Positions 1 through 64,000 of a stretch of 64,000 nucleotides of DNA are shown piece by piece. The DNA is taken from positions 1-64,000 of the forward strand of contig CAMJPL010000012.1 of the NCBI GenBank assembly GCA_946407735.1, written 5' to 3'. A program made the translations under genes and the position numbers. The stretch's first letter is position 1. Each line of letters starts with the position of its first letter. The notes beneath the pieces were generated by a model. That model worked only from the letters and a program-made list of their open reading frames with translations. It was not told the origin of the DNA and made no database searches. This DNA is from an uncultured Clostridia bacterium (GTDB taxonomy: Bacteria; Bacillota; Clostridia; Oscillospirales; CAG-272).

Positions 1-2
1 TA

Positions 3-665
3 CCCATCGAAAAAAACGTTAATGTGAGGGATGAAAACGGAAACGAACTTGAGCCCACCTGGCCGAAACGCGCCAGAGGGCTCGTGAAAAGCGGCAGGGC
101 ACGCTTCGTATCCGACGACATGATAATCCTCACCTCCTCCGAAGACGCGAAGCGGACTTTGCCGCCTGAAATGGAGGATATAAAAATGCCCGAAACCGCT
201 TATAACGATACAGAAACCGCCGTCACAGTAATAGGTGACGCTCCGCGCGCTGAAGGCGAAGACATCGGCAGCACCGGGCCTTCCCTTCCTCAGATCACCG
301 TGCGAGAGATACTTGACCGCATCGACGCTCTCGTCCGCGATCAGTCGGGACTGAAGGAAGCGCTCGACCGGATCCAGCTGATCGGATCCGGCGGCGGGGA
401 TCAGCCCGGCTCACCCGGGGATATCGCCGGACAGGCGAAGGCTCAGGGGATCGCCGACATGCTCAGAGCGAGGGAGACGACAATCCAGAAGACGCTCGAC
501 TTCTATATGCAGGTCTACCGGGATCTTCAGCCGAACGACGAGCTGAATCACAGGACCGCCGACCTTGGCATGATAAACGAGGCCGTCATCCAGCTGGCGT
601 CGATAGATACCGAAACCGTCGGTGTCTATCTCGACGGACTGAGGCATCTCAGCATCACGATCTGA
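3..665 (+). CDS. Protein with N-terminal RRXRR/PLMP-like segment and an uncharacterised C-terminal region; probably 5'-truncated by window edge
   Basis: Frame stays open to position 3 (PIEKNVNVRDENGNELEPTWPKRARGLVKSGRARFVSDDMIIL). Resembles the RRXRR/PLMP consensus (V.V.D.NG..L.PT.P.RAR.L.K.GRA..V.....I.L). Confidence 0.6.
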   Translation, partial: PIEKNVNVRDENGNELEPTWPKRARGLVKSGRARFVSDDMIILTSSEDAKRTLPPEMEDIKMPETAYNDTETAVTVIGDAPRAEGEDIGSTGPSLPQITVREILDRIDALVRDQSGLKEALDRIQLIGSGGGDQPGSPGDIAGQAKAQGIADMLRARETTIQKTLDFYMQVYRDLQPNDELNHRTADLGMINEAVIQLASIDTETVGVYLDGLRHLSITI

Positions 666-677
666 AAGCTTTGACAT

Positions 678-706
678 ATTCCCTTCCGGGCTTCCCGGAA
701 GGGAAT
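678..706 (+). terminator. Hairpin downstream of the RRXRR-like gene
   Basis: attcccttccggg-ctt-cccggaagggaat, perfect 13-bp stem after the stop at 665; weak T tract. Confidence 0.6.
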
Positions 707-770
707 TTCATATTGCGCGGCGGAAAAAAAAGTGATATAATATAGGCAGTATATCCGGAGGTGAATTATT

Positions 771-2129
771 ATGAGCGGATTCATCGATTCTCTGCTGGAA
801 ATGGAGCAGTCGCGCCTGTCTTCCCTGCCCGGCGCCGGCGCGGCAGCATATCTCACCGATTATTCCCCCGATGAAAACGGGATGTGGACGAAAGCCTTCA
901 ATCAGGCGCTGAGGGAAAGCGCTGTCGTCCGCGTACCGGCGTCGGATAAGCCGTATATGATCGACGGCAGCGTGATCGTGCCGTCGGGCAGGACGATATA
1001 CTGTGACGACGGCGCACGGATCCTCCTCGCTCCCGGCGTAAGGGTGCTGATGCTCCGCAATGAGCATACGAAAAACGGTTCCTTTGCCCCGATAGACAGA
1101 TCCGACCGCGATCACGATATCGCCATAATCGGCGGCGTCTGGGAGGAATCGAACGACAAACGGCACGGCTACGGCGCGACGGGGCGGTATGACCTTCAGG
1201 ATGACGGCGGCTACGACTGGCAGGGCGTATCGACGGCGATGCTGTTCAACAATCTCGACGGGCTGGTGCTAAAAGACGTCACATTCGTCCATACCGCCGG
1301 ATTTTCGGTGCAGACAGGCGATCTCTCAAACACCGTGATCGAAAACATCCGCTTCGTCGAATGCTTCGCCGACGGTCTCCATCTGAACGGAGCGTCGGAA
1401 AACATAGTCGTCCGGAACGTAAGCGGTCAGGTCGGCGACGATCTTGTCGCGCTGAACATGTATGACTGGATAAACTCGTCGGTAAATTACGGGCCGATCA
1501 GGAATATTCTCGTCGAGAACCTCGAGCTCTCGGACGACAGCCCGTATGAAGCGCTGCGCATCGAGCCGGGCGTGTATTATTATGCCGACGGCACTCCCGT
1601 CGACTGCTCGCTCGAGCACGCCCTGATAAAAAACGTGAAGGGGATAAAGACGTTCAAGCTGTACTATCAGACTCCGGGATACAACAAAGGACAGCAGCCG
1701 GAGAGGGGAGGAGTCGGCAGCGGAAAGGACATCACGTTTGAAGACATCGCCGTCGATCTTACCGTTCCGATAGACACCTTCCCCGATTATCTGGAATCGA
1801 ATCCGAAGACCGGATGGTTCGCCGCCTTCGAGATCGGGGCCGATATCGAGGATATTACCTTCAGGAATATCGACCTGACGCTTTATGACTTTTATCCGAT
1901 GTCCCGCATGGTCACCGTCGGTCCGAAATCTGTCCGGTTCGGCGACTACGAAGTATTTGATCCATATTACAGCTGCCGTGTGGGAAAGATGACTCTGGAA
2001 AACATAAAGCTGAACGGTGAAATCTGCAGGGACATATCAAAGCTGATAAAGACGGTGGAATTCGATACACTGTATGACGATATGCCGTCGTCCGGCAAAG
2101 GAGAGATAGGCGAGATCACGATAAGATAA
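771..2129 (+). CDS. Right-handed beta-helix protein, GH28/polygalacturonase-like
   Basis: Beta-helix repeats (VLKDVTFVHTAGFSVQTGDLSNTVIENIRFVECFADGLHLNGASENIVVRNVSG); RBS-like ggaggtgaatt upstream. Confidence 0.75.
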   Translation: MSGFIDSLLEMEQSRLSSLPGAGAAAYLTDYSPDENGMWTKAFNQALRESAVVRVPASDKPYMIDGSVIVPSGRTIYCDDGARILLAPGVRVLMLRNEHTKNGSFAPIDRSDRDHDIAIIGGVWEESNDKRHGYGATGRYDLQDDGGYDWQGVSTAMLFNNLDGLVLKDVTFVHTAGFSVQTGDLSNTVIENIRFVECFADGLHLNGASENIVVRNVSGQVGDDLVALNMYDWINSSVNYGPIRNILVENLELSDDSPYEALRIEPGVYYYADGTPVDCSLEHALIKNVKGIKTFKLYYQTPGYNKGQQPERGGVGSGKDITFEDIAVDLTVPIDTFPDYLESNPKTGWFAAFEIGADIEDITFRNIDLTLYDFYPMSRMVTVGPKSVRFGDYEVFDPYYSCRVGKMTLENIKLNGEICRDISKLIKTVEFDTLYDDMPSSGKGEIGEITIR

Positions 2130-2165
2130 CAGACGGGGACATAACAGGAATCATCAGAGACATAA

Positions 2166-2208
2166 ATATCCGCCGTGTCTGACCGACACGGCGGATATCA
2201 GTTTTTTT
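2166..2208 (+). terminator. Rho-independent terminator after GH28-like gene
   Basis: atatccgccgtgtc-tgacc-gacacggcggatat followed by caGTTTTTTT. Confidence 0.85.
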
Positions 2209-2245
2209 CACAGGAACTTCAGTTTCCCATCGCGTTACCGGTGTA

Positions 2246-3838
2246 TCAGTATTCTATGCCGGTCCTCCATCGGTTGTCAAAGGCCTTCGCCTCAAAGCCG
2301 GTGATCCTCATGCTTCCCTCGCCGGTGAAAAGGACTCCGAAATGGTTCAGTCCGCCGGATGAATTCATCGGCGCGCTCTGAGCCTCTCTGCCGTTCACCG
2401 ACAGGGAGACGATCCCGTCCTTCCACGTTATCGTCCAGCGCCCCGCCTCATTCACCGTGAAAGAGGTGTAAAGGCTGCCGATGCTGTCGTCCCATGTTTT
2501 TGGTCTGGCGTCGGGCATGAAATTCAGCCTGTCGAGATAGCAGTCGGAGAGTATGACACGGCATCCGCCGTCGGGCATGCCTTCCGTATCGACAGTTATC
2601 TTGCCCGATACGGCGTACGGGAAGCTCGTCATGGCATAGGCGGTGTTCTCCTTCGCCGGTCTCATGTCTATGCCGCTTTCCCCGGCCGGATAATCCGTCA
2701 CCCATTCGTTCCAGTTGTCCTTTGTTTCGGTAAACTCAAGGAAATCCGGATCGACCAGTGTGAGATATGACTGCTCGATGCCCCATCTCGAGCCGCCCAT
2801 ACCCTCGACCTCGAACGTCCTCAGATACACGCCGCCTGACGGAGAGCAGGCGGTGTACGGATACGCGTTATGTACGATGTCGGTGTCGCCGGTCCTCTTT
2901 TTGAGCAGTATCCGGGCGCCTTTAATGGTGCGCATATTGTCGTCCGACACCGCGCCGTGAAGGCACTGCCTCGCGAAGCTGTACCTCACGCCCTGCATCG
3001 GATGCCCCATGACGTCGTTCCATGCGAGGAATATCCTGCCGTCGGGAAGTCTGACGAACGATCCCGGTGCGTTAGACGAAGTTATTTTCGTCGGCTTTGC
3101 CTTCTCCCAGGTTTTTCCGTCGTCTCGCGAGACGGAGTACCAGAATGAGCCGAGAACGGTGCGGATCAGCATGAGCAGGACGCCGCGCTCGATCTCGATC
3201 ACGATGGGCTCCACGGCACCCGACTCTATATCCTCCTCGTCGCTTACGACGGAAATATCGTTCGATGCCGCCCACGTTTCTCCCCAGTCGTCGGAATATA
3301 TCACGCTCGACACGAACTTGCTGTCCTTTTCACCTGACAGAGTCGAGAAAGGAACAACGAGCCTGCCGGAAGACGTTTCGATGCAGCTGTTGACGGAGCC
3401 GGTATATCTTTCGAGACACGGCATGCGGCTGTATATGGGATTTCCGCCCATGCAGCTGTCGAACCGCATATAGCTTATGCCGCCGTCATGGATGCCGCGT
3501 CCGCCGTCGATATAGTTTATCCGCATGGCGAAGACGTGCAGATGCCCCCGGCTGTCGATCATCGAGCCGCCGCACATCATGAAGGGCGTCCGCTCCGGCC
3601 ATGTGCAGAGATGGAACGGAGCGCCCCATGTCCTGCCCCCGTCCTCGGAAAACCTGCCGAACAGGAACTGATCGCACGGAAGCGTGTTATTGTAGCAGTG
3701 GTATTTGTCCATCGAGGCTATCGTGAACAGTCTTCCGTCCGGCAGCGGGTGCACCCATGTCACGGCGTTGTTGCCGTTCGTCGAAAGCAGCTCGCAGTTT
3801 ACGTTTTTTACGTCCATATCTTTATCTGCGTTTTTCAC
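2246..3838 (-). CDS. Sialidase/BNR-repeat family protein
   Basis: Asp-box motifs: SEDGGRTWGAP, SDDWGETWAA, SRDDGKTWEKA. Confidence 0.8.
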   Translation of the reverse strand: MKNADKDMDVKNVNCELLSTNGNNAVTWVHPLPDGRLFTIASMDKYHCYNNTLPCDQFLFGRFSEDGGRTWGAPFHLCTWPERTPFMMCGGSMIDSRGHLHVFAMRINYIDGGRGIHDGGISYMRFDSCMGGNPIYSRMPCLERYTGSVNSCIETSSGRLVVPFSTLSGEKDSKFVSSVIYSDDWGETWAASNDISVVSDEEDIESGAVEPIVIEIERGVLLMLIRTVLGSFWYSVSRDDGKTWEKAKPTKITSSNAPGSFVRLPDGRIFLAWNDVMGHPMQGVRYSFARQCLHGAVSDDNMRTIKGARILLKKRTGDTDIVHNAYPYTACSPSGGVYLRTFEVEGMGGSRWGIEQSYLTLVDPDFLEFTETKDNWNEWVTDYPAGESGIDMRPAKENTAYAMTSFPYAVSGKITVDTEGMPDGGCRVILSDCYLDRLNFMPDARPKTWDDSIGSLYTSFTVNEAGRWTITWKDGIVSLSVNGREAQSAPMNSSGGLNHFGVLFTGEGSMRITGFEAKAFDNRWRTGIEY

Positions 3839-4881
3839 TCGGCTATCGTGTCGACCCAGACCGCGTTCGTCGCCGCGTGTCTGCCGTAATCATCCTGTAT
3901 GTCGACTCTGATATAGCCGTCCGAGTCTTTGTTGTACTTGAAGGCGGCTTCGGTTACGCTGTCGCCGTAATGCGCTCCGGCGCTGCCGCAGTGACGCGCG
4001 CCGGTTATGAAATTGATGCGGTGCACCGGCGACGTCGTGACATGGAGATAGCCGTCCTCGGCCCAGAGATCGTATATCTCGGGTCCGGTCGAGGCGTAGA
4101 AGCTGCCCTTTTCGAGCGCGTCGGTGACGCATTCGTACTCAAGCTCTGCGCATCTTACGACGATCCAGCCGCCGCAGGCGTCGGACAGCGGATGGCTGAG
4201 ATCGTGACCGTTGTGATTGTCGTCCGTCGCCGTGACGTAGATACGCTTGCCCTGTCTTAAGAAATCGTCGTAGCAGTGATCGTTGTACTCCGCCCATCCG
4301 CCGCGCTCGCAGCCGGTGTTCCATATCTCGACGGCGTTCATCCCCTCATAGCCGGAATAATCCGGGTACGACTCCATCGACCATGTCGGGTGGTTGTATG
4401 TGACGAAGAATCCGTGCTCCCGCCCGATGCGGATCATCTCCGAAACGCCCTCGGCGGAGTAGCGGCGGATATAATCGTCGGACTCGAATTTCAGCTGCGG
4501 CTTATAAGCCAGCGCGTTGCCCCAGATATATTTGTCCTTGTTATAGCACACCTGAGTCATATTATCGGGCGATTTCGCGATATAGCAGAGATGCGCCGTC
4601 TTCGCCGAGCCGAATTTCAGCCCCTCGGAGAAGAGCCCCTTGAACCCTTCCTCGTTTACCTCCATCTCATATCCGTGCAGGGCGAGGAACCTGCCGTCCT
4701 CGTTAAGGTCGTCATGCGCCACGAGGACGTCGTGATCGGTGTAGGCTATTATCGAATAGCCGTTCTTCATATAGTGCTCTTTTATCTGCTCAACGGTAAG
4801 CCTGCCGTCGGATACGGTCGAATGGCAGTGAAGGTTGGCCTTGAAGGCTCCGCCCTCGTGAGGAAGGAAATACTGTTTCAT
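3835..4881 (-). CDS. PHP-domain metallohydrolase
   Basis: N-terminal NLHCHSTVSDGR...YTDHD motif; 4-nt overlap with the sialidase-like gene. Confidence 0.8.
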   Translation of the reverse strand: MKQYFLPHEGGAFKANLHCHSTVSDGRLTVEQIKEHYMKNGYSIIAYTDHDVLVAHDDLNEDGRFLALHGYEMEVNEEGFKGLFSEGLKFGSAKTAHLCYIAKSPDNMTQVCYNKDKYIWGNALAYKPQLKFESDDYIRRYSAEGVSEMIRIGREHGFFVTYNHPTWSMESYPDYSGYEGMNAVEIWNTGCERGGWAEYNDHCYDDFLRQGKRIYVTATDDNHNGHDLSHPLSDACGGWIVVRCAELEYECVTDALEKGSFYASTGPEIYDLWAEDGYLHVTTSPVHRINFITGARHCGSAGAHYGDSVTEAAFKYNKDSDGYIRVDIQDDYGRHAATNAVWVDTIAE

Positions 4882-4920
4882 TGGTCCTGACTCCTTGTAT
4901 TCAAGTTATTTAAAATCTTA

Positions 4921-5412
4921 TCATCCGCCGATGAAATCATTGTAAAGGATACCCATGATCCACTGGACGAATTCCCTGTAATGACGAGGGAAGTTCTGAG
5001 AGCCGTCCGCGTGTACCTTTTTCCCGCCGTTCACGACGGCGTCGAGCGTGAACATGGTGCCGTCGCTGACATTCCTCGGATGCGCGCCGTGAAATCCGTC
5101 CCAGCCGAGAAGCCCGACCTCGGTCATCTTGTCCATAGCCTCCGACGCGCTGATCACGGCGGTCATTTCAAGATGTCTTTCGTTTTCATCACCGGTATAC
5201 GGGATCGTATACATGGATACCACAGCATTATCGCCGTCACGGACGATCTCGTATTCAGCCGACGCACGCATCCCGCTCTCGCGGACGGTGACGATTTCAA
5301 AATCGGTGATATCCGTTTTTCGGAAAGGACCGAAAATGACCGTCATGACCGCCGCGGCGGCAAGAACGATCACGGCGGCGACGGCTGCGGCTTTTTTAAC
5401 ATTTGAGTTCAT
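4921..5412 (-). CDS. Hypothetical membrane-anchored protein
   Basis: N-terminal TM segment (AAAVAAVIVLAAAAVMTVIF); intact ORF between neighbouring minus-strand genes. Confidence 0.6.
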   Translation of the reverse strand: MNSNVKKAAAVAAVIVLAAAAVMTVIFGPFRKTDITDFEIVTVRESGMRASAEYEIVRDGDNAVVSMYTIPYTGDENERHLEMTAVISASEAMDKMTEVGLLGWDGFHGAHPRNVSDGTMFTLDAVVNGGKKVHADGSQNFPRHYREFVQWIMGILYNDFIGG

Positions 5413-5432
5413 GATCGCACCCCGGCTGTTTT

Positions 5433-6341
5433 TTATTCGTTATTTTCAGCTCCGAGCAGCTTCAGGGCGTTGCCCCTCGAGACCTTATAATACGCCTCGT
5501 ACGATATTCTCCCGGTCTCCGCGGCCTCGTCGAGGAAGGCGGCCAGCTTCAGCATAGGTCTTGTCACGTTGTTAGGATCGCAGATGTCGGTGCCATAATA
5601 CAGCCTGTCAGAGAATTCCTCGATAAAATCATACCCGAAGCCGGGATCGCGGGTAAGCGCGTTATAGCCGCTCCCCGCCGACAGATCGCAGCAGAGGTTC
5701 GGATGCTCCCTCAGAAGGGTGATCAGCCTGCCTCCGGGAGCGACCTTTCCGGTCGGATATCCGCCGCGCTGCTCGCGGGTGAGATCTCCGCTTATCTCGG
5801 CCCAGAATTTCTGGGAATGGCCGAGGAATCTCAGACTCGGACAGGCCGACAGCGCCGCCTCGAGATGCGGCAGGCCGAAATCGTCGACGATGCCGTAATC
5901 GCGCCCCATGTCGCCGATGTGGAAGGTAAGCGGCATACCGTTCTTCTCGCAGTGCCTGAACATATTCAGCATCAGCGGATCGTCGAAGTATATGTTCGTC
6001 GAGACCTCGCCGACGCCCTTTGCGCCCTTTTCCTTCACGAATTTCAGATAAGGCGTGAAATCGCTTTCGGGCGAGTTGCCGCCCATCCTCGCGTCGAGGT
6101 TGCAGAACCAGTCGAACCTGTCCGGCCATTTCTGAACGGTAAGCCATGTCTCATAGTTCGACGAGGTGTTGAAATCTGCCTCGACGGTGACGTTCGGCAG
6201 AAGGACTCCCTTCTCGACGCCTATCGAGTCGTATATGGCGATCAGCTCCTCGGGAGTCGCGTATCTCGAGTCTGGAAGACGGGTCAGCCATCCCGATTCG
6301 GACGTGTGGACGTGTATGTCTATCTTTTTTACCTTTTCCAT
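5433..6341 (-). CDS. Amidohydrolase family protein
   Basis: KKIDIHVHTSESG and HIGDMGRDYG, TIM-barrel amidohydrolase features; start set at MEKVKK after gagggtgg RBS. Confidence 0.75.
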   Translation of the reverse strand: MEKVKKIDIHVHTSESGWLTRLPDSRYATPEELIAIYDSIGVEKGVLLPNVTVEADFNTSSNYETWLTVQKWPDRFDWFCNLDARMGGNSPESDFTPYLKFVKEKGAKGVGEVSTNIYFDDPLMLNMFRHCEKNGMPLTFHIGDMGRDYGIVDDFGLPHLEAALSACPSLRFLGHSQKFWAEISGDLTREQRGGYPTGKVAPGGRLITLLREHPNLCCDLSAGSGYNALTRDPGFGYDFIEEFSDRLYYGTDICDPNNVTRPMLKLAAFLDEAAETGRISYEAYYKVSRGNALKLLGAENNE

Positions 6342-6510
6342 GATACCACCCTCAACTGAAGCCCTGCGATACGGCATATACCTAATTTTACCACATACAG
6401 ACCCGAAAGTAAAGCCTTAAAGCGAAAAAATCACCGGATTCCCCTTGTTTTTTTGGGCGGCGTATAGTATAATATAGAAAATACCCTTTTTCTCACCGGA
6501 GGAACCGCAA

Positions 6511-9174
6511 ATGAAGAATATACGAATATTCGCCGCCGTGATGGCGATCGCCGTGACGCTGACTCTGGCATTCGCGCTCACGCCGGCGGCGTCGGCGGCG
6601 TTCAGCGACGTCACCGAATACGCGGACGCCGTCGACCTTCTTTCCTCGGTCGGCGTCATCCGCGGATACTCATCCACGCTTTTCGGCCCGAACGACGGCG
6701 TCACCCGCTGGCAGATGGCTCTGCTCATCTCCAAGCTGATCACCGGCAACGTCGACACCGCTTACTGGGAATCACAGGATACCACCGCCCGATTTACCGA
6801 CGTCTCGCCGTCAAGGCACTATCTCAGGGCGATAAGCTACGCTTCCGAGCACGGGATCGTCAAGGGACGCTCTGACACCGTGTTCGATCCCGACAGCGGG
6901 ATCACCCTGCAGGACGGAGCCACCATGGCCGTCCGCGCGCTTGGATATCCCGCCGGCGACTATGACACCGAATACCCGCGCAGCTATATGACGATGGCCG
7001 AGGAGCTCGGTCTGTTCAGCTCGCTTCTGGTCGACGGTATGCCGGTAAGCTCGTATGACAGCGCCAACTGGCAGACTTCTCTTACCCGCGCCCAGACCGC
7101 CCAGCTGCTCTACAACACCGCCTTCGCGATGACCTACTACGGAGGCAGCTATATAAGCGACGTCTTCAAATACGCCGACGAGACCGCCGTCCTCGCCGCC
7201 AGCGGAGATTTCAGGATCTCGGCGTCCGCCGGCTACGCGAAGCCGGGCGAGCTCAGATTCATGACGCTCATGGACGACGGCACGCTGCGCAGCTCCTTCA
7301 CCGTCCCCGAGAGCGTCGTATCGGCGGCGATAGGAAGCAATGACTTCGATCAGTTCGTCGGATGCTCGTTCCGCGTCATCTCGACGGGAGCCAACCGCTC
7401 GAACATAATCTCCTTCAAGCTCAACTCCTCCTCGTCCACATATACGTCCGGACTCGCGGCCATCCCGGGAGACGAGCGCATATCCATCCTTGACACGATG
7501 TACGACGTGGTGAACGCCTACACCGTACCGCATGAGAAAGGCGTAATCCCGTACAAGAACGAGATAATCGTCTACTCCGCCTCGGATATATCCTCAAAGG
7601 CGGTGACCATCAATTCGGGATCGAATCTCACCTCCTCGAAGATCGCCTCGACTTCGGCATACTATGAGCTGACGACCTTCGACGACAACGCCGACGGAAT
7701 GCCCGACAGAGCGATCTACCGCCCGTTCGTCTTCGGAAAATATGAGATCTACTCAGACGGCGGCATTTCCCTCGCCGGAGGCGCGGCTCAGAATCAGATC
7801 ACCTTCGACAACCGCAGCGGCATCGATCCGAAAAACGGGGACTGGGTGATGTACCGCTGGGACACCCAGACGCGCACGCTCGTCATAAATAAGGTGTACA
7901 CCTATCTTACCGGTCTCAGGCTCGTCAGCTATACTCCCGAAAGCGATTCATCCGGAGCGTATATCACATACAACGACAATCAACGCCTCTATATAGGCCG
8001 CGAGAGCTTCGTCGGCGCGACCGGAGCCGAGGTCATCTCGGTATTCAGGAGCGACAGTGACATCGAAGGGCGTCTCTGCGACGTCATACTCGACGGCGAC
8101 AGGGTCATCCGTATCGATATGTACGACAAAGCCACCTCGCTCGGCGGCACCGTCCACTTCTCCAACATGGGCGTCGTCACAAAGACGATAGGCGCTCAGT
8201 CTCCGACGGGACTCGCCGTATGCCTCAGCGGAGCCGAAGAGAAGGACGCCCTCGACATACTCACCGTCAACGGGACGGTGAACGGCGTCAAAAAGATCGA
8301 GCTCGGCAGCTATGTCAGATTCGAGAAGAAGGACAAGGGCGTCGATCTCACCATCTATGACGACCGCATGACCTACACCACCGCGACTCCGAGCGCTGTG
8401 CTAAAGGCCGACGCCGACACCTTTACCGTAACAGAGAACGGTACCGTCACTTTCTCCGTCGACATCAACGACGCCACGACCTTCATCGTCTTCGACGACA
8501 AGATTACTCCGCGCGCCGTGACATACAAGGACTTTCACGACAGTCTCTCCGGCTACAAGGCCGTTTACGTCAGCAAGAGCGGATGGAACGGCGACAGAGC
8601 CGATCTGATCTACGTCCGCAGACTCAGGGGCGAGCTTTATGGAGACTCCTCGTCGGCATTCAGCTCGATAGTATGGATCGGATCTGACGATCTCGCCGAC
8701 AAAAACATCATCGGGGAGAAGGCCTCAAACGGCGACATTTACAACACCTACACCGGCGCCGACATAATAACCGGTCAGTCAGGCTACAACGTATACAAGC
8801 TGCTCGAGCCCGGAGCGAAGCTCACAAAGAGCGGATTTTACAGAATACTCAACGGCTATATCGTCATCACCGATCCGATAGACAGCAACCTCAGCGGAAG
8901 CGGATGGTCGCTGAACTTAAGGGAGACCGTCTCCGAAGCGAAGCCTTTCCGTGACGGCAGCTGCGAGATCACCCTCGGCGACCGCAGATACATAGTAAGA
9001 TATTCCGATCTCACTATACGCGGCAAGGCGTCGTCAGGTCTCACCCACAACACGGGAAGCATCGACGCCATGAACGTAGCCGTCACTCTGAACGACAAGA
9101 CGGCGGACGTCCTCTTCCGTCAGACCGGATATCAGGAAGGCGTCTACTATTACGAGATGATCATCCTGATGTGA
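6511..9174 (+). CDS. S-layer homology (SLH) domain-containing surface protein
   Basis: Signal peptide followed by SLH-like repeats (FSDVTEYADAVDLLSSVGVIRGYSSTLFGPNDGVTRWQMALLISKL). Confidence 0.85.
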   Translation: MKNIRIFAAVMAIAVTLTLAFALTPAASAAFSDVTEYADAVDLLSSVGVIRGYSSTLFGPNDGVTRWQMALLISKLITGNVDTAYWESQDTTARFTDVSPSRHYLRAISYASEHGIVKGRSDTVFDPDSGITLQDGATMAVRALGYPAGDYDTEYPRSYMTMAEELGLFSSLLVDGMPVSSYDSANWQTSLTRAQTAQLLYNTAFAMTYYGGSYISDVFKYADETAVLAASGDFRISASAGYAKPGELRFMTLMDDGTLRSSFTVPESVVSAAIGSNDFDQFVGCSFRVISTGANRSNIISFKLNSSSSTYTSGLAAIPGDERISILDTMYDVVNAYTVPHEKGVIPYKNEIIVYSASDISSKAVTINSGSNLTSSKIASTSAYYELTTFDDNADGMPDRAIYRPFVFGKYEIYSDGGISLAGGAAQNQITFDNRSGIDPKNGDWVMYRWDTQTRTLVINKVYTYLTGLRLVSYTPESDSSGAYITYNDNQRLYIGRESFVGATGAEVISVFRSDSDIEGRLCDVILDGDRVIRIDMYDKATSLGGTVHFSNMGVVTKTIGAQSPTGLAVCLSGAEEKDALDILTVNGTVNGVKKIELGSYVRFEKKDKGVDLTIYDDRMTYTTATPSAVLKADADTFTVTENGTVTFSVDINDATTFIVFDDKITPRAVTYKDFHDSLSGYKAVYVSKSGWNGDRADLIYVRRLRGELYGDSSSAFSSIVWIGSDDLADKNIIGEKASNGDIYNTYTGADIITGQSGYNVYKLLEPGAKLTKSGFYRILNGYIVITDPIDSNLSGSGWSLNLRETVSEAKPFRDGSCEITLGDRRYIVRYSDLTIRGKASSGLTHNTGSIDAMNVAVTLNDKTADVLFRQTGYQEGVYYYEMIILM

Positions 9175-9181
9175 CGCTGAG

Positions 9182-9586
9182 ATGAATCCCTCGCAGTACC
9201 GGATAGTCTGCGGAGCGGGCATCGCGGCGGCGGCTGCCGCCGCCGCGGATATCGCCGCTTCCCTGCTGATACGCAATATCGCCGCCGCGGCGTCATGGCT
9301 CGGCGCTCCGGAGGCGCTGTATCCTCGCCTCATCCAGCTGAGATACTCGCATCTTGTGCCGTCATGGCTGTTCCCGCTGATATTCGGCTTGATCATCGCC
9401 TGCGCCGCGATGTCGGAGAAGCGGTCGTCAGGAGCGAAAGCGGCGGCCGCCGCAGTCATCGCGCTGTCCGCCGCCGGAGCCTTCATATCGGCGATACTCG
9501 AAATGAAGGTGAACGACGTGCCGCTTAGCGCCTTTCTGTCGATACTCATCCGATACATCGGAGGAGGGCTGCTCGATGCGCTCTGA
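9182..9586 (+). CDS. Hypothetical integral membrane protein
   Basis: Hydrophobic Ala-rich segments; overlaps next gene by 11 nt, suggesting an operon. Confidence 0.6.
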   Translation: MNPSQYRIVCGAGIAAAAAAAADIAASLLIRNIAAAASWLGAPEALYPRLIQLRYSHLVPSWLFPLIFGLIIACAAMSEKRSSGAKAAAAAVIALSAAGAFISAILEMKVNDVPLSAFLSILIRYIGGGLLDAL

Positions 9587-10964
9587 ATCGAAACGCTTTA
9601 AGGCGTCATATTTCAAAGCGCTGATGTCTGCGGTCCTGCTGGCGGCTGTCATGGCGGCCGCGTCATGCGGAGAGGCGTATCCCGACGTCGGAGAGAGCTG
9701 GACCGTCGGCTTCGGCGAGAGCGAGATATTCCTCGATCTGTCAGACGATTCCGGCGGCGAGTACTACATCGCCGGATTCAGAAACGGCAATAAGGCGACG
9801 GGCATACTCGACAGTCAGACGGTGCGGGCGCTGTGGCTCGACGACAACACCGGCCGCGGCGGAGTGCTTTTCATCACGGTCGACTGCGTAGGGCTTTCGG
9901 ATACCGACTGCGAGGCGATAAAGGAAGCCGTAAGACCGGTCGTCTCATCCGGCGGGCGGAAGCTGCGCGACGTATTCGTAATATCGACGCATGATCACGC
10001 CGGAGTCGATACCCTCGGCATGTGGGGAGAGATCGGGATCTGCGGAAAAAATCCGCGCTTCATGCAGGAGCTTACGATATCCGCAGTCACCGCCGCATCG
10101 AACGCTGTCATCGAACCTTACGCCGACATCGGAGAAGCCGAGCTGACGTATAAGAAGACCTTCGCCTCCTGCTTCAGGGACAGCCGCCCGCCGGAATTGA
10201 CGGACAGCTATGTTTACCGAATAGCGATAAATCGCGAAGGGCTCGGGAATATATCCGTCTTCAACGTCGGGATCCACGCAGAGTCGCTCGGCGGGGACAA
10301 TTCGCTCGTATCGGCGGACTTTCCCGGTGCGCTGTACAGGATGTATCCGGCATACGGAGACCTGACGATATTCGTGCCGGGGACTCTCGGCGGGCTGATA
10401 GCTCCGAAGGAAGGCTACGACAGCGCATGGAAGGCTATCGCCGATGCAGGATACGCCGACAATATCGGCGATCCGGTCGGTATAGCACCCTCTATCGAGC
10501 TTGCCTCCGCAGACATAACGATACCTCTCGACAACCCGATATTCGCCGTGCTGAAAACGCTCGGCGTGATAAACCACAAAACCGTCCGATGCGATTCCGA
10601 AACAGGCCTCGGCATAAGGACACGCGTCAGCTGGCTTCGTCTCGGCGGCAGGCTGGATATCATGCTCGTTCCGGGCGAGCTCACACCGGAGCTTGGGTAT
10701 TCGCTCGATCCCGACATAACGGCTCTCGAGACGCTGATACCCGACGGCAACGATCTGCTCATATTCTCCCTCGCCGACGATGAGATCGGATATATCCTTC
10801 CGGAAAAGGACTTCATGGTGGACAGGGATCTTCCGTATCTTACCGAATACATCGACGACACGGGGGAAAAGCATTACGAGGAGACGAACTCGCCGGGACC
10901 GAAAACATACAAAGTCATATTCGAAGCCTTCAGAAAGCTGTCGGAAAAACTCGACAAACATTAA
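9576..10964 (+). CDS. Lipoprotein, neutral/alkaline ceramidase N-terminal-like
   Basis: Lipobox AAASCGE; DVFVISTHDHAGVDTLG and GFRNGNKATGILD resemble neutral ceramidase-type proteins. Confidence 0.6.
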   Translation: MRSESKRFKASYFKALMSAVLLAAVMAAASCGEAYPDVGESWTVGFGESEIFLDLSDDSGGEYYIAGFRNGNKATGILDSQTVRALWLDDNTGRGGVLFITVDCVGLSDTDCEAIKEAVRPVVSSGGRKLRDVFVISTHDHAGVDTLGMWGEIGICGKNPRFMQELTISAVTAASNAVIEPYADIGEAELTYKKTFASCFRDSRPPELTDSYVYRIAINREGLGNISVFNVGIHAESLGGDNSLVSADFPGALYRMYPAYGDLTIFVPGTLGGLIAPKEGYDSAWKAIADAGYADNIGDPVGIAPSIELASADITIPLDNPIFAVLKTLGVINHKTVRCDSETGLGIRTRVSWLRLGGRLDIMLVPGELTPELGYSLDPDITALETLIPDGNDLLIFSLADDEIGYILPEKDFMVDRDLPYLTEYIDDTGEKHYEETNSPGPKTYKVIFEAFRKLSEKLDKH

Positions 10965-10994
10965 AGCAACCGCATAGATAAAGGAGAAATTATC

Positions 10995-11813
10995 ATGGCA
11001 AAAACACTTCCAGTCGGACTTCAGCTCTATTCCGTCCGCGACTTCCTCGAGAAGGATTTCGCCGGCACCCTCAAAAAGGTAAAGGAGATCGGCTACGATT
11101 ACGCCGAGCTCGCCGGGCTTTACGGCCTTGACCCGAAATTCGTGAAGCAGACGGCTGACGAGATCGGGATCACCCTGATCTCCGCCCATGTCCCATACGC
11201 CGAGATGATCCAGGACATCGAAGGCACCGCCGACACCTACGCATATCTCGGATGCAAATTCATAGCCGTCCCCTTCCTCGACGAATCGACCAGAGTCGGA
11301 TCGCCGAACTTTGACGAGGTGCTCAAGAACATCGATAAGATCGGCGAATGCTTCGCGAAGAAGGGCATCACCCTGCTTTATCACAACCACGACTTCGAGT
11401 TCATCACTATGCCGGACGGAGAGTTCGGACTCGATTACATGTACTCCCATGTTCCGTGCGAGCATCTGAAAACCGAGCTCGACGTCTGCTGGGTTCATGT
11501 CGCCGGGCAGGATCCCGCCGCCTACCTGAAAAAGTACACAGGACGCGCCCCCGTCGTACATCTCAAGGACTACAAGGGCCACAAGACCGAGAACATGTAC
11601 GGTCTGCTCGGCACCGACAAGAAGGCCGAGACGAGCGAGGAATTCCGCTTCCAGCCCGTCGGCTACGGCGTCCAGAACTTCCCCGTCATCCTTGACGCCG
11701 CCTTGAACGCCGGAGCCGAGTACGTCATCGTCGAGCAGGACAGCTCGGTCGAGTGCCCGTCGATCGAAGCCGTCGAAAAGAGCAGAAAGTATCTCGCCTC
11801 GCTCGGATGGTAA
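10995..11813 (+). CDS. Sugar phosphate isomerase/epimerase (xylose isomerase-like TIM barrel)
   Basis: LPVGLQLYSVRDFLEKDFAGTLKKVKEIGYDYAELAG; LLYHNHDFEF; LDVCWVHVAGQDP; VHLKDYKG. Confidence 0.9.
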   Translation: MAKTLPVGLQLYSVRDFLEKDFAGTLKKVKEIGYDYAELAGLYGLDPKFVKQTADEIGITLISAHVPYAEMIQDIEGTADTYAYLGCKFIAVPFLDESTRVGSPNFDEVLKNIDKIGECFAKKGITLLYHNHDFEFITMPDGEFGLDYMYSHVPCEHLKTELDVCWVHVAGQDPAAYLKKYTGRAPVVHLKDYKGHKTENMYGLLGTDKKAETSEEFRFQPVGYGVQNFPVILDAALNAGAEYVIVEQDSSVECPSIEAVEKSRKYLASLGW

Positions 11814-11866
11814 GAAAGCAGTTCCGTGAGCTGACTTAAGCCTTAAATCTCTGCCGGAACAGAATG

Positions 11867-11905
11867 GTACCCCCTGTGACATGACGTCACAGGGGGTACG
11901 TTTTT
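11867..11905. terminator. Strong terminator between convergent genes
   Basis: gtaccccctgtgac-atgac-gtcacagggggtac (14-bp perfect stem) then gTTTTT. Confidence 0.9.
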
Positions 11906-11931
11906 CACCGCCTCGTCCGATGCGTTTTTGA

Positions 11932-13323
11932 TTATACCATATTCTCCGGCCTGAACACTCTGTCGAATTCATCCGCGCTGAGATACCCGAGTTTCAGACA
12001 GGCTTCCCGAAGGGAGATGTTTTCCTTATATGCGAGCTTTGCCGTTTTAGCGGCGTTCTCGTAACCTATATACGGATTCAGAGCCGTCACCAGCATAAGG
12101 GAGTTGTGAAGATTCGAGTTCATCTTCTCCCTGTCGGCCTTTATGCCCGAAACGCACCGCTCGTCAAACGACGCTATCGACTCGCCGAGCAGCCTGACGG
12201 ACTGCAGGAAATTGTAGATGATGACCGGCATGAAGACGTTGAGCTCGAAGTTGCCCTGGCTTGCCGCCATGGATATCGCGGTGTCGTTTCCCATGACCTG
12301 AACGGCGACCATCGTCACCTGCTCGCACTGAGTGGGATTAACCTTTCCCGGCATTATGGATGAGCCGGGCTCGTTCTCAGGTATCCTTATCTCACCGAGC
12401 CCGAGCCTCGGGCCGGAGGCCAGCCATCTTATGTCGTTCGCGATCTTCATCATATCGCAGGCGAGCGCCTTGACGGCTCCGTGCGCCGTGACGATCTCGT
12501 CCTTCGACGTAAGGGCGTGGAATTTGTTCTCCGCGGTTACAAAATCCTTTCCGGTGAGCTGCGATACAGCCTCGGCGGCGGCGCGGTCAAAGCCGTCCGG
12601 GCAGTTCAGCCCCGTCCCGACGGCCGTGCCGCCGAGAGCGAGACGCTTAAGATACGGCAGGACAGCCGATATCAGCTCCCTGTCCCGCTCGAGGCTCGTC
12701 CGCCATCCGGATATCTCCTGCGAAAAAGCTATCGGCGTGGCGTCCTGCAGATGCGTGCGGCCGGACTTCACCACACCGGCGTTCTCGGCTTCGAGACGGC
12801 TCAGCGTCGATATCAGCTTTTCGAGAGGCGGGAACAGCCGATCCTCTATCGCGATGACGGCTGCGATATGCATGGCGGTCGGGAAGGTGTCGTTCGACGA
12901 CTGACTCATATTCACGTCGTCGTTCGGATGAAGGAGCTTCTTCCCCGCAAGCTCGGACGCACGGTTGGCTATGACCTCGTTGGCGTTCATGTTCGACTGC
13001 GTTCCCGAGCCGGTCTGCCATACGACGAGGGGAAAATGATCGTCGAGCGCGCCCGAGATCACCTCATCCGCCGCAAGCGAGAGATATTTCAGCTTCTCGT
13101 CCGTCATCCTCTCAGACCTCAGCCGGTTGTTGGCGACGGCCGCCGCCTTTTTCAGTATGCCGAAGGCGTGCGTTATCTCGCGCGGCATCGTCTCTATGCC
13201 GGAGCCGATCGGGAAATTCAGCCGCGAGCGTTCGGTCTGAGCTCCCCAGTATCTGTCGCAGGGGACTTCCATCTCACCCATCGAGTCGCGCTCGACCCGG
13301 AAGGGCTTATCCATCCCGCTCAT
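11932..13323 (-). CDS. fumC: Class II fumarate hydratase
   Basis: Signature GSSIMPGKVNPTQCE; full-length with MPGKVNP and SGRTHLQDATP motifs. Confidence 0.95.
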   Translation of the reverse strand: MSGMDKPFRVERDSMGEMEVPCDRYWGAQTERSRLNFPIGSGIETMPREITHAFGILKKAAAVANNRLRSERMTDEKLKYLSLAADEVISGALDDHFPLVVWQTGSGTQSNMNANEVIANRASELAGKKLLHPNDDVNMSQSSNDTFPTAMHIAAVIAIEDRLFPPLEKLISTLSRLEAENAGVVKSGRTHLQDATPIAFSQEISGWRTSLERDRELISAVLPYLKRLALGGTAVGTGLNCPDGFDRAAAEAVSQLTGKDFVTAENKFHALTSKDEIVTAHGAVKALACDMMKIANDIRWLASGPRLGLGEIRIPENEPGSSIMPGKVNPTQCEQVTMVAVQVMGNDTAISMAASQGNFELNVFMPVIIYNFLQSVRLLGESIASFDERCVSGIKADREKMNSNLHNSLMLVTALNPYIGYENAAKTAKLAYKENISLREACLKLGYLSADEFDRVFRPENMV

Positions 13324-14495
13324 ATCCTCGCGGCTCCGCTTTCTCTCGCGGCCTTCGCCACGGCGGCGGACACCGTCGCCGCGACTCTCGGGTCAAACGG
13401 CTTCGGAAGTATGTAATCGGCCGACAGCTCGCTGTCAGAGACGAGAGAGGCGATAGCCTGTGCGGCGGCCAGCTTCATCTCCTCGTTTATATCCGACGCC
13501 CTTACGTCGAAGGCACCGCGGAAGATGCCCGGGAAGGCGAGGACGTTGTTTATCTGGTTCGGATAGTCCGAGCGCCCGGTGCCTATGACGGCGGCCCCGG
13601 CCTCGCGCGCGAGATCGGGCATGATCTCGGGCACCGGATTCGCCATGGCGAATATCATCGGATCCTTCGCCATGGACTTCACCATATCAGGAGTCACTAG
13701 ATTCGGGCCTGACACTCCGATGAAAAGATCGGCTCCCTTAAGCGCGTCGGCGAGACCTCCGCGGATTGAAGGATCAGTCATATCGGCTATCTCTTTGCGG
13801 TAGGGATCGGCGTCAAGCCCCGGTCTTCCGGGATATACGACTCCCTTGCGGTCGCAGAGCACGGCGTGACGGAGCCCCATCCTCCACAGCAGCTTGAAGA
13901 TCGCAGTGCCCGCCGCTCCGGCTCCCGAGAAGACGGCCTTCACGTCAGACAGCTTCTTCCCGGTCAGCTTCATGGCGTTTATGAGCGCTGCCGCAACGAC
14001 GACAGCCGTTCCGTGCTGATCGTCATGGAAGATCGGGATATCGCATTTTTCCTTTAGCTTTTTCTCAATCTCAAAGCATCTCGGAGCGGCGATATCCTCC
14101 AGATTTATGCCTCCGAAGCTGCCGGATATAAGATAGACGGTGTTGACGAACTCGTCCACATTCTTTGTCTTTACGCAGATCGGGAAGGCGTCGACGTCGG
14201 CGAAGGACTTGAAGAGGGCGCATTTTCCCTCCATGACCGGCATACCGGCCTCCGGCCCTATGTCTCCGAGACCGAGAACGGCGGTTCCGTCCGTTATGAC
14301 GGCGCAGAGATTGTGACGGCGGGTGAGCTCGTATGACTTTGACAGATCCTTCTGTATCTCAAGACACGGCTGGGCGACTCCGGGCGTGTACGCCAGGGAC
14401 AGATCCTCGGAATTCCCGACCTTTACCCTTGAGACGACCTCTATCTTCCCGCCCCATTCGCCGTGAAGGCGCAGACTCTCTTTCGCGTAATCCAT
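13320..14495 (-). CDS. NAD(P)-dependent malic enzyme
   Basis: [51 protein letters not shown]; 4-nt overlap with fumC. Confidence 0.95.
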
Positions 14496-14596
14496 CGTTT
14501 TTTCTCCTTTGCCGACTGTAAAAATCAGATCACGGCATATATTATACCACAGAATGATGAATAATTCAATGAAAGCCGATAGGTAAAGAAAAGAAA

Positions 14597-14620
14597 GAGA
14601 CGCCGCTCACGCGGTGTCTC
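14597..14620 (-). terminator. Hairpin downstream of GH5 gene
   Basis: gagacgccgctcacgcggtgtctc inverted repeat downstream of the minus-strand gene ending at 14672. Confidence 0.5.
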
Positions 14621-14671
14621 CATATAAAATGATATATCCGGCTGCCCGGGCTGCGGCGGAGGAGCATAATT

Positions 14672-15766
14672 TTATTTTATCCTGATCATATCGAATATCT
14701 TTTCGCTCACCGGCTGACGGCGGTCGTCGTCGACAAGACTGAACCGGTTGCCGTCATACGGCGTCGAGAGATAGTTCCATATCGTGAACGGTATCTCGTT
14801 CTCGTCGAGCCATCCGATGACGTCGGCGAACCAGTTTTCCCGCCACTCGACGGGACACGAGCGGATCGTGCCGAACTCTCCGCAGGTGAGCACGGCTGAC
14901 GGATGATCGGAAAGAAACTTCTTCGCCGGAGCGAGATGGTCGTATATGAATTTTTTTCCCATCTCGTCGTACTCCGGGTAGGCGTTCTTGTTTCCGTACA
15001 TAAATTCCGCGCATTCACGGTAGCGCTTGATATCGCAGGGCCACGGCATGTCGCGGTTGTACCAGTGATTGCCGGTCAGGAGCCCGCGCTGGTGAGTGAA
15101 CTCATGAGGCGAATAGAAATGGAAGGTATAGACTACGTTCGGATCGTCGACGACGTCGAGATCGGACAGCTTGTCGACAGAATTCCATGACGCGCTGCCG
15201 ATCATGATCAGCCTGTCCGGATTGAGATTTCTTATTTCGGCTGCCGTCTCATGCCAGAGAGAGTTCCATTTGTCGCTCTCGCTGTCGGTTATCTCGTTCA
15301 TAAGCTCGAACATGATCTCATGCCCATAGTCATGATATCGGCGCTCAAACTCAACCCAGAGCGCCTTGAAGCGGTCGCGGTACTCCGGCGTTTCGAGCAG
15401 CGGCTTCTGTCCGGGACAGTCGCAGTAGCAGCCGACGGCTTTATGGAGATTCAGTATCACATTCAGGCCGTATTTCTTCGCCCAGCCGAGAAAATCGTCT
15501 ATATGCCTGAAGGTGCAGTCCCTGTAATGATACGGGTTGTCAAACTCCTCCAGCACGATCTGGTCGAAGGCGAGGCGTATGTGGTCGACGCCGAAGGAGG
15601 TGATGTTTTTCACGTCCCATTCGGTTATATAGCTGTCGAAATGCTCGAAGTCGCCTATGGTGACATCCATGCGCTTCTCTTCCGGCAGCACGGCTATCCG
15701 CTTGTAGTTCGTCAGCCATCCGCCGATGCCGATGCCTCTTGTATATCCGGGAATAAAGTTCATCAT
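14672..15766 (-). CDS. Glycoside hydrolase family 5 (cellulase-like)
   Basis: GVDHIRLAFDQ, NVILNLHKAVG, IMFELMNEIT (acid/base E), CGEFG (nucleophile E). Confidence 0.85.
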   Translation of the reverse strand: MMNFIPGYTRGIGIGGWLTNYKRIAVLPEEKRMDVTIGDFEHFDSYITEWDVKNITSFGVDHIRLAFDQIVLEEFDNPYHYRDCTFRHIDDFLGWAKKYGLNVILNLHKAVGCYCDCPGQKPLLETPEYRDRFKALWVEFERRYHDYGHEIMFELMNEITDSESDKWNSLWHETAAEIRNLNPDRLIMIGSASWNSVDKLSDLDVVDDPNVVYTFHFYSPHEFTHQRGLLTGNHWYNRDMPWPCDIKRYRECAEFMYGNKNAYPEYDEMGKKFIYDHLAPAKKFLSDHPSAVLTCGEFGTIRSCPVEWRENWFADVIGWLDENEIPFTIWNYLSTPYDGNRFSLVDDDRRQPVSEKIFDMIRIK

Positions 15767-15794
15767 GCAGTGCTCCTTTCGATCCGCCGCGCCG

Positions 15795-17294
15795 TCAAAG
15801 CTGTGCCGCCTGCTCGTTTATGTCGGCGATGAATTTGTTGATCTTGGCCAGATTTTTGTCTATCGACGAAACTATGGAATCGCTCGACTTCTTTTTCCAT
15901 ATGGCGGCGAGTACGGTATCGGCGATGACGGCGTCATAGACTATGTTGGTGCCGAAATCGAAATATATGCTGCCGAAAATAATGTCCAGCATGTCCGCCG
16001 ACTCGTCATCGCGGGCGGTCTTGGTCTTGAGGGCGATCTCCTTATATATCGGTATGATCTCCTTCTCGGTGTGCCATGCCATCGCGTCGAGGACCGTTCC
16101 CATGCATCGCACGGCGTTATCGTCGGCTTTATCAAATGTCTTTGAAAGCGTCCATACGGCGCCTCCCCATGCGGCCGAATAGAAGCTGTCCTGACTTTCG
16201 TCATATTTCGGCATCGGCAGTATGCCGATATCGTCGTTCATGTCGCGGAGCTTGTAGATATCGTGCGGCACTCCCTGCGTAAAGAACGCGTGACCGTTTT
16301 TGAAGAAATCGGACGGGGCGAAGCCGTGTACGCTAGTATCCTCATTGTAGTAATAGCCGCTTTCCCCGAGAGCGTCGACAAGCTTTGTCACAAGCCCGAG
16401 AGCCTTCTCGTTCTCGCCGAGGGTGAAGACATCGGCTCCGTCTATCTTGCTCGTGAAGTTCATCTCACTTCCGGCGAGGAAGGAGGCGATATACCCCTTG
16501 AAGCCGCGTCCCATGTTGAGACCGTAGAGATCGTCAGCCGTCATCTGACCGTCGCCGTTGAGATCGGATTTCACCGATCTCGCCGCCGCCATATAGCTGT
16601 CGACCGTCCATTTATTGTCCCGGACAAGCTGATAGAGATCAGTCGAAGGATCGCCGTATGCCGACCAGATGTTCTTGTTTACGACCATGCACACCGAACG
16701 CGATATCGGCGAGAGGGTGACGTCTCCGGCGAGAGCCGTCTGATGACCGGAGATATTGTAAACGGATGTTGCCTCCGGGTTCCACCAGCTTTCGCTCAGC
16801 CTGAGACCGGTGATATCCTCCCATCCCGAGATATACGGAAGATACGCGAGCAGGTTGCCCTCGTTCATCTCGTAGATCTGATACGCGTTGTCTCCCGCCG
16901 AGACGATCTTTCCGATCTCGGCCTGGACCTGATCGACGTTATCCACCTTAAGCCTGAAGTTGAACCGCTCCTGAAGCTCGGCGTTCCGCCGGTAGATCGA
17001 ATCGTCGAGAACGTCGCCCGATTCGCCTTCGACGTCGACGACGGTATTCGCCCACGTGAGCCAGTTCCCGTTGTAGCTGAGGATCGAAAGCTCCCATCCG
17101 TTCATGTCGGTGTTTTCGATGCCGTCGGTCTCCTCTGCCGCGGTCGTGACCTCGGTCTCTTTGACGTCCGCTGCGGCGCCGCTCTCCTGCGGAGCGGCGG
17201 GATCCGGATTTGAAGCTGATTCGCCGCATGAAGACAGCAAAGCGGCAAGCATGATGAACGCCAGAGCCGCCGAAACGTATCGTTTTTTATCCAT
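15795..17294 (-). CDS. Extracellular solute-binding lipoprotein
   Basis: Lipobox LLSSCGE, acidic/Thr linker, SBP-type fold; DLNGDGQMTADD Ca-loop; start at MDKKRY after gggggatg. Confidence 0.8.
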   Translation of the reverse strand: MDKKRYVSAALAFIMLAALLSSCGESASNPDPAAPQESGAAADVKETEVTTAAEETDGIENTDMNGWELSILSYNGNWLTWANTVVDVEGESGDVLDDSIYRRNAELQERFNFRLKVDNVDQVQAEIGKIVSAGDNAYQIYEMNEGNLLAYLPYISGWEDITGLRLSESWWNPEATSVYNISGHQTALAGDVTLSPISRSVCMVVNKNIWSAYGDPSTDLYQLVRDNKWTVDSYMAAARSVKSDLNGDGQMTADDLYGLNMGRGFKGYIASFLAGSEMNFTSKIDGADVFTLGENEKALGLVTKLVDALGESGYYYNEDTSVHGFAPSDFFKNGHAFFTQGVPHDIYKLRDMNDDIGILPMPKYDESQDSFYSAAWGGAVWTLSKTFDKADDNAVRCMGTVLDAMAWHTEKEIIPIYKEIALKTKTARDDESADMLDIIFGSIYFDFGTNIVYDAVIADTVLAAIWKKKSSDSIVSSIDKNLAKINKFIADINEQAAQL

Positions 17295-17459
17295 ATTCAC
17301 ATCCCCCATATTGATATTTCATCTCATTATATACCGTAAAATATCCGTCCGCCTTTATTATATCACAAATATCCCGACGCCGCAATAAAAATATTTTCCG
17401 CATATATGGATTATTTTTCCGTGATATGGTATAATATACCCATAATAAAGGTGGATCGC

Positions 17460-18269
17460 ATGGAATTTGTTGAAAAATATTATATCGGCTCGTCTCACGG
17501 CGGGATCCTGCCGATGTGCGCCGGATCCCGATCCGGCGCTGTCGGGCACAGCTTCGGCCCGGCCTCGAGAGATCATTTCTGGATGATTTTCATTGACGAA
17601 GGTGAGGGCGAATTCCGCTCCGACGCCGCGCGGCAGCGTCTTGTATCTCAGGACGTAATCTTTGAGTTTCCCGACCGTCCGATAGAATACCGGGCCGATC
17701 CCGGCAGCGTCTGGACGATATACTGGCTCTGCCTCGATTCGGTGCCGGACAAAACGCTCCTTGACGCTCTCGGCGTATCTCCGGCGTCACCCGTGATGCA
17801 CTCGCCGGGTCTGGGACGGATGTTCTCCGAGCTTACATCGCATATATCGGACGGCTCGCTTTCATCCGAATACCTCTGCGTCGGGCTGATATTCAGGATC
17901 TTTTCGACCCTTATTGGCGACGGCGGCGACCGTGCCCGGGACGAGATAGACGACGCCGTCAGCTTCATGCAGGTAAATTACGACCAGCCGATCACTGTTT
18001 CGGACGCGGCGGTCCGCGCCGGGATGGGACTGTCGGTATTCTCGCGCAGATTCAGGCTCCGCACGGGGAAAAAGCCGTCCGCCTTCCTTGAGGAGCTCAG
18101 GATGAACAAGGCGAGAGAGCTGATAGTCAACACCGATATGATGATACAGGATATCGCCTATTCGGTCGGATTCAGCGATCCGCTCTATTTTTCCCGCCGG
18201 TTCGCCGAAAGGAACGGCATGCCGCCGAGCAGGCTCAGAGCGGAGCGGATTTCCGATTCCCGTATATGA
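17460..18269 (+). CDS. AraC-family transcriptional regulator
   Basis: C-terminal double HTH: DAAVRAGMGLSVFSRRFRLRTGKKPSAFLEELRMNKARELIVNTDMMIQDIAYSVGFSDPLYFSRRFAERNGMPPSRLR. Confidence 0.9.
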   Translation: MEFVEKYYIGSSHGGILPMCAGSRSGAVGHSFGPASRDHFWMIFIDEGEGEFRSDAARQRLVSQDVIFEFPDRPIEYRADPGSVWTIYWLCLDSVPDKTLLDALGVSPASPVMHSPGLGRMFSELTSHISDGSLSSEYLCVGLIFRIFSTLIGDGGDRARDEIDDAVSFMQVNYDQPITVSDAAVRAGMGLSVFSRRFRLRTGKKPSAFLEELRMNKARELIVNTDMMIQDIAYSVGFSDPLYFSRRFAERNGMPPSRLRAERISDSRI

Positions 18270-18281
18270 CGCATTTTCGCC

Positions 18282-18310
18282 TTGACAAGGCGCAGCTACT
18301 GTGATATACT
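18282..18310 (+). promoter_or_regulatory. Sigma-70/SigA-type promoter
   Basis: TTGACA (18282) - 17 nt - TATACT (18305). Confidence 0.85.
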
Positions 18311-18358
18311 ATAATAACATACATTTGCCGACACAGACGAACAACGGGAGATAATATC

Positions 18359-18973
18359 ATGAAGCTTCTTTTTCAGGGCGATTCCATAACCGACGCCGGA
18401 CGCGACCGCAGCGATCCTCACAATCTCGGAAACGGATATCCGAAGTACGCCGCTCAGCTGATCGAGAAAAGACATCCCTTCGACAACATCGAGTTCATAG
18501 ATCTCGGCATCAGCGGCGACCGCGCCGAAAGCCTCAGGGCGAGATGGCAGAGCGACTGCGTCGACGTTCAGCCTGACGTGGTGTCGATACTCATCGGCAT
18601 CAACGACACATGGCACCGCGCCGCCGAGAAGAACTGGATGCCTCACGAGTACTTCGAGGAATGCTACCGCTCGATCCTCACCGATATAAAGGAAAAGACC
18701 TCGGCGAAGATAATCATTCTCGAGCAGTTCCTGCTCCCGGTCCCGGACAAGGCCTTCTTCCGCTGCGATCTCGATCCGAAGATCCAGATCACCCGCGCCC
18801 TCGCGAGAGAGTTCGCCGACGTGTTCATCCCGCTTGACGGCATGCTCGCCGCCGAGTGCATAGACCGTGAGCCGACATACTGGTCGGGCGACGGCGTTCA
18901 TCCAAACGAGAACGGCGCGAGACTGATCGGCGGATGGTACGCCGACGCCTTCGACAAGGTGCTCAGAAAGTGA
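18359..18973 (+). CDS. SGNH/GDSL hydrolase
   Basis: FQGDSITDAGRD, LGISGDRAESL, ILIGINDTWH, DGVHPNENGARLIG block motifs. Confidence 0.9.
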   Translation: MKLLFQGDSITDAGRDRSDPHNLGNGYPKYAAQLIEKRHPFDNIEFIDLGISGDRAESLRARWQSDCVDVQPDVVSILIGINDTWHRAAEKNWMPHEYFEECYRSILTDIKEKTSAKIIILEQFLLPVPDKAFFRCDLDPKIQITRALAREFADVFIPLDGMLAAECIDREPTYWSGDGVHPNENGARLIGGWYADAFDKVLRK

Positions 18974-19746
18974 TAGAGATCCTTATCCCTCATATCCCGG
19001 GCGGGATGCCTCAGACCGCCGTGCTCGATTTCGACGGCACGGTATCAAAGCTCCGCTCGGGATGGGAAAGCGTCATGGGGCCGATGATGGCCGAATTCAT
19101 ACCGGGAGATCCGGATGAAGTGAAAAGCCTCGTATCGGATTATATCGACCAATCCACCGGCATACAGACGATCCTGCAGATGAAATGGCTGGCGTCCGTC
19201 GTAAAAGAGCGGGGCGGCAGGCCTCTCGATCCGTGGGAATACAAGGATGAATACAACCGCCGGCTGATGGTCGAGGTCGGCAGACGCCGAAAAGCCGTCA
19301 CATCCGGCGCCGAGCCGGCATCACGGTACATTGTCGCCGGAGCGGATGAATTTCTCTCGGCGCTGCGAGACGGCGGTACGGTCATCTACGCCGCGAGCGG
19401 CACCGACGAGCCGGACGTCATAGCCGAAGCCGATGCGCTCGGGGTATCGGGATATTTCGACGGGATATTCGGCGCGAAGCGCGATTCCGAGCTCTGCTCT
19501 AAGGAGGCCGTCCTCAGAACTCTCGTAAAACCTGGAGACCGGCTTTTCGTCGCCGGGGACGGCAAGGTCGAGATAGCGCTCGGGCGCGAGGCCGGAGCGG
19601 TCACGCTCGGGCTGTGCACAAGGGACATCCCCGGCGACGACAGCCATACGGCCGACGAGGCGAAGAAGAAGCGCCTCACCGCCGCCGGAGCGCACGCTCT
19701 CGCGCCGGATTTCGCGGATCTCGAAGAGATCCTTGAATGGATGTGA
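18970..19746 (+). CDS. HAD-superfamily hydrolase (phosphatase)
   Basis: AVLDFDGTVSKLR (motif I), AASGTDE (motif II), FVAGDGKVEI (motif IV region); GTG start overlapping previous stop. Confidence 0.8.
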   Translation: MIEILIPHIPGGMPQTAVLDFDGTVSKLRSGWESVMGPMMAEFIPGDPDEVKSLVSDYIDQSTGIQTILQMKWLASVVKERGGRPLDPWEYKDEYNRRLMVEVGRRRKAVTSGAEPASRYIVAGADEFLSALRDGGTVIYAASGTDEPDVIAEADALGVSGYFDGIFGAKRDSELCSKEAVLRTLVKPGDRLFVAGDGKVEIALGREAGAVTLGLCTRDIPGDDSHTADEAKKKRLTAAGAHALAPDFADLEEILEWM

Positions 19747-19750
19747 CGAT

Positions 19751-20746
19751 ATGAAAGAGATGCAGGACAATACCATTCCCCGCCGCAGGCGGGAGCTCGA
19801 TCTGTCCGGTCTGACGCTCTACTCGGCCGCCGACCGGCACAATCTGGTAACGATCGACACCCTTCTGACGCCGGGAGTTTCGGCGACGCCGGGATATGAT
19901 GCCGACGGCTTTGACGAGCTGTGCCTGAGGATCATAAAGGCGAAGAAAAACGGCCGCCCGATAATCGTGAGCATAGGCGCCCACGTCATCAAATGCGGCC
20001 TTTCAAGGTATCTCACAGCGCTCGCGCGGGAAGGATATCTCACCCACCTTGCCGGAAACGGCGCCTGCTCGATACACGACTTCGAGCTCGCCTATCTCGG
20101 CGGCACGTCGGAGCATGTCCCGACCGCGATAGAGGACGGCAGCTTCGGGATGTGGAAGGAGACCCTTATCCCGATGAACGAAGCGATATCGGAGGGAGCG
20201 AAGAAAGGCATGGGCTACGGCGAGGCGCTTGCCGAGTATGTCGGCGCGCATCCCGGGCTCTTCCCTCATAAGGACGACTGCGTCTTTTGGAACATGTATG
20301 AGCTGGACATCCCGGCGACATACCACATCGCGCTCGGGACCGACATAATCCATCAGTCACCGACATGCGACATGGCCGATATCGGGCGCTGCTCCGGGAT
20401 CGACTTCAAACGGTTCTGTTATTCCGTCGCTCAGATGGACGGCGGGGTCTACATGAATTTCGGCTCGGCGGTGATCGGGCCGGAGGTATTCCTTAAAGCG
20501 CTGTCGATAAGCCGGAATCTCGGCTATAAGACCTTTGACATAACGACCGCCAACTTCGACATTCGCGATCTCGGCGATTACCGCAAAAAGATAGGCTACG
20601 ACGATCCAGATTACTACTACCGCCCGCGAAAGAACATCGTCAACCGCCCGGTTTCGGTCGGCGGGAAGGGCTGGCATTTCGTCGGCGATCACGCCGTGAC
20701 GATCCCCGCCCTGTACAACCGTCTGAGGGAGCTGGAAAATGTTTGA
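19751..20746 (+). CDS. Deoxyhypusine synthase-like protein
   Basis: IVSIGAHVIKCGLSRYLTALAREGYLTHLAGNGACSIHDFE parallels the DHS NAD-binding segment (LGYTSN..SSG.RDTIRYLV....VDVLVTTAGG.EED). Confidence 0.55.
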   Translation: MKEMQDNTIPRRRRELDLSGLTLYSAADRHNLVTIDTLLTPGVSATPGYDADGFDELCLRIIKAKKNGRPIIVSIGAHVIKCGLSRYLTALAREGYLTHLAGNGACSIHDFELAYLGGTSEHVPTAIEDGSFGMWKETLIPMNEAISEGAKKGMGYGEALAEYVGAHPGLFPHKDDCVFWNMYELDIPATYHIALGTDIIHQSPTCDMADIGRCSGIDFKRFCYSVAQMDGGVYMNFGSAVIGPEVFLKALSISRNLGYKTFDITTANFDIRDLGDYRKKIGYDDPDYYYRPRKNIVNRPVSVGGKGWHFVGDHAVTIPALYNRLRELENV

Positions 20747-21713
20747 CCTTGACAGGATAGACGCTCTCAGGATCGGAGTGCTCGGGGACGCGGCGATAGA
20801 CATCCACTGGTTCGCCGACATGAAGCTGAGCGAACTCTCCCGTGAGACGCCGCATTATCCTCTCCCCGTCGTCCGCGAGGAGATCACGCCGGGAGCGGCC
20901 GGAAATCTCGCCGCCAATATCGCGGCGCTGAAGCCCGGAAGGCTCGAATTCTGCGGCGTCGCCGGCGATGACTGGAGAGGCGGGCTGCTGAAAAAAAGCT
21001 TTGCCGAGAGAGATATAATCGCCGACGGTCTCATCGTCGAAGCAGGACGGTTTACCAACGCCTACTGCAAGCCGATGCGCATGGGCATCTCCGATGTGAT
21101 CTACGAGGATCCGAGGATAGACTTTTCCACTCCCGCCCCGATATCGGAGGAAAGCGAAGAAGCCATAATAGGCTGGCTCGATCGCGCCGAAAAAGCTCTT
21201 GACGCTCTCTGCGTCTGTGATCAGTTCGTCGGCGGATGCGTCACAAAGAAGGTAAGGGACAGGCTGAGCGGATACGGCATCCCGGTATTTGTCGACAGCC
21301 GCTACAACATAGAACAGTTCAGGATAAAACGCGGTGTGCTTAAACCAAACGAGCATGAATGCGCCGCGGCGCTCGTCAGGCTCGGCATGGAGCCGTCGTC
21401 AGACATGGCCGAAAACGGGCTCAGGCTCGCCGGGATCACCGGATCGGACATACTTCTCACGCTCGGGGAGAAGGGCGCCCTTCTGATCTCAGGCGGCAGC
21501 GTGACGCCTGTCGAAGCCGTCAGAGTCGACGGCGAGACGGACATATGCGGCGCCGGAGACACATATCTCTCGGCGTTCGCCTGCTGCGCGGCGTCCGGCG
21601 CGTCATACATCGAAGCCGCGCGGATCGCGGCGGCGGCATCGGCCGTGACAGTAAAGAAGATCGGCGTGACAGGGACGGCGTCAAGGGAAGAGATAACAGA
21701 AAAACTCGCCTGA
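20739..21713 (+). CDS. PfkB/RfaE-type carbohydrate kinase
   Basis: GAAGNLAANIAALKPGRLEFCGVAGDD; GETDICGAGDTYLSAFACCAASGASYIEAARIAAAASAVTVKKIG (ribokinase signature, HldE/RfaE-like). Confidence 0.8.
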   Translation: MFDLDRIDALRIGVLGDAAIDIHWFADMKLSELSRETPHYPLPVVREEITPGAAGNLAANIAALKPGRLEFCGVAGDDWRGGLLKKSFAERDIIADGLIVEAGRFTNAYCKPMRMGISDVIYEDPRIDFSTPAPISEESEEAIIGWLDRAEKALDALCVCDQFVGGCVTKKVRDRLSGYGIPVFVDSRYNIEQFRIKRGVLKPNEHECAAALVRLGMEPSSDMAENGLRLAGITGSDILLTLGEKGALLISGGSVTPVEAVRVDGETDICGAGDTYLSAFACCAASGASYIEAARIAAAASAVTVKKIGVTGTASREEITEKLA

Positions 21714-21892
21714 AACGGCGGGACAGAACCGATATCTCGATATCTTTTATACGGGACGCGGATGATTTCCGCGTTTCCGTATTATTTATAAGCAGACACA
21801 TCACTGATATTTTGATATGAACGAGCGCCGCTTCGCCGGCACGGTCGGAATAATTTACATTGTATTCATCGGAAGAATATTGCAAGCTCTGA

Positions 21893-21922
21893 TATAATAT
21901 GATATCATATTGATATCATATT
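21893..21922 (+). promoter_or_regulatory. Extended -10 overlapping a perfect inverted repeat (operator-like)
   Basis: tgaTATAAT followed by aatatgatatc-atatt-gatatcatatt (11-bp perfect arms), ~25 nt upstream of the ABC ATPase start. Confidence 0.6.
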
Positions 21923-21946
21923 AGCCGTCAATAAGAGGAAACCATC

Positions 21947-22696
21947 ATGCTTCGTATTGAACACCTTACAAAGACATACGGCGAAAAAAAGGCCGTGGAC
22001 GATCTTTCGCTTCATATCGCTCCGGGAGAGATATACGGCTTTATCGGGCATAACGGGGCCGGAAAAACCACCACGCTCAAATCGTGCTGCGGGATCATGC
22101 AGTACGACTCCGGCGAGATAACCGCCTGCGGCATATCGGTAAAGAAAGACCCGATAGCCGCGAAAAAGCAGCTCGCATATCTTCCCGACAATCCCGAGCT
22201 GTATGAATACATGACCGGCATACAGTTCCTGAACTTCATCGGCGATATCTACGGCGTCCAGCCGGACGAGCGGGCCGAAAAGATCCGCTCCCTCTGCGAC
22301 AGCTTCTCGCTTACGGCGGACCTAGCTCAGCCTATCTCGGCATACTCGCACGGAATGAAGCAGAAGCTCGCCATCGTCTCCGCCTGGATGCACGATCCGA
22401 AGCTGATACTCATGGACGAGCCGTTTGTCGGCCTCGATCCCATCGCCGCCCACACGCTGAAGCAGATGATGCGCCAGCTCTGTGACAAGGGCGGGGCGAT
22501 ATTCTTCTCGACTCATGTCCTCGAGGTGGCGGAAAAGCTCTGCGACAAGGTCGCCATAATCAAGAACGGCCGCCTCATCCGCTCCGGCACCATGGACGAG
22601 GTAAGAGGCGACGATTCTCTCGAAGAGATCTTCCTTGAGCTCGCCGAGCCGGGCATTTCCGGCGGAGCCGACGCAGAAACGGAGGATAAAAAGTGA
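21947..22696 (+). CDS. ABC transporter ATP-binding protein
   Basis: Walker A GHNGAGKTTT, signature YSHGMKQKL, Walker B LILMDEP. Confidence 0.95.
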   Translation: MLRIEHLTKTYGEKKAVDDLSLHIAPGEIYGFIGHNGAGKTTTLKSCCGIMQYDSGEITACGISVKKDPIAAKKQLAYLPDNPELYEYMTGIQFLNFIGDIYGVQPDERAEKIRSLCDSFSLTADLAQPISAYSHGMKQKLAIVSAWMHDPKLILMDEPFVGLDPIAAHTLKQMMRQLCDKGGAIFFSTHVLEVAEKLCDKVAIIKNGRLIRSGTMDEVRGDDSLEEIFLELAEPGISGGADAETEDKK

Positions 22697-24297
22697 GCAG
22701 GATGTTCAAGGCGCTGCTTAAAAAACAGCTTATGGAGGTCATGCTGAGCTTTACCGGAGGAGCGAAAAAGAACGGCAGAAAAAGCATGATCGGCTATTCG
22801 ATACTGCTTCTCACGGCCTTTCTGAGCTTTTGCTTCATGTTCGGCATGGCCGCCGACACGATCTACGGAAATCTCCACAGCACGGGTCTCGACTGGCTTT
22901 ACTATTCGCTGATGGGGCTCATGGCGCTGATGATCTCGGTAATGGGCTCGGCTTTCGCCACATACAGCGCGATATACAAGGCGAAGGACAACGAGACGCT
23001 GCTCTCGATGCCGGTCCCCCAATGGCTGATACTGCTGACACGGATGTGCGGATGCTATCTGACGGCGCTCATATTCTGCGCGCTCGTCCTCATCCCGGCG
23101 CTGATCGTAAGCTGCCTCGAGGGATCGGCGGGGATACTGACGATAATCCTCATGCTCCTTGCGATACTTCTGCTCTCCCTGATCTCGCTCGCGCTTTCCT
23201 GTCTTCTCGGATGGGTGATCGCGCTGATCGCCCCGCATGTAAGGCACAAGAGCCTAGTCACCACCGTGATCTCGTTCGCTCTCATCGCCGGCTACTACGT
23301 CTTCTATATGCGGATAACGGAGATACTCCAGTCGTTCGTCGAGTACGCCGACGAGACCGAGAAGGCGATAAAGAGCTACGTTTACCCCTTCTACATGCTG
23401 GGCCGCGGCCTCACCGGCGAGATCGTCCCCTTCCTCATATTCACGGCGATCTCAGCGGCCGTCTTCGCCGTCGTCTATTACCTGATGTCGCGAAGCTTCA
23501 TAAAGCTCGCCACAGCATCGGAAAAAACGGCGAAAAACGTCTACCGCGAGAAAAAGGCGAAGCTGTCATCGCCGTCGTCAGCCCTGCTTCGCCGTGAGAT
23601 GAAGCACTACATCAGCTCGGCGGCTTATATCCTCAACTGTTCGATGGGAACGATCTTCATGATCATCCTGACGGTATTCGCGATCATACAGTCGGGACGG
23701 CTGAAAGGAGTCATAGAGGATATAGCCGAGGATGCTCCGGGCTTTGTCGGCATCGTGCCTCTCATCATAGGAGCCGCCACAGCCATTCTGATCGCTTACA
23801 ATCTGATGACGGTGCCTTCGGTCTCGCTTGAGGGAAAGTCTCTCTGGCTCATAAGGTCACTTCCGGTCACGACGGCGGAAATACTGAAATCGAAGCTTGA
23901 TTTCCACCTGCTCATGACCCTTCCCTTCTCCGCCGTATGCGCGATAGTCCTGTTCATCGTCACCGGATCGGACATAAAATGCTCCGCCGCCGTGATACTG
24001 TTCATCACCGCGTTCAACGTCGCCTCGGCGTCGCTCGGGATGATACTCGCCCTCAAGCGCCCGAATCTGAACTACGCGGATGAAGCCTCGGCAATAAAGC
24101 AGAACTGGAGCGTCACCGTGATAATGTTCGGAGGAATGATCATAACCGGCCTGCTCGCCGTGCTGTACTTTATAGTCCATTCCTTCATCGCTCCGTGGCT
24201 GTTCGCGCTCGCCGCGGCCGCATTATTCGCCGGTCTGTCGGCTCTGATGCTGAAATGGATCTATTCAAAGGGGATCGAGATATTCGAAAGTCTCTGA
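22693..24297 (+). CDS. ABC transporter permease (multi-TM)
   Basis: Multiple hydrophobic segments; GTG start overlapping ATPase stop by 4 nt. Confidence 0.8.
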   Translation: MSRMFKALLKKQLMEVMLSFTGGAKKNGRKSMIGYSILLLTAFLSFCFMFGMAADTIYGNLHSTGLDWLYYSLMGLMALMISVMGSAFATYSAIYKAKDNETLLSMPVPQWLILLTRMCGCYLTALIFCALVLIPALIVSCLEGSAGILTIILMLLAILLLSLISLALSCLLGWVIALIAPHVRHKSLVTTVISFALIAGYYVFYMRITEILQSFVEYADETEKAIKSYVYPFYMLGRGLTGEIVPFLIFTAISAAVFAVVYYLMSRSFIKLATASEKTAKNVYREKKAKLSSPSSALLRREMKHYISSAAYILNCSMGTIFMIILTVFAIIQSGRLKGVIEDIAEDAPGFVGIVPLIIGAATAILIAYNLMTVPSVSLEGKSLWLIRSLPVTTAEILKSKLDFHLLMTLPFSAVCAIVLFIVTGSDIKCSAAVILFITAFNVASASLGMILALKRPNLNYADEASAIKQNWSVTVIMFGGMIITGLLAVLYFIVHSFIAPWLFALAAAALFAGLSALMLKWIYSKGIEIFESL

Positions 24298-24303
24298 TAA
24301 AAC

Positions 24304-24346
24304 GCGTGCGGAGCTCTATGAACTCCGCACGCTCCTGTTTTATTTT
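24304..24346 (+). terminator. Terminator after ABC transporter operon
   Basis: gcgtgcggag...ctccgcacgc followed by tcctGTTTTATTTTT. Confidence 0.8.
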
Positions 24347-25215
24347 TCTTTTCCCGGGCGCTTTGCGCCTTCGCGGAAAAAAAGCCTTCTTATCTGCGGC
24401 TCGAACAGGCAGTTGATGGACCCGCCGACAAGGAGTATGAAAAAGCAGCCGTACAGCCAGAAGAGAAATATCGTGACGGTGGCGAGGCTTCCGTAAAACA
24501 CCGTATATTTGTTCATTCCGTTGATATAAAGCGAGAAGAAGAAGGAGAACGCCGACCACGAGACCGATGTGAATACGGCTCCCGGAAGCTGGAGCAGATA
24601 ATTGCGTCTGCCGAACGGCACAAAGGTGTATATGAGCGAGAAAAGGAGCACCGACAGGACGAGCGACAGGATGATATGCCAGACAGAATAAACCGACTCC
24701 GGCAGATCCTTCTCGCTCAGACGGCTTATCACGTTGTGCAGAAGGTAGTTTCCGAAGATTATGTACAGCATGACCGCTATCAGCCCGAGCAGGACAACCG
24801 TATAGAGCATCGACATCAGGCGCTGAATGATGATATTCCTCTTTTCCTCGACCTGATAGGCTGAGTTCAGCCCTCTTATCATCGCCATCGTCCCCTGGGA
24901 CGAGGAAAGTATCAGCACTATCACCGATATCGGCAGAAGCCCGCGCGAGCTAGAATAAGCCTCCGAGATCACCGTTGTGACAAGTTCGTCGGCTATATCC
25001 GGCGACAGCTCCACCGCCGCCTCGGTTATCTGCCCGAGCGTAAGGCCGGTGTAAGGCACGAGCGACACGAGCAGGATTACAAGAGGGACAATCGACAGAA
25101 AGAAGAAGAAGGCGATGCTCGATGCGAACGAGCTCATCTGACGCCTGTCGTACTCATCCTTGAACCCGGCACCGGTCTTGCGGAGCTTTTCCCTATGTTT
25201 TGAAATAAACGCCAT
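24340..25215 (-). CDS. YihY/virulence factor BrkB family membrane protein
   Basis: Multi-TM; SSIAFFFFLSIVPLVILL, SSSQGTMAMIRGLNSAY and LFWLYGCFFILLVGGSIN are typical of the YihY family. Confidence 0.9.
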   Translation of the reverse strand: MAFISKHREKLRKTGAGFKDEYDRRQMSSFASSIAFFFFLSIVPLVILLVSLVPYTGLTLGQITEAAVELSPDIADELVTTVISEAYSSSRGLLPISVIVLILSSSQGTMAMIRGLNSAYQVEEKRNIIIQRLMSMLYTVVLLGLIAVMLYIIFGNYLLHNVISRLSEKDLPESVYSVWHIILSLVLSVLLFSLIYTFVPFGRRNYLLQLPGAVFTSVSWSAFSFFFSLYINGMNKYTVFYGSLATVTIFLFWLYGCFFILLVGGSINCLFEPQIRRLFFREGAKRPGKEK

Positions 25216-25285
25216 GACCCTGATCCGTATTAAAAGATAAAGTCATTATAACACAAACGCCGCCGAGAAATCTACGCTGTTTTTA

Positions 25286-27169
25286 TTAATTTCCCGCGTC
25301 CTCCTTCTCACGCGACTCGGCGTAGGCTATCAAAGCGCACATGTTTATCGCGCTTTCCCACGGACGGTACGGACAGCAGCTGGGGCTTGCCTCTCCGCTT
25401 ATATAATACTCCACCCAGACGCCGGCGCCTCCGCGGCTCTCGCGCAGGCGCATCACTTCGCCGAAGATGCTTTCGAGCAGCGCTTTGTCAGCGCATCCGT
25501 AACGCGTAAGAGCGTAAAGCCACAGCCCGGACTCGTATCCGACGGCGTTGCCGTCGCTGCCCCGCGCCGCGTAGCCGTCAAGGGCGGCATTGACTATCAT
25601 ATCGGCGGCCACCGCTTCGCTTCCGATAAAGCCGAGCATGAGCGAGGCGCAGGAAAGTGAATATCTTACGCTTCCCGCCGGGATCTTTTTCGACGTCCGG
25701 CACTCGCCGCACAGATATGTCATATCCGGCGTCAGGGCGAGATATCTCATTCTCCCGCAGCCGAGACACACCCCATGGCGGTATCTGTCCATAACCGCGC
25801 CGGACAGACGGGACGGGGCGTTGGCGTACAGCTTCGAGCCGTCGTCTGACATGAAGTTTGAGGCGAACATCCGCTCGGCCTCGCTTACCGCCGCGCGCCT
25901 CGCCGAAATGTAGTCCCCGCCGAGGATGCCGAGCTTTTCCGCCGCGTCAAGGATGCGCCCGGCTCCCGTGACATACAGCGCCGTCGCCTCCATCGAGCCG
26001 TGATCTATGCAGTCTCTCGGGATGAGCCCTCCGGCTATGTACGTCTCGTCTCCGTTGAACGGAAGCATCCCGCGATACAGTCTGTTTTCCTGCGCATCGA
26101 ACAGATATTTTATGTAATCCTCACGTTCCCTTATAAATCCGGCGTCCCCGCAGGCGGAATACAGATCTGTGAGCTCGAGCAGATAATAGCCCGTCTGCTC
26201 GCAGTCGTCGTTTTCGTGGCAGTGAGAGCATCTCATGCCCATCCCGCCGGCGTTCGGGACGCTCCCCTTTTCCCTGAACTGCCTGACGAAGAAGTCGATG
26301 CAGCTTTTCGCCTGATCGTACAGTCCGAGAGCTATGAGCCCTCTGATGACGCCGTACATGTCTCGGCCGTAGGCGAGGTGGTAAAAGCTCCCGGCGAGAG
26401 CGCCTCCCTGTACCGATATCTGTGAGAGAAGCGCCGCCGCGGTATCATGCGCGGCCTCTCTTACCATATCCGGCAGCGGGCGTATGTACGAGAACCTTTC
26501 CTCCCAGTATCCGACGCAATCATCGTACATTTTGTCGGGATCCGCCGCGGCCGCGAGATCGCTTTCCTCCATGCAGGAGATAAATGACGGCCTCGCGGGC
26601 GAGACATCCTCTCCGGCGGCGAATATAAGCTCCGAATCGCCCGCCGGGATGATGATATGTTCTCCCGACACCTCCGCCCCTTTCGGAAACAGAATCCTTG
26701 CGTACAGCTCGGCGTCGGTATAATTCTCCCCGAATACCCTGCTCCCGACCGGGATATCTATGAGGACGCTCTGACGCTCCGAAAGGATATCCCCGCCGGC
26801 ATCCGAAAAGGCGTTCATCATACCGCCGAGGGGCAGCTCAAATCTGAACTCCAACGGGCGGGAGAGTCTGAGACGTCTTATGAACACAGGCCTTCCGGCG
26901 GCGCAGTAATCGACGATCGAGCCGACGGCTTGGCCGCCCGCGTCGGATATATCCGTCCGCCAGATCACCGCGCCTTCTCTTCTGTATGATCTGAAGGCGA
27001 GGTCCTTTTCCTCCGGCGACATCGAGAATACCGACGGGGCGCTGTAACATGGGCCGAAAAGCTGGACTATCTCACCGTTTTTTATATACGCCGCGATCAT
27101 GCCGTTCCCGACGCAGTACACTCCGTCTCTCGGCCTGTCCGAAAAGCGTTTGTCGTCAAAAGGGTTCAT
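25286..27169 (-). CDS. Six-hairpin (alpha/alpha) glycosidase-like protein with internal zinc-ribbon-like Cys cluster
   Basis: AGSFYHLAYGRDMYGVIRGLIALGLYDQAKSCIDFFVRQ resembles GH15/amylo-glucosidase-like barrels; start at MNPFDDK after AGAAGGAG. Confidence 0.6.
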   Translation of the reverse strand: MNPFDDKRFSDRPRDGVYCVGNGMIAAYIKNGEIVQLFGPCYSAPSVFSMSPEEKDLAFRSYRREGAVIWRTDISDAGGQAVGSIVDYCAAGRPVFIRRLRLSRPLEFRFELPLGGMMNAFSDAGGDILSERQSVLIDIPVGSRVFGENYTDAELYARILFPKGAEVSGEHIIIPAGDSELIFAAGEDVSPARPSFISCMEESDLAAAADPDKMYDDCVGYWEERFSYIRPLPDMVREAAHDTAAALLSQISVQGGALAGSFYHLAYGRDMYGVIRGLIALGLYDQAKSCIDFFVRQFREKGSVPNAGGMGMRCSHCHENDDCEQTGYYLLELTDLYSACGDAGFIREREDYIKYLFDAQENRLYRGMLPFNGDETYIAGGLIPRDCIDHGSMEATALYVTGAGRILDAAEKLGILGGDYISARRAAVSEAERMFASNFMSDDGSKLYANAPSRLSGAVMDRYRHGVCLGCGRMRYLALTPDMTYLCGECRTSKKIPAGSVRYSLSCASLMLGFIGSEAVAADMIVNAALDGYAARGSDGNAVGYESGLWLYALTRYGCADKALLESIFGEVMRLRESRGGAGVWVEYYISGEASPSCCPYRPWESAINMCALIAYAESREKEDAGN

Positions 27170-27234
27170 ATCGCGCTCCTTCTCGCCGCGCGGATATCCG
27201 GCGGCGCTGAACAGAATAAAAAAACAGAATCCGA

Positions 27235-27267
27235 AAAAGCGGCCGTATCTTTCCGGCCGCCTTTTCA
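27235..27267 (-). terminator. Terminator downstream of CE15-like gene (minus strand)
   Basis: Minus strand: aaggcggccg-gaaagata-cggccgcttTTTT. Confidence 0.7.
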
Positions 27268-27338
27268 TTATCCATCAGCCTTTGCGAGGTTTATGGTTGA
27301 TATTCGCGCAGAATTGTGATATAATTATATCGCGGGGA

Positions 27339-28421
27339 TCATCTGGTAAGCACGGCGATATACCGCTGCCAGTCGTATCTGCTGAGGAAATGCGCACCGG
27401 CTCTCATATGATATCCGCAGCTCGGACCGGCGAAGACCTCGTTGATTTCGGGACGTCTGTCCGGGAATTCGGCGGTCTTCATGCCGAGCATGGCGTAAAC
27501 GCTGTTCGCTAGATAGTAGCTCATATACTGCGAATACGGATCGGCCCATGTGTCCTCCACGGCAGTTCCGCCGTAGACATATCTCGGTGCGACCGCGGCG
27601 ACGAGCATATGCTGATCGAACGGCATCTCATCCTCTCTGTCCGAGTATGAGCGGTAGACGCCGTTGAACCAGTGCGGGAAGACGCGGCTGATTATCTCCA
27701 CCGTTTCGCCGGTCTTATGGCGGGTCACGGCGTCGCCGGAACATCCGCTGTCATTGACGAAGACATATTTAAATCTGGTGTCGTTCGCACCGTTCCAGAG
27801 AGACGTCTTGCCGAGGCGGGAATGGCCGAGCGAGCCTATCCTGCTCTCGTCGTATCTTCCGAGCGACATGCAGTAATCGAGCGTCCGCTGCATCGACCAC
27901 GCCCACATGCCGATCTTTGACCAGTCGTATTTCGCGCGGTCATAAAGAGCCGCGACTCCGGTCGACCAGTTGTCATGCTCGTCCTTCGATATGTCGTTGT
28001 AGTATATCATCGCCACGGCGACGCCGCTGTCGGTGATCTCCTCGACCGGCATATAGCTGTCCGGCGTCTGATCGCGGAAGTTTATAAATACGATCAGCGG
28101 GCATTTTCCGTCGGCGAGCGCCTTTTTCGGCGTATGCAGGACGACCGGCCATGAGAAATCGACGCCCTCGGTCTCGTCGTGCGACGTGACAAGGCAGTGC
28201 TCGGTCAGGACCTTGTTGGCGTAATCGTTGTCGCGGTCCGATACGACCTTTCCCGAGACGGTAAACGGGCCCTTCGGCGAATGTCCGTACTCGTTGTCTT
28301 CAAAGATGCGGATTATCTCGCGCCTGCGCTTCTCCCAGTTTTCGGCCGTGACGGGTCTTCCGTCGGCGAATGTCAGCGTATCGGGCAGATTCAGGGCTTT
28401 TATTTCCTCAGATATCTTCAT
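27339..28421 (-). CDS. CE15-like glucuronoyl/acyl esterase (alpha/beta hydrolase)
   Basis: GSLGHSRLGKTSLWNGANDTRFKYVFVNDSGCSGDAVTRHKTGETVEIISRVFPHWF matches CE15 nucleophile region pattern. Confidence 0.8.
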   Translation of the reverse strand: MKISEEIKALNLPDTLTFADGRPVTAENWEKRRREIIRIFEDNEYGHSPKGPFTVSGKVVSDRDNDYANKVLTEHCLVTSHDETEGVDFSWPVVLHTPKKALADGKCPLIVFINFRDQTPDSYMPVEEITDSGVAVAMIYYNDISKDEHDNWSTGVAALYDRAKYDWSKIGMWAWSMQRTLDYCMSLGRYDESRIGSLGHSRLGKTSLWNGANDTRFKYVFVNDSGCSGDAVTRHKTGETVEIISRVFPHWFNGVYRSYSDREDEMPFDQHMLVAAVAPRYVYGGTAVEDTWADPYSQYMSYYLANSVYAMLGMKTAEFPDRRPEINEVFAGPSCGYHMRAGAHFLSRYDWQRYIAVLTR

Positions 28422-28530
28422 TTTATTATCCTCCCGCCGGATTTCGGCTTACCATACAATTATACACCGTTTCAGGCCGGAAATCAACAGCAAAAAACAA
28501 AATATCAATCTTATTCGCAGGTAATATGCC

Positions 28531-28995
28531 ATGTCATCAATCACCGAAACCGTAATCACGAACATAACGATGGTGCGCGATCCAGAAACCGGAAAGGTTC
28601 TCGCCCAGAGGCGGGTAAACTCATGGCCCGGCGTCGCTTTCCCGGGAGGACACCTCGAGAACGGAGAAAGCCTTGTCGACTCGGCGATACGCGAGGTGTA
28701 TGAAGAAACCGGGCTCAAAATCTCCGATCTCAAATTCTGCGGCAACTGCCACTGGTGCAACGTCGCGACCGGATACAATGAGATCATCTTTTTCTACAAA
28801 ACCGACACATGGTCAGGCGAGCTTCATCAGAGCGAGGAAGGGGAGAATTTCTGGGTCTCGATAGACGAGCTGAGGACGCTGGATCTCGCCTCCGGCTTCG
28901 AGGATCAGCTCGAGCTGTTCCTCAACGACAACGTCACCGAGCTTCTATGCAAATATGACGATGACTGGACTCATGTAGTCCAGCAGTGGTTCTGA
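28531..28995 (+). CDS. NUDIX hydrolase (MutT-like)
   Basis: Nudix box GGHLENGESLVDSAIREVYEETGLKI. Confidence 0.95.
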   Translation: MSSITETVITNITMVRDPETGKVLAQRRVNSWPGVAFPGGHLENGESLVDSAIREVYEETGLKISDLKFCGNCHWCNVATGYNEIIFFYKTDTWSGELHQSEEGENFWVSIDELRTLDLASGFEDQLELFLNDNVTELLCKYDDDWTHVVQQWF

Positions 28996-29103
28996 CGCGG
29001 CAGTTTTTTCGTCTTTATTTACAATCCCGCAATCCGGATTTTGTGCATTATGTGGAATTTCATACCGCAATTAGCATATTGTTAATATACTCGGAATTTA
29101 CAC

Positions 29104-29132
29104 TTGCTTTTTTTATTGAAAAGGTGTATAAT
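29104..29132 (+). promoter_or_regulatory. Sigma-70-type promoter upstream of SBP gene
   Basis: TTGCTT - 17 nt - TATAAT. Confidence 0.7.
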
Positions 29133-29191
29133 AATATTTAATATTATATCCACAGAACAAAACTTTTCCGGGAATATAAAGGAGAGAGCAA

Positions 29192-30673
29192 ATGACAAAA
29201 AGAACAATATCGGCGCTTCTTCTCTGCGCGATGCTCATCGGCTCCGTCGCCTGCGGCGAGCAGGCCGACGCAGCCGCTCCCGCCTCTACCACGGCGGTGA
29301 CGGAGCAGGTGCTCGACGCGAACGAGACGACCACAGAAGCCGAGCTGCAGCCCGATCTGCCGGATTACGACTGCAACGGCGAGACATTCACATTCATGGT
29401 GAGAGGACCGTCCTTCAACGAATGGGAATCGCAGGACATCTATGCCGAGGAGCAGGACGGCGAGCCGATAAACGACGCCGTTTACCTCAGAAACCTGTTC
29501 ATTCAGGAAAAATACAACGTCAAGATCGCTCAGGCCGGAGTTTCCGATCCCGGCTCATCGGGCAAAAAGACGGTCCAGGCGGGCGATCCTGTATATGATG
29601 TCCTTATGGCCAACACAACGGAATCATCGACCTTCGCTCAGCAGGGATATGTGTACGATCTCCACACCATTCCCTATATGGATCTTGACCAGCCCTGGTA
29701 CGATCAGGAGTCGATAAAGGATCTGTCGATGGAGAACCTGCTTTACTTCTGCACCGGCGATATCTCCATAATGTGCAACGACGCCACTTGGATCCTGATG
29801 TTCAACAAGAAGATGGCCGATGACTTCGCGATCACCGATATCTACAAGCTCGTCGAGAACGGCGGATGGACATGCGACAAGATGATCGAGTACATGGAGA
29901 TCGTATCGGCCGACGTCAACGGTGACGGCAAGATCAGCCCGAAGGACGACAGACTCGGCTTCGCGACTCATGCGAGCTCGATCGAAGGCTTCTTCTTCGG
30001 CTCAGACCTGCACACCGTGGCAAAGGACGACAATGACATCCCGTACATAGACATGGATACCGAGCGCATCGTCGAGACCATAGAAAAAGCCAACCGCATG
30101 ATGTGCGACACCAACATCGCCTTCAACCTCAGCTCCAACAAATTCGGCATGTCGGATGCCTTAAAGGATCTCCAGCCCGTTTTCGAGGACGAGCATTCCC
30201 TGATATACGGCGAGGTCATGCAGTGCATAATCCGTCTCCGCGCGATGGAGACCAACTTCGGCGTCATCCCCTTCCCGAAGCTGAACGAGATACAGGACAA
30301 CTACCATCACTTCGTGCATACCACCGGATGCATGATAGCGGTGCCGCTCTCCTGCGGCGATATCGAGCGCGCCGGCTTCATCATTGAAGCCATGTCCGCC
30401 AAGTCTAAATACACACTCCGCAAGGCGTATATTGAGACCTGTCTGCAGGGCAAGTTTATGCGTGACGATGAGTCCGAGACATCGCTCAACATAATCCTCT
30501 CGACCCGCTCATGGGATCTAGGCTATATCTACAGCTGGGGCGGACTCTTCACCGCCTTCTCGTCCTGCGTGAGCAAGGGCAACACCGACTTCGCGTCCTC
30601 CTACGCCACAAAGGAGACCAAGGCGATCACCGCTCTTGAAAAGACCCTCACCGCGTGGGAAGACAACGCCTGA
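29192..30673 (+). CDS. Extracellular solute-binding lipoprotein
   Basis: Lipobox GSVACGE, Thr/Glu linker; DVNGDGKISPKDD Ca-loop; SBP-like C-terminus. Confidence 0.8.
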   Translation: MTKRTISALLLCAMLIGSVACGEQADAAAPASTTAVTEQVLDANETTTEAELQPDLPDYDCNGETFTFMVRGPSFNEWESQDIYAEEQDGEPINDAVYLRNLFIQEKYNVKIAQAGVSDPGSSGKKTVQAGDPVYDVLMANTTESSTFAQQGYVYDLHTIPYMDLDQPWYDQESIKDLSMENLLYFCTGDISIMCNDATWILMFNKKMADDFAITDIYKLVENGGWTCDKMIEYMEIVSADVNGDGKISPKDDRLGFATHASSIEGFFFGSDLHTVAKDDNDIPYIDMDTERIVETIEKANRMMCDTNIAFNLSSNKFGMSDALKDLQPVFEDEHSLIYGEVMQCIIRLRAMETNFGVIPFPKLNEIQDNYHHFVHTTGCMIAVPLSCGDIERAGFIIEAMSAKSKYTLRKAYIETCLQGKFMRDDESETSLNIILSTRSWDLGYIYSWGGLFTAFSSCVSKGNTDFASSYATKETKAITALEKTLTAWEDNA

Positions 30674-30698
30674 CAAGCATATCGTCAAAGCACATAGC

Positions 30699-30735
30699 AG
30701 CAGCGGACCGCTGACACGGTCCGCTGCTTTTTTCA
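30699..30735 (+). terminator. Rho-independent terminator after SBP gene
   Basis: agcagcggaccg-ctgaca-cggtccgctgct followed by TTTTTT. Confidence 0.9.
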
Positions 30736-30739
30736 GTTT

Positions 30740-31657
30740 TCAGTTTTCGGCTTTCGTCCCGCAGTTCTCGCAGAATTTCGATCCGGGTGACAGCTTCTCT
30801 TTGCATTTCACGCAGTATCTTTCCTTTTCCGCCGACGGCCCCGGCTGCCGCGTCTGATTCTGACCAGCCCTTATGAAAACCACTCCGGCCGGTGCGGGAG
30901 CTTTCGCTTCCATGCTCGAAAGCAGGCTCTCGTCGACAGCGCCTTTCGGAAGCTTCGTACCGCACACCGGGCAGTAGTTCTCCCTTACATCGTGCATGAC
31001 CCTGCAGAGGATGCACGGTATTACATAGTCCTTCGATTTGTCGTACTTCTCGTAATAATCCCTGCCGCGTCCGTGCCAGCGGATCCTGTCCCCGGCGGCG
31101 ATATAGTCGTAAAACATGCTGTCGTCTTTTATGACGGCCTTTTTCTTTTTCCCGCCGTCGAGCCTGACATCGAGGACGAACTCGGTATCGATCCTGCCGT
31201 CGGGATGACGCTTTGTCCGCTCATACTTTCTTTCGACCGTTCCCTCCCAGTCCTTCTTCATTCTGCCGCCGGACGAGAACAGCGCCCACAGAGCCCAGAA
31301 AACGATCATGCCTCCGGCTATCAGGCCGAAGATCTTTATGCCTTCGCCGTCAGGCTCGATATCTCCCGACGCCAGCATCGCGATGAAGATCGCGGCTATG
31401 ACGATGAGCATGAAGATCAGCGTGACGATCTTTCCCGTACGGTCGTTCCTCTTTGTCGAAACGTCGCCGAACGCGTCCGACCACCCCGATCCGCCCATCC
31501 CGAGCGGATTCGTCCCGGCGAAGCGGTTCACGCCATCATATAACGCGCCGCAGTGCGGGCAGTTTTCCTCCCCCTTGACAGCCTTTTCTCCGCATTTCCA
31601 GCAGAATCTGGTCTTCTGCGGCACCTGACCGTTCAGTATATCGTTTATCCCGTTCAT
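30740..31657 (-). CDS. Zinc-ribbon membrane protein
   Basis: CWKCGEKAVKGEENCPHCGA, CPVCG and C-terminal CVKCKEKLSPGSKFCENCG ribbons; two TM segments. Confidence 0.8.
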   Translation of the reverse strand: MNGINDILNGQVPQKTRFCWKCGEKAVKGEENCPHCGALYDGVNRFAGTNPLGMGGSGWSDAFGDVSTKRNDRTGKIVTLIFMLIVIAAIFIAMLASGDIEPDGEGIKIFGLIAGGMIVFWALWALFSSGGRMKKDWEGTVERKYERTKRHPDGRIDTEFVLDVRLDGGKKKKAVIKDDSMFYDYIAAGDRIRWHGRGRDYYEKYDKSKDYVIPCILCRVMHDVRENYCPVCGTKLPKGAVDESLLSSMEAKAPAPAGVVFIRAGQNQTRQPGPSAEKERYCVKCKEKLSPGSKFCENCGTKAEN

Positions 31658-31756
31658 CCCTTTCCTCCCCTCGATTATTGACGTATGATATTCCGATATT
31701 ATTATACCTCTAAACTATACCATGCAGAGCTTTGATATACGCATTTCACTCCATTA

Positions 31757-32182
31757 TCACGCGTGATTTCCTGTTTTCACGCACCATTCTGCGATCCCGG
31801 CGATCAGCTCCAGCGGAAGCTCGTCTGAATACGGGATCTGAATCGTTCCCTTGCTGTATTTCAGACCGGCCTGATCCAGCTTATCGGAGAAAAAACCGAC
31901 CGCCTCAGGACCGGGATACAGCCCAATATGCTTTTTCTGCGCCGCGAAGTGGATGATATTATGGCCGTTCCAGTAGGTCGGCATCGACCATGATATCTTC
32001 TCCGCAGCACCGGGAAGGGAGCTGATGAGCGCCTGTCTCACGCTTTGGAGCTGGCTTCGGATATCCTCGTCCTGCGCCATGATATATTCATCGACCGTCT
32101 CCAGGGCTTTCCCGCAGTAATGGCTTTGATTCTCATTTCTGAAGGATCGTCCGCATTTCGGGCATTTCCACATCTGTATCAC
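31757..32182 (-). CDS. DUF1801/YdhG-like protein with N-terminal zinc finger
   Basis: CPKCGRSF...HYCG then QSVRQALISSLPGAAEKISWSMPTYWNGHNIIHFAAQKKHIGLYPG. Confidence 0.8.
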   Translation of the reverse strand: MIQMWKCPKCGRSFRNENQSHYCGKALETVDEYIMAQDEDIRSQLQSVRQALISSLPGAAEKISWSMPTYWNGHNIIHFAAQKKHIGLYPGPEAVGFFSDKLDQAGLKYSKGTIQIPYSDELPLELIAGIAEWCVKTGNHA

Positions 32183-32529
32183 GTATCCCTTTCTCTTATC
32201 ACGACATGCACGCTGTCACCGTCGCCTTTGTTCAGCTGTTTACGTATGGCTTTCAGGATCCCGATGATGTAGCACACACTTCCATTCCCGTCTTTTACTC
32301 CCATGTTGACGATAATTCCTTCGTATGGTATACCGTCGAATTCAGCATGGACCTTTACCCGCCCTTTCCCGAATACCTTTCTTATGTCCCATGGAAAGAT
32401 GACATAAGCCCCTCCGTTGTCCGGGACTTCATGAATAAGCCCGTCGAATTCATATTTTTCGCCCATGTTTACCAGCCTCGCGGTTTTCTTATACCGGCTC
32501 GTCAGCTCCTGTGTTTTTCTGCTCACCAC
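32179..32529 (-). CDS. DUF1905-like protein
   Basis: YEFDGLIHEVPDNGGAYVIFPWDIRKVFGKGRVKVHAEFDGIPYEGIIVNMG; ATGA overlap with downstream gene. Confidence 0.75.
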   Translation of the reverse strand: MVSRKTQELTSRYKKTARLVNMGEKYEFDGLIHEVPDNGGAYVIFPWDIRKVFGKGRVKVHAEFDGIPYEGIIVNMGVKDGNGSVCYIIGILKAIRKQLNKGDGDSVHVVIRERDT

Positions 32530-32562
32530 AAGTCGTGCAGATGCCTTGCGGTAAACCGCGCG

Positions 32563-33729
32563 TCAGCTGCGCGACACCCAGATCGGAGACGTCCAGGCCT
32601 GTCTTCCGTCCGTGAGCTTCACTCTCAGATAATAGCAGTCCGCCTCAGTTTCCTGACGGTAGTCGTAAATGAGCTGTTCACTGCTTTTCACCGAAATATA
32701 ATCCCGACAGTTTTTCACCAGTGTGACATTCGCGACGGGAGCGTCGGCAGTCACATTGTAATATATCTCAGGATCGTCGTCTACCGTGATCTCTTCTCCC
32801 ATATAATGCCCGCTGATCCTGAAATCGACAGTCATCCTGCCGCCCATGAATCCGTAGCAGCGTCTTTTTTTCAAAGCGTCGAACACGGCCTCACGGGTAT
32901 TCTCCTTCGCCCATACAGCCGTGATCCCCGCGATCCCGCGCGGGAACGGTTTTTCGCCGATATCGATCCCGCCTCTGCCGCCGTGATCGTCCGAGCAGGC
33001 GATACAGCCCATCCTCGCTCCACGCTTCAGGGCGTCCTGCCAGTGACCTCCTTCAAGATCGGCGCCGCGCGAGAGAGGATCTCCCATATACTCCGCGCAG
33101 CTGCTGTCTCTGCCGTATATCTGGATCAGGGAAACCATATCCTCCGGCTCCATTGCCAGAAAATCCGCGCTGTAATTGAGAACGTTCGTGTCATGCGGGA
33201 CAAGTATGATATCATCCCTTGAAAGCCATGCCCTGAGCTCCGCTCTAGTCATCTCGCCGTCGCGGACACCGCGCAGCATCTCTCCCTCGCCGTAACGGTA
33301 ATAAACCACGAGATTGTTGTAAAATGGATATGAGTCTCTCTCGTAGGCGAGCAGGGTGGTAAATCTGTCCGGCTCATAATATTCAGCCGCTTTTTTCTGG
33401 ATAAGCTCCCATTTTCCGTCCTTCCACAGCTCCGGCTTTCCCACCCCGCCGTGATCGTGATCGGAAAGAGCGCCGAAATCGAGCCCGGCATTGTCACGCA
33501 GACCGATATAATACTGATCCGGCGTAGGACCTCCGTCGGACAGATTGCTGTGCCCGTGGATATCGCCGAAGAACACTTTGTATTCCGGCGGATCCGGCAT
33601 CCTCCGCCTCTGGGTCTCATTAAGCTTTTCCCATGTGCCGCTTTCGCCTGAATACACGATGTCTGTAAATTCGGCGCATCTTCCGGACATATCGAATCTT
33701 TTGGCGAGTTTTCTCTCAGGATGTGTCAT
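32563..33729 (-). CDS. PHP-type metallohydrolase (CehA/McbA/DUF3604-like)
   Basis: FFGDIHGHSNLSDGGPTPDQYY...ALSDHDH; ACSDDHGGRGG. Confidence 0.75.
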   Translation of the reverse strand: MTHPERKLAKRFDMSGRCAEFTDIVYSGESGTWEKLNETQRRRMPDPPEYKVFFGDIHGHSNLSDGGPTPDQYYIGLRDNAGLDFGALSDHDHGGVGKPELWKDGKWELIQKKAAEYYEPDRFTTLLAYERDSYPFYNNLVVYYRYGEGEMLRGVRDGEMTRAELRAWLSRDDIILVPHDTNVLNYSADFLAMEPEDMVSLIQIYGRDSSCAEYMGDPLSRGADLEGGHWQDALKRGARMGCIACSDDHGGRGGIDIGEKPFPRGIAGITAVWAKENTREAVFDALKKRRCYGFMGGRMTVDFRISGHYMGEEITVDDDPEIYYNVTADAPVANVTLVKNCRDYISVKSSEQLIYDYRQETEADCYYLRVKLTDGRQAWTSPIWVSRS

Positions 33730-33786
33730 AGCTGTCTCCGTGTCATAAGAGGTTAATAATTGCTTTTATATTTCTATTCGGAGAGA

Positions 33787-34773
33787 TCATACGGCCTCTG
33801 ATCTTTCCTTGTCAGAGAACTCAAATCCCGCCGCTCCGGTATCTTCGTCGTATCGGAGCATGCCGAAAGATATCCCCGATATTTCGGCGACCGTTTTCAT
33901 CACCGTCTCGGTCGTATATCTGAACCATGGAGATACCTGTCTCCCGGTGTTTCTGAGGTGACGCACAGCCGGGCAGAAGGCTATATCCACGGTCAGCGTC
34001 TTTTCTCTACGGCTGAAAGATACGGCTTCCGGGGCTTTTTCTTTCTCATAAGTGGCTTTTATCATTTCTTCCACTGCCGAAATACCGCTGCTGCTGATAT
34101 CTTCGATATAACTGCGGTAAACGTTTTTCACATACCGGCTGAGATATCCTTCGACGGCTTTTATGCCGAAGTGCTCTCCCAGATAGTGGATCCCCATATT
34201 CATGCTGCTGTGGAAATCCGGATGGAAATACTCGTTGTTTTCCGCTTTCCGCTCCATTACCACGGTATTCTCATCCGGTATGAATCTGCCGTCGAATCTC
34301 TTCGGATCGGTGATGGCAAGCCGGCAGGAAGCGTGATCGGTCCCGATGAAATCATACTGATATTCAAGCCCGCATTTTTCGGCCGCAGCCCGGTAATGAT
34401 CACAGTGCATGCAATAATCCGGGTAGGGAGTCAGGCCGATCTCGTCCTTCAGCTTCAGCAGCCGCCCCTTTGAAGGGCAGTAACGCATGTCGATCATGAA
34501 CCATCCGGCTTTTTCGTTTAAATACATGGCGAAGTCCGCGGCTTCCTCATTCAGCGAACCGGCCCAGTATGTGTAGCAGCCTTTTATGCCTTCCTTCTCT
34601 ATGTGGTTTATCAGCGGTATCCCATTCCCGTCCGGCGTGAACAGATAATCCCAGAATCGCTCCACCTCGGCTTTGCCGAAGTTGTCATCTATATATGAAA
34701 ACAATTCGCTGTATGCCGGGATGAATTCGGTACATGATATCATTTCATAACCAAACCTTTCTGACAAATGCAC
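33787..34773 (-). CDS. Uncharacterised protein, apparently internally duplicated
   Basis: Intact 328-aa ORF; N and C halves share a similar pattern; family not recognised. Confidence 0.6.
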   Translation of the reverse strand: MHLSERFGYEMISCTEFIPAYSELFSYIDDNFGKAEVERFWDYLFTPDGNGIPLINHIEKEGIKGCYTYWAGSLNEEAADFAMYLNEKAGWFMIDMRYCPSKGRLLKLKDEIGLTPYPDYCMHCDHYRAAAEKCGLEYQYDFIGTDHASCRLAITDPKRFDGRFIPDENTVVMERKAENNEYFHPDFHSSMNMGIHYLGEHFGIKAVEGYLSRYVKNVYRSYIEDISSSGISAVEEMIKATYEKEKAPEAVSFSRREKTLTVDIAFCPAVRHLRNTGRQVSPWFRYTTETVMKTVAEISGISFGMLRYDEDTGAAGFEFSDKERSEAV

Positions 34774-34833
34774 GGTTATAATGTGTTTGACGGCACAGAT
34801 ACCGCTCCGCCGACCGGGTATGTGATCCAGCCG

Positions 34834-36090
34834 TCATATGACCTTATACACCGCGCATGAGTGCTTTGGGAGAGCGGCGGTGATAATATCACCATCCGTT
34901 GTGGCTCCGGTCCACAGCTCGGTGAGTGCGTATGACCCTTCGATTTCCGCGTCCGCGAGTGAAACGGTCATCTCTCCGCCGCGTTCCCCTACGTTGAAGA
35001 TCGCCAGATACGATCCTTTGTCAGCGCTGACGGCGGTCCAAAGGATCCATTCATCATCCCCGTCTTTTCTGCGCCAGACGGGATGAGCATGACGGGCATT
35101 TTTATGCATCGCGATGATTTCGCGGTTCGTGAGCAGATCGAGAGTGAAACCGTCAAATCCCGGCATATCGCCGCCTATCATGAGAGGCGAGCGCATAATT
35201 GACCATAACGTCATCATCGTGCGCTGTTCATCCTCGGTAAAGCGGGTCCGGTTTTCGCGTCCGTACACCTGACGTACCGGACCGACGGGAAGCATGTCCG
35301 CGTCGGGCCAATGACCGGGACCCGCGTGGATGCACCATGTCTCAGCGCGTGAAAACATGTCGTAAAGCAGTTTCCAGTCGTCCCAGAAGTCGTCGGTGAT
35401 CCGCCACATGTTCGCGGTCTGCTTGTAAAGCTCAGCCTTATCCGGGAGAGCGGGGCCGGGAGAGAGCGAAAGAACGATATCACGCCCGCAGGATTTCACG
35501 GCGTCGGAAATGAGCATAAGCTCCTTCTCGCATCGCGGCATTTCACGCGCGATATCGTCGCACTTGATGAAATCCACGCCCCACGAAGCGTACAGCGAGA
35601 GCAGACTGTCATAATACTCCTTTGCGCCGGGCTTTGAGGGATCGACGCCGTACATGTCGGAGTTCCATAAACAGATCGAGGAAGGATCGGCGATATCCCG
35701 CGCGCGCTTATCAGAGCCGAGGATAGCGGTGTTGCCGGACACGGCCTGACGGGGTATGCCGCGCATGATATGGATCCCGAATTTCAGCCCAAGGCCGTGA
35801 ACGTATTCGGCGAGAGGCGCGAAGCCTTTGCCGTCCGCCGCCGATGGGAAGCGGTTGACCGCCGGGAGAAGACGGGAGTACTCGTCCATCTCGAGGTCGG
35901 CGAAAGGATGATAGGCATGGGATGCCGCGCCCGGCTCGTACCACTGGATATCCACGACGATATACTCCCAGCCGAACTCTCTCAGATGCGACGCCATATA
36001 CTCGGCGTTGCCCCTGACGATATCTTCGTTAACCGCGGCTCCCCAGCAGTCCCAGCTGTTCCAGCCCATCGGTGAAGTTTTTGCGATCAT
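34834..36090 (-). CDS. Glycoside hydrolase family 27 alpha-galactosidase-like
   Basis: SPMGWNSWDCWGAAVNED, YIVVDIQWYEP, DFIKCDD (nucleophile), MTLWSIMRSPLMIGGDMP. Confidence 0.9.
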   Translation of the reverse strand: MIAKTSPMGWNSWDCWGAAVNEDIVRGNAEYMASHLREFGWEYIVVDIQWYEPGAASHAYHPFADLEMDEYSRLLPAVNRFPSAADGKGFAPLAEYVHGLGLKFGIHIMRGIPRQAVSGNTAILGSDKRARDIADPSSICLWNSDMYGVDPSKPGAKEYYDSLLSLYASWGVDFIKCDDIAREMPRCEKELMLISDAVKSCGRDIVLSLSPGPALPDKAELYKQTANMWRITDDFWDDWKLLYDMFSRAETWCIHAGPGHWPDADMLPVGPVRQVYGRENRTRFTEDEQRTMMTLWSIMRSPLMIGGDMPGFDGFTLDLLTNREIIAMHKNARHAHPVWRRKDGDDEWILWTAVSADKGSYLAIFNVGERGGEMTVSLADAEIEGSYALTELWTGATTDGDIITAALPKHSCAVYKVI

Positions 36091-36264
36091 AGCTCTCTCC
36101 TTTGCGGATGCGGATCATTCGATACTTTATATATCATATTTTAAATTAAATAGTATGTTTTGTCAACAGGAATCTGTTAATTATCATCTGATCAGTGTAT
36201 TATATCTGTTCTGATCCCGCGGCTCTGTCTCTGACGATATACTGCCGGGGCTCAGGGAAACATA

Positions 36265-36286
36265 CAGGAGGGGATTTCCCCTCCTG
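36265..36286 (-). terminator. Hairpin between the giant pseudogene and the GH27 gene
   Basis: caggagggga-tt-tcccctcctg perfect inverted repeat. Confidence 0.55.
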
Positions 36287-36408
36287 ATGTCTGTTTGTTT
36301 CCTGTTATCGGCCTTCCGTTTTTTCCGCCTGTGAGACTTTTTTGCGGCAGGCCGTTTATATCAATGATTCATTTAATTACAATTCGCTTTGTATTGATAA
36401 ACACACAG

Positions 36409-39400
36409 TTATGATCCGGCATAGAGACGGCAGAATGCAGAGATCGCTCCTGCCACCTCGAAACGCTTCGCGGGGCGCATATATGTCCCGTCAATGGGAA
36501 TGATCTCATTGACAACCGCCCAGCGCACACACTCCTCCGCCCAGGAAGAATACCTGCCGGGAACGGGATCTGCGGCGTCTGTCATGTAACCCTTATAGTC
36601 TGCGTACCTGTACAGTATCGCGGCCAGCTGCTCGGACGTCACCGGATGTTCGGCCCGAACAGACCGTCGCCGTATCCGTTGACGATCCTCTCGGACGCTG
36701 CCCACTCGACAGCCTCCGAGTACCATATCCCGGGTTCGACATCGTCGAACACTCCCCTGAATGAGATATCGGGCGTCCCTTCGAGACGATGGAGGATGGT
36801 GACGACCATGCCCCGCGTCAGCGTGGAATACGGATCGAATCTGTCATCTGACACCGTTCATGATGCCGCTCTTGTAGACATATTCTACGTCATCGTAGAA
36901 GCTGTCCGCGGCTGAGACATCGGTAAACGGGATACCGCTCTCCGGTACCGTGACAGCGTGAGCATCTGCCGTTGTTCCCGAAACAGGCGGATACGCCGGT
37001 CTTTCCGAGTTTATGACAACGATCCCATGCGTGAGATCCCATACAGTCGGAGTGTACCCTCCCCATGGCAGGAAGGAGCCTCCGCCGCTTTTTTCCAGTC
37101 TGACGGTCCATATTTTGGTATAGACTTTTCCGTCAGGTCCGTTTGCCGCCGCCTCATAGGTGATGTAGCCGTCGGCAATAGCGGTCGCGGGGCTTTGCGA
37201 GATGATCTTTACCGTCGCGGGGACCACCGCGGAGCTGCCTCCGTCGCGCGGGATGAAGGTCACCGTGACATGTTCCGGATCTGAAATGTCCCATATCGGC
37301 GGCAGATAGCTGTCCGTTTCCCCATCCGCCGGAATGACATTGACGCTGATCCTCTTGTAGAGCGGCACGGAGGACATATCCTCAACGATGAGGTAGGTCG
37401 AGCCCTCACCCATGCCGATTACCGTCCCATCGTGCGATACCATCGCGACACCGCTGTCGAATGAGTAGTAGGAAAGTTCCTTAAGTCCATCCCACGGATA
37501 CGCCGGCGCGCTTAGCTGCGTGGTTTCTCCCGCCTTGACGGTGATCTCCTCGACGCCGCCGTTTATCTCCAGCGTCACGTTGCGCAGAAGCTGTCTGCGC
37601 TCGAAGAGAGACTCTTCAAGCTCCTCACCGTTGAGGGTGAAGGTGGCCTTGAGTCTCATTACGCCCATCTCGTCGAGATGTATGCGCGCGTCGAGATTCC
37701 TCAGCGGGATCACGGCGTAAACCGTTTCCGTGACGACCTGACCTTCGCCTTCGTTATCCATCGTGTCAGAGGGGATAAGCGCCTTCACGGGGACAAGATC
37801 GATCGTCGTCTCACCGAGCACACCGTTCTCAAGAACGCCCGTCTCTGTATCCTCGAGCGCCGTCGCGGTCATCTTCAGATTATAGCCGTCGACGTTTACG
37901 ATGTTGGTCACCGGGACGCACAGGACATAATCCGCGTAGCTGTCGCTGTCCTCCGTCGCTCTGAGGACTGCCTGTATCTCGGGATCGAACGGTTCGAGAA
38001 GGGCGTTGAATTTAGTGTCGAAATCTCTGCCTTCAAGCTCGTCAAGCACGGAGGCGTATACCAGAGGTATGATTTCCTCAGGCATGCTGTAAATCACCGC
38101 GTTTCCGAATTTCATCAAAGGCCCTGTCTTCGTACTCGCGGCGGCATGATTCTCGCCCAGCTTCTTCACGGCAAGTATCTGTTCACCGTCGAGTTCCAGG
38201 ACCTCCGCCGAAACGGTAAGCGCGCCGCCCGGTCCCGCGACGAACGTCTTTTCCGAGGTTACGGAAGAACCGGGATTGACGGCCGCGTCCGTCACGACTT
38301 CCGCCTCGCCGTTAACGGTGAGCTGATAGGTCCCGGCTGGCAGAAGACCGTTATTCTCAACCGTGACGGCGGCGGTGACTTTCTCCCCCTCGATCGGATA
38401 ATTGTCGGAAAGAATGATCTGATCTTCGCTGAATTTCAGGCTGTTGCCCGGAATAAAGTCTATCTCGGCCAGCTCATGATCCGAGTAAAGCACGTCTCCG
38501 TCCGCCGTGATCTCCTGTGAGTAGAGATTTCCGACCAGAATGGCGCTCTTGTCTCCAGCAATGCTGACGGTCAGCTATCTATGACCTTTCCGTAGTCGGT
38601 CAGCTTTACAGGATCGCTCCATACGGGAGTTCCCTTCTTTTCTTCCGCGGAAGAAAGCGCCCCGAGCGTTCCATCAAACACGTCGCCCAAAACAGCCCTT
38701 CCGAATCCCGCCGCGCTGCTTTGACGGTACATGGCCGCTCCGTAGAGCTCTCTGCTGAAGTCGTACTGCAGATCCTCGTTGTCCTGCGCCGTCCAGAACA
38801 GGTAGAGATTCCCGTCTCTGCCCGGCACAAGGCTGTGGTGTGTCAGGATCATGCCGTCCTGAGTGCCGTCAGCGCCTATTGAACCGAAGTCATGGCTTGA
38901 GCTGATGAAGCTGGAGAGCGAGAATTTATACAGCGTCGAATTGAAGACCTTGGGATCCTCGATCGAATCTCTGTATTTTTCCACAATATCATAGTAAGGA
39001 TGCTTATACCAGCCTTCCGCCGCGATCATGTCAGGGGACAGAGCGCGGATGCGGTCAAGGTTCGAGAAGGACATGGCAGAATCCCTGCCATGCGCCGTTC
39101 CATCCTCGTGATCCAGTCCATAGAACAGGTTGTATGCGCTGATGGTATTGAAGATCGTGCCGTTGTCAAGCCACGTGAGGTAAACATCGCCATCCAGCTT
39201 TGTAAGCTTCGGATCCAGGATGCTCTCCCGGCCGGCGTCGATCGGAACCGGGTAATAGCTTCTGTTGTCGGTGAGGTTCGTCAGCTGCACCCAGAGCTCA
39301 CGGTCAGACGTCGTCTCGAAGTTTTTGTCACCGTCCACGGTATAGCCGTAAATGCGGTAATCCTTCGTCACGCCGGCGAGATCGGTGTAGCTGAAATCGG

Positions 39401-42400
39401 CGGCGGTAAAGTCTGTCACCATCGGGTCGATCAGATATGGATGCCGGATCCAGATCAGCTCTTCCTCAGGGTTTATGCCGTCCGCGACACGGAGGAAGGT
39501 GCCCGATACGGGATCGTACACCTTGCGGGCCCATGTGTTGTAGTTGTTCGAGAGACCGACAAGATCGGTCATCTGATTCGCGCAGCTTACATCCTTCTTG
39601 AAGTAGTAGACGGCGACGCAGTCTTTTTCAGGGACAAGGATCGCGCTTGAGTTGATATATATGTCGTTCGTTACCTCGATGATCTCCCCGCTGAAGGTCT
39701 GCGTCACGCAGTCAAAGACGGTCATATGGATGTCGCTTGACTGGAGGGATGCCTTTGCGCTGTCAAGATTATCCGCAAAATCATCGGCGATGACGGCGTT
39801 GGTCCAGCTGATGTAGATTTTGTCGCCGACGCGCAGCGCGGAGAAGGTGCTGTCAGCTTCACCGTCATTCTCGATTACATCGGAAGCGATGTTGCCGTTG
39901 GCATCCTTTGCCCATGTCCCGTCGGCTTCGCGTATCGCCCAGACCAGCGTGGAGGCGTTGCGGTCATTGCGGTTCTCTGTGCCGGACATATTGCGCAGGA
40001 ACAGAAGCATCGACCTGCCGCTGCCGAGATCTACGATCTCTGGACGTATGAACTCTATCGCGCCGCTAATCAGCGTCGTCTTGGCTGTCGGAAGCAGGGT
40101 GCTCGAGAACTGACCCGACGCGTATTCCCTGCCGTTGTCAAATGCGCACAGCCCGTAGTTTTCGCCTATGCCGTTACTCTGTAGACCGCTTTTTCTGAAA
40201 ACGCCGGTGCTGTATGAAATAGTGCCTATCGTGTAATTGAAGGAGAAGACCAGCAGATCGACTCCGACACCTCCTGAGAAGGTGAGCTTCACGCCGCCGT
40301 TCGGTCCGTCCTTTTCCTCATCTATCCCCGCGTTGACTCTGGCAACGAACGCGAAGTCAAGGATTCCCCTGACGCCAAGGATACCGCAGACGCCGACACC
40401 GGGCTGAAGCTTGACGCCGACACCGAGCTGGAACCACGGCCACTCAATTTTGACCTTTTTGCTCAGAGCATCGGTGTACCCCATCTCCTTAGCGGTGGTT
40501 TCGCCCTTTTCGGTGACGTATCGGCCGTCAAACTGAACCGATAAGGTGCCGGTGATATCAAGATACACCGGTACGCCGAACACCATCCAGTAGAAGGTCT
40601 TCTTCAGATTGGCGCAGACAGAGATGACGTACTGTCCGCCGGAGAAGAAGTGCTCATTCTTCGATGGGTCGAAGTCATATTCAAACTGCAGCAGGATCTT
40701 GATATTGGCGGTAAGCTTGGTCTTGCCCAGCTTATTGAGAGCGTTCTGCTGTTCGTTCTTCATGAATTCGTCACGGAACGCGTTTTTCGTATCGGGATGC
40801 GAGTTGAAGTATTCGACAGCATCCTGATCGGTAGCGCCTTCATGACGCTGCTTATACCATTCGACATACTCGTCCCTGTCCGATCAATCGAGATAATCAA
40901 AGACATTGGAGGTGTTGTCGTTCAGCATATCATTCCAGCTCTTCGACGCGGGCTGGGCCGTTCCGCTCTGATAACTCTTGAGTTTATTCAGAGCAAGCTC
41001 AACGTCCTTCGTGTCAGCGGAAAAAGTGACGATCTGCGCATAGGGGCTGATGCCCTTATTCTTCGCGTCCGCGTATACCGTCTTCCAGCTCAGCTTGCCG
41101 CTGTCGAGATTGCCCGCCATGTCGCTGAGGACGGGCAGATCGCTGTATGGATTCGTGATATCATAATCAAAGTACTGAGACGGCGGATCAACCGCGGGCG
41201 TATAACAGACAAGACCGGTATCCAGACTGGTGTACTCGATCTCCTCCGTGCCGTTCGCCGGAGTGGCCTTCAGCTTCACATAGAAACGGTCTCCGTCCGC
41301 CAGTTCCGCTACGGCCGGCGACGCTTCGTACACGGCGGTCAGCAGCTGATCATCTCCACTGGTCTTTTTCGCTGTGATCGCGGTCTTGATGCCGTTGCGG
41401 GCGACCTTGGTGACGATCAGGTCACTTATATCGGCTCCGTTAAGGACAACGGTGAAGGTCAGCGTCAGCTCATCGCCCTCCATGATGGGAACGGTGTTGT
41501 ACCTGGTTTCCACCGCCGACTTCATATACCTGTAATCCACGCTTGAGACATAGGGACTGTGGTAGGTACGGATCGGCATATCGATCCTTTGAAGGGTATT
41601 CACCGCGCAGTCTTCGGTCAGACGGACATTGTCGTTTTTACCGGTGGATTCATTCGCCCTGAGCTCGTCGAAGGAAGCGGTGCGGCGGAACGATCTGTTG
41701 CCGACAGACCGCAGCGTGTGATAGATCACCTGCTGCATCTCGTTGTTGTCGACCATGACGGAGATCGTGTCGCCCGCCACGGCGCGCAGACCCTCGATAT
41801 GGAAGGTGCCGTCATCCTCGGTAGCGGCGGTATAGCGCCGCGCGGAAGAGACAAGGCTGCCGCCGGTGTTATAGATACGCTGGACCGCTCCGCCCGCCGA
41901 TACCGACGCCTGCATGGTCGGGGAAAGATTCAGCTCCTCCGACTGAGGCCGCAGGGAATAGGCGCTGTAAAACGCTTCGCCGTCAAGGATAAAGTATTCG
42001 TAATATTCGGGGGCTACCTGTTCCGCCGTGATCCGGATCACGTTTTCTTCGGCGTTGTTGGCGGCGATAAAGTCCGCGGCGAAGCCGTTTACCCTCTGTC
42101 CCGTGCCGCTGACGGTGATAACGGGACGCCATGAACCGTCGTTTGCCTCGGTGGAATCCAGGATCACGCTGTAGCCGCGCCTGGTCACCGGCGTGTAGCG
42201 GCCGAGCAGATCCGTTCCCTTCTCATCGGTGATGAGGACATTCTCCCCTTCGCGGACCGTGCCCGCGAGCTGACTCTGGGGGATAAGGTTCCTTACCGAG
42301 AAATACCTCGCGGCAATCTCATCCAGAATGATCCCTATATAGTTCTGGCTGTCCGTAAAGTGACCGCGCACTTCGTTTGTCGCATAGACGATGGTGCAGC

Positions 42401-44206
42401 CGGGCACCTCGTTCGGTCTGACATCGCGGGTACCGGACGTGTTCTTCTCCACGGCGGTGTCGCCGGGATTGATCTTCTGGTCATGGGTATACTGCGTGAA
42501 ATACACCCCGCCCACCGGAGTGGTCATACTGAGATTCAGCACGTCGCCAACATGGAACTCACCCGGGCAGACATCATCGACGCGGTAGGCTTCCGCTGCG
42601 CTCTCAGATGAGAAGAAAGCGACGTAGTCGATCAGGATCTGATCGCCCTCCCTCATCGCGCCGTCGCCCGACTTCCACATCAGGTCGATGCGAAGCCAGT
42701 TCGCCTTTCCTGTCCAGTAGGAAGATGTAAGCCTCGCGGACTTGATCGCATTTGCGGTCCTGATATTCTCTTCCGGAAGGCAGATCGCCGGACCCATCCT
42801 TCGTGATGGAGTACATGGTCCCGCTTTTGGAGGCGATGTACTTGCCGATCGGGCTCTTCTCGAACATGATGGTGCCGATGTTCGGATTGGAGGGATCATT
42901 GTATTCTATCTTAACGTCTCCGTAGTGATTCAGGTTGATCTGAGACGGATATTTATCCATCAGCGAGCCGCTCTGAAAGTCGTCGAGATAGGCATCGTTC
43001 ACGCGGCGCTCCGGCTGCTCCTTTGAAACGTATCCGGCAGGCACGGTTACGACGGCGGACATATCATCGCCCGCAACGGCGCCTTTCAGATCATAGAGCT
43101 CAACGAGGAAACGTGTATCGTATTCCTCTCCCTTTACCGGGATTACCGTGACCGCTTCGGTCTGATAGGGCTGGAATGCGAGCTCGATGTCGGTCTCCTC
43201 AAACACATCCGCGCCTTCGATCGTCACGGAGCGCAGTCTTGCCGTAACAAATGAATAGACCGCTCCTTCACGCTACGCCGTGACCGTGACAAAACCGTCT
43301 GACGCGGTATATTCGCCGGCGGAGAAACTCAGAACGGAGTGAATGACCGGCTCGTCGTCATCTATGATGAAGCTGACCGAAGAAGCCGCTTCGATGATGG
43401 CGGTATGATCGTCCGACGCGGACAAAAGGAAGTTAAAGATCTCCTCGCCCTCGCTCTCACTGTCCTCAAGGATCCGGAAGGTGAGGGCCCGCTCGGATTC
43501 GCCCGGCGCGAACGTCACGGAGGTCCGGGAGCTGATCTCCAGATAGTCCGCGATGTCGATGTTCATCTCGCCGAGGAAGTCCGCCGCGAGGGAGGTAAAC
43601 TCGCTGTTGGCGGTCTCTCTCACCGGCATGCCGCTCTGCAGAGCCTTCATTTCGGCCAAAGAGAGATCATCCGGATCGATGTCTTCTTCGGCAGTATTAT
43701 CCGCAGCCTCCGCGTCCTCTGACGCTTCCCGCGTGCTGTTCTCGATGAGGATCCGGATGCTTTCAAGCGCTTCCTGCGCCTGAAGACGGTTGGTCTCATC
43801 CCCTGATCTTTCGAGGATGGTGCCTTCCGTCTCAAAGACTTCGGTCTCCGCAAGAGAGTCATGAATGACGTAATCCATGCCGTACACGGCGGACACGTCA
43901 ACAGTGCTGACATACAGCTCGGAGCCGATGCTGAGATCGCCCGAGCGGCGGATGGTCAGAGTATAGAGTCCTTTTTCCGGCAGCGCCGAAGACGTTCGAA
44001 AGCGCTTCGAGGGACAGCGTTTCCACATTGTTCGCTTCCTCGCCCTGCCTCGACAGGATATAGTCCGACATCTCGTCAACGCTCGCTCCGCAGTCGTGAT
44101 TTTTCAGAAAATCAGCAGCCTTGTTCTCCGCGACCGCATCGGCAAAGCTCCTGCAGAGCTCTTCATCAGACCGGATCTCTTCGTACAGTTCCCTTATTGT
44201 TTTCAT
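36409..44206 (-). pseudogene. Decayed giant S-layer-type protein: Nif11-like leader segment, Calx-beta, Big_2-like and C-terminal SLH repeats
   Basis: Successive ORFs 44206-43898, 44079-43273, 43227-42604, 42899-40884, 40763-38571, 38493-36844, 36854-36639, 36726-36409 continue one protein through five frameshifts and two in-frame stops (TAG 43273-43275, TGA 40884-40886). Confidence 0.85.
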
Positions 44207-44262
44207 CTGCCGCTTCCTTTCCCATTATCGTGCTGTAACATGCATTGTATGTGATCTCAGGC

Positions 44263-44940
44263 TCATAGACCGCCCAGTTCTCTATTTTGTACTTTTTCTC
44301 TCAGACTTATGAGTTCCCGTATACATTCCTTTGAAAGCTCCGGGAGCCTTGTCACGGCGTTCTTTCTCGCATCAGTCGCTCCGTCGGGCGTCAGCATCAC
44401 GGCAAGCAGTCTTCCGCGCATACGCCCGATCTGCGCCGGGACACAGCTCTCCGGATCATGGCTCTCGATGCAGGCTTTGCACACCTTGATCCGGATGGCG
44501 GAAAGGAGGAGATCCTCTCCGGCCTCATTTGTCCTGAACGCGAGCTCCGCCAGACAGTTTTCAACGTAGTCCGCCTGCCTGCGCCCTTCTTCCAGAGCTT
44601 TGGCGATCGCCTCGGTCCGCGGCGCGCCGCCGAGCCCCTCTGACAGGAATAAGCGCAGCTCCTCCGCACTTTTCCCGGCGGGATCGATACGCGATTTCTC
44701 CTCGCCGCCACTGAACACGAGCCAGATGGGCGAGCCGTCCACCGACAAGGCATCGGTGAACCAATGATCCCCGGTGTCCTCGATACATGCGGTATGATAC
44801 CCGTCCGCCTCATCATCGATCAGCCTTAGAAGCGGGGTTACGGAGGCACATGGCACGCATCACTTCTGCATATAGGCGAGAAGGAGAGTCCCCGCCCTCA
44901 ATGCCTCGGTCAGCTCTTCCGGTGAATGGATTTCTGTCAT
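44263..44940 (-). pseudogene. Thioredoxin-like protein interrupted by in-frame TGA at codon 27 (WCxPC Trp position)
   Basis: MTEIHSPEELTEALRAGTLLLAYMQK[TGA]CVPCASVTPLLRLIDDE...SPIWLVFSGGEEKSRIDPAGKSAEELRLFLSEGL; TGA at 44860-44862; SD-like aaggatg and 13-nt gap after nifS-like stop. Confidence 0.8.
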
Positions 44941-44953
44941 AATATCGTCATCC

Positions 44954-46084
44954 TTACAGTGATCGCATGGCGGCGACGGCTTCCTTCAGAGCGGCGGCGG
45001 CGCTGTCAAGCTCCTCACGCGTGGTCTCGCCAGACAGCGAGATACGGATCGTGCCGTCTGCCTCCGCGCGCGAAAGCCCGACAGATGTCAGGACATGGGA
45101 GGGCTCCCTTGAAGCCGCGCTGCAGGCCGCTCCCGTTGATACGCATATCCCCGCACGGTCCATCAGCATCATCAGCTCCGCCCCGCTGATCGCTGAGAAG
45201 GTCAGGCTGACGATTCCCGGCAGCCGCTTTGTCGGATGTCCGTTCAGCCTGACGCCCAGACTCTGTTCGAGAACACTCGCGATAAAAGCGTCCCGCAGGG
45301 CAGAGATCCGCTCCGATCCGCCATTCATGGATAACATCGCCGCTTCCGCCGCCGCGCCGAACCCGACTATGCCGGCGGTATTTGACGTTCCGGCGCGCAG
45401 TCCGTTCTCCTGACTTCCGCCGAAGAGAAGCGGGGTGAGCTTAAGTCCCCTGCGGATATAGAGAAGCCCCGCGCCTTTCGGGCCATGCAGCTTGTGTGCG
45501 CTCGCCGACAGAAGGTCGATGAACATCTCATCCGCGTTCAGCGGTATATGCCCGTAAGCCTGTACCGCGTCCGTATGGAAAAGAACGCCCCGTGAACGGC
45601 ATATCTTGCCGATTTCACGGATGGGCTGTACCGTCCCGATCTCGTTTGACGCGGTCATGACCGAGACCAGAGCGGTATCCTCCATCAAAGCCTGCCTTAC
45701 AGCTTCCGGGGAGACCATCCCGTAACGGTCAACGTCAAGATACGTTACGTCGGCGCCCATGCTCTTGAGAAATTCACAGCATCGCAGCACGGCACGGTGC
45801 TCGATCTTTGTCGTTATGACGCGGCGTTTTCCGGTCAGCAGCAGAGATGAACGGAGCGCCCAGTTGTCCGCCTCGCTTCCGCTCCCGGTAAAAACGATCT
45901 CCTCCGGGGAGGCAGAGAGAAGCGCCGCGCACTGCTCCCTTGCCTTCTCAACAGCCTGACCCGCGCGGCGGGCAAACCGATATCCCGCCGCAGGATTTGC
46001 ATAATCGGAAGTCAGAAAAGGCATCATAGCCGACAAAACCGGCTCGGTCAGACGCGTGGTCGCCGCGTTGTCAAGGTAGATCAT
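44954..46084 (-). CDS. Cysteine desulfurase (NifS/IscS family)
   Basis: MIYLDNAATTRL, HTDAVQAYGHIP, SASAHKLHGPKGAGLLYIRRG (PLP Lys), STGAACSA active Cys loop. Confidence 0.95.
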   Translation of the reverse strand: MIYLDNAATTRLTEPVLSAMMPFLTSDYANPAAGYRFARRAGQAVEKAREQCAALLSASPEEIVFTGSGSEADNWALRSSLLLTGKRRVITTKIEHRAVLRCCEFLKSMGADVTYLDVDRYGMVSPEAVRQALMEDTALVSVMTASNEIGTVQPIREIGKICRSRGVLFHTDAVQAYGHIPLNADEMFIDLLSASAHKLHGPKGAGLLYIRRGLKLTPLLFGGSQENGLRAGTSNTAGIVGFGAAAEAAMLSMNGGSERISALRDAFIASVLEQSLGVRLNGHPTKRLPGIVSLTFSAISGAELMMLMDRAGICVSTGAACSAASREPSHVLTSVGLSRAEADGTIRISLSGETTREELDSAAAALKEAVAAMRSL

Positions 46085-46458
46085 CAGATAATTCTTCCGC
46101 CCGGGTTTTCGGCCTCATGTAAGCTTCTCTCCGGCTGTGCCGCCGGATAGAACGTTATTTCATGCAATCCTGTTTATACCCGATAATCCCAATATCCAAA
46201 AACGCTTCTTCTCAGTACGCGGCAACAGCAGGGAGGCGCAGATGGAGAAGAAGCTCATTTATCAGAAATATAATTCAATAGTATTATACACGATTTATTA
46301 TAATTTGTCGAGGGGTGTAAAAAAAATATGAATGGCGACGTGAGTAAATACGATTTCCTAGTGAATATTTACATGAGAAAAACTGGCGGAAATCACAGCG
46401 TGAATTGGCTTTGATCCCTAATCCTGCGGCGCATAGGAGCAACATCATATTTATTTCA

Positions 46459-46487
46459 TTGACAGAATATCATAAATGTGATATAAT
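46459..46487 (+). promoter_or_regulatory. Sigma-70-type promoter
   Basis: TTGACA (46459) - 17 nt - TATAAT (46482). Confidence 0.85.
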
Positions 46488-46609
46488 ATCGGCGTAATGA
46501 CTGACAGAAATACCCATTTTCATCTGGCAATTCAGTTTTCTTTGATGACAATAATGGAGAAAACAATCAGAACGACCGAAAAACTGATAACAGGAAAACC
46601 AAAACCAAT

Positions 46610-48085
46610 ATGAATACTCCGGATCTCAGAAACAAACTCAAGGATTATATCGACACATTCAATGCCGATGACGATGAACTGTACAGTCAGGAAATCCCGG
46701 ATTCATCGGCCTATGACTTTCTGTCCGACCGGATCCCGCTTCTCGACTGCCCTGACAAAAACATAGAGAAGACTTACTATTTCAGGTGGTGGACTCTGCG
46801 CAAGCATTGGAAGAATACGCCGGAAGGCCATATTCTCACAGAATTTCTCCCGCCCGTAGGCTGGTCCGGACCGTATAACTCCATCAACTGCCCCGCGGGT
46901 CATCATATCCGGGAGGCAAGGTGGATGGATGATCCGCACGGATGGCTGAAGGAATATATATCGTTCTGGATGGAAAGAAAGGGACGGACTATGGCTTACA
47001 GCACATGGTACGCTTCCGCCGTCGAAGATTATCTCTCTCTTCATCCCGATCCCGCTTTTGAAGAATACTGTCTCGACCGTCTGATTGATATTTACCTTGA
47101 GCGGGAAAGAATCAGCGGGCACAACAGCGGATTGTTCTGGTCGGAAGACGGATGGGACGGGGGAGAGATGTCCATCAGCGGGTCGGGGCTTCGTCCCACC
47201 ATGAATTCATACATGTACGGCGAAGCCGCGGCGATCTCACGCATGTCGGCCCGCAGAGGAAGGATCGAAGACTCCCGCGTCTTCGCGCGGAAAGCCGAAA
47301 CGATAAAGCGCAAGATGGATTCCCTTCTCTGGGACGGCGATTTCTATAAGGTCCTGCCGTGTTCAAGAGACGACGTTTTCCCGGATGACAGACGTCCCGC
47401 CGTAAACCCGGACAACGACGTCCGTGAAGAACTCGGGTACATCCCATGGTATTTCGATATCCCCGGAGCGGATAAATCCGCCGCGTTCGCTTATCTCACC
47501 GATGAAAACGGCTTTGCCGCGCCGTACGGCATAACTACGGCTGAGCGCAGTCATCCGAGGTTCATGTTCAAGCATCCCCATGAATGTCTCTGGAATGGTC
47601 CTGTCTGGCCGTTCGCCACGTCTCAGACTCTCACTGCGGCAGCGAAACACCTGAGAAGACACGGAGAAGCTTTTATAACAAAATCGGATTATTATAATCT
47701 CCTCTCTCAGTTTGCACGGTCGCACAGGCTCATTGACGAAAACGGGAAAGAGCATATGTGGATCGACGAGGATATGGATCCCTTCACCGGCGAATGGATC
47801 TCGAGAAACGAGCTCAAAGCCGATAACTGGAATCCCGGCAGAGGCGGAAAGGAACGCGGAAAAGATTATAATCATTCCACATTCTGTGATCTCGTCCTGT
47901 CCGGTCTTCTCGGCATAAATATCCGTTACGGGAGTTTGATCATCGACCCGATAATACCTGACGAATGGGATTATTTCTGCGTGTCGAATCTGCTGGACAA
48001 AAAATATACCGTCATTTATGAGAGGAACGGCGATCATTACGGTCTCGGATCGGGCATCAGGATTTTTGCCGGATCCCGGTCATAA
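46610..48085 (+). CDS. MGH1-like/GH63-type six-hairpin glycosidase
   Basis: SGHNSGLFWSEDGWDGGEMSISGSGLRPTMNSYMYGEAAAISRM; HECLWNGPVWPFATSQTL. Confidence 0.7.
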   Translation: MNTPDLRNKLKDYIDTFNADDDELYSQEIPDSSAYDFLSDRIPLLDCPDKNIEKTYYFRWWTLRKHWKNTPEGHILTEFLPPVGWSGPYNSINCPAGHHIREARWMDDPHGWLKEYISFWMERKGRTMAYSTWYASAVEDYLSLHPDPAFEEYCLDRLIDIYLERERISGHNSGLFWSEDGWDGGEMSISGSGLRPTMNSYMYGEAAAISRMSARRGRIEDSRVFARKAETIKRKMDSLLWDGDFYKVLPCSRDDVFPDDRRPAVNPDNDVREELGYIPWYFDIPGADKSAAFAYLTDENGFAAPYGITTAERSHPRFMFKHPHECLWNGPVWPFATSQTLTAAAKHLRRHGEAFITKSDYYNLLSQFARSHRLIDENGKEHMWIDEDMDPFTGEWISRNELKADNWNPGRGGKERGKDYNHSTFCDLVLSGLLGINIRYGSLIIDPIIPDEWDYFCVSNLLDKKYTVIYERNGDHYGLGSGIRIFAGSRS

Positions 48086-48158
48086 ATCTGCCGCATCGTA
48101 AAGTCTTAAATTATCCGATATGTTCGTTATTACAGCAAATGGTTATAAAGGAGCAAAG

Positions 48159-48578
48159 ATGAGCAAAAAGACAGGGATCGCCGCCATTATTATCGCCGCT
48201 GTCGCCCTTTGTATGGCAGCCGTGAACCTGATCATGACGATCAACATTTCCAAACCGGAAGCAAAGGACATCCAGTATGTCATGTACGTCGGTACAAATG
48301 ACAAGGACACCAATGAACCGGTCTACACATCTGATGAAGCCAGAGAGAAAGCCGAAGAGATCCTTCTCCGCAATTTCGGAGGCTATACGATCCAGGAAGC
48401 GTCCGGCGGATGGATCGACGGCTCTGAAATATACCGTGAATATACGCTTGTGATCTATCTCAGCGACACAGACATCATGAAAGTTCACGCCGCGGCCGAT
48501 GAAATGATATCGACGTTCAATCAGAGCTCGGTGCTTATTCAGGCCAATGAAACAACAACGGAGTTCTATGCCGGATAA
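48159..48578 (+). CDS. Membrane-anchored DUF3574-like protein
   Basis: N-terminal TM then NFGGYTIQEASGGWIDGSEIYREYTLVIYL pattern; start at MSKKTG after aaaggagc. Confidence 0.55.
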   Translation: MSKKTGIAAIIIAAVALCMAAVNLIMTINISKPEAKDIQYVMYVGTNDKDTNEPVYTSDEAREKAEEILLRNFGGYTIQEASGGWIDGSEIYREYTLVIYLSDTDIMKVHAAADEMISTFNQSSVLIQANETTTEFYAG

Positions 48579-48659
48579 AAGCGCGGCTGTAAGCAACGCG
48601 CGGTCTTGACTCGGTCATATAATTAATAATACGTAATCCACCATTGACATAACAACACC

Positions 48660-49904
48660 ATGATAAGACTCAGAATTGCCGCCGCGGCAGCTGCTCTCGC
48701 CGCGGCAGCCGCGATATTTTCATACGCAGACGATCTGCCGTTCACCGATGTCTCGGACAGCGACTGGTTTTACGACGACGTTGCGAGAGCATATGAGAGC
48801 GGGCTCATATCCGGGGTGAGCGAGACGCTTTTCGCCCCCGACCAGCCGCTTACATATGCCGAAGCTGCGAAGCTCGCCGCCGCCATGCATTTCTCCGAAA
48901 GGTACGGCGGACAGATATCCGTCTTTCAGGACGGCGGGAAATGGTATGAGCCGTACGTCCAGTACTGCTCGGAGAACGGCATCATTTCCGGCGCCGACGG
49001 ATATGACTGGGAAGCTCCCGCGACGAGAGCCGGATATATGTCGATCTTCGCCAATGCCCTGCCGGACGAGCTCATGCCGCCGATAAACGATATTCCCGAC
49101 GGCTCGATTCCTGACGTCGACTCGTTTTCAGCCGAAGCCGGGGGGATATATAAGCTCTACCGAGCCGGGATAGTTCAGGGCACCGGAGCCGATCACAGAT
49201 GCGAGCCCGACAGCGGGATCCGCCGCTGCGAGGTCGCGGCTATACTGACGAGGATGATCGACAGCTCGTCGAGGATCGGATTCACGATGGATATCGAAAA
49301 GCAGAAGCTCATCCCGGACGAGCCGGAGCCGGCGCAGCCCGAAACCTTACAGCAGCAGGGCGAGCATAAGATCGAAGTCATCGGCGGCGTGACATACATA
49401 GACGGCATCCTGATAGTGAACAAGACCTATTCCCTGCCGTTCGACTACGGTCCCGGCGGGCTGACGAAGGAATGCAGCGACGCCTTCGCCTCCCTGCAGC
49501 GGGGAGCGGCGGCTCAGGGGCTGAACATATACGCCGTCTCAGGTTACAGGTCATACGAATATCAGAAGGGGCTGTACGCGAGATACGCCGCCCGGGACGG
49601 CTACGCCGCCGCCGACAGGTATTCGGCGCGCGCCGGACATTCCGAGCATCAGACGGGGCTCGCCATCGACTGCAACAGCGTTTACCAGAGCTTCGCCGAC
49701 ACGGCAGAAGGAAAATGGCTCGCGGCGCACTGCCATGAGTACGGCTTCATTCTGCGTTATCCCAAGGGCAAGGAAAGCGTGACCGGATATATGTACGAGC
49801 CGTGGCATATCCGCTATCTCGGTGAGGATAACGCGAAAAAGGTCGCCGAAAGCGGCCTCACGCTCGAGGAATATTTCGGGGTAACGTCCGAGTACGCAGA
49901 CTGA
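48660..49904 (+). CDS. SLH-domain D-alanyl-D-alanine carboxypeptidase (VanY/M15-type)
   Basis: SLH repeats (FTDVSDSDWFYDDVARAYESGLISGVSETLFAPDQPLTYAE) then YAVSGYRSYEYQKGLY, SARAGHSEHQTGLAIDC, EPWHIRYLG. Confidence 0.9.
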   Translation: MIRLRIAAAAAALAAAAAIFSYADDLPFTDVSDSDWFYDDVARAYESGLISGVSETLFAPDQPLTYAEAAKLAAAMHFSERYGGQISVFQDGGKWYEPYVQYCSENGIISGADGYDWEAPATRAGYMSIFANALPDELMPPINDIPDGSIPDVDSFSAEAGGIYKLYRAGIVQGTGADHRCEPDSGIRRCEVAAILTRMIDSSSRIGFTMDIEKQKLIPDEPEPAQPETLQQQGEHKIEVIGGVTYIDGILIVNKTYSLPFDYGPGGLTKECSDAFASLQRGAAAQGLNIYAVSGYRSYEYQKGLYARYAARDGYAAADRYSARAGHSEHQTGLAIDCNSVYQSFADTAEGKWLAAHCHEYGFILRYPKGKESVTGYMYEPWHIRYLGEDNAKKVAESGLTLEEYFGVTSEYAD

Positions 49905-49935
49905 CGGACATCTGAGGATTTAAAACGAACAAAAA

Positions 49936-49961
49936 ATCCCGCGGGACTATGCCCGCGGGAT
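49936..49961 (+). terminator. Terminator-like hairpin
   Basis: atcccgcggg-actatg-cccgcgggat preceded by A6 tract; between convergent genes. Confidence 0.65.
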
Positions 49962-49980
49962 ATGATTATGATAGAATCTA

Positions 49981-50086
49981 CGCAACGCTGATCGATCAAT
50001 TCGTTGCTATCGGTCTGTCGCAAAGCGCTGCGCCGCAACGCTGATCGATCAATTCGTTGCTATCGGTCTGTCACAAAGCGCTGCGC
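49981..50086. repeat. 53-bp tandem duplication covering the 3' end of the M42 peptidase gene
   Basis: cgcaacgctgatcgatcaattcgttgctatcggtctgtc(g/a)caaagcgctgcgc at 49981-50033 and 50034-50086, one mismatch. Confidence 0.95.
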
Positions 50087-51068
50087 AAAGGTCCACGCAG
50101 GCCTCGGCGTCGGATATATCGGCGATTTCCGCCGACGTGTGAAGATATCTCATCGGGATCCCTATGGCTCCTGCCCTGCAGCCGAGACCGACCTTCTGCA
50201 TCGGCACGGCGTCTGTCCCGCCGTTGTACGCGACAAGACGCTGGTACGGTATCGCCTTTTCATCGCAGGCAGAGATTATCTGCTTTACAAGCTCCCTGTC
50301 GAATACGGCGGTGTTGTCCCTTATCTGGACGACGGCTCCGCCGCCGACTCTCGAATCCATCGGAAGGGCTCCTATCGCGTCGCCTGTGGCGCAGACGTCG
50401 ACGGCGATGCCGATATCCGGCATGACGCCGAAGGCGGCGGCCGATCCTCCGACTGCCGGTAGCGCTGTCTCCTCCTGTACGGTGAAGACGAGATAAACGT
50501 CGTGATAAGGCCTGTCTGGACGGTTGTGAAGACGCTCGGCAAGCTTCATCAGCACGGCGCATCCGATCCTGTTGTCGATCGGGCGTCCGGCGACGACGGA
50601 GCCGCTCATTTCGGTCAGATAGTTCACGGCGGCGAAGCAGTCTCCGATATTCACATACTTTTCCGTTTCCTCACGGCTCGAAGTTCCGATGTCGACGTAC
50701 ATCTTCTCAGGCGAAGGACTTCCGTCGCAGCCGACCTGAGGCACGACCATGCCGTGCGCTCCGCTCTCGAAAACAACCTCGCGGTAGGCGAGAGACGTCC
50801 AGTTCGGGAAACCGTTGTTGGTGAAGCGGATATATCCGCTGCTCTCGATATACGTCACTATCATGCCGACCTCATCCATATGGGCGGCGTACATCAGCTT
50901 CTTCTTATCCTCGCCGTCGCCGCGGATGACGCAGATCACGCTGCCGAGGCGGTCGATACGCACCTCGTCGGAAAGAGGCGTCATATAATCCTTTATAAAC
51001 GCCGCGAGCTCATCCTCACGGCCGGAAAATGCGTGAATTGAAATCAGTTTTTTAAGAAGATCAAGCAT
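50049..51068 (-). CDS. M42 family metallopeptidase (aminopeptidase/endoglucanase-like)
   Basis: YAAHMDEVGMIVTYIE, RPIDNRIGCAVLM, VFTVQEET, ALPMDSRVGGG, LVAYNGGTDAVPMQ. Confidence 0.9.
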   Translation of the reverse strand: MLDLLKKLISIHAFSGREDELAAFIKDYMTPLSDEVRIDRLGSVICVIRGDGEDKKKLMYAAHMDEVGMIVTYIESSGYIRFTNNGFPNWTSLAYREVVFESGAHGMVVPQVGCDGSPSPEKMYVDIGTSSREETEKYVNIGDCFAAVNYLTEMSGSVVAGRPIDNRIGCAVLMKLAERLHNRPDRPYHDVYLVFTVQEETALPAVGGSAAAFGVMPDIGIAVDVCATGDAIGALPMDSRVGGGAVVQIRDNTAVFDRELVKQIISACDEKAIPYQRLVAYNGGTDAVPMQKVGLGCRAGAIGIPMRYLHTSAEIADISDAEACVDLCAALCDRPIATN

Positions 51069-51110
51069 ATAAGACTCCGATAATTAAGGTTGTGGTTTTT
51101 TCTCCGGATC

Positions 51111-52724
51111 TCAGTGGAAGCCCTCCGTGATGCCGTTGCCGGTGTTCGGGTAGAGCGCCGAGAAGCCGAGATCGGCTATAAAGAGCAGTATGAGCGCCGT
51201 GAATATGATCTTCCGCGCGCGGTATGGGATCCTGCGGAACAGGTTGTCGGCGACGGGAGCGATGAAATACGTCATCGTGACGCCGGCGAGACCGAAGACG
51301 AGCAGTCCCTCAAGACATATGCGGCCGTGAAGATTCATGAAATATCCGGCGTAATCCCACCATCTCTGATGGAAGATAAGCTCGAGGATCCATGATGTGA
51401 AGTATTCCATCGAGCCGCATACGGAGAGAGTGCCGAAAAACATCAACGGCGGCTTCTTTCTGAGCGGACGGAGAAGATAGATTATCACCCATCCCGCCAG
51501 ACCGTAGATCGGAAGCCACGGGCCGAGCATCGTGCCGCGGTTGATGAAGCGCCCCTCGTTCATGAGATAGAAGAACACCTCCCACACCCAGCCTATAAGC
51601 GAGAAGAAGAAGAAGAACATCACCGGCATATCGCCGCCGTAATCCTTGTCGTAATCGGACGACAGCCATTTTCTCTTCTCCATGTAGGGAGTAAGGGACA
51701 TTTCGTCGGGATATTCGGCGAGACGGCCGATGTTTTCACAAAGACGCCTGTCATACACAAGCCCCTTTTCCAGCCTCAGCGCCGCCGCGAATTCGGCAAG
51801 AAGGCACTCGCGGAATATATTGAAGAAGAACAGGGACGTTATATGGAAGGTGACGCCGTCGAGCAGAACCGACGGAAAAAGCGAGAGATCGAGCAGAAAA
51901 GCGTTCATTTTCTCCCCGCGCATCAGCTCCTTTGATCTTGAGAACGCCTCTTTCCTCGATATCTTCGGGTCCTCGGCGAGCACATACGGTATCATCATGT
52001 ACTCGTAGTGCTTCATCATGCCGCCGACGATCGTCAGGTTCCACGCCGTCTGCAGAAGAGAGCGGATCAGCATGACAAATGCGGCATGGCGTATCTGCCC
52101 GGTGCGGAAGACGAACAGCAGCCTGTCGGCAGATGTCTCGGGATAGAGCCTGTGCTCCAGAAAATACCGGCACCGGCCAATCAGGATGAGATTCTTTATG
52201 AATATCCAGATCAGGGCAACTATCACCGTCATTATGAAGATGGTGACCGACTCCCCTATACTGTCGTGAAAGACCAGCTTGTTTATCCCGTTCAGCACGC
52301 CGAACCCGAGCGAGCCGGATGAGGTGATCTCATTTACGAATACCGAAAACAGCCCTTTGGTGTATCTCTGCCCGCTGCTGAGCCCTTCCTCAGGCGGCGG
52401 GGGCGCCTCAAGCTCCTCCTGACTCGCGATGAAATCAGTCACGGTAAGCTCGGATACGCCGGAGTTCCTTGCGGTCTCGGCGATGCCGGAAAACTCGATG
52501 AGCTCCTGATGACGGAGAAAATCCTCAAGGACCTCGGTATTGCTCTTTCTGTCTTCGCCGAATATATATGACAGACTGCGCAGACCGTCCGCGCCCCAGC
52601 CGCTGACATAGTTATACCCGTCATGCAGGATTATGCCGACGACGAATATGATGACGACATTCAGAAAATATCTCTTTTTGAGCGCCTTCCAGGCGGGAAT
52701 ATACAATTCTCTGCGCAGTCTCAT
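51111..52724 (-). CDS. Putative ABC transporter permease/CmpB-like membrane protein
   Basis: FSLIGWVWEVFFYLMNEGRFINRGTMLGPWLPIYGLAGWVIIYLL...SMEYFTSWILELIFHQRWWDYAGYFMNLHGRICLEGLLVFG matches the CmpB-type pattern; N-terminal multi-TM region. Confidence 0.75.
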   Translation of the reverse strand: MRLRRELYIPAWKALKKRYFLNVVIIFVVGIILHDGYNYVSGWGADGLRSLSYIFGEDRKSNTEVLEDFLRHQELIEFSGIAETARNSGVSELTVTDFIASQEELEAPPPPEEGLSSGQRYTKGLFSVFVNEITSSGSLGFGVLNGINKLVFHDSIGESVTIFIMTVIVALIWIFIKNLILIGRCRYFLEHRLYPETSADRLLFVFRTGQIRHAAFVMLIRSLLQTAWNLTIVGGMMKHYEYMMIPYVLAEDPKISRKEAFSRSKELMRGEKMNAFLLDLSLFPSVLLDGVTFHITSLFFFNIFRECLLAEFAAALRLEKGLVYDRRLCENIGRLAEYPDEMSLTPYMEKRKWLSSDYDKDYGGDMPVMFFFFFSLIGWVWEVFFYLMNEGRFINRGTMLGPWLPIYGLAGWVIIYLLRPLRKKPPLMFFGTLSVCGSMEYFTSWILELIFHQRWWDYAGYFMNLHGRICLEGLLVFGLAGVTMTYFIAPVADNLFRRIPYRARKIIFTALILLFIADLGFSALYPNTGNGITEGFH

Positions 52725-52837
52725 TGTCAGAATCGCTCTTTCCGGATGTATTCCGGGATATTATACCATAAGATTATTTACAATCATTTAATAAATAATA
52801 AAATCTCTTTTCAACTTTCGCGCAATAGGTGAAACCT

Positions 52838-53833
52838 ATGGAAAAATGGACAACACGCCGCAGAGAGGAATGGTATTCATCTGTGCCGTGGACGGTCGGA
52901 GCAAATTATGTCCCGTCGGACGCCGTAAACGACATCGAGATGTGGCGATCTGAGACCTTCAATCCCGGACTCATACGCCGCGAGCTCAGGCTGGCGCGGC
53001 TCTGCGGCCTGAATTCGGTCCGGGTCTTCCTTTCATACGCCGTATGGAAGGCCGAGGGGGAGACGACGGAGAGGCATTTTGAGGAATTTCTCTCGATATC
53101 CACCGACGAAGGGCTTTCCGTCATGCCGGTCATGTTCGATGACTGCGCTTTCGACTTCGGAGCCGATCCTGTCTACGGACCTCAGCCGGATCCCGTTCCC
53201 GGAGTGCACAACAGCCGATGGGTCCCGAGCCCCGGCTTTTGCCTGACCGACATCGACGAATGCGCCGGATATATCAGCTCGATCATAGGACAACACCGCG
53301 GCGATCCGAGAATCATCGCGTGGGATCTTTACAACGAGGCGGGAAACACTGACAGGAGGGAGAAAAGCCTTCCTCTCCTGCGGAAGGCCTTCGAATGGGC
53401 CCGCATGGAGTCGCCGTCTCAGCCGCTTACCGCCTGCCTCTGGAATTACGGAGAGGATTTCAGCGCCATGAACAAGGAGATCATATCGCTTTCCGACGTC
53501 CTCAGCCTGCACGCGTATTCCGATCTTGACGCCACGAAAAAGCTCGTCAGGCAGTTTGAAGGTCAGCCGATCCTCATAACCGAATGGATGCACCGCCCGC
53601 TGGGAAGCGAGATAACCACTCACATCCCCTTCTTCAAGGAAAACAGGATCAGCGTGTGGCAGTGGGGGCTGGTCAAAGGGAAAACGCAGACCAACCTGTC
53701 ATGGAGCACTATGAACGGCGGAACGCCCGATCCCGAGCCATCCGTCTGGCAGCATGATCTGCTCTATCCTGACGGGACGCCTTACAGAGAGGATGAGATA
53801 AGGATCCTGCGCGAGGCGGCGGGAATGGATTAA
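52838..53833 (+). CDS. GH5-like cellulase/mannanase-family hydrolase
   Basis: LNSVRVFLSYAVW, RIIAWDLYNEAGN (acid/base), PILITEWMHR (nucleophile). Confidence 0.75.
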   Translation: MEKWTTRRREEWYSSVPWTVGANYVPSDAVNDIEMWRSETFNPGLIRRELRLARLCGLNSVRVFLSYAVWKAEGETTERHFEEFLSISTDEGLSVMPVMFDDCAFDFGADPVYGPQPDPVPGVHNSRWVPSPGFCLTDIDECAGYISSIIGQHRGDPRIIAWDLYNEAGNTDRREKSLPLLRKAFEWARMESPSQPLTACLWNYGEDFSAMNKEIISLSDVLSLHAYSDLDATKKLVRQFEGQPILITEWMHRPLGSEITTHIPFFKENRISVWQWGLVKGKTQTNLSWSTMNGGTPDPEPSVWQHDLLYPDGTPYREDEIRILREAAGMD

Positions 53834-53957
53834 AGAATGACCTCCAAGCGCCGCCGTGCCGCATCAGCCTCGTCAAGTCATTATTATTTTTGATAATAAA
53901 CCTGTTCCCGCCGGCCGCTGCGCAGCCGGCGGGAAAAATATATCAAATGACGCTCAT

Positions 53958-54767
53958 CTATACCGCTCTCGCGAGCTCGAATTTGTCGTCCTCGGTGAGA
54001 TGCAGAAGATCTATCGTCCTCTCGGCCTTCTCCTTCGCCGCGAGCAGGCCCTTTACCGTGTGCGCGTCCGATCCGAAATAGAATTTGCAGCCCATCTCCC
54101 TCGCGATCATGTAGATCCCGAGCTCAAAGCTGTCGTTATACCATCCGAAGCCCGGCTTTGCGGCTGGCATGTTGAGCTCTATCCCCATCCCGGCCTTCGC
54201 GGCGAGCCCGAACAGGCGGCGGTATTCGCTTTCGGGGATGAGACTGAGCACGTCATACGACGTGCCGGCAGTATAGACGAGACCGTCTGTGAAATGCGCG
54301 AGGCCGACCTTCTTCATCGGGAGGCCCGAATCGAGAAGGGCGTCGAAACGGCGCACGAGCATTTCCGCCCTCTCCCGCGGCGTCTCGTCTCCGCGTGACG
54401 TTATGCCGGTGAGATGGAGATGGTTTATCGGCACGATGATGAATTCGAGCTCCTCCGTCATCTCCCTGCCGACGCCTATCCTGCTGCCGTTGTCCATCTC
54501 GCACTCGGCGCCGAACATAAAGCGGATCCCGTCCTTTTTCGGCAGAGGGAGAGCCTCCTTTATCTTCGCGGTGTTCTGCCTGAGATACCACTGAAGTGAC
54601 GCGCCGGACCCGACCGTCTCGTCCCAGTAGTGATCCGTCACGCAGATCGTCCTCAGCCCGTTGTCCTCAGCGTATTTCAGCAGCCTTGAAGGCGTCTGCT
54701 CCGGGTCGGAGGCGCAGGGAGATATATTCGTATGTATATGCAGGTCATGGTCGTAAACGAAACGCAT
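53958..54767 (-). CDS. PHP-domain protein
   Basis: YDHDLHIHTNISPCASDPEQT...CVTDHYW; KFYFGSDAHTV. Confidence 0.85.
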   Translation of the reverse strand: MRFVYDHDLHIHTNISPCASDPEQTPSRLLKYAEDNGLRTICVTDHYWDETVGSGASLQWYLRQNTAKIKEALPLPKKDGIRFMFGAECEMDNGSRIGVGREMTEELEFIIVPINHLHLTGITSRGDETPRERAEMLVRRFDALLDSGLPMKKVGLAHFTDGLVYTAGTSYDVLSLIPESEYRRLFGLAAKAGMGIELNMPAAKPGFGWYNDSFELGIYMIAREMGCKFYFGSDAHTVKGLLAAKEKAERTIDLLHLTEDDKFELARAV

Positions 54768-54795
54768 GGCATATCCTTCCTTTCCAGAAGCGGGA

Positions 54796-55491
54796 TCACA
54801 GATCGGTTATCAGATAAGCGCCGTCATTCTCGCACAATGCGGGAAGCGTGACGTACCCGATGCCATCATGCTCAGAGACATGCCCGGGATGATAATGTCC
54901 CTGAAACACCTTTTTCACCCGTCCGTCATCCCTTATCACGGATATCATCCTGTCCGCGTTGTAAAGGCGGTGATTCTGCGGAAGATCCGGGTCTATGTTC
55001 TGATGCATGAAGATATACGCCTCGCGGCAGTCTCCGAGAAGACGCGGGATATCGCCGGCGTACGGATAGAAGGTATCCGTCCAGTCCGAATCCCCCGGCA
55101 TGTAATGCCTGCCGTCCCTGAACCAGCAGGCGTCGATGAAGATCAGTTTCCTGCCGCCGTCGCTTATGTCATGCGGGCGTTTGTCCTCTCCGATGAGAGA
55201 ATAGAATTCATCCGGGGTGAAATCGAACGCGTCGTGATTTCCCATTAGCACGACAGTAGGGATCGGGTACGAATCGATGACCGACGCGAGAAAGACGAGG
55301 TTTTCCCTCTCCTTTTCGGCGGAAACGTCGCCGTCCGTGAGATCGCCGAGGCATACTGCCATATCGCAGCCGCGCGCGATGAAGCTGTCGTACGCCGCCC
55401 TCACGCGATCCGGAGCGAGGGTCCGGCGTCTCGCGCTGCCGCCGATATCAAACGATGAGTAATGAGTGTCCGTATAAAGTCCGAGTCGCAT
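54796..55491 (-). CDS. Metallophosphoesterase
   Basis: LYTDTHYSS, AVCLGDLTDG, VLMGNHDAFD, VFQGHYHPGH. Confidence 0.9.
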   Translation of the reverse strand: MRLGLYTDTHYSSFDIGGSARRRTLAPDRVRAAYDSFIARGCDMAVCLGDLTDGDVSAEKERENLVFLASVIDSYPIPTVVLMGNHDAFDFTPDEFYSLIGEDKRPHDISDGGRKLIFIDACWFRDGRHYMPGDSDWTDTFYPYAGDIPRLLGDCREAYIFMHQNIDPDLPQNHRLYNADRMISVIRDDGRVKKVFQGHYHPGHVSEHDGIGYVTLPALCENDGAYLITDL

Positions 55492-55615
55492 ATGGAAAGT
55501 CCTTTCGGCTGGGTCTGACAGATGAATTATACCACCTGTAAAGGCCTATGTCAAGTGCCGCCGATGAAAAAGCGCCGCATAAACACTGGGAAAGCTTCAA
55601 ATAATAATATTTATC

Positions 55616-55644
55616 TTGACAAATCCGCCGATATGCGATATAAT
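55616..55644 (+). promoter_or_regulatory. Consensus sigma-70-type promoter
   Basis: TTGACA (55616) - 17 nt - TATAAT (55639). Confidence 0.9.
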
Positions 55645-55680
55645 TAACTAAAACTATAATAAGATGGAGAGTATGTCATT

Positions 55681-57180
55681 ATGAATAGATATTCAGCATC
55701 GCGCCTTGTATCGGCGCTGCTTCTCGCCTCCCTCGCGCTCGCAGCCTGCGGCGAAACCGCCGAGCCGTCGCCTGCCTCCACCACCGCCGCCGCCGAGACC
55801 GCGGCCGCCGCCGACGATAACGCCGAGACGGAGCCGGAGATCACGACCGAGGATTACGATCCTCACTTCGAGGCCGCCGATTACGGCGGACGCGCCTTCA
55901 ATATACTCTACAACGGCAACCAGCTCGAGCCGAACCTCGACTTCGCCGCCACCGAGCTCAACGGAGAGGCGCTGAACGACGCGATCTTCGAGCGCGACAG
56001 CAAGCTGAGCGAGAAATACAACATAGATATCCAGGCGGCCTTCAAGGATGACAACAGCATCGTCTCGGCGGTGAAAAAGGCCGTCCAGGCAGGAAGCGGC
56101 GACTACGACATGGTAGAGGTGAACGGAAACTTCTCAATGAACCTCGCCATCGCCGGGCTGTCGCACGAGCTGAACGAATACCCGCATCTCGACTTCAGCA
56201 AGCCTTACTGGAATTCGCTCATGCTCGCCGGAAGCTCTATCGCCGGCAAAAACTACTTCGTTTACAGCGACACGAACATACACGCCCTCGGCGCTACGCC
56301 GTGCACCCTGTTCAACAAGGTCGTGCATGAGAATTACGGCTTCGAGGACCTTTACGCCATCGTCCGCGAGCAGAGATGGACCTTTGACCAGATGGGCTCG
56401 ATGACGAAAACCGTCACCTCCGATCTCGACGGAGACGGCAAGATCACCCAGCTCGATACGCTCGGATTCATCGGGAACACCTTCGTCATCGACTGCTTCC
56501 TTTCCGGAACCGGATATCAGACCATCACGAAGGACGAAAACGATCTGCCGAGTCTCGCCATCGACACGCCGGAATTCCTGCGCATAAACGAGGCGATAAA
56601 CACCCTCTGCAGCATCAACACCGGAAGCTATATATGCGACCGCTACGCAGGAGTCGACCGCGAGTACGCCCCGATGGACGCTCTCGCCGAGGACAGGGCG
56701 CTGTTCTGGATCGCCAACCTCAAGGGCGTCGAGCGCATGCGAAACATGATCTCCGATTTTGGCATCGTTCCGATCCCGAAGCTCGACGAGAACCAGCCCG
56801 ACTACAAGATCCATTATCAGGCCAATATCGGCGCGGCTATGTCAGTGCCGCTGGTGGTGCTCGACGAGGATCTCGTGGGCATGTTCCTCGAGGACTGCGC
56901 CTACATGTCGAGGATGACGGTCCAGCCGGCCTACATCGAGACCCTGCTCAAGGGCAAATTCCTCCGCGACGACGCCTCGGAGGAGACCATGAGGATAATG
57001 CTCAGCACATATTATGCCGATCTCGGCTTCATGCTGAACGGTCAGAGCATCGACATACTCACGACGCTGCGCGGCTTTGTCCAGTCGGAGAAGGACGACG
57101 TGGCTTCAAGATGGGCGAAGAAGGTAACGTCATACCAGAAAAAGCTCGACAAGGTCATCACAGCCTTCGAGGGCGAGTGA
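55681..57180 (+). CDS. Extracellular solute-binding lipoprotein
   Basis: Lipobox LALAACGE, Ala/Thr/Glu linker; DLDGDGKITQLD Ca-loop. Confidence 0.8.
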   Translation: MNRYSASRLVSALLLASLALAACGETAEPSPASTTAAAETAAAADDNAETEPEITTEDYDPHFEAADYGGRAFNILYNGNQLEPNLDFAATELNGEALNDAIFERDSKLSEKYNIDIQAAFKDDNSIVSAVKKAVQAGSGDYDMVEVNGNFSMNLAIAGLSHELNEYPHLDFSKPYWNSLMLAGSSIAGKNYFVYSDTNIHALGATPCTLFNKVVHENYGFEDLYAIVREQRWTFDQMGSMTKTVTSDLDGDGKITQLDTLGFIGNTFVIDCFLSGTGYQTITKDENDLPSLAIDTPEFLRINEAINTLCSINTGSYICDRYAGVDREYAPMDALAEDRALFWIANLKGVERMRNMISDFGIVPIPKLDENQPDYKIHYQANIGAAMSVPLVVLDEDLVGMFLEDCAYMSRMTVQPAYIETLLKGKFLRDDASEETMRIMLSTYYADLGFMLNGQSIDILTTLRGFVQSEKDDVASRWAKKVTSYQKKLDKVITAFEGE

Positions 57181-57227
57181 AAACGGCTTCGCTGAAAACG
57201 CGGCAGAGCCGCGGATGAACAGACTCA

Positions 57228-58115
57228 ATGGACGGATATTACGACAAACTTATTCATACGATCCCTTCCCTCGCCGGCGTCCCCGATTACGACATCCTTG
57301 CGCCGGTGATGACCGCTACGCGTGAGGAGCTGGAAAACGGTCTCGCCGTGCCGGTCAGCGTCTGCCTTAAGGGCAGGATGGACAATCTGATCTACTCCAA
57401 CTTCGCCATGATAGACTCGGAATCGGCTCTCACCATGGATGAAGCCGAGATCGAAAAGCTAAACAGCCGCACAGACGAGCTGATAAAGAACGCCGTAAGC
57501 GAGGATATCGAGATAATAACGCGGGGATCCATGGTATCGTCCGGCGGTCAGACCGAGGTAAGGTACTGCGAGGACACATCCTCCGACGGCATCTCAGATT
57601 CAAAATCTCTCACGGTGATCAGCTTCGGCGAATCGTCTCCCGGCACCGTTTTTCTCGTGCGGTCGACGACAAAGGACTGGCGGGAGTTCATAAAGAAGAT
57701 GTCGGAGATAAAAAGCGAGGAGGCATTCAGGGAATTCCTGAAATATCTGCTCATCTCGGGAGACGGAGGAAACGGCTCCGACGATGAGCCTGATTTTTCG
57801 GAGCTCGCGGATATCGGCGAAGACGGAACCGACGGGGAGTTATTTGACGAGATCGACACGGCGCTGGTCTTCTCCGACACGATCCCGAAAAGCCGCGTCT
57901 GTTTCGGGACAAAAAGCCTGATCCCGTCCCGCATATTCCCCGGAGGCGGTCCGGCAGGCTTCACTCTGACGACGGTATCCTTCGAGAACGGCGTCAGGTT
58001 CCCCGAAGGCGGCGTCATGAAAATGCGCTATTCGATAGATTCGAGCGGCATGACTCAGCAGAGGGCCGATCTCACGATAACGGTAAAACCGATAGCCCCG
58101 GAGCAGGAAAAATGA
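57228..58115 (+). CDS. DUF1934/YwiB-like protein with a large insertion
   Basis: EIITRGSMVSSGGQTEVRYCEDT...FGTKSLIPSRIFPGG...GGVMKMRYSIDSSGMTQQRADLTITVKP resembles a split DUF1934 barrel; overlaps holA by 4 nt. Confidence 0.5.
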   Translation: MDGYYDKLIHTIPSLAGVPDYDILAPVMTATREELENGLAVPVSVCLKGRMDNLIYSNFAMIDSESALTMDEAEIEKLNSRTDELIKNAVSEDIEIITRGSMVSSGGQTEVRYCEDTSSDGISDSKSLTVISFGESSPGTVFLVRSTTKDWREFIKKMSEIKSEEAFREFLKYLLISGDGGNGSDDEPDFSELADIGEDGTDGELFDEIDTALVFSDTIPKSRVCFGTKSLIPSRIFPGGGPAGFTLTTVSFENGVRFPEGGVMKMRYSIDSSGMTQQRADLTITVKPIAPEQEK

Positions 58116-59185
58116 GCGTTATACAATACAACGCGCTGAGCGCTCTGATAAAAAAAGGGATAACCGGCGGCTTTCTGCTGCTCGGAGACGAGGAATACCT
58201 GAAAAATTACTGGAAAAGACAGCTGACGGCCGCGGCGGTATCCGATCCTTCTGATATGTTCAACCGCTGGCTTTTAAACGCCGAGAGCTATACTCCTCAG
58301 GCGCTGAAAGACGCCATCGAGGCCCTTCCCTCCTTCGCGGACAGGAAGACGGTGGAGATTTCGGGGATCTCCCCGGTGTCGATGAGGGAAAGCGAGCTTG
58401 ACGAGCTGTGCGCCGTCCTCTCGATCATCCCGGAGCATCCCGAGACGACGGTGATAATGCACTGCACGTCGGACGAGCTGCCGTATGTAGACACGTCGAA
58501 ATATGTTCAGGCGTCCGACAGAAAGGCGGCCGGAGCTCAGACGAAGCTCGCCTCCGTCCTCAATGTCGTCGTATTCCCTCATGAGACTCCGGCGAAGCTC
58601 GCGCAGTGGATAATCCGGCACTTTGAGGCCGATGGAGCCGAATGCCCGCCAGAGAGCGCCAAATTCCTGATACAGACAGCCGGGCGCGATATGTACAGAC
58701 TCTCCGGCGAGATAGACAAGCTTTCGGCATATCTTCTTTCATCCGGTCGGAAGACCGTGACGCCGGAAGATATCAGAGCTAACGTCACCGAGCTTTTCGA
58801 GTTCGGGGATTTCGACTTTTCCAACGCGCTTCTCAGCCGCGACTGCCGAAAGGCGTTCCGCATACTCAGGGAGATGCGCGCTCACCCGGACGCGTCAAAG
58901 CTCTATCCGCCCGAATTCATACTCGGATCGATCTCCCGCATATGGTCTGAGCTTACCGCGATACGCGCGATGCTCGACGGCGGAGCCGCCGCTCCTGCCG
59001 TTTCCGCCGCGCTGAAAATGAACTCTTACCGGGCGGGGATATATATATCGGCGGCTTCAAAGACGCCGCTCGCCGAGCTGAAGGCCGGTCTCGACGCCTG
59101 CCGTCAGTGCGACCGGCTGATGAAGACGTCGCCGCTCGACAGCTCCGTGCTGCTCGACCGGCTCGTCATCAGCCTCTGCTCATGA
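58112..59185 (+). CDS. holA: DNA polymerase III subunit delta
   Basis: GGFLLLGDEEYLKNYWKRQL; LPSFADRKTVEI; GRDMYRLSGEIDKLSAYL. Confidence 0.85.
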   Translation: MSVIQYNALSALIKKGITGGFLLLGDEEYLKNYWKRQLTAAAVSDPSDMFNRWLLNAESYTPQALKDAIEALPSFADRKTVEISGISPVSMRESELDELCAVLSIIPEHPETTVIMHCTSDELPYVDTSKYVQASDRKAAGAQTKLASVLNVVVFPHETPAKLAQWIIRHFEADGAECPPESAKFLIQTAGRDMYRLSGEIDKLSAYLLSSGRKTVTPEDIRANVTELFEFGDFDFSNALLSRDCRKAFRILREMRAHPDASKLYPPEFILGSISRIWSELTAIRAMLDGGAAAPAVSAALKMNSYRAGIYISAASKTPLAELKAGLDACRQCDRLMKTSPLDSSVLLDRLVISLCS

Positions 59186-59225
59186 ACCCGATAAGCCAAA
59201 TATCATCTGAACGAACACCTATTAA

Positions 59226-60233
59226 ATGACATACAACACTCTCCCATACCGTCAGGCTCCGACAGCCGCCTCGCATCCGATATACGGCGGAAGGAATCTG
59301 CGCCGGGATCTCAACGTTATATTCGCGGCTCTGACGATCCACTGCTGCTCTTATTTCTTCTCGTGGATCATAAACGACGCGGTATATCTTACGCTCTCCG
59401 CCCTCTTCCCGTTCGATGAGGCGCACTACGCTGTCCTCTACGCTTCGGAAGCGATCACCTACACGATCGAGTTCATCATCCCGGCCGTGATCATCATGGC
59501 ATTCGGCCACATATCCCCGTTCAGGCTGGCTCAGCTGCCGGAAGGAGGGCAGACTGTCATGGGAAGGGCGAAGATCGGGCTGTTCTACGCCGTTTTCGCC
59601 GGGCTGTGCGCCGTTGAGACCGCCGGGATAATATCCGGCATGATCCTCGACATGTTCGAGTCCGCCGGATTCGACTTTTACGTCGGTCTCAGCGAGGAGC
59701 TGCCGGCGGATATCGGAGGGATAATCGCCTACCTCGTCTCGGTGGCTGTCGTTCCCGGATTCGTGGAGGAGCTTCTCTTCCGCGGATGCGTAGCCGGCGT
59801 CCTGAAGCGCTACAACGCGGCATTCGCCGTCATCCTCAGCTCGCTCCTGTTCGCTCTGATGCACTGCACCGTTCAGCAGTTCTTCTACGCTTTCTGTGCC
59901 GGGCTCGTATTCGGGTGGCTGGCGGTTTATACCGGGCGTCTCTGGCCCGGCATGCTGATACATATGCTGAACAACGCGATCTCGGTCGGATATGATTACA
60001 TCTACACGATGCTTGACCGCGATCTGTACGCGATACTGTATGTCTCGATCTCCTCTGTCATCATGGCTCTCGGCGTCTTCGGCATGATCATGCTGATGCG
60101 CCGCGGCGGACGTCTGCCGGAGAGCGTGAACGAGGTGAGCCTCAGGGCCGCCGCCTGGGCGGCGATAAGACCGCTGTCGGTGATATATATAATAGTCGTC
60201 GCCCTTGTGACCGTTATGGTCCTGTCGCTGTAA
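59226..60233 (+). CDS. CPBP family intramembrane metalloprotease
   Basis: VPGFVEELLFRGCVAGVL...SSLLFALMHCTVQQFFYAFCAGLVFGWL (EExxR, HxxxN/B-like motifs). Confidence 0.9.
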   Translation: MTYNTLPYRQAPTAASHPIYGGRNLRRDLNVIFAALTIHCCSYFFSWIINDAVYLTLSALFPFDEAHYAVLYASEAITYTIEFIIPAVIIMAFGHISPFRLAQLPEGGQTVMGRAKIGLFYAVFAGLCAVETAGIISGMILDMFESAGFDFYVGLSEELPADIGGIIAYLVSVAVVPGFVEELLFRGCVAGVLKRYNAAFAVILSSLLFALMHCTVQQFFYAFCAGLVFGWLAVYTGRLWPGMLIHMLNNAISVGYDYIYTMLDRDLYAILYVSISSVIMALGVFGMIMLMRRGGRLPESVNEVSLRAAAWAAIRPLSVIYIIVVALVTVMVLSL

Positions 60234-60769
60234 TGTCATACAAGGACAGAAAAAAAGCGGCCGCCGAGAGAGCCGCGGCACGGCTGGCGGAGGACGAGGG
60301 ATTCATGCGCGAGGCGCTGAAGGAAGCGCAGGCCGCCTTCGATGAAGGAGAGGCGCCTGTCGGCTGCGTCATAGTAAGAGAGAAGGACGGCAGGCGGGAG
60401 ATGATCGCTTCGGCGCACAACACCCGCGAGCGCGACAAACGCGCATCGGCACACGCCGAGCACGACGCGATTGATACGGCCTGCCGCGCTCTCGGAGGCT
60501 GGCGGCTTACCGGATGCACACTTTACGTCACGCTTGAGCCGTGCCCGATGTGCGCCGGGCTTATATCGTCTGCAAGGATAGAACGTGTCGTTTACGGCGC
60601 TAAGGACCCTAAGGCGGGAGCGTACAGATCGGTCATGAACATGCTAGAATACCCCTTGTTCAGGCCGAAGGTCACCGGAGGGGTGCTCGAAGACGAGTGC
60701 GGGGACATGCTACGCCGTTTCTTCTCCGTAATGAGGATCAAAGACAAAGAAAAAGCACACCATACATAA
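60233..60769 (+). CDS. tadA: tRNA-specific adenosine(34) deaminase
   Basis: EAPVGCVIV, HAEHDAI, LEPCPMCAG deaminase motifs; TAATG overlap with previous gene. Confidence 0.9.
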   Translation: MSYKDRKKAAAERAAARLAEDEGFMREALKEAQAAFDEGEAPVGCVIVREKDGRREMIASAHNTRERDKRASAHAEHDAIDTACRALGGWRLTGCTLYVTLEPCPMCAGLISSARIERVVYGAKDPKAGAYRSVMNMLEYPLFRPKVTGGVLEDECGDMLRRFFSVMRIKDKEKAHHT

Positions 60770-60784
60770 TACTGGGAGGGTTCC

Positions 60785-62272
60785 ATGAAAAGCAGTTATC
60801 CGCTGAGGATCATGTCCGCAGCCGCGGCGTTCCTCATCCTTATATCGGCGTCGGCCTGCGGCGAAACATCCGACGCGCCGGTATCATCGACAGCCGATTC
60901 GGACGCCGGGACAGAGGCCGTGACCGAGCCGGAAGGACCGGTGTATCTTGACAGTCTGCCCGATGATCTCGATTTCGGAGGCACCGAGATCCGCTTTATA
61001 TCATCATTCGAGACGTCAAACATCGCGCTCTCCGAGGAGGACGACACAGGTGACGTCGTCAACGCCGCTCTCTGGCAGCGGAACTCAGAGATTGAAAGCC
61101 GCTTCGGGCTGAAGATAAAGCTGGTGGCGACGACAGGCTACGACAGCTTCAACAAGACGGTCACAAACTCGATAACCGCGGGCTCCGACGATTATGACGT
61201 CTTCTGCGGGCACACCCGCTTCAACGTCAATCTGGCGTCGAAGAATTATCTTATAAATCTCAAGGGAGTCGAGAACCTCAACCTCGACGCTCCGTACTGG
61301 AGCCAGCTCTACAACAGCAACGTCAACTACAAGGACAACTACTACTGGATCACCGGCGATATAACGAACAACTTCATCGCGTACATCTACGCCATGTTCT
61401 GCAACACCACGATGTGGGCCGATTACTATACCGGCGACGACATCTACACCGTCATCGACAGCGGCACATGGACTCTCGACAAGCTGTCCGAATATTCCGA
61501 GGGCGTTTATACCGACCTGAACGGCGACGGTCAGCAGGGCAACGAGGACGTCTGGGGACTGGTCATGCAGGAGGGGCACATCCTCAACGGCATGAGCTTC
61601 GCCGCCGGTGTCGTGTACACCTCGGTCGGTGAGGACGGGCGGTATGTCGTCAGCGTGAACAACGAGCACACCATAGACGTCTTCAACAAGATGCACAGCA
61701 TGTTCTTCGACCATGATTTCTGCCGCCTCATGCCGAACGCAGAATATGACACCCCGGCGCTCGAGATGTTCTCCGAGGGGCGCGTGCTGTTCATGCCGGC
61801 GACCTTCGGCGTAGCCGGAAACAAGCTGACCCGCAATATGCAGAACGATTTCACGATAATACCGTTCCCGAAATACGACGAGTCGCAGGAGCTTTACCGC
61901 GTGAACCAGTACGACGGCGTGCCGATATACGGCATACCGATCACCGCCTCCGCAGACCGCCTGCCTGCCATCGGCTGCGCTCTTGAGGCAATGTGCAGCA
62001 TGAACTCGTCCATCGTCATCCCGGCCTACTACGAGATAGCGCTCAAGAACAAGTACACCCGTGACGAGAAGACGGCGAAGATGATAGATCTCGTGCATGA
62101 CAGCGTGGCCGTCGATTTCTCGTTCGCCTGGGGCGACACGATCAGCGGCATATACGAGATCTTCTACGGAAACATTAAAAAGGATTCGATAGCGAGCGTG
62201 CTTGAGAAATCAATGAAGAAATGGGATAAGAACATGACAAAGCTCATGGACGCACTTGAAGGAGAAGGCTGA
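60785..62272 (+). CDS. Extracellular solute-binding lipoprotein
   Basis: Lipobox SASACGE, acidic linker; DLNGDGQQGNED Ca-loop. Confidence 0.8.
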   Translation: MKSSYPLRIMSAAAAFLILISASACGETSDAPVSSTADSDAGTEAVTEPEGPVYLDSLPDDLDFGGTEIRFISSFETSNIALSEEDDTGDVVNAALWQRNSEIESRFGLKIKLVATTGYDSFNKTVTNSITAGSDDYDVFCGHTRFNVNLASKNYLINLKGVENLNLDAPYWSQLYNSNVNYKDNYYWITGDITNNFIAYIYAMFCNTTMWADYYTGDDIYTVIDSGTWTLDKLSEYSEGVYTDLNGDGQQGNEDVWGLVMQEGHILNGMSFAAGVVYTSVGEDGRYVVSVNNEHTIDVFNKMHSMFFDHDFCRLMPNAEYDTPALEMFSEGRVLFMPATFGVAGNKLTRNMQNDFTIIPFPKYDESQELYRVNQYDGVPIYGIPITASADRLPAIGCALEAMCSMNSSIVIPAYYEIALKNKYTRDEKTAKMIDLVHDSVAVDFSFAWGDTISGIYEIFYGNIKKDSIASVLEKSMKKWDKNMTKLMDALEGEG

Positions 62273-62280
62273 ACCGCGAA

Positions 62281-63333
62281 ATGAACAAGATTCTCACTCC
62301 GCTCACCCGCGACGAGCTATGCCGAGTCATCGAAGGACGCGGCACGGTCGGACGGGTGCCTATGATGATACACTTCTGGGCAAATCCGTCGATATTCGGC
62401 GACCGAAAGGAGGAGGCCGCTAGACTGCTTGACAGCTACCCCTTCGATTTCCAGCCGATATGGTTCGGGATACCTTCGATTTATAACGCTCCCGCAGACG
62501 ATCCGTCATACCGCTGGTGTTGGCATGACGAGGATACGAGCGGAAAGGCACTTGACAACGCCGGATTCATCAAGGAGTGGGAAACCGACCTCGATCCGAT
62601 GCTCGACGACTTCCCGTCTGCCGATTATCCGGGTCTCATATCCGGAAATGTTCCGGGCGACGGCAGATACCGTCTCGGCTGCTGGTGGTACTTTTTCTTC
62701 GAGCGCTTCTGGAGCATACGAGGGATGGAGGACGCGCTGACCGATTTCTATCTCTATCCCGACGAGGTGCACAGGCTGTTCCGCAAACTGACCGACTTCT
62801 ATCTCAGAATGATCGAGCGCGGAAAATACGAGCTCGGGCTCGACGGCATATTCACATCGGACGATCTCGGGACACAGAAAAGCACCTTCTTCAGCAACGC
62901 GATATTCGACGAGTTCTTCTATCCGTACTACAAGGAGATTATCGACCGCGTCCATTCTCTCGGCATGCATTTCTGGCTCCACACCTGCGGCAATATTGAA
63001 GCTTTCCTGCCACGGTTCATAGATCTCGGCATAGACGTGCTGCATCCGATCCAGAAATACACCATGGATGAGCGGAAGATCGCCGAAAAATACGGCAACA
63101 GGATCTCGATATGGGCCGGATTCGACGTACAACAGACGATACCTTACGGCACGCCGGAGGATGTCCGCCGGGAGGTGAGATTCCTGATAGACGCCTACGC
63201 AAGGCCCGACGGCCGGTTCATGCTGACGCTCGGCAACGGCGCGACGCCCGACGCCCCGTATGAAAGCCTCGAGGCGCTGCTGAGCGAGATCGCCGAGTAC
63301 GGAAGCGAGAAGATCAAAAGCTTCGAAAAATGA
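62281..63333 (+). CDS. Uroporphyrinogen decarboxylase/methyltransferase family protein
   Basis: GIFTSDDLGTQKSTFFS, FWLHTCGNIEAFLPRFIDLGIDVLHPIQ; C-terminal URO-D-like region. Confidence 0.8.
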   Translation: MNKILTPLTRDELCRVIEGRGTVGRVPMMIHFWANPSIFGDRKEEAARLLDSYPFDFQPIWFGIPSIYNAPADDPSYRWCWHDEDTSGKALDNAGFIKEWETDLDPMLDDFPSADYPGLISGNVPGDGRYRLGCWWYFFFERFWSIRGMEDALTDFYLYPDEVHRLFRKLTDFYLRMIERGKYELGLDGIFTSDDLGTQKSTFFSNAIFDEFFYPYYKEIIDRVHSLGMHFWLHTCGNIEAFLPRFIDLGIDVLHPIQKYTMDERKIAEKYGNRISIWAGFDVQQTIPYGTPEDVRREVRFLIDAYARPDGRFMLTLGNGATPDAPYESLEALLSEIAEYGSEKIKSFEK

Positions 63334-63390
63334 TATGATCATAAAGAAACGTCCCGTCGTTATCTGCGCGGGGCGTTTACTGTGCCTGTA

Positions 63391-64000
63391 TCACTTTTTC
63401 TTTTTTCTGACTGCGCGGATTATCCTCGGCGCCGCGAAGACCGCCGCACCGAGAACCGCCGTTATGACCGCCATCTTTATCAGCATCGAGTTCCATGTCT
63501 CGCTTCCGGCAGTTTCTATGCCGTTCACCTCGGCGTAGCCGGCGGCGAAGTTATTGTCGGTGCAGTCGAGCAGCAGCTTCTCGCAGGCGGCGAACGCGTC
63601 GAAGCCGATATGATTTACAGTAGCCGGGACATATACCCTGCCGAGCACCGTGCAGCCGGAAAAAGCCATATCGCCGATATACGTGAGATCGGCCGGGAGT
63701 TCTATCGTCTTCAGCGAGCGGCAGCCCTCGAACATCCCGGCGGGGATCTCCGGCATCGACTTCGGGAGCACCGCCGTCTCGAGATTGAAGGCCCTGCTCA
63801 CGGCGTATTCGCCTATCACTGTGACGCTGTCAGGGATCGAGAGATATCTGATCACGTCGTTGCCGGCGAAAGCCGATTCGGCGATCTCGGTCACAGGGAT
63901 GCCTTCGATCTGCTCGGGTATCACCACTCTGCCTCCCTCCGCCGCGTCGCCTCTGAATCCGACGATCATAAGATGGCTGCCGTCTTCGGATTCGAGAAAC
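63391..64000 (-). CDS. BspA/LRR_5-type surface protein with C-terminal TM anchor, truncated at window edge
   Basis: Repeats such as IPDSVTVIGEYAVSRAFNLETAVLPKSMPEIPAGMFEGCRSLKTIELPADLTYIGDMAFSGC; TM + RKKKK; frame open to 64000. Confidence 0.9.
   Translation of the reverse strand, partial: FLESEDGSHLMIVGFRGDAAEGGRVVIPEQIEGIPVTEIAESAFAGNDVIRYLSIPDSVTVIGEYAVSRAFNLETAVLPKSMPEIPAGMFEGCRSLKTIELPADLTYIGDMAFSGCTVLGRVYVPATVNHIGFDAFAACEKLLLDCTDNNFAAGYAEVNGIETAGSETWNSMLIKMAVITAVLGAAVFAAPRIIRAVRKKKK

Follow-up and report, generated by a model that had tools for sequence, protein, structure and literature searches.

Giant surface proteins that combine Calx-beta and SLH domains occur in gut Clostridia, where the copies of G058 (RUG12770) and G030 (RGIG5637) share the order Calx-beta, beta-rich centre, Ig-like and SLH. 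The G058 protein has three SLH repeats, and its gene lies downstream of a module of other genes. In the window, that is, the whole 64,000-nucleotide stretch of DNA analysed here (the initial 64 kb of a contig 75 kb long, one of 111 contigs in a 3.57-Mb genome), we find a copy with the same domain order and the same upstream module, but whose signal peptide and about 414 internal codons are gone and which carries stops and frame changes. Bacterial gene decay in general is already well known, and the decay itself is ordinary. Our literature searches returned nothing on point beyond one general pseudogene paper (Kuo and Ochman 2010, PMC2916853). The pseudogenes described there resemble the window copy in having been inactivated by nonsense codons, deletions and small frame changes while orthologues elsewhere are intact, but differ from it in that here many lesions lie within one very long gene; young Salmonella pseudogenes, according to the same paper, are usually removed quickly. 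For the peptide gene of the module, the described counterparts are Nif11-type and CCRG-2 precursors (TIGR03798 and NF033456), both of whose profiles the G058 precursor matches up to its GG motif with scores below the curated cut-offs (17.0 versus 32.3 and 20.5 versus 24). The leader in the window is a homologue of the G058 precursor leader, has a deleted core and itself matches neither profile.

The G058 orthologue lies on contig CACZNC010000051, recorded under RUG12770 as uncultured Ruminococcus sp., in a genome from the same family as that of the window. It is a single frame of 3,042 codons and the closest orthologue found; in a frame-aware alignment, the window copy is 58% identical to it over 2,464 codons, and a central piece of 770 residues reaches 61%. 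A scan of named genomes with the alignment query added further relatives, some of whose titles name sheep-gut assemblies or other RUG genomes, and we read the RUG names as pointing to the rumen as the host sample. The orthologues of G030 (2,629 codons up to the contig end) and G016 (2,547 codons) are each one open frame, as are many others, and in most relatives from the order and class the gene is one frame, about 1,800-5,100 codons long. The ancestral locus was therefore one giant gene, and comparison of orthologous loci, as the initial annotation had proposed, does yield an intact version.

That annotation had joined eight minus-strand ORFs into one broken protein. All eight are present where it placed them, and the later ones do belong to a giant SLH surface-protein gene whose lesions reappear in the alignment to the intact G058 orthologue; the first ORF (44206 to ~43984), however, is the leader of a separate peptide gene, and synteny with G058 rules it out as part of the giant protein. 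The remnant of the giant gene extends from 43983 to 36409 on the minus strand, on which all its pieces lie. Piece 1 (43273-43983) contains Calx-beta (Pfam, 4.8e-08) and ends in a TAG at 43273-43275 that aligns to a threonine (T) in G058. Piece 2 (42731-43272) ends at one or more internal deletion junctions, and piece 3 (40884-42730) ends in a TGA at 40884-40886 that aligns to a lysine (K). Piece 4 (38577-40883) is the beta-rich central region and runs to a small frame change at ~38576. Piece 5 (36850-38575) carries Big_2 (1.6e-05) and the start of the SLH region (7e-04) up to a frame change at ~36849, and in the remaining SLH repeats (36409-36849; 1e-09) the frame changes once more, at ~36647, before the gene ends at 36409. 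Both stops had been called from the sequence, as had the three last frame changes, then placed at ~38571, ~36850 and ~36641.

Two other proposed frameshifts turned out to be deletion junctions. At the one placed at ~42771, about 414 G058 codons (~1.2 kb) are missing between 42783 and 42731, in gaps of 282 and 132 codons that possibly reflect two events; the region of the first gap is also present in G030. The nearest orthologue is only 58% identical, so that at each large gap the side that changed, presumably the window copy, is inferred. When intact orthologues at 50% identity were aligned to each other with the same method, they gave no stops and no frame changes. A pair of apparent frame changes near 37128 and 36985 falls in a poorly alignable stretch and was put down to noise in the alignment, since in the window this stretch is read in a single frame.

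The other misread frameshift, at ~43972-43985, had been attributed to an A5 tract. The tract (43972-43976) lies within sequence derived from the giant gene and reads E-K-G, and is therefore not the lesion, which is a deletion junction at ~43984/43983 where the peptide leader is fused out of frame to about codon 67 of the giant gene. The window alignment begins at G058 residue 67, and a codon-usage HMM switches frame at 43986. The G058 module starts with the cysteine desulfurase and continues with the thioredoxin-like gene, the double-glycine-leader peptide gene and a gene for an S8 protease that has three SLH repeats; the giant gene comes last and begins with a signal peptide that the window copy lacks. 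The window retains an intact NifS/IscS-like cysteine desulfurase as the first module gene (44954-46084, minus strand; Aminotran_5, 1.6e-82), 70% identical to its G058 counterpart, followed by a thioredoxin-like gene (44263-44942, minus strand) with 52% identity to that of G058; the G058 gene matches Pfam Thioredoxin. The window gene is broken, as had been noted, by an in-frame TGA at 44860-44862, just before its CVPC motif, where G058 has a GGC glycine codon. The double-glycine, Nif11-like leader (43984-44206, minus strand) is 44-46% identical to its counterpart in G058, where the precursor is a stand-alone gene (L047:5321-5650) two genes upstream of the giant gene; the window leader reaches a GG-like motif and then enters the giant gene directly. 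The G058 precursor itself combines a double-glycine leader with a cysteine-bearing core, and no obvious maturation enzyme was found among the ORFs listed near it.

Comparing the two flanks base by base with L047 puts the absent G058-type sequence at ~1.99 kb, comprising the peptide core, the entire protease gene and the signal peptide of the giant gene. In both genomes, GGCG occurs where the leader meets the junction, and a deletion between short homologies is possible. Taking the single arrangement of G058 as ancestral, the change would be a loss in the window. A gene-fusing deletion can thus look like a frameshift when the sequence alone is read.

We consider it highly likely that the giant gene is a real and fairly recent pseudogene within an accessory module that is decaying. 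The five-gene order of G058 is most likely ancestral, and the ~2.0-kb deletion would have taken out the S8-SLH protease gene together with the peptide core on one side and, on the other, the 5′ end and signal peptide of the giant gene. Losing its start and secretion signal would have ended its function, and the other lesions may then have built up under relaxed selection; the gene-fusing deletion appears to have started or accompanied the decay. The module looks accessory since the central region of the giant gene has no match in genus mates and their matches to the module's cysteine desulfurase reach only 36-39%; it may have been acquired in the source lineage or lost in the genus mates. A second copy of the central region was not found in the source genome.

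An error of assembly or consensus, in which low local coverage, strain mixing or chimeric joining would have introduced the breaks into a gene that the cell carries whole, is the alternative that survives best, and we consider it improbable. Giant repeat-bearing genes are hard to assemble, and this genome is in many contigs. Against this, the HMM, which was trained on the source genome, flagged 5 breaks in the 7.8-kb gene versus 7 candidates in 387 kb sampled as stretches elsewhere in that genome, all 7 unverified and some maybe ordinary gene starts, a density about 35 times higher here. This agrees with the earlier view that the breakage is local and not a genome-wide error pattern. The lesions are also of mixed kinds (stops, small frame changes and two large gaps); none lies at a homopolymer, with no run of more than 5 bases near any of them, and the adjoining thioredoxin-like gene is broken too. 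The window protein also appears to have changed faster: in a relative-rate test with G030 as outgroup and no control gene, it has 229 private residue changes versus 151 in G058 (p = 7e-5), an excess that falls mostly in piece 4 (97 versus 42). Codon-position GC in the window copy is still normal, and the decay is therefore recent. Together, break density, homopolymer avoidance, rate excess and GC favour real local decay. Elsewhere in the source genome, an isolated in-frame TAG, a possible nonsense mutation, lies inside a long coding stretch (contig C1, L017:10797).

Programmed or reversible expression, by which phase variation, frameshifting or stop recoding would keep the gene usable, is very improbable. 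A short repeat, ATAGATAG, is present where the frame changes at ~38576, but it is the only two-copy tetranucleotide near the lesions and no break has a long repeat tract, so that phase variation, which had earlier been entertained, finds nothing in its support. Recoding of TGA or TAG was rejected because two kinds of stop occur alongside frame changes and stand opposite different residues (K and T, and G in the thioredoxin-like gene). Large parts of the gene, including the signal peptide, are absent, and the relatives use one plain frame. That the pieces are now separate working genes is hardly conceivable: each keeps codon periodicity, but some either have no start codon close to the 5′ end or interrupt the SLH repeats, and none has the ancestral signal peptide.

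Before it decayed, the gene probably encoded a secreted surface protein with an SLH anchor that served in binding or in coating the surface. Pfam matches to Calx-beta, Big_2 and SLH occur among the window pieces, the SLH repeats being present but cut by frame changes, and the signal peptide is present in G058 and absent here. Structure prediction for the centre (mean pLDDT 72, pTM 0.58) gives a beta-rich fold that is only weakly propeller-like. A sequence search of the PDB with the central region gave no hit, and fold matches, which include sialidases and propeller enzymes of GH43, GH93 and GH117, reach TM-scores of only 0.2-0.47; therefore, we claim no enzyme function.

Broken copies of the family also occur elsewhere. 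The G115 copy (L051) differs from a 73%-identical intact copy by a stop, frame changes and a large gap, the RUG14692 copy (L060) has two stops and two frame changes, and the RUG158 copy (L057) has one stop. A second G058 copy (L049) is truncated, the G851 copy (L097) has one frame change, and the single-contig genome G895 (L094) holds a short remnant with stops. It is rather doubtful, on these cases, that the giant family has been repeatedly and independently inactivated in gut Clostridia above what its length would lead one to expect; if it has, this would suggest that selection on a costly surface target fluctuates, for example through phages or the host. Should breakage exceed what length predicts, these multi-kilobase surface genes would lend themselves well to testing the rate at which giant surface proteins are lost. 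The locus is an example, backed by controls, of how a gene decays in an uncultured bacterium. Elsewhere in the window, an intact gene at 48660-49904 combines SLH repeats with a VanY-type D-alanyl-D-alanine carboxypeptidase domain.
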